This document shows positions 1-41,176 of a DNA stretch of 41,176 nucleotides, one piece after another. The stretch is from the NCBI GenBank assembly GCA_030066085.1, contig JASJCI010000002.1, positions 1 through 41,176 on the forward strand. The letters run 5' to 3'. The stretch comes from Gammaproteobacteria bacterium (GTDB taxonomy: Bacteria; Pseudomonadota; Gammaproteobacteria; GCA-001735895). The number at the start of each line of letters is the position of its first letter. Within the stretch, counting starts at the first letter, position 1. A program made the translations under genes and the position numbers. The notes under the pieces were generated by a model that saw nothing but the letters and a program-made list of their open reading frames with translations, made no database searches and was not told where the DNA came from.

Positions 1-348
1 CGCAACGCCGAGACATGATTGGACTGGGCCGGCCTTCCGGAGATCCCGGATCGGTGCGGCGCACCGTCCGGGATGACATCGCCCCCCAAAACGGGTTTTT
101 TTACCCGCTTGGTCCAACCGCCACACCGAGACATGATTGGACTGGCGCGGCCTTCTGGAGATCCCGGATCGGTGCGGCGCACCGTCCGGGATGACATCGC
201 CCCCCAAAACGGGTTTTACCCGCTTGATCCAACCGCAACGCCGAGACATGATTGGACTGGGCCGGCCTTCCGGAGATCCCGGATCGGTGCGGCGCACCGT
301 CCGGGATGACATCGCCCCCCAAAACGGGTTTTTTTACCCGTTTTGGGG
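1..348. repeat. Three tandem copies of a 115-118 bp palindromic intergenic repeat
   Basis: Three direct copies lie at about 1-118, 119-233 and 234-348. The shared word AGACATGATTGGACTG begins at 11, 129 and 244, so the periods are 118 and 115 bp. The 3-bp difference is the length of a T run (seven T versus four). Each copy contains an imperfect palindrome (about 43-74 in copy 1) whose arms read ATCCCGGATCGGTGC and GCACCGTCCGGGAT, followed by CCCCCCAAAACGGG, a T run and ACCCG. The palindrome resembles the GTCATCCCGG-type dispersed REP elements of many proteobacteria. I see no credible gene here; the short open frames simply repeat with the DNA period. The array may continue beyond the left edge. 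Confidence 0.9.
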
Positions 349-357
349 GGCGATGTC
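308..357. repeat. Perfect 22-bp inverted repeat with a T6 loop at the perM 3' end
   Basis: Left arm 308-329 and right arm 336-357 are exact reverse complements over 22 bases, with six T between them. The right arm runs into the perM stop codon (356-358), so the perM transcript would fold into a long hairpin directly at its stop. On the perM strand no U tract follows the stem, so it is not a textbook intrinsic terminator, though it could block 3' exonucleases or act as an end-forming element. It looks like repeat copy 3 joined to an inverted fragment of its own sequence. Confidence 0.8.
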
Positions 358-1417
358 AGTCTGCGACCAGTTCTTCCGTGGGCCAGGCCTTGATAATGGC
401 CTGGATCAGGGTCGCCAGCGGAATCGCGAAAAACACGCCCCAGACGCCCCACAGGCTACCGAAAAAGACCACCGCGACGATGATCGCCACCGGGTGCAGG
501 TTGACGACCTCGGAGAACAGCAGGGGTACCAGCAGGTTACCGTCGAGAAACTGAATAAAGGCGTATATTGCCATCAGCCAGCCGAACTGCGAGGTAAAGC
601 CCCACTGGAAAAAGGCGATCAGGGCAACGGGTATCGTGACGATGGTTGCACCCACGTAGGGGATGATCACCGACAGCCCCACCGCGAGCCCCAGCAGCAT
701 GGCAAAATCCAGCCCCATCAGGGCGAAGGCGATGTAGCTCGCGGCCCAGATGATCACGATCTCGATGAACTTGCCGCGCACGTAGCTGGCGATCTTGACG
801 TCCAGCTCGGCCCAGACGGTGTGCAGCAGGCGCCGCTCCTCGGGCAGGAAGTGCGCCAGCCAGGTCAGGATCTGGTCCTTGTCCTTTAAAAAGAAAAACA
901 CCATCAGCGGCAGCAGGATCATGTAGACGAAAAAGGTAATGACGCCGACCACCGAGGACAGCGACAGGCTGACCACTCGCTGTCCCATCGACGTGAGCTC
1001 GGTGCGTGCGAGGGTCAGGATCTCCTCGATTTGCGCCGCCGATACGTAATCCGGGTATTCCTCGGGCAACCGCAACAACAGCTGCTGCCCCTTGCCCAGC
1101 ATGTTCGGCAGTTCACGGATCAGTTCGGTCACCTGCCTCGACAGCAGCGGTAGCAGGACGAAGATGACCAGCAGGATGGTCGCAACCATGATGGTCGTAA
1201 CCACGCTGGCCGCTACCGTGCGGCCGAAATTGAAGCGCGCCATGACGCCGACCAGTCCCTCGCAGAGGTAGGCGATGATGATCGCGACCAGGATCGGCAT
1301 GACGTGCGTGCCGGCAAACACGATCAGCAACACACCGACGATCAGGATAAACGCGAAGATCACCGTCTGCGGGTCGGTGAAGTGTCGTTGATACCACTGC
1401 TGGAGGATGTCGAACAT
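356..1417 (-). CDS. PerM / AI-2E family membrane transporter
   Basis: A 353-residue polytopic membrane protein of the AI-2E exporter family (PF01594; PerM in E. coli). Members are proposed to export small molecules or act as ion antiporters, and the substrate here is unknown. Family hallmarks are N-terminal hydrophobic pairs, a central soluble segment with an amphipathic helix, and a C-terminal membrane half containing IPYVGA and the QFLDGNLLVPLLFS stretch typical of PerM-like proteins. I chose the ATG at 1417 because the protein then begins with MFDILQQWYQRHF just before the first membrane segment. Extending upstream adds 54 low-complexity residues that overlap the LysR gene. It lies 32 bp downstream of that LysR gene on the same strand, so cotranscription is possible. 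Family confident, substrate not. Confidence 0.9.
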   Translation of the reverse strand: MFDILQQWYQRHFTDPQTVIFAFILIVGVLLIVFAGTHVMPILVAIIIAYLCEGLVGVMARFNFGRTVAASVVTTIMVATILLVIFVLLPLLSRQVTELIRELPNMLGKGQQLLLRLPEEYPDYVSAAQIEEILTLARTELTSMGQRVVSLSLSSVVGVITFFVYMILLPLMVFFFLKDKDQILTWLAHFLPEERRLLHTVWAELDVKIASYVRGKFIEIVIIWAASYIAFALMGLDFAMLLGLAVGLSVIIPYVGATIVTIPVALIAFFQWGFTSQFGWLMAIYAFIQFLDGNLLVPLLFSEVVNLHPVAIIVAVVFFGSLWGVWGVFFAIPLATLIQAIIKAWPTEELVAD

Positions 1418-1449
1418 GGGCGGATTCGGCTGCGCCGTGCGCCTGGCCG

Positions 1450-2352
1450 TCAGGAATGATCTTTGAAATATGCCTGGGCAAATTCTAGCAGTTCTTCCAT
1501 GACCGTGACGCGAAACTTTTGTCGCTGGCGCACAAACGAAAACGGCCGGCTGAGCGGCGGATCGAGCTCGAGTTCGCACAGGGTATTCAGCTTCAGTTCC
1601 TTGCCGATGATCGAGCGCGAGATGATCGTGATACCCATACCGGCCTCGACCGCGCCCTTGATCGCCTCGGGTGAACCGAGCTCCAGGGAAAAGTTCATAT
1701 CGGTCGGATTGACCTTCTGGTCGATCAGGTACTGGATGATAACATCGCGCGTACCCGACCCCTCTTCGCGGCTGACGAAGGGATACTTGACGATATCCCT
1801 GGCCCTGACCTTGCCGCCGCGCCTGGCGAGTTCGTGATCCGGCGCGGCGATGACCACGAGCCGGTCGTCGTGGCAGACTTCGACGATCAGGTTCTTGTTA
1901 CTGACCGGCGATTCGACTACGCCGAGATCGATAACGTTGTGCTCCACCATCGACACGATACCTTCCGAATTGGAAACCTTGAGCCGCAGGTTTATGTCGG
2001 GATACCTGATCTTGAACTCACCGAGCAGCGCGGGCAGCATGTACTCGGCAATCGTCGTACTCGCGCCGACGGTCAACGCTCCGCTGATTTCGCCGGTCAG
2101 ATCGCGCACCGAGTTTTCCATCTCGCTGTACAGGTCGAAAATGCGCTCGGCAAACTCCGCCACCCGCTCGCCGGCCGGGGTCAGGTTGACCTTGTTATGC
2201 GTGCGATCGAACAGGCGGGTGTTGAAATACTCCTCGAGCTGGCGCACCTGGAAGGTGACCGCGGGCTGGGTCATGTGCAGGGCTTCCGCTGCCTTGGTGA
2301 AACTCAGGAGTCGCGCCACGGTATGAAAAACCTTGAGTCTTCGGTCGCTCAC
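1450..2352 (-). CDS. LysR-family transcriptional regulator (CysL/CbbR/YeiE-like)
   Basis: A 300-residue LysR-type regulator. The N-terminal winged helix-turn-helix spans about residues 1-60 (SFTKAAEALHMTQPAVTFQV is the recognition region) and a periplasmic-binding-protein-like effector domain follows from about 90. The segment REEGSGTRD is characteristic of the CysL/CbbR/YeiE branch, whose members respond to anionic or small metabolites such as sulfite or Calvin-cycle intermediates. No cbb or cys gene lies nearby, so the target cannot be read from context. Start is a GTG at 2352; the start region has only a weak GGGA as ribosome binding site. The next gene on the strand is the PerM-type transporter, a plausible co-regulated target. 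Confidence 0.9.
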   Translation of the reverse strand: MSDRRLKVFHTVARLLSFTKAAEALHMTQPAVTFQVRQLEEYFNTRLFDRTHNKVNLTPAGERVAEFAERIFDLYSEMENSVRDLTGEISGALTVGASTTIAEYMLPALLGEFKIRYPDINLRLKVSNSEGIVSMVEHNVIDLGVVESPVSNKNLIVEVCHDDRLVVIAAPDHELARRGGKVRARDIVKYPFVSREEGSGTRDVIIQYLIDQKVNPTDMNFSLELGSPEAIKGAVEAGMGITIISRSIIGKELKLNTLCELELDPPLSRPFSFVRQRQKFRVTVMEELLEFAQAYFKDHS

Positions 2353-2386
2353 TACCAGTCCCGACGCGATTAAAAAAAGATAACCT

Positions 2387-2392
2387 ATTATA
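2387..2392 (-). promoter_or_regulatory. Candidate -10 box for the LysR gene in an AT-rich patch
   Basis: On the minus strand a perfect TATAAT lies about 35 bp upstream of the LysR GTG start. No convincing -35 hexamer is seen at 16-18 bp. The surrounding 2371-2403 is unusually AT-rich and carries an imperfect dyad (AAAAAGATA and TATCCTTTTT), as expected for an autoregulated LysR promoter. Sequence evidence only. Confidence 0.35.
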
Positions 2393-2445
2393 TATCCTTT
2401 TTATGGGCCAGCCCAGAAGGGATAAATTCAATTGATGAACCCCGC

Positions 2446-2465
2446 CAGCGGTCCGTCGACCGCTG
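2446..2465. other. 8-bp-stem hairpin upstream of the DUF4124 gene
   Basis: CAGCGGTC, loop CGTC, then GACCGCTG forms a perfect 8-bp stem with a 4-base loop. No T run follows on either strand, so it is not a standard terminator. It lies in the 215-bp gap between the divergent LysR and DUF4124 genes and its role is unknown. Confidence 0.5.
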
Positions 2466-2567
2466 CCGGCCTTCAGGCTTCACCTTAGAAAAAGCTGGTA
2501 AATATTTGCATGACAACTATTCTTGGATTCGTAAACTGTTTAAATCTTTGTGTCGACAGGGAAAATC

Positions 2568-2993
2568 ATGCGTTTTGCTCTAGTCCCGATCCTGTTGCTG
2601 GCCGGTGCGGTGCATGCCGGATCGATCCACAAGTGGGTGGATGAGGACGGCAATGTTCATTACGGCGACGCACCGCCGGTTTCAGCCAAGACCGAAAACG
2701 TGCGCGTACTGTCCGCGCCCAGCAATCCGGGCCGCGCGCTGCCGCGCCTCGGCGGTAGTGGCGGCGACGAAAACGCCGCCGCTGGCACTGCCGCCGCCGC
2801 ATCTGACGACACGGTCCCGGCGGACCAGGCCAGGATTGCCTGCGAACAGGCGCAGGAAGACCTCGCGGTCATCAATCGCAGCAGTCGTATCAAGCTGCGC
2901 GGCGCCGACGGCAGCGAACGCTTCCTCAGCACCGAGGAAATTGCCGAACGCAAGCAGCGGGCGGAAGCCGACATCGATCGATTCTGCGATTAA
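2568..2993 (+). CDS. Secreted DUF4124-domain protein
   Basis: A 141-residue exported protein. Residues 1-18 (MRFALVPILLLAGAVHAG) form a Sec signal peptide. The next segment, KWVDEDGNVHYGDAPP, is the conserved core of DUF4124, a small envelope domain common in gammaproteobacteria. An Ala/Gly/Asp-rich linker follows, and the C-terminal part is charged with two cysteines that may pair. I prefer the ATG at 2568 over an in-frame GTG at 2550 because AGGG lies at a suitable distance and the protein then begins directly with the signal peptide. Function is unknown; some members are linked to cell-wall or pilus genes. It precedes proS but is separated by a promoter-like element. Confidence 0.85.
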   Translation: MRFALVPILLLAGAVHAGSIHKWVDEDGNVHYGDAPPVSAKTENVRVLSAPSNPGRALPRLGGSGGDENAAAGTAAAASDDTVPADQARIACEQAQEDLAVINRSSRIKLRGADGSERFLSTEEIAERKQRAEADIDRFCD

Positions 2994-3030
2994 TCTCGCG
3001 CTCCCCGGAACACTTCGCCGGGCAATGCTT

Positions 3031-3036
3031 TATAAT
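3031..3036 (+). promoter_or_regulatory. Candidate -10 box upstream of proS
   Basis: A perfect TATAAT lies 42 bp before the proS ATG. The -35 position is poor, so this would be a -10-driven promoter if real. A small hairpin (CCCGG and CCGGG arms near 3005-3022) precedes it. Confidence 0.4.
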
Positions 3037-3077
3037 GCGGCCGGTCTGTAAACAGGTCAGCCCCGTTCCCGTCCGCT

Positions 3078-4787
3078 ATGAAAGCTTCCCGTTTCCACCT
3101 GGCAACCCTCAAAGAAACCCCGGCAGACGCCGAGGTAGTCAGCCATCAGCTCATGCTGCGCGCAGGCATGGTGCGGCGCCACACCGCCGGTGTCTACAGC
3201 TGGCTGCCGCTGGGCCTGCGCGTGTTGCGCAAGGTCGAGCAGATCATCCGCGAAGAAATGGATCGCGCGGGAGCGCTGGAGCTCCTGATGCCATCGTTTC
3301 AGCCGGCCGAACTGTGGCAGGAATCGGGGCGCTGGGATCAGTTCGGCCCGGAGTTGCTGCGACTCACGGATCGACACGATCGTGACGCCTGCGTCGGGCC
3401 GACGCACGAGGAAATCGTTACCGACATCTTTCGCCACGAGGTCAACAGCTATCGCCAGTTGCCGATCAATTTTTACCAGATCCAGACCAAGTTCCGCGAC
3501 GAGATCCGGCCGCGCTTCGGTGTCATGCGCGCCCGCGAATTCATCATGAAGGACGCTTACTCCTTCGACCTCGACCCGGCCGGCATGCAGCGTTCCTACG
3601 ACATCATGGACGCAGCCTACGTGCGTATCTTCGATCGTTTCGGCCTCGACTACCGCGCGGTCAGCGCGGATTCGGGCGCCATCGGCGGCGCCACCTCGCA
3701 GGAGTTTCACGTGCTCGCGGAATCCGGCGAAGATGCCATCGCCTTTGCCGACGACGGTGACTACGCCGCCAACGTCGAAATGGCCGAAACCCTGGCGCCC
3801 GAAGGGCCTCGCGCCGAACCCTCGGCGGCCATGTCGACCGTCGATACGCCGGGCATGTACAGCATCGAAGCCCTGGCCAGCGGACTCGACGTGGATCCCG
3901 CTCGATGCCTGAAGACCCTGATTGCCGAGGGTGAAGACGATTCGCTGGTGGCACTGGTGCTGCGCGGCGACCACGAACTGAATCCGCTCAAGGCGGCAAA
4001 GCTGGCAGGTGTCGCCGACCCGCTGCGGCTCGCGGACCGGGAGCGAATCCGCGAGGTACTCGGTAACGATATCGGCTCGATTGGACCGATCGGCCTCGAT
4101 CTGCGGACCTATGTCGATCACGCCGCGGCGCAGGTGGCCGATTTCGTCTGCGGGGCCAATGCCGACGATCGCCACCACGTCAACGCCAACTGGGGGCGGG
4201 ATTGCGACGAACCCGACGCGATCGACCTGCGCAACGTCGTCGACGGCGACCCGAGCCCCGACGGCAAGGGCAGCCTCAGGATATTGCGCGGTATAGAGGT
4301 TGGCCATATCTTCCAGCTCGGCCAGAAGTACTCCGAGTCCATGTCGGCCGGCGTGCTCGACGAACAGGGCAAATCGGTCACACCCTACATGGGATGTTAC
4401 GGTATCGGCGTCACCCGCGTGGTCGCGGCCGCGATCGAACAGAATCACGACGATGCCGGCATCATCTGGCCAACCGCGCTGGCACCGTTCCAGCTGGCGA
4501 TTTGCCCGATCAACTACCACAAGTCGGAGGCGGTACGCGAAGCCGCCGATCGCCTGCACGCGGACTGCCTCGAGCGCGGCATCGAGGTCCTGCTGGACGA
4601 TCGCGGACTGCGGCCCGGCGTGATGTTTTCCGACATGGAGCTGATCGGCGTGCCGCAGCGAGTCGTTTTCAGCGATCGCGGCCTGCAGCAGTCGCAGTTC
4701 GAATGCCGCGCTCGCGGCGACGAGGCATCACGCGATCTGCCGCTGGAGGAATTGTCGGCGTTTCTCGATAACCTGCAACGCGAGTAA
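3078..4787 (+). CDS. proS: Prolyl-tRNA synthetase, bacterial type
   Basis: A 569-residue class II aminoacyl-tRNA synthetase that attaches proline to tRNA-Pro in the cytoplasm; about 570 residues is the usual length. Visible in order: catalytic core with motif 1, motif 2 region ([19 protein letters not shown]), an inserted YbaK-type editing domain (about residues 225-385) that removes mischarged alanine, motif 3 ([17 protein letters not shown]) and the C-terminal anticodon-binding domain from about 470. Start ATG gives [20 protein letters not shown], a standard ProS beginning. No obvious Shine-Dalgarno sequence is present. The lytic transglycosylase gene follows after 3 bp, so the two are probably cotranscribed. 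Confidence 0.98.
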
Positions 4788-4790
4788 AGC

Positions 4791-5363
4791 GTGCGCACCT
4801 GCCCGATTTCGACTGCACTGCTGCTCGCGATCGCGCTGTTTTGCCAACCGCTGCCTGCGTCGACCCAGCCCGATCCCGAGTTACGCCGCCTGCTCAAGCA
4901 GGCCATCGAGATCGATAACGGTTTCGAGGATCGTTTCGAAGCCGAAGTCTGGCTGCTGGATATGTCGCGGCGGCTCGAAAAGTTTGTCGCCGACACGCAA
5001 ACCCGCATCGAAATCCTGAAGCGGGTTCATTACGAGGCGACACGGGTCGGGCTCGAACCCGAACTGGTGCTCGCGGTGATCGAGGTGGAAAGCCACTTCG
5101 ACGAGTTCGCGATCTCGGTATCCGGCGCCCGCGGGCTGATGCAGGTCATGCCGTTCTGGCTCGACGAAATCGGCATTTCCGATCATAACCTGTTCAAGAT
5201 CCGCACCAACCTGCGCATGGGCTGCACCATCCTGCGTTACTACGTCGACATGGAGCCCGATGATCTCGGCCGTGCGCTGGCGCGTTACAACGGCAGCCTC
5301 GGCAAGACTGTCTACCCCGACAAGGTAATCCGCGCGCTGCGGCGAAACTGGTTCAAGCAGTAG
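4791..5363 (+). CDS. Lytic transglycosylase (SLT domain), exported
   Basis: A 190-residue periplasmic peptidoglycan lytic transglycosylase. An N-terminal signal peptide (about residues 1-24) is followed by a helical segment and a C-terminal SLT domain (PF01464, about residues 80-190). The catalytic glutamate is in VIEVESHFD, and the downstream GARGLMQVMPFW and ARYNGS motifs are family hallmarks. It would cleave glycan strands to 1,6-anhydro-muropeptides during wall remodelling. Start is a GTG 3 bp after the proS stop. It is shorter than Slt70 and resembles the compact secreted members. Confidence 0.92.
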   Translation: MRTCPISTALLLAIALFCQPLPASTQPDPELRRLLKQAIEIDNGFEDRFEAEVWLLDMSRRLEKFVADTQTRIEILKRVHYEATRVGLEPELVLAVIEVESHFDEFAISVSGARGLMQVMPFWLDEIGISDHNLFKIRTNLRMGCTILRYYVDMEPDDLGRALARYNGSLGKTVYPDKVIRALRRNWFKQ

Positions 5364-5366
5364 GCA

Positions 5367-5858
5367 TTACTCGAGGTCGCCCAGTGATGCCGGCGTCCAG
5401 CGAGCGTGGCGCACCTGCCATTCGTCCTCCAGCAGCAGCTCCAGCTCGACGCGGAAAACACGCGCCGCGAGCCGGCTGACCGCATCGATATCCGAAATCA
5501 CGCTGCCAGCCGTGGCCAGGTAAAGGTCGACCTCGGCCTGGTTGTCGCCGAGCAACTCGATCCGCTGAACACGGGTAAACAGGTGGATGTTACGGTGACG
5601 GAAAAAGTACCCCTGCAGCAGACCGCCGAGACGCTGCTTGTCATGGCCGCGCTGGTCGCGATAGCTGGCGTGCACCAGCTCACGCAGATCATCGACGCTG
5701 CGCTGCTCGGCTGCTTCGACACCACGGTCGATCAGGTCGCGTAGCGCGTCTTCCGGGCTGCCGCTGTCACCGGAGCAGGCCACCAGTACCGCGTTGAGCA
5801 GCAGGATCGGGATCGCTCTCGGCACGTAATACCGGGTACCGCGGTCGGCGTTAACCAT
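5367..5858 (-). CDS. Putative lipoprotein of unknown function
   Basis: A 163-residue predicted lipoprotein. The N-terminus has a positively charged start, a hydrophobic run and a lipobox LVAC near residue 28, so the mature protein would be acylated and envelope-bound. The rest is a single small domain with charged helices and a beta-rich C-terminus ending in the motif RHARWTPA. It resembles NTF2-like or Tim44-like small domains in general layout, but I cannot assign a family. The ATG at 5858 overlaps the end of the upstream ATPase gene by 8 bp, which suggests translational coupling to it. Confidence 0.7.
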   Translation of the reverse strand: MVNADRGTRYYVPRAIPILLLNAVLVACSGDSGSPEDALRDLIDRGVEAAEQRSVDDLRELVHASYRDQRGHDKQRLGGLLQGYFFRHRNIHLFTRVQRIELLGDNQAEVDLYLATAGSVISDIDAVSRLAARVFRVELELLLEDEWQVRHARWTPASLGDLE

Positions 5859-7617
5859 CGTATCGCGGTGGCGCAACCTTGAGCACTTCCTCGATCGTCG
5901 TCTGCCCGCGCGCAACCTTCTGCGCGCCGGCGAGATTGAGCGGTTTCATGCCCTGCCGAATCGCCGCGCGGCGGAACTTGACGAGGTCGAAATCGTCGCT
6001 AATTTCCTGTTTCAGGGTATCGGTAATGGGCAACATTTCGTAGATACCCACGCGTCCCTTGAAACCGGTCTGGCGGCATTCGAGACAACCGTCGGCAGCG
6101 GCGATTTTTTCCGGCGGCGACGTGGTCCAGGGCTTGATCAGCGCTTGCCAGTCGTGCAGGTCGAAACCGGTTTCATGTTTGCAGTGCGGGCAAAGCGTGC
6201 GCACCAGGCGTTGCGCCACCACGCCGATCAGCGTTGCGTTGATCAGGTAGGACGGCACGCCGATCTCGTTCAGGCGGGCAATAGCCGAGGGCGCATCGTT
6301 GGTGTGCAGCGTGGACAACACGAGATGACCGGTAAGCGCCGCCTGCACCGCCATGTCGGCGGTTTCCTGGTCGCGGATTTCACCGACCATGATGATATCC
6401 GGATCCTGGCGCAACAGCGTCCTGACACCGGCGGCGAAATCGAGGCCGATACCGTGCTGCACCTGCATCTGGTTGAAACTCGCCTCGACCTGTTCGATCG
6501 GGTCCTCGATGGTGCACACGTTGACTTCCGGTTTGGCCAGGTACTTGAGGCTGGTATACAGCGTCGTGGTCTTACCCGAGCCGGTCGGACCGGTAACGAG
6601 GATAATGCCGTAAGGCCGCTCGATCATCGAATTCCACAGCTCCGACTCCTTTTTCTCGAGACCGAGGGCGGCGAAATTCTTGACCAGCACCTCGGGATCG
6701 AAAATCCGCAGCACGAGTTTTTCCCCGAACGCGGTCGGCATGCTCGAGAGACGCAGCTCGATTTCGGCACCCTCCGGGGTCAGGGTCTTGATGCGTCCGT
6801 CCTGCGGCTTGCGTTTTTCAGCGACGTCGAGCCGGCCGAGGATCTTGATTCGACTGACGACAGCGGCGGTAATGTTGGCCGGTATCTCGTAAACCTGGTG
6901 CATCACGCCATCGATCCGAAAGCGCACGTTGCCCTGCTCGCGGCGCGGCTCGATATGGATGTCGCTGGCGCGCTGGTTGAACGCGTACTGCAGCAACCAG
7001 TCGACGATACTGACGATGTGCTGATCTTCGGCATCAACCTTGCCGGCCTTGCCGAGCTCGATAAGCTGTTCAAGGTTCTGGATATTGCTCGGCATCTCGC
7101 CGGCGGACTTGTTGCCCGCGCCCTCCATGGCACGACTTACGCTATAGAACTCGACGAGGTAGTTCTTGAGCTCGCGCGGGTTGGCGACCACGGTGGAAAT
7201 CGGCTTGTTGACGATCCGGTCGAGCTCATCCATCCACTCGAGATTCCACGGATCGGTTACGGCCATTACGACTTCATCATCGCTTACCTCGACCGCGAGA
7301 ATATTGAAGCGGGACGCGTAGGCGTAGGACATGACCGAGGTGCAGGAGCCTACGTCCATCTTCAGTGGATCGAAATGATAGCGCTGCTGCCCGGACTGCT
7401 CGGCCAGCCAGTCGGTCAGCCAGTCGAGGGTGAGCAACTGGTCGGGATTCGAGCGATGCGTCCACTGCCGGGTGGCGATGATCTCGAGCGGGTGCAGGTT
7501 CTTGCGATCCTGCGCCGATACCAGCGATGAAATCATGCTGGCCTTGTCCTGCTCGACGATCTCCTGTTCGACCAGTTGCTCGAGAATGTTTTCCAGGGTA
7601 CAGACGGGATTCGCCAC
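5851..7617 (-). CDS. GspE/PilB-family secretion ATPase (orphan)
   Basis: A 588-residue hexameric AAA-type ATPase of the type II secretion / type IV pilus assembly family. An N-terminal MshEN-like region (about 1-150) precedes the ATPase core, which has Walker A GPTGSGKTT at about 343-351, an Asp box (CTIEDPIE), Walker B around IIMVGEIRD and a His box (STLHTNDA). The zinc-binding tetracysteine is complete: CPHC at 476-479 and CLEC at 511-514. Start is a GTG with AAGG seven bases upstream. No gspF/pilC, pseudopilin or secretin gene lies nearby; instead it sits between a thioredoxin-like protein and a lipoprotein. It powers either a pilus or a secretion machine, but which cannot be decided here. 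Confidence 0.93.
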   Translation of the reverse strand: MANPVCTLENILEQLVEQEIVEQDKASMISSLVSAQDRKNLHPLEIIATRQWTHRSNPDQLLTLDWLTDWLAEQSGQQRYHFDPLKMDVGSCTSVMSYAYASRFNILAVEVSDDEVVMAVTDPWNLEWMDELDRIVNKPISTVVANPRELKNYLVEFYSVSRAMEGAGNKSAGEMPSNIQNLEQLIELGKAGKVDAEDQHIVSIVDWLLQYAFNQRASDIHIEPRREQGNVRFRIDGVMHQVYEIPANITAAVVSRIKILGRLDVAEKRKPQDGRIKTLTPEGAEIELRLSSMPTAFGEKLVLRIFDPEVLVKNFAALGLEKKESELWNSMIERPYGIILVTGPTGSGKTTTLYTSLKYLAKPEVNVCTIEDPIEQVEASFNQMQVQHGIGLDFAAGVRTLLRQDPDIIMVGEIRDQETADMAVQAALTGHLVLSTLHTNDAPSAIARLNEIGVPSYLINATLIGVVAQRLVRTLCPHCKHETGFDLHDWQALIKPWTTSPPEKIAAADGCLECRQTGFKGRVGIYEMLPITDTLKQEISDDFDLVKFRRAAIRQGMKPLNLAGAQKVARGQTTIEEVLKVAPPRYDG

Positions 7618-7692
7618 GATCGTGCCTTAAGGGGTTTTAAAGCATATTAGCAGGATTTCGGCGACTTGCACCGGCTCGCGCCGGCGAGTGAT

Positions 7693-8163
7693 TCAGCCTT
7701 CGTAGTTGGCGATGAACTGCTCGATCATGTCGCGCGTAACCGGACCGACCTGGCGCGCGACCACCTCGCCTTCGGGGGTAACGAGGAAGGTTGTCGGCAG
7801 TCCCGGGATCAGCCCCAGTTCCGAGCGTTCGGTCGGCTCCGACACGAAGACCGGGTAGGTAATGAAGTAGTCGTCGAGAAAACGGCTGAGCTGGCCCTTG
7901 CCGATGTGCTCGGTATTGATACCGATAACGAGCGCGCTGTGCTCGTGGTGATCGTCGTGGAAGCTCTGCAGCTCGGGCATTTCGGCGATACAGGGGGGAC
8001 ACCAGGTAGCCCAGTAGTTCACCACCAGCCACTTGCCGCGGTAACTCTGCAGGTTGACCAGGTTGCCGTTGACGTCGGTCAGCGACATGTCGACGGCCTG
8101 CGCGGGCACTGGCAGCCAGAGCATCGCCAACAGCGCCACGGATAACAATCCGGGGATGCGCAT
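7693..8163 (-). CDS. TlpA-like exported thioredoxin-fold protein
   Basis: A 156-residue thiol-disulfide oxidoreductase of the TlpA/ResA type. A signal peptide (about residues 1-23, ending VPAQA) is followed by a thioredoxin fold with active-site WCPPC (C55 and C58) and the cis-proline loop GLPTTFLV. Such proteins reduce disulfides in the periplasm, for example on apocytochrome c or copper-site cysteines. I place the start at the ATG at 8163, which gives a normal signal peptide; a second ATG at 8184 would add seven residues. It is the gene before the secretion ATPase on the same strand, with a 75-bp gap. Confidence 0.9.
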   Translation of the reverse strand: MRIPGLLSVALLAMLWLPVPAQAVDMSLTDVNGNLVNLQSYRGKWLVVNYWATWCPPCIAEMPELQSFHDDHHEHSALVIGINTEHIGKGQLSRFLDDYFITYPVFVSEPTERSELGLIPGLPTTFLVTPEGEVVARQVGPVTRDMIEQFIANYEG

Positions 8164-8223
8164 TTCTGTGATCCGGGCGAACATGTTACTTCGATGCAGT
8201 CCTTCGTGATTGGTTCGGTAACC

Positions 8224-8250
8224 AAAAAAAAGCCCGCGGAAAGCGGGCTT
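8224..8250 (-). terminator. Intrinsic terminator after the LysM lipoprotein gene
   Basis: On the minus strand AGCCCGC, a 5-base loop and GCGGGCT are followed by a run of eight T, a strong Rho-independent terminator 21 bp after the LysM gene stop. The A run on the other side also gives a few T on the plus strand, so it may work in both directions. It separates the LysM gene from tlpA. Confidence 0.9.
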
Positions 8251-8270
8251 TTTCTCGGATCGACAAGCTT

Positions 8271-8921
8271 TTACTGGGCGAGGTAATCCAGGTCGGAAGC
8301 CTCGGTTTCACCCAGTGTCCAGGCGCCGCGGTTCTTGGCGTGCTCTACTGCCGCCGCACGTTCCGGGCCGCGCGCCTTCGGGATGTAAAAGTACTGGCCG
8401 GGATAGATCAGGTCGGCATCCTTGATCTGGCTCGAGTTTGCCTTGTAGATCAGCGGCCACTGATACGGGTTACCGTAAATGGTTTCCTGGCCAGCGATAG
8501 TCCACAGGCTGTCGCCGGCGACGACCAGGTATCCACCCATGTAGGGCGATTCTTCTTCGCTCGGAGCAGCCACGGCCTCGGTAGTTTCGCTCTGCAGGGC
8601 GGCGATCGCTTCGGCGGCAGCATCCTCGGCCTTGTTGGCCAGGATCTTGGCGCGCACGTGCTGGCAATCCTCGGCAGCCTGCTCGGCTTCTTCGATGATC
8701 TTCGCGTTCTCTTCCCAGTCGGCACCAAGATTGCGCGCGCGGGCATTCTTCAGCTTGGCGGCGTAAATGGCGTTACGAACCTCGGGAGTCGCGCCCTGAC
8801 ATTCTTCCTCTGCGGTTTCAGTCGGCGCTGGCTCGGGTGCGGAAGACTGCTGACAGCCCACGATCAGACCGGAGGTCATGAACGCAACAGCAGCAACCTT
8901 AAGGAGTTCTGTAGGTTTCAT
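8271..8921 (-). CDS. LysM-domain lipoprotein
   Basis: A 216-residue predicted lipoprotein. The signal peptide ends in a lipobox LIVGC (Cys near residue 23). An alanine- and glutamate-rich helical segment (about 40-120), probably coiled, follows. A LysM domain (about 128-180, VVAGDSLWTIAGQ to YPGQYFYIP) would bind peptidoglycan. It likely tethers outer membrane to cell wall or scaffolds an envelope complex. Start ATG at 8921 has GGAGA nine bases upstream. It is monocistronic by its terminator. Similar small LysM lipoproteins in gammaproteobacteria are uncharacterised. Confidence 0.9.
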   Translation of the reverse strand: MKPTELLKVAAVAFMTSGLIVGCQQSSAPEPAPTETAEEECQGATPEVRNAIYAAKLKNARARNLGADWEENAKIIEEAEQAAEDCQHVRAKILANKAEDAAAEAIAALQSETTEAVAAPSEEESPYMGGYLVVAGDSLWTIAGQETIYGNPYQWPLIYKANSSQIKDADLIYPGQYFYIPKARGPERAAAVEHAKNRGAWTLGETEASDLDYLAQ

Positions 8922-9198
8922 CTATTGTTTTCTCCGAGAACTATATTTGTAAGGTGGTAAGAGTGCTTATATTTGAGAGCCCATTGTGCCCAGAAGACTA
9001 CATGGATCAACCCTTTAGAGCAAGTTTTTCATGTAAATATTACTCACTTTGAAGGGGATTGTAGTGCAGATACGCAACATTTCCAGTCGGCATTTCATTC
9101 AGCTCGAAATAGTGCCTGCCGAACGCGTTCCGATACCTGTTGCCAAGCCGCGATGGTTGTTGTACAAATTCGCCAGACCCGGTCGCAGGGACCCTGCC

Positions 9199-10137
<939 letters not shown>

Positions 10138-10138
<1 letters not shown>

Positions 10139-10143
10139 AGGAG
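10138..10143 (+). promoter_or_regulatory. Ribosome binding site that fixes a TTG start
   Basis: AAGGAG lies five bases before the TTG at 10149 and directly at the stop of the WrbA-like gene. It makes TTG at 10149 the likely DUF2069 start rather than the in-frame TTG at 10131. Confidence 0.7.
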
Positions 10144-10148
10144 TCCGC

Positions 10149-10481
10149 TTGCATCCGCTCAAGATCGTAAGCCTGGCCAGCTGGCTGCTGCTGTTCGGCT
10201 GCCAGCTCGGTTTGTTATGGCCGACCCTCGAAATCGATCTTTACTGGGTGGCGTTGGCCTGCCTGCCGCTGCTGGTGCCGCTGCCGGGACTGCTGCGTGG
10301 GCGCCGTTACACCTATAAGTGGGTGGGTTTTCTGACGCTGATTTACTTCTGCGTCGGGGTCAGTGAAACCATGGCCAACCCGGCGCTGCTGGTCTACGGC
10401 CTCGGCACCACCTTCGGCAGCGTTACGCTGTTCCTCGCGGCAATCTACTACACGCGTTTTCTGCGCCAGGCCGGCGACTGA
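10149..10481 (+). CDS. DUF2069 small membrane protein
   Basis: A 110-residue inner-membrane protein of the DUF2069 family (PF09842), found next to wrbA-like genes in many gammaproteobacteria. Four hydrophobic helices are visible, with the conserved charged loop GRRYTYKWVGFLTL between helices two and three and SETMANP in the next loop. Function is unknown. The TTG start at 10149 is set by the AAGGAG motif ten bases after the WrbA reading frame closes. It is the last gene of the arsC-wrbA-DUF2069 unit and ends convergent with hda. Confidence 0.85.
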   Translation: MHPLKIVSLASWLLLFGCQLGLLWPTLEIDLYWVALACLPLLVPLPGLLRGRRYTYKWVGFLTLIYFCVGVSETMANPALLVYGLGTTFGSVTLFLAAIYYTRFLRQAGD

Positions 10482-10489
10482 CCTGACTC

Positions 10490-11188
10490 TCAGCAACCGG
10501 TTTCGGCCAGCGTCTGCTTGATCAGGGGGATCGTGATGCGCTGCTGGCGCGAAAGCGACGCGCCGTCGAGCCGATGCAGAATTGCCATCTGCGCATCGAG
10601 ACCGCGCGCATGGTGGGTCAGCAGGTACGAAAGCACTTCGGGCGACAGTTCCAGTCCGAGCAGCCGCGCACGCCGGGCGAGGATATCGCGGACGCTGTCC
10701 TCGTCGTGCCGCGGCAGCTCCAGCATCAGCCCCCACTGCAGGCGCGAGCGCAGGTCGTCGAGCGCCAGGTCGAGTCGGGACGGCCGCGTCGACAACGAAT
10801 ACAGCAGGCGAAGCCCGCCCGTGCGGCAGCGATTGATGACCCGGTAGAACACCGCTTCCCAGTCGGCGTGCCCGGCCAGCGCGTCCAGGTTGTCGACCGC
10901 AAGCAGTGCGCAGTCTTCGTAACCGTCGAAGGATTCCGCATCGAAACCGACCAGTTCGAGCGCATCGTAAACCTGCATACGAACACCCTGGTCGCGGGCA
11001 TGCCGGGCAGTTGCATTGAGCAGGTGCGTCTTGCCGCTGCCGCGCTCGCCGTACAGGCCCAGCTGACTTTCGCCGTTACCGGCCACCTGCTCGCGCAGGC
11101 TGGCGACGATCAGCCCGGCACCCTCGCCGAAAAAATTATCCAGGCTGAAATGCCGATCCAGCTGCAGGGGTAACGGGATCTGTTTGAT
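10490..11188 (-). CDS. hda: Hda, DnaA regulatory inactivator, with apparent ATC start
   Basis: A 232-residue DnaA-related AAA+ protein that, bound to the sliding clamp, promotes hydrolysis of DnaA-ATP and prevents re-initiation of replication. Visible are Walker A GERGSGKTH (about 47-55), Walker B LLAVDNLD, sensor 1 and arginine-finger region, and the C-terminal RQQRITIPLIKQTL typical of Hda. The N-terminus read upstream continues with family-like sequence KQIPLPLQLDRHFSLDNFF, which contains the clamp-binding motif QIPLPL. The first ATG/GTG/TTG codon in frame is a GTG at 11086, which would delete this motif. An ATC at 11188 has GGGAG seven bases upstream and matches the family start position. 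A stop codon (TAG) lies just before it. Confidence 0.88.
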   Translation of the reverse strand: MKQIPLPLQLDRHFSLDNFFGEGAGLIVASLREQVAGNGESQLGLYGERGSGKTHLLNATARHARDQGVRMQVYDALELVGFDAESFDGYEDCALLAVDNLDALAGHADWEAVFYRVINRCRTGGLRLLYSLSTRPSRLDLALDDLRSRLQWGLMLELPRHDEDSVRDILARRARLLGLELSPEVLSYLLTHHARGLDAQMAILHRLDGASLSRQQRITIPLIKQTLAETGC

Positions 11189-11191
11189 CTA

Positions 11192-12283
11192 TCAGCTCCC
11201 GCGGTCCACGTAGCTGTAGTTGAGAATGATCTGGTTTTCGCCCTGGGTACTGACGCGCGGAAAGTTCTCCTGTTCCAGCACTTCGCCGAACTCGATCAGC
11301 CGCTGCAGATCCTCCGGATCGTTGCGCAGCTGCAGTCGATAGGTAACCACGCCCTGGTCGATCGTCGCGACGCGCACGTTGTCGACCGCATTGAGCGAGT
11401 CCAGGTAGCGCTGCACCTTGATCACCTGCTCGATACCGTTCAGCGACGAAACGCTCATCAGCAAGGATTCCTCCACCCGTCGATGATCCTCGAGGGCAAA
11501 CTCCAGCGCGAGGACTTTTGCCAGGTGGCCGATAACCTGGTCGACCACCGCCTGCTTGGACGAGGCCTGGTGCTGCCAGCGAAACACCTGTTCGTCGAAG
11601 CGCACTTCCCAGTCACCCTGCCAGCCCTGCCCGCTGCGCCCGATGATCTGGCCGACCACCAACGCATCCGGCGCATAGCGCGCGGCCATCGACTGGATCT
11701 GGTCGATCTCGCGCGATACCACGTCACCGATACCAACCTGCGAGATGTCCTGCAGATCCATCAGCGGAAACAGCACCGGCACCGCGTAACGCGCCGCCGC
11801 CTGGTCCAGCGACTCGACCAGGTCAGGCGTACTGTCGTCCGATACCAGCCGGATGTTCTCGTTGACGTCGTAGGAAATCACCAGCAGGCTGCTGGGCCGC
11901 TCACGTCCCCAGATCGGAAAGTTATGTTCGCGCAACAGGCCTTCGATCAACTGCTGATCGAAATCGATGCGCAGGTAGAGCCGCCCGGCATCGAACTCGG
12001 CGTCGTCCGGTGACTTGCGGGTAATGTAGCGAAACTGCTTTACGTAGCGGGCGCTGCGCGCCAGCGGGCGCTCGAAGGCCGGACTGAGCAGGGGTCCGTC
12101 CGATCCACTGACCTTGATCACGACCTGGCGAAAGGCCTGGTTGAAGGATTCCAGCCGCAGGCTGGTTGTCTGGTCGGCCACCGGCAGTTCGACGGTGAAC
12201 AGGTCTTCGACGATCACCGCCTGCGCCGGCATCTGCCAGCCCAGGCACAGCAGCAGCCAGGGTAAAAACCGTTTTACGTTCAT
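11192..12283 (-). CDS. DUF2066-domain exported protein
   Basis: A 363-residue protein of the DUF2066 family (PF09839), conserved next to purM and hda in pseudomonads and relatives. A signal peptide (about residues 1-22, ending PAQA) is followed by the DUF2066 domain, with QAFRQVVIKVSG and the repeated beta/alpha pattern of the C-terminal half. It is likely periplasmic; the role is not established. The ATG at 12283 is chosen because it gives the signal peptide; a longer frame to 12367 would run into the purM start. Its TGA is followed in the same frame by TAG and then the hda ATC. Confidence 0.85.
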   Translation of the reverse strand: MNVKRFLPWLLLCLGWQMPAQAVIVEDLFTVELPVADQTTSLRLESFNQAFRQVVIKVSGSDGPLLSPAFERPLARSARYVKQFRYITRKSPDDAEFDAGRLYLRIDFDQQLIEGLLREHNFPIWGRERPSSLLVISYDVNENIRLVSDDSTPDLVESLDQAAARYAVPVLFPLMDLQDISQVGIGDVVSREIDQIQSMAARYAPDALVVGQIIGRSGQGWQGDWEVRFDEQVFRWQHQASSKQAVVDQVIGHLAKVLALEFALEDHRRVEESLLMSVSSLNGIEQVIKVQRYLDSLNAVDNVRVATIDQGVVTYRLQLRNDPEDLQRLIEFGEVLEQENFPRVSTQGENQIILNYSYVDRGS

Positions 12284-12365
12284 GATCAGGGGGCTCGCTA
12301 ACCCGGACAATTGGCGACGAGGCGTGTAAAATACCACAGGCTTTGTATTTCCTGAACAGACAAAC

Positions 12366-13403
12366 ATGACTGCTGAACCCTCCCTGAGCTATCGCGAGGC
12401 AGGCGTCGATATCGACGCGGGCAACGAACTGGTTGAGCGGATCAAGCCGGCGATACGTTCTACCCGACGCGAGGGCAGTATCGGCGGCATAGGCGGTTTC
12501 GGCGGCCTGTTCGAACTGCCGCTCGAGCGTTACCGGAATCCCCTGCTGGTCTCGGGCACCGATGGTGTCGGCACCAAGCTCAAGCTGGCGAGCGAACTCG
12601 GCCGGTTCGACGGCATCGGCATCGACCTGGTGGCCATGTGCGCCAACGATATCGCGGTGCTCGGCGCCGAGGCGCTGTTTTTCCTCGACTACTACGCCAC
12701 CGGCCAGCTGCAGCTCGACCAGGCACAGCAGGTGATCGAGGGTATCGCCGAGGGCTGCCGGCAGGCGGGCTGCGCACTGATCGGTGGCGAAACCGCGGAG
12801 ATGCCCGGCGTCTACGCGCCCGGCGATTTCGACCTCGCCGGCTTTTGCGTCGGGATCGTCGAGCGCGACCGGGTAATCGACGGCAGTTCGATTGGTCACG
12901 GCGACCGCCTGCTCGCGCTGGCCTCGTCCGGAGTGCATTCGAACGGCTTTTCACTGGTTCGCAAGATCGTCGAAATCAGCGGCGCCGATTTCGACCAGGC
13001 CTGTGGTGACGACAAGCTCGGGACAACCCTGATGATACCGACGCGGATATACGTCAAGACCCTGCTGGCGCTGGCGACGTCCTGCCCGCTCAAGGGCATC
13101 GTGCACGTCACTGGCGGCGGCCTGGTCGATAACCTGCCCCGTATACTGCCGGACAACTGCAGCGCTGCGATCGACCTGTCGAGCTGGCAATTCCCGGACG
13201 TGTTCGCCTGGCTGCAGCAGGCCGGCGGCATCGAACAGCAGGAAATGCTGCGCACCTTCAATTGTGGCGTCGGCATGGTCATCGCGGTCGCGCCCGACGT
13301 GGTCGACGATTGCCTGGCACGCCTGCGCGAGCTGGGGGAAACCGCCTGGCAAATCGGGCAAATCGTAGCGCGCGGCGACGATGCGGGCGTGGTATTCGGA
13401 TGA
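12366..13403 (+). CDS. purM: Phosphoribosylformylglycinamidine cyclo-ligase
   Basis: A 345-residue AIR synthetase, fifth step of purine biosynthesis: FGAM plus ATP gives AIR. Family motifs include the [20 protein letters not shown] start, [49 protein letters not shown] and [13 protein letters not shown]. The length is normal and the ATG at 12366 fits the family start. It is divergent from the DUF2066 gene (82-bp gap) and overlaps purN by the ATGA arrangement, so the two are translationally coupled. Confidence 0.98.
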
Positions 13404-14047
13404 AACGGCCGCTGACGCTGGCGGTGCTGATCTCCGGCAACGGCAGCAACCTGCAAGCCATCATCGATGCGATCGAGGACGGTCGCATCGATGCCAGGAT
13501 CGCGCTTGTCGTCAGCAACCTGCCCGACGCCTACGGTCTCGAGCGCGCGCGCAGGCACGGGCTGACGACCCGCATCATCGACCACCGGGATTTTGCCGAT
13601 CGCAACGTTTACGATGCCGAACTGGCGGCCGCGCTCGACACGGTCGAACCCGACTTCATCGTGCTGGCCGGTTTCATGCGCATTCTGGGCGCGGCGCTGG
13701 TCGCTCGTTACGAGCACCGCATTCTCAACATTCACCCGTCGCTGTTACCGGCTTACAAAGGACTCGATACCTACCAGCGCGCACTCGATCACGGCGAGAG
13801 CCGGCACGGTGTCAGCATCCACCTGGTAACCGCCCGGCTCGACGACGGGCCGGTGCTGCTGCAGGGCAGTTACCCGATCGAGGAGCACGACGATCCCGAG
13901 CGAATGGCGCAAAAAGGCCACGTCCTGGAGCACCGCATGTACCCGGCCCTCATCGGCTGGCTAGCCGAGGGCCGCCTGACTATTCACGAGGGCCAGGCTT
14001 GTTATGATCAGCAACCTTTACAGGCGCCGATCCAGTTTCCGGCCTAG
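13400..14047 (+). CDS. purN: Phosphoribosylglycinamide formyltransferase
   Basis: A 215-residue folate-dependent GAR transformylase, third step of purine synthesis, using 10-formyl-tetrahydrofolate. N-terminal [13 protein letters not shown] binds the phosphoribosyl group. The catalytic triad is visible: N and H in [14 protein letters not shown] and D in [15 protein letters not shown]. The ATG lies at 13400, overlapping the purM stop (ATGA). Glycine cleavage genes elsewhere in the window would feed one-carbon units into this reaction. Its 3' end overlaps the next gene by 44 bp. Confidence 0.97.
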
Positions 14048-14747
14048 CGTCGCGCTGCTGGCAATGGCGCTGCTGCTGGCGCTGGCACTGCCGGCGCGGG
14101 CCGTCGACCTGCGCGCCTATAATGCCACCTATCGGCTCTACAAAGGTGGCATGCATGTCGGCAATTCGAGTATCGAACTGGCGCGCAACGGCGATTACTG
14201 GCACTGGCGCATGGGAGTGCGGGCACGCGGTTTCTACTCACTGTTTACCCGCAAGCAACCGTTGGTCGAAACCCTGTTCGCACCCGGGGAAGACAGCATT
14301 CGCCTGCATCGCATCACGGTGAGCGACGCCGGCAACGGCAAGAGCAGCGAATCGGCCAGCTTCGACTGGAGCAACGGCGAAGTCGAAGTGCATCGCAAGG
14401 GCAAGCGCCGCACCCTGCCGCTGGAAGGGGGCGTGTACGACCAGCAAACCCTGCACTGGTTGGCGGCGACGATGCTCGAGCGCGAGCAGAAAAGTCTCAG
14501 CGTGACCTTATATCGCAAGGGTAAGCTGGTCGATTCGATCCTGAGTTACCGCGGCCGCGGTATCGTCGCCATCGACGGTGAGGAACACGATAGCCACATT
14601 TTCACGCAGTGGACCCAGCGCAGCAGCTCGAGGCTGCGCCTTTATTACGACGTGGACAATCCGATGCTGCCACTGAGGGTCGAGAGGCAGGAATCCGGCG
14701 ATACCCCGGCAATCCTGCAACTGGAGTCGGTCGACTGGCAGCTATAG
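14004..14747 (+). CDS. DUF3108 exported protein
   Basis: A 247-residue envelope protein of the DUF3108 family (PF11306), regularly found after purN in gammaproteobacteria. A long signal peptide (about residues 1-33) has an arginine-rich n-region ([10 protein letters not shown]) and ends LPARA. The mature part is beta-rich with the family motifs YNATYRLYKGGMHVGNSS and RARGFYSLF. I keep the ATG at 14004, although it overlaps purN by 44 bp, because it supplies the basic n-region; the ATG at 14064 would leave a signal without one. Function is unknown; a role in envelope lipid or polymer handling is only a guess. It ends convergent with the DsrE-like gene, sharing the palindrome CTATAG. Confidence 0.85.
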   Translation: MISNLYRRRSSFRPSVALLAMALLLALALPARAVDLRAYNATYRLYKGGMHVGNSSIELARNGDYWHWRMGVRARGFYSLFTRKQPLVETLFAPGEDSIRLHRITVSDAGNGKSSESASFDWSNGEVEVHRKGKRRTLPLEGGVYDQQTLHWLAATMLEREQKSLSVTLYRKGKLVDSILSYRGRGIVAIDGEEHDSHIFTQWTQRSSSRLRLYYDVDNPMLPLRVERQESGDTPAILQLESVDWQL

Positions 14748-15179
14748 GCTGGTGAATCCTTGTTCGCTTTGCAGCCGCCGCACCTCGGCCGGCGCAAACG
14801 GCACCTGCTCGATGAAGCTCGGCAACTCTTCCTGCTCGATCTGCAGGGTGCGCATCATCGTCTGGCAGGCCTTGATATCGATGATGTTGTCCTGGTCGAG
14901 CATTCTCGCCCGGTCCACCACCGACTGGTTCAACGACGCCTGCCCCTTCTGGAACAGGCGTAACTCGTTACCATGCAACACTACCGCGATCCTGCTGTGC
15001 TGTTCGGGATCGAACAGCTCGCGTAAATCCTCGGCGCGGTTCAGCACCACGTTGAGTTGCTCGGCCGATTCGACCGTGACACTGAATACGTAGCCGCTGG
15101 GTGTGTCGTCGCCCTTGGCCGAGACCACCGCCGGAGCCAGCAGCAGGCAACAGGCAATAGCCAGGCCGCGCCGAATCAC
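14742..15179 (-). CDS. Exported DsrE-like protein
   Basis: A 145-residue protein with a signal peptide (about residues 1-21, ending VVSA) and a DsrE-type sulfurtransferase fold. Conserved features are VVLHGNELRLF, the helix with VDRARMLDQ, and IKACQTMM with Cys105 at the position of the DsrE-family sulfur-carrying cysteine; the end ELPSFIEQVPFAPAEVRRLQ matches periplasmic DsrE-like proteins. Its role may be in periplasmic sulfur or thiol handling, but no dsr or sox genes are nearby. Start is a GTG overlapping the pmbA stop codon by one base, so coupling with pmbA is likely. Family call moderately sure, function unknown. Confidence 0.75.
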   Translation of the reverse strand: MIRRGLAIACCLLLAPAVVSAKGDDTPSGYVFSVTVESAEQLNVVLNRAEDLRELFDPEQHSRIAVVLHGNELRLFQKGQASLNQSVVDRARMLDQDNIIDIKACQTMMRTLQIEQEELPSFIEQVPFAPAEVRRLQSEQGFTSL

Positions 15180-16534
15180 TAGTCGACTCCACCGATAGTC
15201 ATGTTTTCGATCAGGATCGATCCACAGCGGATACTGCCACGCTGATCGATATCGTTGCCGATTTCGACGATTCCGCGAAACATTTCGCGCAGGTTGGACG
15301 CGATGGTGACTTCTTCCACTGGCCGGTCGATCTGCCCGTTTTCAACCCAGAAACCGGCCGCGCCGCGCGAGTAATCGCCGGTGACGGTATTGATACCCTG
15401 CCCCATGAGCTCGGTGACGAGAAAACCACGATTCATGGCCGCGAGACATTCACTGAAGGTCTTGCCGGTGGAATCGAGCATCAGGTTGTGGACGCCGCTG
15501 GCGTGACCGGTGGATTCCCGCCCAAGCTTGCGCGCGGCGTAGGAATCGAGCAGGTAATGCTGGATGACACCATCGCTGACCAGCGGGGTCGCCCGGGTCG
15601 CAACACCCTCGGAATCATAGTTTGCCGAACCGAGAGCCTGCGCTAAAAAGGGATCCTCGCGCAGCTGGACAAAGTCCGGGAATACCTGTTCGCCGAGCGC
15701 GTCGAGCAGGAAACTCGCCTTGCGGTACTGCGCCGCGCCGCCAATCGCCGAGGTCAGGTGGCCGACCAGGCCGCGCGCCATTTCCGGCGCGTACAGCACC
15801 GGCGCCTGGGTGGTCTTGAGCTTGCTGGCATCGAGCCGACGCACGGTACGCTCGGCCGCCTTTTCGCCGACGCTGCGTGCACTGGCAAGCGCGTCCGGGT
15901 TGCGGCTGACGTCGTACCAGTAATCACGCTGCATATTGCCGCCGGATTCGGCGACTACCGAACAGCTGATGCCATGACGGGTCTTGTGCTGGGCCTGCAG
16001 GAAACCGTGCGAATTACCGTACACGGAGACCCCGGCATTCAGGTCTACCGCCGCACCTTCCGAGTTGACGATGCGCGGATCGTGCGACAGCGCCGCGTTT
16101 TCGCACTCGAGCGCAAGATCGATCACCGCCTGCGGTTCCAGCTTCCAGGGATGATAAAGATCGAGCGCATGAAACTCGGTTGCCATCAGCGCGGCATCGG
16201 CAAGCCCGGTGCACGGATCCTCGGAAGTGTAGCGCGCGATGTTGCATGCCGCCTCGACCGTGCGCCGGATGGCATCGGGATCGAGGTTGGAGGTGCTTGC
16301 GCTGCCCTTGTGGCGGCCGAAGTAAACGCTGATGCCGAGGCCATTGTCCTGCTGGTGCTCGATGGTCTCGACCTCGCCCATTCGGCTGCCTACCGACAGG
16401 CCCTGCGACACCGACAGGCCAGCCTCGGCCTGGCTGGCGCCCGCGGCCTGCGCCATGGCAAGCGTCTCGGCGACCAGGTTTTTCAGCGAGTCGTCATCGG
16501 GAAATGGTAAGCTATCGTGGATTGTCGGTTTCAT
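15179..16534 (-). CDS. pmbA: PmbA/TldE metalloprotease subunit
   Basis: A 451-residue member of the TldD/PmbA family (PF01523), length normal. TldE/PmbA lacks the zinc site itself and pairs with TldD to form a cytoplasmic protease. In E. coli the pair matures microcin B17 and degrades CcdA. Typical segments: QQDNGLGISVYFGRHKGSAS, YDSEGVATRAT, LLDSYAARKLGRESTGHA and the C-terminal GRCG-like end SIRCGSILIENMTIGG. tldD is not in the window. It is divergent from darP, a common gammaproteobacterial arrangement. Confidence 0.96.
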   Translation of the reverse strand: MKPTIHDSLPFPDDDSLKNLVAETLAMAQAAGASQAEAGLSVSQGLSVGSRMGEVETIEHQQDNGLGISVYFGRHKGSASTSNLDPDAIRRTVEAACNIARYTSEDPCTGLADAALMATEFHALDLYHPWKLEPQAVIDLALECENAALSHDPRIVNSEGAAVDLNAGVSVYGNSHGFLQAQHKTRHGISCSVVAESGGNMQRDYWYDVSRNPDALASARSVGEKAAERTVRRLDASKLKTTQAPVLYAPEMARGLVGHLTSAIGGAAQYRKASFLLDALGEQVFPDFVQLREDPFLAQALGSANYDSEGVATRATPLVSDGVIQHYLLDSYAARKLGRESTGHASGVHNLMLDSTGKTFSECLAAMNRGFLVTELMGQGINTVTGDYSRGAAGFWVENGQIDRPVEEVTIASNLREMFRGIVEIGNDIDQRGSIRCGSILIENMTIGGVD

Positions 16535-16558
16535 CCGCGCATTTTATCGCAGTCGCTC

Positions 16559-17065
16559 ATGGAAAACGATGCAGATATCGACGAAATCGAGTACGTCAGC
16601 AAGTCGCAGTTGAAGCGTGACAGCCTGGCGTTACAGGATCTCGGCAAGCGGCTGGCAGAACTGTCGGCGGACCAGCTCGCGCGTATTCCGCTGGATGCCC
16701 AACTGCGCGAGGCCATCGAACTCGCGCACCGGATTCGCAACAAGCGCAGTGCCCTGAAACGGCATTTCCAGTACATCGGCAAACTGCTGCGAGCACGCGA
16801 TCCGGAACCGATTCGCGCGGCGCTGGCCGACATCGACCGCGAAGGTCAGCAATCGATCCAGCGCCACCACCGCGCCGAGGCCTGGCGCGACCGGATCGTC
16901 GAGCAAGGCAACAGTGCAATTGACGCGCTGCTCGACGAATTGCCCGCGGCCGACCGCCAGAAACTGCGTCAGCTATTGCGCAACTTCGAGCACGCCGGCT
17001 CCGACGGTAAAAAAACCGAACACGCACGCCAGATCTATCGCGAAATATTCCAGCTACTGGAATAG
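16559..17065 (+). CDS. darP: DarP/YjgA ribosome-associated protein (DUF615)
   Basis: A 168-residue DUF615 protein (PF04751). In E. coli DarP (YjgA) binds late 50S precursors and helps assemble the large subunit. Landmarks are EYVSKSQLKRDSLALQDLGKRL near the N-terminus, the basic RIRNKRSALKRHFQYIGKLLR helix and the C-terminal QLLRNFEHAGSDGKKTEHARQIYREIFQLL. I use the ATG at 16559, which places the conserved acidic tail at residue 1. It is divergent from pmbA with a 24-bp gap. Confidence 0.95.
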   Translation: MENDADIDEIEYVSKSQLKRDSLALQDLGKRLAELSADQLARIPLDAQLREAIELAHRIRNKRSALKRHFQYIGKLLRARDPEPIRAALADIDREGQQSIQRHHRAEAWRDRIVEQGNSAIDALLDELPAADRQKLRQLLRNFEHAGSDGKKTEHARQIYREIFQLLE

Positions 17066-17090
17066 CCGCCGTCTATCTTGCAGGCCCTCC

Positions 17091-17203
17091 CGCAGTCGGG
17101 GACAGAACGAGCCGCAATCAGGATCAGCTACCCGCAACCATCTCGCCGGCGAACTTCAGCGGGTAGCCGGATCGACTGGCGGCTGGCTGTGTCCCCGACT
17201 GCG
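17091..17203. repeat. 113-bp nested palindrome between darP and aroC
   Basis: Outer arms CGCAGTCGGGGACA (17091-17104) and TGTCCCCGACTGCG (17190-17203) are perfect 14-base inverses. Inner arms GCTACCCGC (17127-17135) and GCGGGTAGC (17159-17167) are perfect 9-base inverses. The whole sits in the 144-bp gap between two convergent genes. GGGGACAG-type ends resemble REP/MITE elements moved by IS200-like REP-associated transposases; no transposase is present here. It may also act as a bidirectional transcription end, although no T run is seen. Confidence 0.75.
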
Positions 17204-17209
17204 CGGAAT

Positions 17210-18313
17210 TCAGGATTTCGGGCTGGCGGGGATAACCGGTGTCCTGCAATCGACGTCGGCGTTTTGCGCGCGGTTGCGCAGAAAGTGATCCATCAGCACG
17301 ATCGCGAGCATGGCCTCGGCGATCGGCGTCGCTCGTATACCGACGCAGGGATCGTGACGTCCCTTGGTGCGGATCTCGACCGCATTGCCATCGACGTCGA
17401 CCGTCTGCCCCGGCAGGTGAATGCTGGAGGTCGGCTTGAGCGCAATACTGACCAGCAGGTCCTGGCCAGAGGTGATACCGCCGAGCGTACCGCCGGCATG
17501 GTTGGACAGGAATCCTTCGGGGGTGATTTCGTCGCGGTTCCGCGTACCCTTGAGTTCGACCACGCCGAAACCGTCGCCGATCTCGACACCCTTGACCGCG
17601 TTGATGCTCATCATCGCGTGCGCGATATCGGCGTCGATGCGATCGAACACGGGTTCGCCGAGACCGGGCGGCACGTTGCTCGCGACCACCGATACCCGCG
17701 CACCGACCGATTCACCCTCCTTGCGCAGCGCGGTCATGTAGCTTTCCAGTTCCGGCACCAGTGCCGCATCCGGGCAAAAAAACGAATTGCGTCCGACCTC
17801 GTCCCAGTCGAAACCTTCCGGTTTCAGCGGGCCCAGTTGCGCCAGGTAGCCGCGCACGCGAATGCCGCAGCGCTCGGCAAGATACTTCTTGGCGATAGCG
17901 CCGGCCGCAACCCGCATCGCGGTCTCGCGTGCCGACGAGCGTCCACCGCCACGGTAATCACGAAAGCCGTACTTCTGGTCGTAGGTATAATCGGCATGCC
18001 CGGGGCGGAACTTGTCCATGATCTCGCTGTAATCCTTCGAGCGCTGGTCCTTGTTATGCACCAGCAGGCAGATCGGCGTGCCAGTGGTGCGGCCCTCGAA
18101 GATGCCTGACAGGATCTGCACCGCGTCGTCTTCGCGTCGCTGCGTGGTATGACGCGACGTGCCCGGCTTACGCCGGTCGAGGTCCCGCTGCAGGTCGGCC
18201 TCGCTGAGTTCGAGCCCCGGCGGGCAACCGTCGACGATGCAGCCGATTGCACTGCCGTGACTCTCGCCGAACGAGGTCACGACAAAGGATTTGCCAATAC
18301 TGTTACCCGACAT
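17210..18313 (-). CDS. aroC: Chorismate synthase
   Basis: A 367-residue chorismate synthase, the last step of the shikimate pathway (EPSP to chorismate, needs reduced FMN). Signatures: [20 protein letters not shown] near the start, the RPGHADYTY and [13 protein letters not shown] segments, and the C-terminal [20 protein letters not shown]. Length is normal. Start ATG at 18313. It is divergent from the protease gene at 18366, with a short A/T-containing spacer between them. Confidence 0.98.
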
Positions 18314-18365
18314 CCGCCATGCCCGAAGTTGATTTAGCCTGGAAAAACACTAAGTAGATCCGTGT

Positions 18366-18878
18366 ATGGCTGATTCTACTAGAAAATTCGGCATGATGTT
18401 CACCACCGCCGCGTGGATCCTCGGCTTCCTGCTGCTGGCGCTGGTGTTTTCCGGCATTCTCGATCGCCAGGCCAATCCTAATCGGCAGGTCGCAACGCTG
18501 CAGTCCGGCGGTTCGCTCGAGGTTTCGCTGCAGCGCAATCGCGCCGGCCACTACGTTTTCGATGGCGAGATCAACCATCGACCCGTGACCTTCCTGGTCG
18601 ATACCGGCGCAACCACGACCGCGATCCCGGGCCAACTGCAGCGAACCCTCGGCCTCGAGCCGGGCGCGCCCTTGACGGTTTCGACCGCCAACGGCCGCAC
18701 CACCGCCTACCTCACCCGCCTGGATCAACTCGCGATCGGCGGCATCGTACTCAACAACGTGCAGGCTACCATCATCCCGGGCATGGGGGTCGACGAAGTC
18801 CTGCTCGGCATGAACGTACTCAAGCATTTCGAGCTGGTGCAGCGCGGCAACGAGTTGATCATTCGCACCCAGCCCTAG
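18366..18878 (+). CDS. Membrane-anchored retropepsin-like aspartic protease (TIGR02281 type)
   Basis: A 170-residue protein with one N-terminal membrane helix (about residues 12-32) and a C-terminal retropepsin-like domain (about 50-165). The single catalytic motif FLVDTGATTTAIP is visible, followed by a flap-like strand and the second signature VLLGMNVLKHFEL. One Asp motif per chain implies a homodimer. The family, called TIGR02281 or clan AA aspartic protease, is widespread in proteobacteria but substrates are largely unknown. It is monocistronic, divergent from aroC and upstream of the bufferin-type cluster by 168 bp. Confidence 0.9.
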   Translation: MADSTRKFGMMFTTAAWILGFLLLALVFSGILDRQANPNRQVATLQSGGSLEVSLQRNRAGHYVFDGEINHRPVTFLVDTGATTTAIPGQLQRTLGLEPGAPLTVSTANGRTTAYLTRLDQLAIGGIVLNNVQATIIPGMGVDEVLLGMNVLKHFELVQRGNELIIRTQP

Positions 18879-18999
18879 CAGTGAACCAGCGGGCACTGCT
18901 GCTGTTACGCCAGCCGATGTTCGGCACCTGTCGGGCCGGGGCCAACAATTTTCCCTGAACTTTATGCCCGCACCGCTCCTCTAAGCCAGCGTATCGGGG

Positions 19000-19028
19000 T
19001 TACAAACCGGTACAGAAAAACGTATAAA
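19000..19028 (+). promoter_or_regulatory. Weak candidate promoter of the bufA-like gene
   Basis: TTACAA (19000-19005) and TATAAA (19023-19028) are 17 bp apart. The -35 match is poor, and a start near 19035 would leave almost no leader before the ribosome binding site GAGGAA (19035-19040). The upstream dyad GGTTACAAACC (18998-19008) overlaps the -35 and could bind a regulator. Bufferin genes in Caulobacter use an ECF sigma factor, so the true promoter may not look like a sigma-70 one. Confidence 0.25.
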
Positions 19029-19046
19029 ACACTTGAGGAACCAGTC

Positions 19047-19298
19047 ATGAGTACAGCAAAGAAAACCACGGGGGTCGCGCTTGCCGCTGCAGCCGCAGCC
19101 ATGTTCGCCGTTGCACCGATGAGCGCGTCGGCCGGTGAAAAGGCCGGCAAGTGCTTCAACGTCAATTCCTGCAAGGGCACCGGAGCCTGTGCCACTGCCA
19201 CCACGAGCTGTGCGGGCCAGAACTCCTGCGCAGGCAAGGGCTGGGTCAAGCGCACCAAGTCCGAGTGTGAAGACGCGGGCGGCAAGTTCGAAGCCTGA
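19047..19298 (+). CDS. bufA: BufA-like bufferin RiPP precursor, six cysteines
   Basis: An 83-residue secreted small protein. Residues 1-29 form a Sec signal peptide with an alanine-rich core and ASA cleavage site. The mature part has six cysteines at 36, 42, 48, 55, 61 and 74. Two similar units, NSCKGTG (40-46) and NSCAGKG (59-65), suggest internal duplication, and the tail ends KSECEDAGGKFEA. Cys-rich exported precursors beside DUF692 and DUF2063 genes are bufferins. In Caulobacter their cysteines are converted to thiooxazoles that bind copper, and unmodified precursor is inactive. Ribosome binding site GAGGAA is seven bases upstream of the ATG. The role in copper buffering is inferred from neighbours; which cysteines are modified cannot be told. 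Confidence 0.85.
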   Translation: MSTAKKTTGVALAAAAAAMFAVAPMSASAGEKAGKCFNVNSCKGTGACATATTSCAGQNSCAGKGWVKRTKSECEDAGGKFEA

Positions 19299-19318
19299 TC
19301 CCTGCCCCGCCAGCCAGG

Positions 19319-19347
19319 ATGCACCGGCCTCGCCGGTGCATTTTTTT
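19319..19347 (+). terminator. Intrinsic terminator between bufA-like and bufB-like genes
   Basis: ATGCACCGGC, loop CTC and GCCGGTGCAT form a 10-bp perfect stem followed by T7. It begins 20 bases after the precursor stop and ends 34 bases before the enzyme ATG. Partial termination here would give many precursor transcripts and fewer enzyme transcripts, a stoichiometry seen in other RiPP operons. Confidence 0.88.
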
Positions 19348-19381
19348 GGCCGGTGAACAGGCAACCGCGGCGGCAGGCAGG

Positions 19382-20215
19382 ATGGCAGCGCAAAAACCCT
19401 TTCTCGGCTTCGGCCTCGGGCTGCGTAGCGAGCACTACCAGGACGTGCTCGAGCACGGCCCGACCGGCGTCGACTGGTTCGAGATCATCAGCGAAAACTA
19501 CATGGTCGACGGCGGCAGGCCGCTGTATTTCCTGGATGCGATCCGCCGCGATTACCCGATGGTCATGCACGGCGTATCGCTATCGCTGGGCAGTACCGAC
19601 GCGCTCGATTACGACTATCTCGATCGACTGAAGACCCTGGTCGAGCGTATCGAGCCGCACTGGTTCTCCGACCACCTCTGCTGGACCGGGGTCGACCATA
19701 AAAACATGCACGACCTGTTGCCATTACCCTATACCGAGGAAGCCATCGACCATGTCGCCGAGCGCGTCATGCGCGTGCAGGATTTCATCGGCCGGCAAAT
19801 GCTGATCGAAAACCTGTCGAGTTACATCACTTACTGCGAAGACGCCATGCCGGAGTGGGAATTCCTGTCGGCAATTGCGCACAAGGCCGACTGTTATCTC
19901 CTGCTCGACGTCAACAACATCTACGTCAGCAGCTACAACCACGACTATGATCCGCTCGAATACCTCGACGGCATCGATCCGGCACGGGTCTGGCAGCACC
20001 ACCTCGCCGGTCACAGCAACGAAGGCAACCTGATCATCGACACCCACGACCACGACGTGATCGACCCGGTGTGGGCGCTGTACGAGCAAACCGCGCAGCG
20101 GCTCGGACCGGTGTCGACCATGATCGAGCGCGACGGCAACATACCGCCGCTCGATTCGCTGCTGGCCGAACTCGATCGTGCACGCGCCATCGCCGAGCCG
20201 CACTACGGAACCTGA
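19382..20215 (+). CDS. bufB: BufB-like MNIO enzyme (DUF692)
   Basis: A 277-residue multinuclear non-heme iron-dependent oxidative enzyme (MNIO, DUF692/PF05114), relative of MbnB. It has a TIM-barrel fold with a di- or tri-iron site. Likely ligands are visible: H63 in MHGVSLSLG, H98 in SDHLCW, E143 in IENLSS, D176/N178 in LDVNNIYV, H207 and H211 in QHHLAGH, D220 and H222 in IDTHDHD, and E249 in MIERDGNIP. It would use oxygen to convert precursor cysteines into thiooxazole-type heterocycles. The ATG at 19382 follows GCAGGCAGG; a longer frame to 19319 would start inside the terminator stem. bufC-like gene begins at the next base after its stop. Confidence 0.93.
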   Translation: MAAQKPFLGFGLGLRSEHYQDVLEHGPTGVDWFEIISENYMVDGGRPLYFLDAIRRDYPMVMHGVSLSLGSTDALDYDYLDRLKTLVERIEPHWFSDHLCWTGVDHKNMHDLLPLPYTEEAIDHVAERVMRVQDFIGRQMLIENLSSYITYCEDAMPEWEFLSAIAHKADCYLLLDVNNIYVSSYNHDYDPLEYLDGIDPARVWQHHLAGHSNEGNLIIDTHDHDVIDPVWALYEQTAQRLGPVSTMIERDGNIPPLDSLLAELDRARAIAEPHYGT

Positions 20216-21004
20216 ATGTCGATGAGCCATCTGCGCGATCTGCAAGCCCGCTTCCAGGCCTACCTGGAGACGGGCGACGAGGCAATCGAACAGGATATCG
20301 TCGGCTCCAGCGACGCGCGCGCCGCTCACCGCCTTGCGGTCTACTACAACGCGTATCGCATACGCCTGATCGACTGCCTTGCCACTGATTTCCCCGCGCT
20401 GGCAAAAACGATCGGCCGCGAGGATTTCGAAAACCTGGCGCTGGATTACCTCGCGCGCCATCCGTCCAGCCATCCATCGGTGCGCTGGTTCGGCCGCCGC
20501 TTGCCGGAGTTCCTGCGTGACGATTATCGCGGCGAGGCGCGCGAGTTTCTGGCCGAGATGGCCACCTGGGAATGGGCGCAGACCATGGTGTTCGATGCCG
20601 CCGACAGCGACGCCACGGTTGCGCTGGAAGACATGGCCGAGATAGCACCCGCACAGTGGCCGCTGCTGACCTTCGAGTTCAAGCCCGCGCTGCGCTGGGT
20701 GGACCTGCACTGGAACGTGCCGCAAATCGAACAGGCGCTGGAAAACGAGACGACCGCGCCAGCGCGCGAGCGCAGTGAAATCGCGCAGCGCTGGCTGCTG
20801 TGGCGGCGCGATCTGAAAACGCACTGGCGCTCGCTCGCGGTGCACGAAGCCTGGGCCATCGAACAGGCCGCCGCCAGCTGCAATTTCGGCGAACTCTGCG
20901 AAGGCATACTGGAGTGGATCGACGCAGCGCAGGCGCCGCTGGTCGGTGCAGGACTGTTACGCCAGTGGGTCAGCGACGGCCTGCTGCGCTCGATTCATGC
21001 CTGA
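20216..21004 (+). CDS. bufC: BufC-like MNIO partner protein (DUF2063)
   Basis: A 262-residue protein with an N-terminal DUF2063 domain (PF09836, about residues 5-100; RFQAYLETGD, AHRLAVYYNAYRIRLIDCLATDFPAL, YLARHPSSHPSVRWFGRRLPEFL) and a C-terminal domain around the WEWAQTMVFDA and LHWNVPQIEQ segments. DUF2063 proteins partner with DUF692 enzymes and contain a precursor-recognition domain, as for MbnC and BufC. It starts at the base after the bufB-like stop, so coupling is certain to be tight. Its last 48 bp overlap the convergent LysR gene. No DoxX-type bufD gene follows. Confidence 0.92.
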   Translation: MSMSHLRDLQARFQAYLETGDEAIEQDIVGSSDARAAHRLAVYYNAYRIRLIDCLATDFPALAKTIGREDFENLALDYLARHPSSHPSVRWFGRRLPEFLRDDYRGEAREFLAEMATWEWAQTMVFDAADSDATVALEDMAEIAPAQWPLLTFEFKPALRWVDLHWNVPQIEQALENETTAPARERSEIAQRWLLWRRDLKTHWRSLAVHEAWAIEQAAASCNFGELCEGILEWIDAAQAPLVGAGLLRQWVSDGLLRSIHA

Positions 21005-21904
21005 ATCGAGCGTCCCCTTGCGCGTGTCGTCACCGCGGGGCGCCTGGGTAGCGGTCGGGCCCGCATGCGCGGCGATGTGTTCGACCAGGCGATACACCGC
21101 CGACGAGATACGCGCGGGATCGTAGTGTAATCCCATTTCGACATCGGGCAGCCGCGGCAACCGGTGCTGCGCACCGAGAATCTTGAGCCCGTCGGCAACC
21201 GTGCTGCGCGCGACCGCGGTAATACCGAGGCCGGCCGCAACGCCGGCGCGAATACCGCTGAAGTTGGGGCTGGTGTAAACGATGCGCCAGGATTGTCCCA
21301 TGGCGTCGAGCGCACGCAGAACCCGCGCGCGATAGACGCAACCCTCGGGCGCCACGATCAGCGGTACGGGTCCGTCCCGACCGAACGAACCGCCCTGCGC
21401 GCCGACCCAGACCACGTCTTCCATCCATGCGCAGCCCGACGAGTCGGTCGCCTGCCGGTCGTGCAGCGCCAGTACCAGGTCGAACTCACCGTCGGCCAGG
21501 CGGCTCAGCAGGTTGACCGACAGGTCGCAGGTCACCTGGATCGTGACCTCGGGATGCGCCTGCGCAAAATGGCGCAGTATCGACGGCAGAAACGAGGCGG
21601 CGAACTCGTTCGGAATACCGAGGTGGACATTGCCGCTGACCTTGGGACGGATCAGTCGCGCGACGGCCTCATCGTTGAGCGACAGCATTTGCCGTGCATA
21701 GTCGAACAGGCGCTGGCCCGCTTCGGTGAGCTCGAGCTTGCGTTTGCCGCGCCGAAACAGCGCCATCGACACCAGGTCCTCCAGGCGCTTGATCTGCAGG
21801 CTGACCGCCGGCTGTGAACGACCGAGCAGTTCACAGGCCGGGGTAATACCGCCGAGTTCGGCCACGGTAACGAAGGAGCGCAACAGGTCGGTGGGGAGAT
21901 TCAT
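20957..21904 (-). CDS. LysR-family regulator divergent from gcvT
   Basis: A 315-residue LysR regulator of the LrhA-like group. The helix-turn-helix covers about residues 1-60 (GGITPACELLGRSQPAVSLQIKRLED) and the effector domain about 90-290. The last 25 residues (GDDTRKGTLDS and onward) are a non-conserved tail that overlaps the end of the bufC-like gene on the opposite strand. It is divergent from gcvT with a 151-bp AT-rich gap holding a perfect dyad, so it may control the glycine cleavage genes, in the way GcvA does in E. coli, or only itself. It is not close to GcvA in sequence as far as I can judge. Convergent to the buf genes, so a role there is less likely. Confidence 0.9.
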   Translation of the reverse strand: MNLPTDLLRSFVTVAELGGITPACELLGRSQPAVSLQIKRLEDLVSMALFRRGKRKLELTEAGQRLFDYARQMLSLNDEAVARLIRPKVSGNVHLGIPNEFAASFLPSILRHFAQAHPEVTIQVTCDLSVNLLSRLADGEFDLVLALHDRQATDSSGCAWMEDVVWVGAQGGSFGRDGPVPLIVAPEGCVYRARVLRALDAMGQSWRIVYTSPNFSGIRAGVAAGLGITAVARSTVADGLKILGAQHRLPRLPDVEMGLHYDPARISSAVYRLVEHIAAHAGPTATQAPRGDDTRKGTLDSGMNRAQQAVADPLA

Positions 21905-21921
21905 CGGGAATAAAATTTACG

Positions 21922-21942
21922 TTGTAAATGATTATATTACAA
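21922..21942. promoter_or_regulatory. Perfect dyad operator between LysR and gcvT
   Basis: TTGTAA, nine bases, then TTACAA. This 6-9-6 palindrome lies 18 bp upstream of the LysR start in a run of A/T (21911-21960) that contrasts with the GC-rich surroundings. Position and symmetry fit an autoregulatory LysR site that could also act on gcvT, 114 bp away. Confidence 0.6.
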
Positions 21943-22055
21943 CAATAAATTTGATTAATGCTTTGTCAGTCTCTAACCTATGCCCTGTTCCGCACCGGAC
22001 GGGACGCGTTCCGTCATTCCCGGCCGGTACTTGCGCTTCGCTTCCGGGGGATATC

Positions 22056-23168
22056 ATGTCCGACCTGCAACTCACACCGCTGAACGACCTGCACCTGGAA
22101 CTGGGTGCCCGCATGGTGCCGTTTGCCGGCTACTCGATGCCGGTGCAGTACAAGCTTGGCCTGATCGGTGAACATGCGCACACGCGTAACCAGGCCGGTC
22201 TGTTCGATGTTTCCCACATGGGCCAGTTACACATAGGCGGCGAGGGACGTGCGCCAGCGATGGAAAAGCTGGTGCCGATCGACGTGGTCGATCTGGCCCA
22301 CGGGCGGCAGCGTTATGCGCTGCTGACCAATGATGACGGCGGGATTCTCGACGATTTGATGATTACCAATGCCGGTGACCACCTGTTCGTCGTGGTCAAC
22401 GCCGCCTGCAAGGCACAGGACATCGAGCGGATCGAAACCACGATCGGTAACGAAATCGATTTGCGGGTTTTGACCGATCGCGCTCTGCTGGCGCTGCAGG
22501 GGCCGGCCGCAGCCGGCGTGCTCGCCCAGCTCGCGCCGGACTGCCAGTCGATGCCGTTCATGACCGCGCAGCCACTCGACATCGATGGCACCGCCTGTTA
22601 CGTCAGCCGCTCGGGTTACACCGGCGAGGACGGCTACGAAATTTCGCTGCCGGCGGCGGACGCGGATCGTATCGCGCGCCGCTTGCTGGAGTTTCCGGAG
22701 GTACTGCCGATCGGCCTCGGTGCGCGTGATACGCTCCGGCTCGAAGCAGGCCTGTGCCTGTATGGCCAGGACCTCGACTCCGCTACTACGCCGGTCGAGG
22801 CCGGCCTGAACTGGGCCCTGTCGAAGGCGCGGCGTGCCGATGGCGAACGCGCCGGCGGTTATCCCGGCGCGGACATCATCCATCGCCAGCAAAGCGAGGG
22901 CCCGACCCGCAAGCGCATCGGCCTGGTGGCGCAGGGCCGGGCGCCGGTGCGCGCCGGCGCCGAGCTGGTCGATGCCGGCGGCAACTCGATCGGCACGGTT
23001 ACCAGCGGCGGCTACGCACCGACCCTGGGCGCGCCGGTCGCGATGGCCTACGTCGACGCCGCCCATGCCGTCGTCGACAGCGAAATCAACGCGCTGCTGC
23101 GCGGAAAACCCCAGCCGATGACGGTGACCAAAATGCCGTTCGTGCCGCAACGTTACTACCGCGGCTGA
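22056..23168 (+). CDS. gcvT: Glycine cleavage system T protein (aminomethyltransferase)
   Basis: A 370-residue T protein. It transfers the aminomethyl carbon from the H-protein lipoyl arm to tetrahydrofolate, giving 5,10-methylene-THF and ammonia. Family features: [26 protein letters not shown] start, [31 protein letters not shown] and [18 protein letters not shown], then the beta-barrel C-terminal domain. I start at the ATG at 22056 because it begins the conserved N-terminus; the upstream frame to 21726 has no family sequence. gcvP follows 29 bp later and gcvH is missing between them. Confidence 0.97.
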
Positions 23169-23197
23169 AGCCCCAACCGACCCCGAGGATCTACCCC

Positions 23198-26074
23198 ATG
23201 CCGAATCTCGACCTGCAACTCAAGGATCTCGATATCTTTCACGGCTTTATTCGCCGCCACATCGGCAACAGCAGCGAAGAAGAACAATCGATGCTGGCTG
23301 AACTCGGCATGGACAGCATCGATCAACTGCTCGACCAGGTCGTGCCGGAATCGATCCGGCGGCGCAAACCGCTGGAGGTCAAGAGCAGCCTCAGCGAACG
23401 CCAGGTGCTGCTGCGCCTGTACGAAATCTCGGCTCGTAACCAGCTCTACAAGTCTTTTATCGGCATGGGTTATTACAATACGCAGACACCGACCGTGATC
23501 GAGCGCAACCTGTTGCGCAACCCGGCCTGGTATACCTCGTACACGCCCTACCAGGCCGAGATTTCACAGGGCCGGCTGGAAGCGCTGCTCAATTTCCAGA
23601 CCATGATCAGCGACCTGACCGGCATGGAGCTGGCCAACGCCTCGGTGCTCGACGAGGCCACCGCCGCGGCCGAAGCCATGGCCATGTGCCACCGGCTGTC
23701 GAAGAGCAAGAGCGACGTTTTCTACATCGCCGATACCTGCCACCCGCAGACCATCGAGGTCGTGACCAACCGCGCCCGGCACATGAACATCAAGTGCGTG
23801 ATCGGCGATCCCTTCGCCGCCGCCGACAACCCGGAACTGTTCGGCGTGCTGCTGCAGTATCCCTGTTCCACCGGTGAAGTGCACGAGTACCGCGAACTGG
23901 TGGACAAGGTGCACGCCATGAAGGGCCTGGTGGCGGTCGCCGCCGACCTGCTGAGCCTGACCCTGCTGGCCCCGCCTGGCGAATGGGATGCCGATATCGT
24001 GGTCGGCTCATCGCAACGTTTCGGCGTGCCGCTGGGTTACGGCGGTCCGCATGCGGCCTTCATGGCGACGCGTGACGCCTTCAAGCGTTCGCTGCCCGGC
24101 CGCCTGATCGGTGTGTCGCAGGACAGTCGCGGGGAAGCGGCGCTGCGCCTCGCGCTGCAGACGCGTGAACAGCATATCCGCCGCGAAAAGGCGACCAGCA
24201 ATATCTGCACCGCGCAGGCGCTGCTCGCGATCATGGCCAGCATGTACGCGGTTTATCACGGGCCCGCGGAAATCACCCGCATCGCGCAGCGTGTGCACCG
24301 CCTGACCGTGCTGCTCGCCGAGGGCCTGCGCGAACTCGGCGTGGCGGTCAAAACCGGGCATTACTTCGACACCATCACGGTCGATACCGGCAATGCCACC
24401 GAGTTCATCATGGCCGCGGCACGCTCGAAGCAGATGAACCTGCGCAAGGTCGATGCGCACACTATCGGTATTTCACTCGACGAGACCGCCACCCGCGGCG
24501 ACGTCATGCGCCTGTACGACGTCTTTACCCACGATCACGGCCGCGATGTGTCGGTCGACGATCTCGACAGCCGGATCAAGCCGGCCCTGCCGCCGGCGCT
24601 GATCCGCAGCAGCGAGTTCCTGACCCACCCGGTGTTCAACAGCCACCACTCGGAAACCGACCTCATGCGCTACATGCGCAGGCTGCAGGACAAGGACCTC
24701 GCGCTCGACCGCAGCATGATCCCGCTCGGTTCCTGCACCATGAAACTGAACTCGGCGACCGAGCTGATCCCGGTTACCTGGCCCGGATTCGCCCGGATCC
24801 ATCCCTTCGTACCGCTCGACCAGGCGCAGGGTTACCAGCAGCTGATCATCGAACTGGAACAAATGCTCTGCGCCTGCACCGGCTACGATGCGATATCGCT
24901 GCAGCCCAACGCGGGTTCGCAGGGCGAGTACGCCGGCCTGCTCGCGATCAAGTCCTACCACGAGAGCAACGGCGAAGGACATCGCAACATCTGTGTCGTG
25001 CCCGAGTCGGCGCACGGCACCAATCCGGCCTCGGCGCACATGGCCGGGATGCAGGTCGTGGTCGTCAAGTCTGCCAAGAACGGCAACATCGACCTCACCG
25101 ACCTGCGCGACAAGTGCGGCGAACATCGTGACAACCTGGCCGCGATCATGATCACCTACCCGTCGACCCACGGCGTGTTCGAGGAAGACGTGACCGAGGT
25201 CTGCGAGATCGTGCATCAGAACGGCGGCCAGGTATACATCGACGGCGCCAACATGAACGCGATGGTCGGCGTGTGCGCGCCGGGCAAGTTCGGCGGCGAC
25301 GTGTCGCACCTGAACCTGCACAAGACCTTCGCCATCCCGCACGGCGGCGGTGGTCCCGGCGTCGGGCCGATCGGCGTCAAGGAGCACCTCGCGCCCTTCC
25401 TGCCGTCGACCAACGTCAAGATGAACGGCGGCATCAACAAGGTTTCGGCGGCACCCTTCGGCAGTGCCGGTATCCTGCCGATCAGCTGGGCCTACATCGC
25501 CCTGCTGGGCCGCCACGGCCTGCCCAAGGCAACCGCTACCGCGATTCTGAACGCAAACTACATCGCCAGCCGCCTCGAGGACCACTTTCCGATCCTGTAT
25601 ACCGGACCCAACGGCCTGGTCGCGCATGAATGCATCATCGACACGCGCGTGGTGAAGGAGTGGGTCAGCGTCGACGATATCGCCAAGCGCCTGATCGATT
25701 ACGGTTTTCACGCACCCACCATGTCCTTTCCGGTCCCCGGCACGCTGATGATCGAACCGACGGAATCTGAGTCGAAAGAGGAAATCGATCGTTTCTGCGA
25801 TGCAATGATCGCGATCCGCGCCGAAATTCGCGAGATCGAGGAAGGTCGGATGGATGCGGACGACAACCCGCTCAAGAACGCACCGCATACCGCCGACATG
25901 GTCTGCGCCGACGAGTGGCCACATCCCTACAGTCGCGAACAGGCCGCCTACCCGCTGGCATCCCTGCGCGCCAACAAGTACTGGTCCCCGGTCGGACGGG
26001 TCGACAACCGCTACGGCGATACGCATCTCGTCTGCTCCTGTCCGCCGCTGTCGGCCTACATGGAAGAGGACTGA
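23198..26074 (+). CDS. gcvP: Glycine dehydrogenase (decarboxylating), P protein, full length
   Basis: A 958-residue P protein, the PLP-dependent decarboxylase of the glycine cleavage system. N-terminal [19 protein letters not shown] and the catalytic lysine in [18 protein letters not shown] are present, as is the [17 protein letters not shown] stretch. Both halves (the alpha and beta subunits of archaeal and some bacterial enzymes) are fused here, the usual gammaproteobacterial form. It passes aminomethyl to the H protein and releases CO2. Start ATG at 23198; an in-frame extension to 22754 only overlaps gcvT and carries no family sequence. It works with gcvT; H and L proteins must be encoded elsewhere. 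Confidence 0.98.
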
Positions 26075-26226
26075 ACGCCGCCCGGCGGGCAGGCAAACTG
26101 GCCGGGTTAGCGACATCCAGACAGCGTAATCAGGCAGGTTCGCGGCGCATCCAGCGCTCCGGCTGGCGCATTGATTCGCATAATCTGGCGTTAGTCACGG
26201 CCAACGGGGTGGAGTAGCATTGCACG

Positions 26227-27606
26227 ATGGCGATTAGCGTATTCGATCTGTTTTCCATCGGTATCGGGCCTTCGAGCTCGCATACCGTCGGGCCCATGCG
26301 CGCGGCCAACGGCTTCGCGCAAAAGCTCCGCGACGAGGGTTTGCTGCATCACGTCGCCGAGGTGCGTGCCGACCTTTACGGCTCGCTCGGCGCCACCGGC
26401 AAGGGCCACGGCAGCGACAAGGCGGTAATGCTCGGGCTGGAAGGCGAGCTGCCCGAATCGGTCGACACCGACAGCGTCGGCGACCGCCTGCAGCAAATCC
26501 GCGCTACGCGTCAGCTGCAGCTGCTGGGCGATCACCCCGTCGCGTTCGACGAAAAAAGCCACCTCGTCATGCACCGGCGCAAGAGCCTGCCGTTCCACTC
26601 CAACGGTATGACCTACACGGCCTTCGATGCCGATGGGGCCACGCTGTGCGAAGCCACCTATTACTCGGTTGGTGGTGGTTTCATCGTCGACGAGAGCGCC
26701 GCCGGCGCCGACCGGATCGTCGCGGACGATACGCCTCTGCCCTACCCGTTTCGCACCGCGGTCGATCTGCTGATCCACTGCGCCAATCACGACATGGCGA
26801 TCAGCGACGTGATGCTCGCCAACGAAAAGTGCTGGCGCAGCGAGGAAGAAATTCGCAGCGGCCTGCTCGAGATCTGGAAGGTCATGCGGACCTGCGTCAG
26901 GAACGGCTGCCGCAACGAGGGTATCCTGCCCGGCGGCATGAAAGTCAAACGCCGTGCCGCCGATCTCTACCGCAAGCTCAACAGCACGCCTGGCCTGACC
27001 TACAAGGACCCGCTGACCTCGCTCGACTGGGTCAACCTGTGGGCGCTCGCGGTCAACGAGGAAAATGCCGCTGGCGGGCGCGTGGTCACGGCACCGACCA
27101 ACGGCGCGGCCGGTATCATCCCCGCGGTGATGCACTACTACCAGCACTTCTTCCCCGCGGCCGACGACGACGGCATCGTGCGTTTCCTGCTGACCGCCGG
27201 CGCAATCGGTATCCTGTACAAGGAAAACGCGTCGATTTCCGGTGCCGAGGTCGGCTGCCAGGGTGAAGTCGGCAGCGCCTGTTCGATGGCCGCCGGTGCA
27301 CTTGCCGAGGTCATCGGCGGCACCCCGGAGCAGGTCGAAAACGCGGCCGAGATCGGTATGGAGCACAATCTCGGCCTGACCTGCGACCCGGTCGGCGGAC
27401 TGGTGCAGGTACCCTGTATCGAACGCAACGCAATGGCGTCGGTCAAGGCGATCAACGCCGCGCGTATCTCGCTGCGCGGCGACGGTCAGCACTTCGTATC
27501 GCTGGACAAGGTCATCAAGACCATGCGCGAGACCGGCGCCGACATGAAAACCAAGTACAAGGAAACCGCCCGCGGCGGGCTGGCGGTCAACATCATCGAA
27601 TGCTGA
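26227..27606 (+). CDS. sdaA: L-serine ammonia-lyase, iron-sulfur type
   Basis: A 459-residue single-chain L-serine dehydratase: serine to pyruvate plus ammonia, using a [4Fe-4S] cluster. N-terminal [24 protein letters not shown] and the cluster-binding cysteines in [16 protein letters not shown] and [16 protein letters not shown] are visible. It starts 152 bp after gcvP, so it may have its own promoter (no clear one seen) or be read through. Placed after gcvT-gcvP it would turn serine made from glycine into pyruvate. The next gene overlaps its end by 7 bp. Confidence 0.97.
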
Positions 27607-28685
27607 ACGACCTGCTTACCCGGCTGCAACCGCAGCTTTCGCTGTTCGGTGAAAACCCGTGGCTGCAGGCCGCGATGGTCCTGCTGCTGGCGCTGGTGCT
27701 GGCCTGGGTTTTTGATCGTTTCATCAGCGCGATCCTGCGCGCAATGGCCCGCCGCACAAGCTTCAAGTTCGACGACCACCTGATCGATCACCTGCACGGA
27801 CCTGTTTACTTCAGCGTGATCCTGCTCGGGCTGGCGCTCGCGGTATTGCTGCTGGCGGTGCCCGAGCCGTTCAACTTTATCTTCAACTCGATTCTAAAGA
27901 CGCTGGCCTACTTCGTCTGGACCCTTTTCCTGCTGCGCGTCATCCGTTCGCTGCTGCGTTTCGTCGCGCAGGACGAACGCCATGTCCCGGTACTGCATCC
28001 GCAAACCCTGCCGCTGTTCGAAAACCTGGCAATGATCGTCATCGTGGTGCTCGCCGTGTACGTGATCTTCAGCGCCTGGAACGTCGACATGACGGCCTGG
28101 CTGGCGTCGGCCGGGATCGTCGGTATCGCGGTCGGCTTCGCCGCCAAGGACACGCTCGCGAACTTGTTTTCCGGGGTCTTCATCCTCGCCGACGCGCCCT
28201 ACAAGATCGGCGACTACGTGGTGCTCGATACCGGCGAACGCGGCGAAATCACGCATATCGGCATTCGCAGCACGCGCCTGAAAACGCGCGACGACGTCGA
28301 GGTCACGGTGCCGAACGCGCTCATGGGCAACACCAAGATCATCAACGAGTCCGGCGGCCCGCACCAGAAATTTCGCATCCGGGTCAAGGTCGGCGTGGCT
28401 TACGGCAGCGACATCGACCAGGTCGAGGCGATCATGATGGAAATTGCCACGGCCAATCCAGGAGTTTGCGAGGACCCCGAGCCGCGCGTGCGTTTTCGTG
28501 CCTTCGGGGGTTCGAGCCTCGATTTCGAATTGCTGGCCTGGGTCGAGGAACCCGCGCTGCGCGGCCTGGTCACGCACGAACTGCTGGGCGCGGTGTACAA
28601 GCGTTTCAACGCCGACGGTATCGAGATCCCGTACTCGAAACACGACCTCTACATCAAGCAGGCGCCAGGCGCGAACGACGCCTGA
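27600..28685 (+). CDS. Mechanosensitive channel of the MscS family
   Basis: A 361-residue MscS-type channel. Several hydrophobic helices occupy about residues 20-170, and the pore-lining helix is [26 protein letters not shown], the family signature. The beta domain contains [17 protein letters not shown] and the C-terminal part [24 protein letters not shown]. It opens when membrane tension rises after osmotic down-shock. The ATG at 27600 lies inside the last codons of sdaA, so the two are coupled, an odd pairing functionally. It ends 18 bp short of the convergent aminotransferase. Confidence 0.93.
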
Positions 28686-28703
28686 CCTGTCGCTGGTGAG
28701 TGC

Positions 28704-30056
28704 TTACTCGCCGAATACCTCGACAATCGCCGCGCGCACGCCGGCAATATAATCGTCGAGCACCGGGACGTCAGTGGTCAGCGGCGGCGCGATGCACATG
28801 ACTTCGTTGCGCATGCGGGTGAAGATACCCTGGTCGATCAACGCCCTGGTCATCTTCGGACCGACGCCCCACTCCGGCGGGTACCAGCTTTTATTTGCCT
28901 TGTCCTCGACCAGTTCGACGCCGCACATCATGCCCTTGCCGCGCACGTTGCCGACGTGCGGGTGGCCGTCGAGCTCGGCATGCAGGCGGTCGAGCAGGTA
29001 GGCGCCTTTTTCTGCCGCCTGCCCCGCCAGGTTTTCGTCTGCGATGAAGTCCAGCGTCGCCAGGCCGGCGGCGCAGGTGGTCGGATGGCCGCTGTAGGTA
29101 TAGGCGTGCATCCACGGCTTGTCTCCGCCGCGAATAGTTTCGGCGATCTCGTCGCTGACGCCGATGCCGCCGAGCGGCAGGTAGCCGGAGGTAATCGACT
29201 TGGCGAACTGCACCAGGTCCGGCTCGACGCCGTAATGGTCGAGGGCAAACAGCTTGCCGGTGCGGCCGAAACCGGTGATGACTTCGTCGGCAACCAGCAG
29301 CACTTCGTACTTGTCGCAAATCTCGCGGATACGCGGGAAATAGTCGTCGGGCGGCACGATGACGCCACCGGCACCCTGCACTGGCTCGGCGATGAACATC
29401 GCGACGGTGTCCGCTCCCTGCGCCAGGATCTCCTTTTCCAGTTCGTTGGCGGCGGCGACGCCCAGTGAACTGCCGTCCTCCGGTTCGGGATAGTGATACG
29501 GATCCGGCGCGGGAATGTGACTGAATCCCGGGATCCGCGGTTCGAACGCGGCCCAGTAAGGCGCGATACCGGTCGCGCACATGGCCGCGAAAGTTACGCC
29601 GTGGTAGCCCCAGATACGGCTGATGACCTTGGTCTTGTCCGGCTTGCCCTTCGCTTTCCAGTAGTAGCGCGCGAGCTTGAAATTACTGTCGGTGGATTCG
29701 CCGCCCCCCGAGGTGAAATAAAAGTTATTGATGCTCGGATAGCAGATCTCGGACAGGCGCTCGGCCAGTTCGATAGCCGGTCGATTGGAGCTGCCGTTGT
29801 AGCTGGAGCAGTATGCCAGTTCCTGCATCTGGCGGTTGACCGCTTCGATGATCGACTGCCGACCGTGACCGCAGCTGACGTTCCACAGGCAGGACAGGCC
29901 GTCGATGAAGCGGTTGCCATCGGCGTCGTAGAGATAGGAATCCTCCGCACGCACCCAGACCTTGCCATGTTCGTGCGCGGCGTTTTGATGCAGGGGGTGG
30001 ATCATGTGCGCCTGGTCTTTCTCGATCAGTGCGCTGTTACTGAGGGGAGCATTCAT
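28704..30056 (-). CDS. Class III omega-aminotransferase (polyamine, beta-alanine or taurine type)
   Basis: A 450-residue PLP-dependent class III aminotransferase. Visible: N-terminal HPLHQNA and DGNRFIDGLSCLWNVSCGHG, YFTSGGGESTDSN, IAEPVQGAGGVIVPPDDYF, VADEVITGFGRTG and the lysine that binds PLP in VQFAKSITSGYLPLGG. The N-terminal segment (MIHPLHQNAAHEHGKVWVRAED) resembles putrescine-pyruvate and taurine-pyruvate aminotransferases; exact substrate unclear. I choose the ATG at 30056 because 45 residues upstream are unlike the family. It has no cotranscribed partner in sight and is convergent with the mscS-type gene. Confidence 0.9.
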   Translation of the reverse strand: MNAPLSNSALIEKDQAHMIHPLHQNAAHEHGKVWVRAEDSYLYDADGNRFIDGLSCLWNVSCGHGRQSIIEAVNRQMQELAYCSSYNGSSNRPAIELAERLSEICYPSINNFYFTSGGGESTDSNFKLARYYWKAKGKPDKTKVISRIWGYHGVTFAAMCATGIAPYWAAFEPRIPGFSHIPAPDPYHYPEPEDGSSLGVAAANELEKEILAQGADTVAMFIAEPVQGAGGVIVPPDDYFPRIREICDKYEVLLVADEVITGFGRTGKLFALDHYGVEPDLVQFAKSITSGYLPLGGIGVSDEIAETIRGGDKPWMHAYTYSGHPTTCAAGLATLDFIADENLAGQAAEKGAYLLDRLHAELDGHPHVGNVRGKGMMCGVELVEDKANKSWYPPEWGVGPKMTRALIDQGIFTRMRNEVMCIAPPLTTDVPVLDDYIAGVRAAIVEVFGE

Positions 30057-30107
30057 CGATGTCGTCTCGCGTTTCCGGGAAATGCGCGCTGGTTGCGCGG
30101 AGCCGCC

Positions 30108-30113
30108 ATTATA
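30108..30113 (-). promoter_or_regulatory. Candidate -10 box for the aminotransferase
   Basis: A perfect TATAAT on the minus strand lies about 52 bp before the ATG at 30056. The -35 region (CTGTTT at 17 bp) is weak. No strong ribosome binding site is seen before the ATG. Confidence 0.4.
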
Positions 30114-30260
30114 AGGTCTTGCGCGCGCGAAAACAGGAATTCCTGCCGCAATACCGCACCACGCGACTCGCCGGGCCGGTGCCGTGCGCACGTCTCCGTT
30201 ATGCTCGCATGCCGGCGAGGCCTGTCCGATACTGCGCCTTACCGGGCCGCAGCTGCCGCG

Positions 30261-30565
30261 CTACCCGCCGTTCGCCCCGCACAGCGGAATCTGCCGGGCG
30301 CAAGACAGGGCGACCTCGGCCATCGCGTCGGCGCGCGCGACGCAGGGCGCGAGCCGGAGGTCGAGACCAGGCTGGCGACACCCTGCTCGATACCCGCTTC
30401 CGCCAGTTCGAGGAAAACGGCCTCGACCCGCTCGAACTCATCCGTGCCGAGCCGGGCGATACGCTCTGCCAGGGCGGCAATCCCGCCATTGGCGGCCGCC
30501 TTGCGACTGCCGTGGGCGATCAATAACAGTGCGCTCGTCGGGTCGTCGAAACTCCCGGGTGGCAA
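30261..30565 (-). pseudogene. Decayed cbiX (sirohydrochlorin chelatase-like), internal deletion and frameshift
   Basis: From a TTG at 30565 the minus strand encodes a family-like CbiX N-terminus: ALLLIAHGSRKAAANGG, with the active-site histidine, and VEAVFLELAEAGIEQGVASLV. Just after this the homology jumps, in a different frame, to RLAPCVARADAMAEVALS, which resembles the CbiX C-terminus (LAPYLG..EGMAELLL). About 35-40 residues that should include the second histidine and the LPYFLSAGRH region are missing. The reading frame ends at 30261-30263. It can therefore not be a working chelatase. The gap around it (30057-30723) contains no other gene I can support. Confidence 0.7.
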
Positions 30566-30723
30566 GTGGCAACCACCATACGCCGGCCTTGCTGGCCCGA
30601 ATCAGGCCTGCTGCCCATCGACCGGCTGGCAGGGCTTGAACCCGTTAGCGGATAGAATTACCCTGTGGGCGATCACGATAACAAGACAAACCACCCGAAA
30701 AAACATAACCAAAGGGCCCGGGG

Positions 30724-31497
30724 ATGATCAAATTGATAGCCAGCGCCGGACGGCCGAGGACCGTCGCGGTGATCAGTATTGCCGCCTCGGCGGCCTCGAT
30801 AGCAGTGGTCGCGATTGCCGGGGTTGTACTCGGCAGCTTCGGCATCAGCATGAACTACGATATTGCCATACCACTCGCAGGGATCGTGCCGCTGATCGTG
30901 GCACCCGCGCTGACCTGGTACCTGGTCGGCCTGATGCTCCACATCACTCGCCTCGAGGGAGAAATGCGCAGCCTCGCGAGCTACGACGCCCTTACCGGCC
31001 TCCTCAGCCGCCACGCCTTTTTCGACCGCGCCAACAACTACGTATCGCTGGCGCGCCGCGATCGCAGCGTGTTCTCGGTGCTGATCGCCGACCTCGACCA
31101 CTTCAAATCGATCAACGACCAGTTCGGCCACCCGGCCGGCGATGCCGTTCTGCGGCTGTTTGCCGACGTAGTCAACAGTGTTGCCCGCCGCAGTGACCTG
31201 GTCGGCCGCCTGGGCGGCGAGGAATTCGCGATGATCCTGCCCTCGACCGGCACCCCGGAAGCGCTGGAGTTTTCCGAACGCCTGCACGACGCAATCCACA
31301 AGGCCGTGCTCAAGCACGGCGACAAACTCATCGAGTATACCGCCAGCATCGGCGTGACCTCGTTCGATCCAGAGTCCGACGAAAGCCTCGATAACCTGCT
31401 CGCGCGCGCCGACCTGGCACTCTACGAGGCCAAGGCCAACGGCCGCAACCAGACCGCGGTGTTTACCGACCGCAACGCGCAAACCGCGGCCAGCTAG
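30724..31497 (+). CDS. Membrane-bound diguanylate cyclase (GGDEF)
   Basis: A 257-residue protein with two membrane helices (about residues 14-38 and 47-72), a short linker and a GGDEF domain (about 84-250). The active motif is GGEEF at 164-168, preceded by an inhibitory I-site RRSD at 155-158, so it should make cyclic di-GMP with product feedback inhibition. No sensor domain is recognisable beyond the membrane part. Start ATG at 30724 follows GGGG. D-aminoacylase begins 8 bp after its stop, so it probably heads a five-gene unit. Confidence 0.93.
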   Translation: MIKLIASAGRPRTVAVISIAASAASIAVVAIAGVVLGSFGISMNYDIAIPLAGIVPLIVAPALTWYLVGLMLHITRLEGEMRSLASYDALTGLLSRHAFFDRANNYVSLARRDRSVFSVLIADLDHFKSINDQFGHPAGDAVLRLFADVVNSVARRSDLVGRLGGEEFAMILPSTGTPEALEFSERLHDAIHKAVLKHGDKLIEYTASIGVTSFDPESDESLDNLLARADLALYEAKANGRNQTAVFTDRNAQTAAS

Positions 31498-31505
31498 GTT
31501 GCCCG

Positions 31506-32948
31506 GTGGCGAGCTGCGATCTGCTAATCAGCGGTGCGCGCGTCATCGACGGCAGCGGCTGCGCGGCAAGCTACCTCGACGTTGCGATCGATCGCGACCG
31601 CATCGTCGACGTCGGTGACGGCCGACAGTGGCGCGCCGATACCAGGGTTGATGCCAGGGGCCTGACGCTTGCGCCCGGCTTCATCGACAGCCACACGCAC
31701 GACGATCTCGAAGCGATCGAAAACCCGCAGCTGGCCTGCAAGCTGTCCCAGGGGGTTACCACCGTTGTTGCCGGCAACTGCGGCATCAGTATCGCACCAC
31801 TCGAAACCGGTCAACGGCTGCCGCCGCCGTTTCCCTTGCTCGGCGACCCGGCGGCTTTTCGCTTCCCGACCGTGCGCGCTTACCGCGCACAGCTCGAACG
31901 GGCTCGGCCAGCGACCAATCTCGCGCTGCTCGCCGGCCACAGCAGCCTGCGGCTCGGGGTAATGCCGGAAAAACTCGACGCGGACGCGGACGAATCGCAG
32001 CGCAGGCAAATGGCCGAACGCCTGCGCGCAGCCTTGCAGGACGGCTGTATCGGTCTCAGCACGGGCCTCGACTACCCGCCGGCCGCGGCCGCCTCCACCG
32101 CCGAGGTGGTCGATATCGCGCGGGTACTGAACGAGTACGAACACGCGGTCTTCGCCACGCACATGCGAGACGAGGGTGATGCCGTACTCGAAGCGGTCGA
32201 AGAAACCCTCGCAATCGGCCGACGCGCACAGGTGCCGGTCATCATCTCGCATCACAAGTGCGCCGGACCGAACAATTACGGGCGCTCACGCGACACGCTC
32301 GCGCGCATCGACGCCGCGCGCGCGGCCGGCCGGCCCGTCGGCTTCGACGTCTATCCCTACACCGCGAGTTCGACCTCGTTGCTGCCGCGCTTCGTGCGCG
32401 ACGCCGAGTCGGTACTGGTAGCCGAATCCCGACCTCACCCGGAACACAACGGCAAGCTGCTCGAGCGCATCATCACCGAGTGGAACTGCTCGCTGGAGGA
32501 GGCCTGCGAACGTCTCTACCCGGCGGCCGCGATTTACTTCCAGATGGCCGACGAGGATCTCGAGCGCATCCTCGCCCACCCGGCGGGTATGATCGGTTCC
32601 GACGGTATTCCGTCGATGAAAAAACCGCATCCACGCCTGTGGGGTACATTTCCGCGCGTGCTCGGCCACTACGTGCGCGAAAAACAACTGTTCGATCTGG
32701 AAACCGCGGTGCACAAGATGACCGGGCTTGCCGCGGACCGCTTCGGCCTGCGGGACCGGGGCCGTATTCGTACCGGGGCCCGTGCCGATCTCGTCCTGTT
32801 CGACGCCGGGCGTATTATCGACCGCGCGACCTTCTCCGATCCCACGCGCGTCTGCGACGGCATCCACGGCGTCTGGGTCAACGGCCAGCAGGCCTGGAAC
32901 GACAACGGCGCGACGGGGTCACGCAGCGGGCGCTTTGTGACACATTGA
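31506..32948 (+). CDS. N-acyl-D-amino-acid deacylase family amidohydrolase
   Basis: A 480-residue metal-dependent amidohydrolase of the D-aminoacylase group. It hydrolyses N-acyl-D-amino acids to D-amino acids. Metal and catalytic motifs: FIDSHTHDDLEA near residue 65, GNCGIS with the bridging cysteine, THMRDEGD, ISHHKC and MIGSDGIPSMKKPHPR with the catalytic aspartate. C-terminal ARADLVLFDAGRI belongs to the beta-sandwich. Start is a GTG. The next gene starts in its stop codon (TTGA overlap), and the set also has a PLP decarboxylase and an amino acid exporter. Confidence 0.93.
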   Translation: MASCDLLISGARVIDGSGCAASYLDVAIDRDRIVDVGDGRQWRADTRVDARGLTLAPGFIDSHTHDDLEAIENPQLACKLSQGVTTVVAGNCGISIAPLETGQRLPPPFPLLGDPAAFRFPTVRAYRAQLERARPATNLALLAGHSSLRLGVMPEKLDADADESQRRQMAERLRAALQDGCIGLSTGLDYPPAAAASTAEVVDIARVLNEYEHAVFATHMRDEGDAVLEAVEETLAIGRRAQVPVIISHHKCAGPNNYGRSRDTLARIDAARAAGRPVGFDVYPYTASSTSLLPRFVRDAESVLVAESRPHPEHNGKLLERIITEWNCSLEEACERLYPAAAIYFQMADEDLERILAHPAGMIGSDGIPSMKKPHPRLWGTFPRVLGHYVREKQLFDLETAVHKMTGLAADRFGLRDRGRIRTGARADLVLFDAGRIIDRATFSDPTRVCDGIHGVWVNGQQAWNDNGATGSRSGRFVTH

Positions 32949-33550
32949 AAGCTCGCGAATCCCTTGCCAGCCTGCTGCGCGGTGTACGCGCATGCGAGCT
33001 GTGCGCGGCGTCGTTGCCGCTGGGACCGCGCCCGTTGCTGCAGTGCGGCTCACGGGCAAGCGTGCTCGTCGCGGGGCAGGCTCCGGGACAGCGGGCGCAC
33101 GCATCCGGGATTCCGTTCGACGATGCCAGCGGTGATCGCCTGCGCGCATGGATGGGTATCGAGCGCGCAACTTTCTACGATCCGGAGCGCATCGCCATTT
33201 TACCGATGGGATTTTGTTTTCCAGGCAGCTCGTCCACGGGCGACCAGCCACCGCGCCCCGAGTGCGCGCCCGCGTGGCGCGAGCGCCTGCTGGCGCAGAT
33301 GCCGCGCATCGAACTCACCCTGGTGCTCGGCGCCCACGCCCACCGTTATCACTTCCCCAACGATCGTGACCCGGTCACCCGGCGGGTCGCTGACTGGCGC
33401 CGCTACGCGCCGGCAATGATACCCTTGCCACATCCGAGCCCGCGCAATAACCGCTGGCTGAAACAAAATCCATGGTTTGCCGCCGACTTGCTGCCGGCGC
33501 TGCAAACGCGCATCAACCAGATCCTGGGAGATCATCGCCATGACGGATGA
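32945..33550 (+). CDS. Uracil-DNA glycosylase family protein
   Basis: A 201-residue protein of the uracil-DNA glycosylase superfamily (PF03167). Motif 1 region is VAGQAPGQRAHASGIPFDDASG and the C-terminal motif IPLPHPSPRNN carries the catalytic-loop histidine. An N-terminal CxxC (ACELC) plus a further cysteine near residue 35 could hold a metal or cluster as in family 4, but the usual four cysteines are not clear. The start is TTG at 32945, overlapping the D-aminoacylase TGA (TTGA). No ATG is available before the conserved region. A DNA repair enzyme between amino acid enzymes is unexpected; it may be a non-repair homologue. Confidence 0.87.
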   Translation: MKARESLASLLRGVRACELCAASLPLGPRPLLQCGSRASVLVAGQAPGQRAHASGIPFDDASGDRLRAWMGIERATFYDPERIAILPMGFCFPGSSSTGDQPPRPECAPAWRERLLAQMPRIELTLVLGAHAHRYHFPNDRDPVTRRVADWRRYAPAMIPLPHPSPRNNRWLKQNPWFAADLLPALQTRINQILGDHRHDG

Positions 33551-34940
33551 CATCCGCCGCCGAATGTTTGCCGAACTGGACAACAAGCAAGCGCTCGAGG
33601 CCGCGCACGAAGCGGCCTGTCGCTATATCGATGGCATCGCCGACCGACCCGTGTTTCCATCGCCGGCAGCGCTGCAGGCGCTCGACCGTTTCGATCACCC
33701 CCTGCCCGACGAACCCGGCGATGCCATGGCCGTGGTTCGCGAACTCGACGAGACCGGCGCGCCGGCAACCGTGGCGCAAATCGGCGGGCGCTACTTCGGC
33801 TTCGTCAACGGTGGCGTGGTCCCGGCCAGCCTCGCCGCGCGGTGGTTGACCGATGCGTGGGATCAGAATACGCCGCTATACCTGACTTCGCCGATTGCTG
33901 CCAGGCTCGAATCCGTCTGCGAAGGCTGGCTGCGCGACCTGTTCGGCCTGCCGCCCGAAACCGTCGCCGGTTTCGTCAGCGGCACCTCGCTGTCCAACGT
34001 TTGTGCACTGGCAGCGGCGCGCCAGCGTATTTTAACCCGTCTCGGCTGGGACGTTGCGCGGCGCGGGCTCGACGGTGCGCCGCGCCTGCGCATCATCGCA
34101 AGCCGCGCGGCGCACGCAACCGTGAGCAGGGCCATCGCGCTGCTCGGGTTCGGCCTCGACCGGGTCGAGTGGGTGGCGGCCGACGACCAGGGCCGGATCG
34201 ACCCGGCCGGGCTGCCCGCGCTCGATTCGACCTGTATCCTGGTACTGCAGGCCGGCAACGTGAACAGCGGTGCATTCGACGATTTTGCGACCCTCTGCCC
34301 GCGCGCACGGGAACAGGGTGCCTGGACGCACATCGACGGCGCCTTCGGCCTGTGGGCCGCGGCCAGCGCCGGGCTGCGCCACTTGACGGCCGGCATCGAG
34401 CACGCCGACTCCTGGTCGTTCGACGGCCACAAGACACTGAATACGCCCTATGACAACGGCGTACTGCTGTGCCGTGACCGCGACGCGCTGGTCGACGCGC
34501 TGCAGGCCACCGGTGCCTACATCGAGTACGGCGACCAGCGTGACGGCATGCAGCACACGCCGGAAATGTCACGTCGCGGGCGTGTATTCGAACTCTGGGC
34601 TGCGCTCAAATACCTCGGGCGCAGCGGTATCGACGAGCTCGTGCTGGGACTGCACCAGCGCGCGGCCCAGTTCGCCGCGGAACTCGCGGCCGAGGATTTC
34701 GAAATCATCAACGACGTCGTGTTCAACCAGGTGCTGGTCGCCTGCGGTGACGATACGGCAACCGACGCCACGCTCGCGGCCGTGCAACGCTCGGGCGAGT
34801 GCTGGGTCGGCGGCACCAACTGGCGCCAGCGGCGCGCAATCCGCATCAGCGTCTGCTCCTGGGCCACGACCGAGGCCGACGTTACCCGCTCGGTGCGGGC
34901 CCTGGTCGCGGCGCGAAATTCACTGCCCGGCACAACGTGA
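33540..34940 (+). CDS. PLP-dependent group II amino acid decarboxylase
   Basis: A 466-residue fold-type I PLP decarboxylase (aromatic amino acid / glutamate decarboxylase-like). PLP lysine is in SFDGHKTLNTPYDNG; other landmarks are GFVSGTSLSNVCALAAAR, THIDGAFGLWAAA, and the C-terminal RRAIRISVCSWATTEADV. Substrate unclear; relatives act on aromatic or aspartate-like amino acids. The ATG at 33540 overlaps the preceding gene by 11 bp, and the LysE gene overlaps its stop (GTGA). Together with D-aminoacylase it hints at amino acid or acyl-amino-acid turnover. Confidence 0.9.
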   Translation: MTDDIRRRMFAELDNKQALEAAHEAACRYIDGIADRPVFPSPAALQALDRFDHPLPDEPGDAMAVVRELDETGAPATVAQIGGRYFGFVNGGVVPASLAARWLTDAWDQNTPLYLTSPIAARLESVCEGWLRDLFGLPPETVAGFVSGTSLSNVCALAAARQRILTRLGWDVARRGLDGAPRLRIIASRAAHATVSRAIALLGFGLDRVEWVAADDQGRIDPAGLPALDSTCILVLQAGNVNSGAFDDFATLCPRAREQGAWTHIDGAFGLWAAASAGLRHLTAGIEHADSWSFDGHKTLNTPYDNGVLLCRDRDALVDALQATGAYIEYGDQRDGMQHTPEMSRRGRVFELWAALKYLGRSGIDELVLGLHQRAAQFAAELAAEDFEIINDVVFNQVLVACGDDTATDATLAAVQRSGECWVGGTNWRQRRAIRISVCSWATTEADVTRSVRALVAARNSLPGTT

Positions 34941-35560
34941 GCATCGACCAGTTCGTGCTGCTGATCGCGGCCTGTCTCGCGGTCAACCTGTCACCCGGAC
35001 CCTCGGTTGCGCTGGTCGGATCGATCAGCGCCGCGCGCGGCTTTCGCGCCGGCCTGTGCGCGGTATTCGGCATGACCGCGGGCGCTTTCCTGCACGTGCT
35101 GCTCGCTGCCAGCGGACTGGCCGCGCTGCTGGCAGCGTCGCCGCTCGCGTTCACCACGATCCAGTACCTGGGAGCCGCCTACCTGGTCTACCTCGGTATC
35201 GACCTGTTGCGTCATCGTACCGCGGTAACGGAACCGGATGCGTCGAGTACCGATGGCGGGAGCTGGCGTTTTTTTCGTCGAGGTCTGCTGGTGGATGCGC
35301 TCAATCCGAAGATAGCGCTGTTTTTTCTCGCCTTCATTCCGCAGTTTCTGCACAGCATCGATCAGCCCGGATTCCTGCTGTCGGTAATGCTGGGTTCGGT
35401 TTTCCTGGTCACCGGTGCGCTGGTGAACGGTTCGCTGGCGTGGCTGGTCGCGGTCGGCAGCAGGCGCAGCCGTGGCGCGATGGCCGCATGGCTACAGCGC
35501 TGGATACCGGGCAGTGTACTGATATTTCTCGGCCTGAGCCTGCTGTGGCGCGAGGGCTGA
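34937..35560 (+). CDS. LysE/RhtB-family amino acid exporter
   Basis: A 207-residue inner-membrane exporter with about six helices, normal length for the family. Signature: NLSPGPSVALVGSISAARGFRAGLCAVFG in the first two helices and DALNPKIALFFLAFIPQF in the middle. It would expel amino acids or amines, here perhaps products of the decarboxylase or deacylase. Start is a GTG overlapping the decarboxylase TGA by GTGA. It is the last gene of the unit and ends 19 bp from a convergent gene. Confidence 0.93.
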   Translation: MSIDQFVLLIAACLAVNLSPGPSVALVGSISAARGFRAGLCAVFGMTAGAFLHVLLAASGLAALLAASPLAFTTIQYLGAAYLVYLGIDLLRHRTAVTEPDASSTDGGSWRFFRRGLLVDALNPKIALFFLAFIPQFLHSIDQPGFLLSVMLGSVFLVTGALVNGSLAWLVAVGSRRSRGAMAAWLQRWIPGSVLIFLGLSLLWREG

Positions 35561-35579
35561 TAAGGCTGACCGACGTACC

Positions 35580-35933
35580 TCAGCGACCTGGCAGATCGAC
35601 GACGTACTCCTGCCCGCTGTAGCCGTGGCGCGAATCGTGCGCGCGTATCTTGACCTGTTGCATACCTTCCGGCACTGCTACTCCCGCCAGCGAGCGAGTG
35701 AAGGGCTGTTCGTTTTCATGCGGGTGGTACAGCACGCGCGAGCCGAGCAGTTGACCTTCGAGCGTAACCACGTCCCAGCGGTCGGCGTAATGATCCCAGC
35801 CCTCGTCGGCATGTTCGAGCGTGACCGAGAAGGTGCATTGACCCGGGCACTCGACACTGACATCGACGATGGTCACCTCGCCGGCGACGGCGATCAAAGG
35901 CAGGCAAAACACCATGACAACATATCTGCGCAT
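35580..35933 (-). CDS. Small exported protein of unknown function
   Basis: A 117-residue protein with a short signal peptide (about residues 1-18) and a mature beta-rich domain. Conserved-looking stretches are CPGQCTFSVTLEHADEGWDHYADRW, with a Cys pair, and HPHENEQPFTRSLAGV, and the end HGYSGQEYVVDLPG. I know similar small conserved hypothetical proteins but no function. ATG at 35933 lies one base after the stop of the DUF2007 gene, so it is the last gene of the prmB unit. Confidence 0.75.
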   Translation of the reverse strand: MRRYVVMVFCLPLIAVAGEVTIVDVSVECPGQCTFSVTLEHADEGWDHYADRWDVVTLEGQLLGSRVLYHPHENEQPFTRSLAGVAVPEGMQQVKIRAHDSRHGYSGQEYVVDLPGR

Positions 35934-35934
35934 G

Positions 35935-36252
35935 CTAGTCGTCGCTATCGTCCATCGGCCGGCCGCATTGCCAGCACAACTGGAAGGAGGCATGGTTGAG
36001 CTCCTGGCAGCCGCGACAGTACCAGTCACTGCCGGCAGTGCCATGCTCGATATCGTGCAGGATCGCGCGTGCCCGCTCGTAATTATCATCGTCCTCCAGC
36101 CACAGCTCCGGCCAGGTATCGAAAGCCGGCAGGTCACCGATGCCGCCACCCGCGAACTCGTTGCGCAACACGGTTTCGATACCGGCTTCCCGCAGCAGGT
36201 TCCTGATGTTGAACAGGATAATCCTGTTCTCGTGCGTGTAGAGCTTTTTCAT
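35935..36252 (-). CDS. DUF2007 protein with C-terminal zinc ribbon
   Basis: A 105-residue protein. The N-terminal half (MKKLYTHENRIILFNIRNLLREAGIETVLRNE) is DUF2007, a small ferredoxin-like domain called putative signal transducing protein. The C-terminal half has paired CxxC motifs (CRGC and CWQC), a zinc ribbon. The order suggests a small regulatory or RNA/protein-binding adaptor, but no role is proven. Its ATG overlaps the djlA stop by ATGA. Confidence 0.85.
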   Translation of the reverse strand: MKKLYTHENRIILFNIRNLLREAGIETVLRNEFAGGGIGDLPAFDTWPELWLEDDDNYERARAILHDIEHGTAGSDWYCRGCQELNHASFQLCWQCGRPMDDSDD

Positions 36253-37034
36253 GCTCTGCGCGACTTGCGAATGAGCTCGTAGGCCGCCTTGATCTGCTGG
36301 GTTTTCTCGGTTGCGTCCTGCACCATCTCTTCCGGCAAGCCCTTGGCCACCAGCTTGTCCGGGTGATGCTGCGACATCAGGCGACGGTAGGTCTTTTTCA
36401 GCTCGGCGTCACTGACCGCAGCGTCCACCCCGAGAATGTGGTAGGCAGCGTCGAGTGAATCGACCGCGCCGGCTGGCCCCTGGCCGCCCTTGCCAAAGCC
36501 GGCCTGCAGCATCTCTTCGAGTCGTTCGAGCAGCCCGGTCGGCACCCCGAGGTGGCGGCAAATCCCGTGCAGCGCCTCGCGTTCGGCCGGGTGCATGACG
36601 CCATCGGCATAAGCCGCCTGCAGCTGGATTTCGAGGAACATCTGGATCAGCGTGATGCGGCGATGGGTCTCCTTGCGAAATTGCTGCATGACTTCGTCGA
36701 TCGGAAAGTCGGCCGCCTTGCCCTCGTTGAAGAGTTTCTTGGCCGACTCGCGCATCTCGGCACTCAGCCCGAGGCGCGTCATCACCGCCTCGGCAAGCTG
36801 GATCTCGTCACGCGTGACGCGACCGTCGGCCTTGGCGATGTAGCCCATGACGGAGAAAGTCGCGGTGAAAAAAGCCGCCTGGATGCGCTCCTGGTCAGCT
36901 TCCCGGTCGGCACTGTCGACCTGGCTCATACCGCGATCGAAGGTATGACCAAAGGCAATCCCCATCAGCGCGCCGAGTGGTCCACCGACCATGAAGCCGA
37001 AGGCTCCGCCAAGCGCTTTTCCCCACCAGGCCAC
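36249..37034 (-). CDS. djlA: DjlA, membrane-anchored DnaJ-like co-chaperone
   Basis: A 261-residue protein. Residues 1-30 are glycine-rich and hydrophobic (GGAFGFMVGGPLGALMGIAFGH), the DjlA membrane anchor. A TerB-like helical domain (about 50-175) and a C-terminal J domain (about 190-258) with YHILGVDAAVS, HHPDKL (HPD motif that activates DnaK ATPase) follow. E. coli DjlA works with DnaK and affects envelope stress via Rcs. Start is a GTG one base after the methyltransferase stop. Confidence 0.95.
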   Translation of the reverse strand: MAWWGKALGGAFGFMVGGPLGALMGIAFGHTFDRGMSQVDSADREADQERIQAAFFTATFSVMGYIAKADGRVTRDEIQLAEAVMTRLGLSAEMRESAKKLFNEGKAADFPIDEVMQQFRKETHRRITLIQMFLEIQLQAAYADGVMHPAEREALHGICRHLGVPTGLLERLEEMLQAGFGKGGQGPAGAVDSLDAAYHILGVDAAVSDAELKKTYRRLMSQHHPDKLVAKGLPEEMVQDATEKTQQIKAAYELIRKSRRA

Positions 37035-37035
37035 G

Positions 37036-37890
37036 TCAGCTCTCCGGCAGGCGCAGCAGCAGCAGGCGGTACACCTTGTGGCGGGCGAAATTATCGCCGT
37101 TGCGCTCGCCGCTGAGATACTTGCGCCGAATCTTGCGCAGTTTCTTCCTGTACTTCCAGCGCAGCAGGCGTGACAGCCAGGGATGATTGCGATCGAAGGC
37201 GTAACCGACCAGTTCGGCGGTCGGCAGGAACAACTCCCGCTCCATTTGCGCGACTATATCCAGGTTGGGCGCGGTTTCGGCAGTAATGTCGATATCCGTG
37301 AGTACCTCGAGCCCGGAAGCTTCGAGCGCGGCGCGAAACTTTTCGATCGGATGCCCGCCGCCGATGATCGACCGGCCGGTCGCGGGAATCTTGAAAAAAT
37401 CGCAGATCAACACGTAACCGCCCGGGTTCAGGCGGCGCTTGGCATATTCGAGTACGCAATCGAGATCGATGTACTGGAAACTCTCGCTGAACAGGACCAG
37501 GTCGAAACGATCATCGGCGGCAAACTCCACGTCCTCGAAACGGCCCTCGTGTATAACAAAATCGTTGCCGGCCTGGCGTCGCGCCGCGGCCGACAGCAGC
37601 AGGCTCGGCGATACGCCCTCGACACGGAAACCGCGCGCGAGCAGTTCGGTAGCCACGCCGCCCGCACCGCAGCCGACGTCGAGCACACGCTCGACACCGT
37701 CGGGAACATGGCCCAGCAGGAACTCGGAATAACGCTTTTGCGCCACCGGCAGGTTCTTTACCTCGACCTCGAGGTCGTCACCCCATAAACCGTAGTGCAG
37801 GTCGCGCGTGCCGAGAAAAAAATGCAACAGGTTGAGGCCGGCCACGAGACCAACCTCGCGCGAATCCACTCGTTCCGGCAGACTGCTCAC
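37036..37890 (-). CDS. SAM-dependent methyltransferase, class I
   Basis: A 284-residue methyltransferase. Motif I VLDVGCGAGGVATELL, an acidic loop around VEFAADDRFDLVLFSES and motif post LNPGGYVLICDFF are visible. N-terminal LHFFLGTRDLHYGLWGDDL is like small-molecule methyltransferases acting on lipids or quinones. The C-terminal third is basic (RWKYRKKLRKIRRKY), possibly membrane associated. The substrate is not known. Start is a GTG overlapping the prmB stop by GTGA. Confidence 0.85.
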   Translation of the reverse strand: MSSLPERVDSREVGLVAGLNLLHFFLGTRDLHYGLWGDDLEVEVKNLPVAQKRYSEFLLGHVPDGVERVLDVGCGAGGVATELLARGFRVEGVSPSLLLSAAARRQAGNDFVIHEGRFEDVEFAADDRFDLVLFSESFQYIDLDCVLEYAKRRLNPGGYVLICDFFKIPATGRSIIGGGHPIEKFRAALEASGLEVLTDIDITAETAPNLDIVAQMERELFLPTAELVGYAFDRNHPWLSRLLRWKYRKKLRKIRRKYLSGERNGDNFARHKVYRLLLLRLPES

Positions 37891-38810
37891 GCGCGCTCGG
37901 CCCGGGGTTCGGCAACTGTTTGCAGGTCTTCGCCACGAATGCAGCAGACACCGTCGCCGCCGTGCTCGAATTCGACCCAGGTCATCGCCAGCTGCGGATA
38001 CTTGTCAACCATGGCGCCCTGCGAGTTGCCGACCTCGATGAAAATCACGCCGTCTTCGGCGAGGTGCTCGCCGACAGCATCGAGAATCCGGTCGACGACC
38101 TCGAGTCCATCCGTGCCGGCCGCGAGCCCGAGCCCGGGCTCGTAGCGAAACTCTTCGCTGCGCGCTTCCATGTCCTCGGCATCGACGTAGGGCGGATTGC
38201 AGGTTATCACGTCGAACCTCTCGCCCGGCATGGCGTCGAACAGGTCGGATTCGAGCAGGCGCACGCGCCCCGCGAGGTCGTGTCGCTCGAGGTTGATAGC
38301 CGCCACCTCGAGCGCGTCGCGCGAGATATCCGAGGCCCATACCTCGGCTTCCGGGAAAGCGTACTGGGTGGCAACCGCGATACAGCCGCTGCCGGTGCAA
38401 AGGTCGAGCACCCGGCGCACGCGGCTGCTGTCGACCCAGGGCTCGAAATAGTTGCCGACCAGTTCGCCGATCGGCGAGCGCGGGATCAGCACGCGTTCGT
38501 CGACGTAGAACGGCAGCCCGCAAAACCACGACTCGCGCGTGATGTAGGCTGCCGGCTGGCGCGTACCGATCCGGAGCTGCAGGATTTCGACCACGCTTTC
38601 CCGCTCGGCCTCGGTCAGCACCGCGTCGAGATAGGTATCGGGCCAGTCGGGCGGCAGCGCCAGGGCGTGCTGGACCAGGTAACGGGCTTCGTCGAGGGCG
38701 CTGACGAAACCATGACCATAGGTGAGTTCAGCGCGCGCGAATTCGCTGCTGCCCCAGCGAATGAAATCGCGAATGGTCGCCAGCACCCGCAGGGAATCGG
38801 GGATGGTCAC
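37887..38810 (-). CDS. prmB: PrmB, 50S ribosomal protein L3 glutamine methyltransferase
   Basis: A 307-residue N5-glutamine methyltransferase that modifies a glutamine of ribosomal protein L3. Catalytic motif ITCNPPYVDAEDM and motif I LDLCTGSGCIAVATQYAFP are clear, and the N-terminal helical substrate-binding region and IPRSPIGELV segment fit PrmB rather than PrmC. It heads a five-gene minus-strand unit. Start is a GTG at 38810, immediately beside the promoter of the divergent sco1 gene. Confidence 0.95.
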   Translation of the reverse strand: MTIPDSLRVLATIRDFIRWGSSEFARAELTYGHGFVSALDEARYLVQHALALPPDWPDTYLDAVLTEAERESVVEILQLRIGTRQPAAYITRESWFCGLPFYVDERVLIPRSPIGELVGNYFEPWVDSSRVRRVLDLCTGSGCIAVATQYAFPEAEVWASDISRDALEVAAINLERHDLAGRVRLLESDLFDAMPGERFDVITCNPPYVDAEDMEARSEEFRYEPGLGLAAGTDGLEVVDRILDAVGEHLAEDGVIFIEVGNSQGAMVDKYPQLAMTWVEFEHGGDGVCCIRGEDLQTVAEPRAERA

Positions 38811-38811
38811 G

Positions 38812-38839
38812 TTGAGTTTGCAAACAGTTGAAATATAAT
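38812..38839 (+). promoter_or_regulatory. Sigma-70-type promoter of sco1
   Basis: TTGAGT (38812-38817), 16 bp, TATAAT (38834-38839). Both boxes are good matches and the ATG at 38866 lies 27 bp after the -10. It begins two bases outside the prmB start on the other strand, so the two transcription units are closely packed. Confidence 0.7.
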
Positions 38840-38865
38840 GCCGCGGATTTTACACCATTCCGAAC

Positions 38866-39486
38866 ATGAATAAATCGAGTATTATCGTCATTGCGCTGAT
38901 CGCCCTGCTAATCGGCTTCGGCGCCTCCTGGTACCTGGCGGACACCCGTCCGATCGAACTCGAATCCGGCCTGTGGTTCGGCGAGCAGGCACGCGTGCTG
39001 CCCGCTTTCGAGCTGGTCGATCACAACGGCGACACCGTCGACCCCGAACGACTGGCCGACAAATGGAGCCTGCTGTTCTTCGGCTACACCCACTGCCCGG
39101 ATATCTGCCCGATCAGCCTGCAGACCCTGGCCGACATGATGTCGTCGATCGATGACGAGCACGTGCGCGAGCGTATCCAGGTGTATTTCATTTCGGTGGA
39201 TCCCGAGCGCGATACGCCCGAACTCATGTCGAGCTACGTTACCTATTTCAACCCGGATTTTATCGGCGCGACAACGGCCCTCGAGGGCCTGCGGGTGCTG
39301 ACTCGCTCGCTCGGTATCGCGCACGAGTTTCGCAACCGCGAGGACGGCAACCCGGTATACGACGTCGACCACAGTGGCTCGATCGTACTGATCGGGCCGG
39401 ATGCCAGGTACAGCGGCCTGTTCGGCGCGCCGCAGGATGCGCAGAAAATGGCGCGCGACATGACGCGCATCGTCGAACGAAACTAG
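38866..39486 (+). CDS. SCO1/SenC-family copper chaperone
   Basis: A 206-residue protein with one N-terminal membrane helix (about residues 5-25) and a periplasmic thioredoxin-like domain. Copper ligands are the CPDIC motif (C77 and C81) and H169 in VDHSGS. SCO proteins deliver copper to, or reduce, the CuA site of cytochrome c oxidase. The cox genes are not in the window. It is followed by a PCuAC chaperone, a common partnership, and by psd. Confidence 0.95.
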   Translation: MNKSSIIVIALIALLIGFGASWYLADTRPIELESGLWFGEQARVLPAFELVDHNGDTVDPERLADKWSLLFFGYTHCPDICPISLQTLADMMSSIDDEHVRERIQVYFISVDPERDTPELMSSYVTYFNPDFIGATTALEGLRVLTRSLGIAHEFRNREDGNPVYDVDHSGSIVLIGPDARYSGLFGAPQDAQKMARDMTRIVERN

Positions 39487-39500
39487 CCCGGACCAATATC

Positions 39501-39908
39501 ATGAAACGTTTTTTGCTGATTGTCCTGCTGTGGCCGTTGGCTGCTGTTGCCGAGGTCGAGGTGCGCGACGCCTGGATCAAGCAGTTGCCCCCGACGGTAC
39601 CCATGCGCGCCGGCTACCTGACCCTTTACAACCGCGGCGACAGCACGATGTTGCTGACCGGCGCCAGCAGCGACGTCTTCGAGCGGGTCGAAATTCATCG
39701 CTCCTACGAGCAGGACGGCATGATGCGCATGGACCCGGTAGACAGCATCGAGCTGCCCGCTAACACCGAGTTCCGGCTCGCACCGGGCGGTTACCACCTG
39801 ATGATGATGATGCCGCGCGAGACAACTCGTGCCGGCGATCGCGTCGGGCTTGTGCTAGAGTTCAGTGACGGCAGTCGCCAGTCACTGCAGATGACGGTCA
39901 AAAAGTAA
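39501..39908 (+). CDS. PCuAC periplasmic copper chaperone
   Basis: A 135-residue protein with a signal peptide (about residues 1-17). The DUF461/PCuAC copper motif is exact: H66-X10-M77-X21-H99-X-M101. It binds Cu(I), or Cu(I) and Cu(II), and cooperates with SCO in CuA assembly of cytochrome oxidase. It is 14 bp after sco1 and just before psd. The pairing with sco1 makes a copper role nearly certain. Confidence 0.95.
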   Translation: MKRFLLIVLLWPLAAVAEVEVRDAWIKQLPPTVPMRAGYLTLYNRGDSTMLLTGASSDVFERVEIHRSYEQDGMMRMDPVDSIELPANTEFRLAPGGYHLMMMMPRETTRAGDRVGLVLEFSDGSRQSLQMTVKK

Positions 39909-39911
39909 TTC

Positions 39912-40784
39912 GTGGCGGAACTCACCCGACAACAAAAATTCCTCAAGTTTCTGTTCCAGGTTCTGCCGCATCACGCGGTATCGCGCGTGGTTTACCTCGC
40001 CACGCGCCTGCGTGGTCCGCAGGTCAAACCGATGATCAACTGGTTCATCGAGCGTTACGGCGTCGACATGAGCGAGGCAGCGGAAGCCGAGGCCGGTTTT
40101 TACCAGACCTTCAACGAGTTTTTCACGCGCCCGCTGCGCGACGGTACCCGGCCGATAGCGCCCGGCGACAATACGCTTGCCTGTCCCTGCGACGGCACGA
40201 TATCGCAGGCCGGTCCGATTCGTGCCGGTGCCGTGCTGCAGGCCAAGGGCCGCGGATACAGCGTGCTCGAACTGCTTGGCGGCGACAAGCAAATGGCGGC
40301 ACCCTTCGCCAACGGCAAGTTCGCGACCATTTACCTCGCGCCGCACCAGTATCATCGTCTGCACATGCCGCTCGCCGCCAACCTGGTACGCATGCTGCAC
40401 ATCCCGGGGCGCCTGTTCAGCGTGGCCGAGTGGACGGTCGCCGAAATCCCGCGCATTTTTGCGCGTAACGAGCGCCTGGCCTGCCTGTTCCAGACCGAAA
40501 ACGGCCCGCTGGTGATGGTGCTGGTCGGCGCCATCAACGTGTCCGCGATCGAAACCGTCTGGACCGGCCAGATCGTGCCGCCCGGTGCGAAGAAGATCAA
40601 CGAGTTCGACTTCAGCCACACGCGCAAGGAAATCGCCAAGGGCGCTGAAATGGGGCGCTTCAACATGGGCTCGACCTGTATCCTGCTGATGCCCGGCAAC
40701 GTCGAGTGGCTGCCGCACGTGCAGGCCGGTCTCGCGGTCAAGATGGGGCAGATGATCGGCCACTTTCCCAAAACCAGTAGCTAA
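39912..40784 (+). CDS. psd: Phosphatidylserine decarboxylase proenzyme
   Basis: A 290-residue PLP-independent enzyme that self-cleaves at a serine to make a pyruvoyl group. It converts phosphatidylserine to phosphatidylethanolamine at the inner membrane. The cleavage site is GST in NMGSTCILLMPG; HRLHMPLAANLVRMLHIPG is the catalytic histidine region and FYQTFNEFFTRPLRDGTRP the N-terminal signature. Length is that of the E. coli type. Start is a GTG three bases after the PCuAC stop, so the three genes are one unit. Confidence 0.97.
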   Translation: MAELTRQQKFLKFLFQVLPHHAVSRVVYLATRLRGPQVKPMINWFIERYGVDMSEAAEAEAGFYQTFNEFFTRPLRDGTRPIAPGDNTLACPCDGTISQAGPIRAGAVLQAKGRGYSVLELLGGDKQMAAPFANGKFATIYLAPHQYHRLHMPLAANLVRMLHIPGRLFSVAEWTVAEIPRIFARNERLACLFQTENGPLVMVLVGAINVSAIETVWTGQIVPPGAKKINEFDFSHTRKEIAKGAEMGRFNMGSTCILLMPGNVEWLPHVQAGLAVKMGQMIGHFPKTSS

Positions 40785-40795
40785 ATCTCACGCTG

Positions 40796-40958
40796 GTTCT
40801 CGCCAAGGCGCGAAGAAAGCCAGGATTTTCGTTTGTCACCCCGCGGCTCGACCGCGGGGTTCAGACTTTCGGCAAGATATCCACTAGCGCTGGATCCCGC
40901 GGTCGAGCCGCGGGATGACAACACAAGCCCTTCGCGTTGTTGGCGGCTTGGCGAGAAC
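40796..40958. repeat. REPIN-like nested palindromic element between psd and epmA
   Basis: Two 30-base REP-like units in inverted orientation at 40835-40864 and 40890-40919. Each is a near copy of the other's reverse complement, with stems CCCCGCGG/CCGCGGGG and ATCCCGCGG/CCGCGGGAT and 5-base loops. They are enclosed by outer arms GTTCTCGCCAAG (40796-40807) and CTTGGCGAGAAC (40947-40958), perfect over 12 bases, and by CGCGAAG/CTTCGCG in between. It sits between convergent genes. The GTCATCCCG ends link it in style to the left-end tandem repeats. No transposase nearby. Confidence 0.85.
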
Positions 40959-40975
40959 TTTCGCAGGTCAGTCGG

Positions 40976-41176
40976 TTAGTCGCGCAAGGTCAGGACCTGG
41001 TCGATATCGTCGAGGTCGAGCAGCACCATCAGCAGCCGGTCAAGGCCGAGGGCGACGCCGGCACATTCCGGCAAACCCGACTCGAGCGCTGCCAGTAAAC
41101 GTTCGTCGACGGGATATTCCGGCAGTCCACGTTCGCGGCGCGAACTGTTGTCCTGTTCGAAACGCCGCCGCTGTTC
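40976..41176 (-). CDS. epmA: EpmA (EF-P-(R)-beta-lysine ligase), C-terminal 66 residues only
   Basis: The right edge cuts the 5' part, so only the last 66 codons plus the stop are in the window. The visible C-terminus has motif GLPECAGVALGLDRLLMVLL, the class II synthetase motif 3 typical of EpmA/GenX/PoxA, and RFEQDNSSRRERGLPEYPVDERLLAALE ahead of it. EpmA attaches beta-lysine to elongation factor P. Small size and sequence separate it from full lysyl-tRNA synthetase, though the missing N-terminus means this cannot be fully excluded. Confidence 0.9.
   Translation of the reverse strand, partial: EQRRRFEQDNSSRRERGLPEYPVDERLLAALESGLPECAGVALGLDRLLMVLLDLDDIDQVLTLRD

Follow-up and report, generated by a model that had tools for sequence, protein, structure and literature searches.

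A putative ATC start codon for hda, conserved as ATT or ATC in most of a gammaproteobacterial genus and suggestive of limited Hda synthesis

The window analysed here, a stretch of 41,176 nucleotides from a gammaproteobacterial genome, carries on its minus strand the gene for Hda, which switches off the DNA-replication initiator DnaA. The gene lies immediately downstream of a gene of the DUF2066 family, and the features at the junction are the following:

11192..12367, minus strand: DUF2066 gene (Pfam PF09839, 191 bits), 5' of hda
11196..11200, minus strand: GGGAG, Shine-Dalgarno-like, 7 bases 5' of the ATC and within the last codons of the DUF2066 gene
11189..11194, minus strand: TGA TAG, of which TGA (11194-11192) is the stop of the DUF2066 gene and TAG (11191-11189) a second stop
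11186..11188, minus strand: ATC, proposed start codon of hda, the sole codon at the family start position, with two in-frame stops before it
10490..11188, minus strand: hda, DnaA regulatory inactivator, 232 aa if read from the ATC (TIGR03420; Pfam Hda_lid and Bac_DnaA)
11162..11185, minus strand: KQIPLPLQ, the conserved N-terminus that carries the clamp-binding motif, 5' of every canonical in-frame start
11084..11086, minus strand: GTG, the first canonical in-frame codon (ATG, GTG or TTG), 34 codons past the ATC and judged not to be a start

Along the minus strand the junction reads GAC CGC GGG AGC TGA TAG ATC AAA CAG ATC CCG TTA CCC CTG, in which both TGA and TAG stand in the hda frame immediately 5' of the ATC. 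A preliminary description of this DNA had placed a GGGAG seven bases ahead of the ATC and a stop codon just before it, both of which are confirmed in the minus-strand sequence, and had located the conserved Hda N-terminus, including QIPLPL, upstream of the first in-frame ATG, GTG or TTG, in agreement with our placing that first codon at GTG 11086. Read from the ATC, the protein scores 203.2 bits against TIGR03420, an NCBIfam equivalog profile with a curated cut-off of 194.8 bits, covers profile positions 1-225 of 226 with the alignment beginning at residue 3, and matches the Pfam Hda lid domain. It is the single full Hda match in the window genome; a second, weak match is a DnaA-like paralogue. 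Provided that translation begins at the ATC, the clamp-binding motif Q-[IL]-x-L-x-L is present as QIPLPL, one of the versions found in the family (QIALPL, QIPLPL and QLPLPL). The GGGAG is predicted to pair with the anti-Shine-Dalgarno sequence at -6.6 kcal/mol, and similar sites also precede the ATT of hda in relatives and the ATC of infC.

The GTDB genus of the window genome comprises 31 genomes, and the hda start region is readable in 29 of them. The start is ATT in 23, ATC in two and GTG in four, counts that are not independent because most of the ATT cases have one common ancestry. The preliminary description had proposed ATC 11188 as the start of Hda and had suggested looking for a non-ATG codon in close relatives; the ATT or ATC found at this position in 25 of the 29 genomes, together with the two stops directly before the codon in the window, lends the proposal good support. 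In 20 genus members the codons right after the ATT or ATC are AAA (AGA in one case) and CAR, and in five an ATT is followed by a Lys or Asn codon and two more codons before CAR. The ATC is shared by the window genome and G013 (JAHEKJ010000006.1), whose Hda is 67% identical. One member of the genus, G039 (20 contigs, 87% complete), gave no hda match at E 1e-20, which may reflect either gaps in the assembly or a true loss.

Outside the genus the picture is uniform. Two sister genera of the same family have ATG or GTG in 10 of 10 genomes, immediately ahead of or close to A-Q-[IL]-P, and ATT or ATC in none of the 10, and in a class-wide gammaproteobacterial sample all 130 other hda genes have an ATG, GTG or TTG at most 14 codons ahead of the point where the profile begins; the ATT/ATC start is therefore, in this sample of sequences, a property of this genus. 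In the tree, a 20-member clade has strong support (100/99), and G013 comes out as the sister of the window genome (100/96). In the sister clade within the tree genomes with GTG are intermingled with genomes with ATT, which implies either two losses of GTG or a single regain. In the four genomes with GTG (L023, L024, L038 and L039), a GGAG or GGGG lies some 13-14 bases before the GTG where measured by eye, a position better spaced for an ATT or ACT codon two codons upstream of it; these genomes possibly represent a transitional state.

The order DUF2066-hda is kept throughout the genus, with stop and start nearly abutting or overlapping, and from this arrangement the two genes are probably co-transcribed and, we infer, translationally coupled. 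In 23 genomes the ATT overlaps the upstream stop (A-ATT-AA, that is, AAT followed by TAA or TAG), with hda continuing as AAA, so that the stop codon partly dictates which base stands third in the start. The window genome (TGATAG-ATC) and G013 (GGC TAA TC; CTA-ATC, with only the A shared) have lost the overlap and kept the ATC: in these two the upstream stop does not constrain the third base of the start, and the codon is nevertheless ATC rather than ATG.

Start codons of the ATC and ATT kind are rare and are otherwise best known from infC, the gene for IF3. In this genus infC begins at ATC in 24 of 24 readable loci (23 genomes), the window genome included, and the start is preceded by GGGAG or GGAG:

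C69:18145-18651 (L073): infC of the window genome, GGAGAGTCACCA ATC GCA GAC AAC AAA CAG

One draft genome, G018, holds two infC sequences (L071 and L082); the fragment L082 resembles the infC of G009 and is probably contamination. A general habit of starting genes at ATT or ATC is countered by pcnB, whose GTG start is conserved in the genus (L214-L225), in contrast to the ATT of E. coli, so that the lineage is not simply tolerant of such starts. When syntenic genes were scanned for conserved coding sequence ahead of the first canonical start, hda and a few others were flagged. One of the flagged stretches, before ATG 27600, falls within the gene ahead of it (26227-27606) and is most easily explained as a shadow of that gene; since the remaining flagged genes are uncurated, the scan yields no clean background rate.

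Several accounts would place the start of Hda elsewhere or do without a start of its own. Translation from an internal canonical codon, here GTG 11086 as the first in frame, would yield a shortened Hda that lacks the clamp-binding motif, the part of the short N-terminus through which Hda engages the DNA-loaded clamp and acts in RIDA (PMC10380432). The stretch so skipped bears the mark of purifying selection, with a pN/pS of 0.11 over the first 16 codons from Q (20 genomes) and of 0.25 from Q to codon 34, and the first internal canonical codons of the relatives are scattered (25, 34, 35, 40, 55, 68 and others); on N-terminal conservation and selection together we reject GTG 11086 as the start, and we consider an internal start anywhere very improbable. 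Upstream codons are a point against the ATC, since about half of the ATT genomes have an in-frame GTG, TTG or ATG 2-11 codons upstream; these codons vary in place and arise from codons of the upstream gene (e.g., GTG from CGT GGA), and in 12 of the 25 genomes with ATT or ATC no ATG, GTG or TTG occurs from 30 codons upstream of the site to 5 downstream. Readthrough or frameshifting out of the DUF2066 gene could in principle join it to Hda, given that the stop touches or overlaps the start and that the two genes share a frame in the window genome. The frame of the DUF2066 stop relative to that of hda, however, takes three values (0 in the window genome, with its two stops, -1 in G013 and +1 in the others), which excludes a conserved frameshift fusion and makes neither frameshift fusion nor stop overlap alone sufficient to account for the codon. 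By eye, moreover, the DUF2066 N-terminus resembles a signal peptide (MNVKRFLPWLLLCLGWQMPAQA), whereas Hda is cytoplasmic, and a fusion is as improbable as an internal start. A sequencing or assembly error that hides an ATG or GTG deserves the least credence of all: the genome of the window is indeed a draft in 85 contigs, but independent assemblies of 24 other species have ATT or ATC at the site, so the ATC is not a misread base. The preliminary description had named a read error in this assembly, with ATG in the relatives, as what would overturn its proposal, and the relatives turn out to support the ATC start. Comparison between genomes places the start position of hda and establishes both its conservation within the genus and the purifying selection on the N-terminus.

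A closer competitor accepts the ATT or ATC as real and regards it as merely tolerated, a start that shifted until it overlapped the upstream stop (AAT TAA) and was kept by drift, without regulation by IF3. In the 23 genomes in which ATT overlaps the stop an ATG would abolish that stop, and coupled re-initiation may be less demanding of the codon. In the window genome and G013, on the other hand, the stop no longer covers the codon, so that an ATG could arise, and ATC was retained; because the two genomes are sisters, this is one event only. The last Asn codon of DUF2066 also argues against mere tolerance, as it is invariantly AAT where GTG is absent: it is AAT in 23 of 23 ATT genomes, whereas two of the four GTG genomes have AAT and two AAC, the AAC placing ACT in the hda frame. 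At other positions in these genes AAT accounts for about 62% of Asn codons, which gives the invariant AAT a naive probability of ~5e-6, uncorrected for relatedness. We give mere tolerance roughly a one-in-three standing: a minority reading that has to be taken seriously.

The reading we prefer, and consider likely in both its parts together, is that hda begins at the ATC and that the weak start has a conserved role. The ATC at 11188, which initiator tRNA would be expected to read as Met, would then represent one variant of an ATT/ATC start that is genus-wide. Ribosomes finishing DUF2066 would terminate on the hda start or only a few bases away from it and would be positioned there by the GGGAG-like site in the last DUF2066 codons. 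Initiation on hda at AUC or AUU would be inefficient, as IF3 is expected to disfavour such codons; Hda output would thereby lie well below that of a gene with ATG and would be expected to increase when IF3 runs short, like that of infC. We infer the coupling, the low output, the sensitivity to IF3 and, more generally, control of Hda dosage at translation. Regulation by IF3 does not follow from a weak start, and that IF3 directly controls Hda in this genus, through the AUC/AUU start common to hda and infC, we hold to be rather doubtful, slightly more so than mere tolerance.

Known systems offer partial parallels. IF3 represses the non-canonical start of infC (PMC5472188, PMC9410913), as well as that of Streptomyces sigR (PMC5472188). 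The preliminary description had connected ATC and ATT starts with IF3-dependent regulation, a link to which this repression and the ATC of infC in the genus give indirect support. Like hda in this genus, infC has a conserved ATT or ATC start (ATT in E. coli, ATC in Streptomyces); it differs in forming an autoregulatory loop, whereas hda lies outside the translation apparatus and its control by IF3 is hypothetical. The likeness to sigR, which starts at GTC, is of another kind: both encode dose-sensitive regulators with a non-canonical start conserved in the lineage, in a translationally coupled operon (PMC5472188). Codon, phylum and pathway differ, and the sigR case is proven experimentally whereas that of hda is proposed from sequence; with sigR as precedent, control of hda by IF3 is plausible by analogy. 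The ATT start of E. coli pcnB limits expression, according to the passage of PMC9410913 that cites Binns and Masters (2002), and so provides, unlike the conserved GTG of pcnB in this genus, an example of an inefficient codon limiting a dosage-sensitive protein, as we propose for hda. E. coli dnaA also has a weak GUG start, the change of which to AUG raises DnaA (PMC5835720), and loss of Hda leads to over-initiation (PMC5302844).

The nearest parallel is the same gene with another non-canonical start. In E. coli, the start of Hda has reportedly been traced by experiment to CUG. In the RefSeq annotation hda of K-12 begins at CTG (NP_416991.2), and this CTG is confirmed in the sequence (L113:2777); nearly every complete E. 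coli genome matches the 101 bases of this start region with an identity of at least 99%. There the codon is CTG rather than ATT or ATC, the lineage is another and uraA lies upstream, and because lineage and gene neighbourhood differ we take the CTG start to be of independent origin. A literature search outside the papers on E. coli Hda found no paper discussing the start codon of hda, and as far as we searched, the mechanism is known and its use on hda with ATT or ATC in this lineage undescribed.

A start at ATC or ATT suggests that Hda is deliberately produced in small amounts, and the origin of weak hda starts on at least two occasions (CTG in E. coli, ATT or ATC here) indicates selection for low Hda. 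Very few non-canonical starts have been characterised, and genome annotation tends to overlook them; in much of this genus, the standard start codons would truncate Hda and lose its clamp-binding site. If IF3 is involved, control of replication would be tied to translation initiation: the level or fidelity of initiation would set the rate of DnaA inactivation and thereby link the state of the ribosome pool to the timing of replication.
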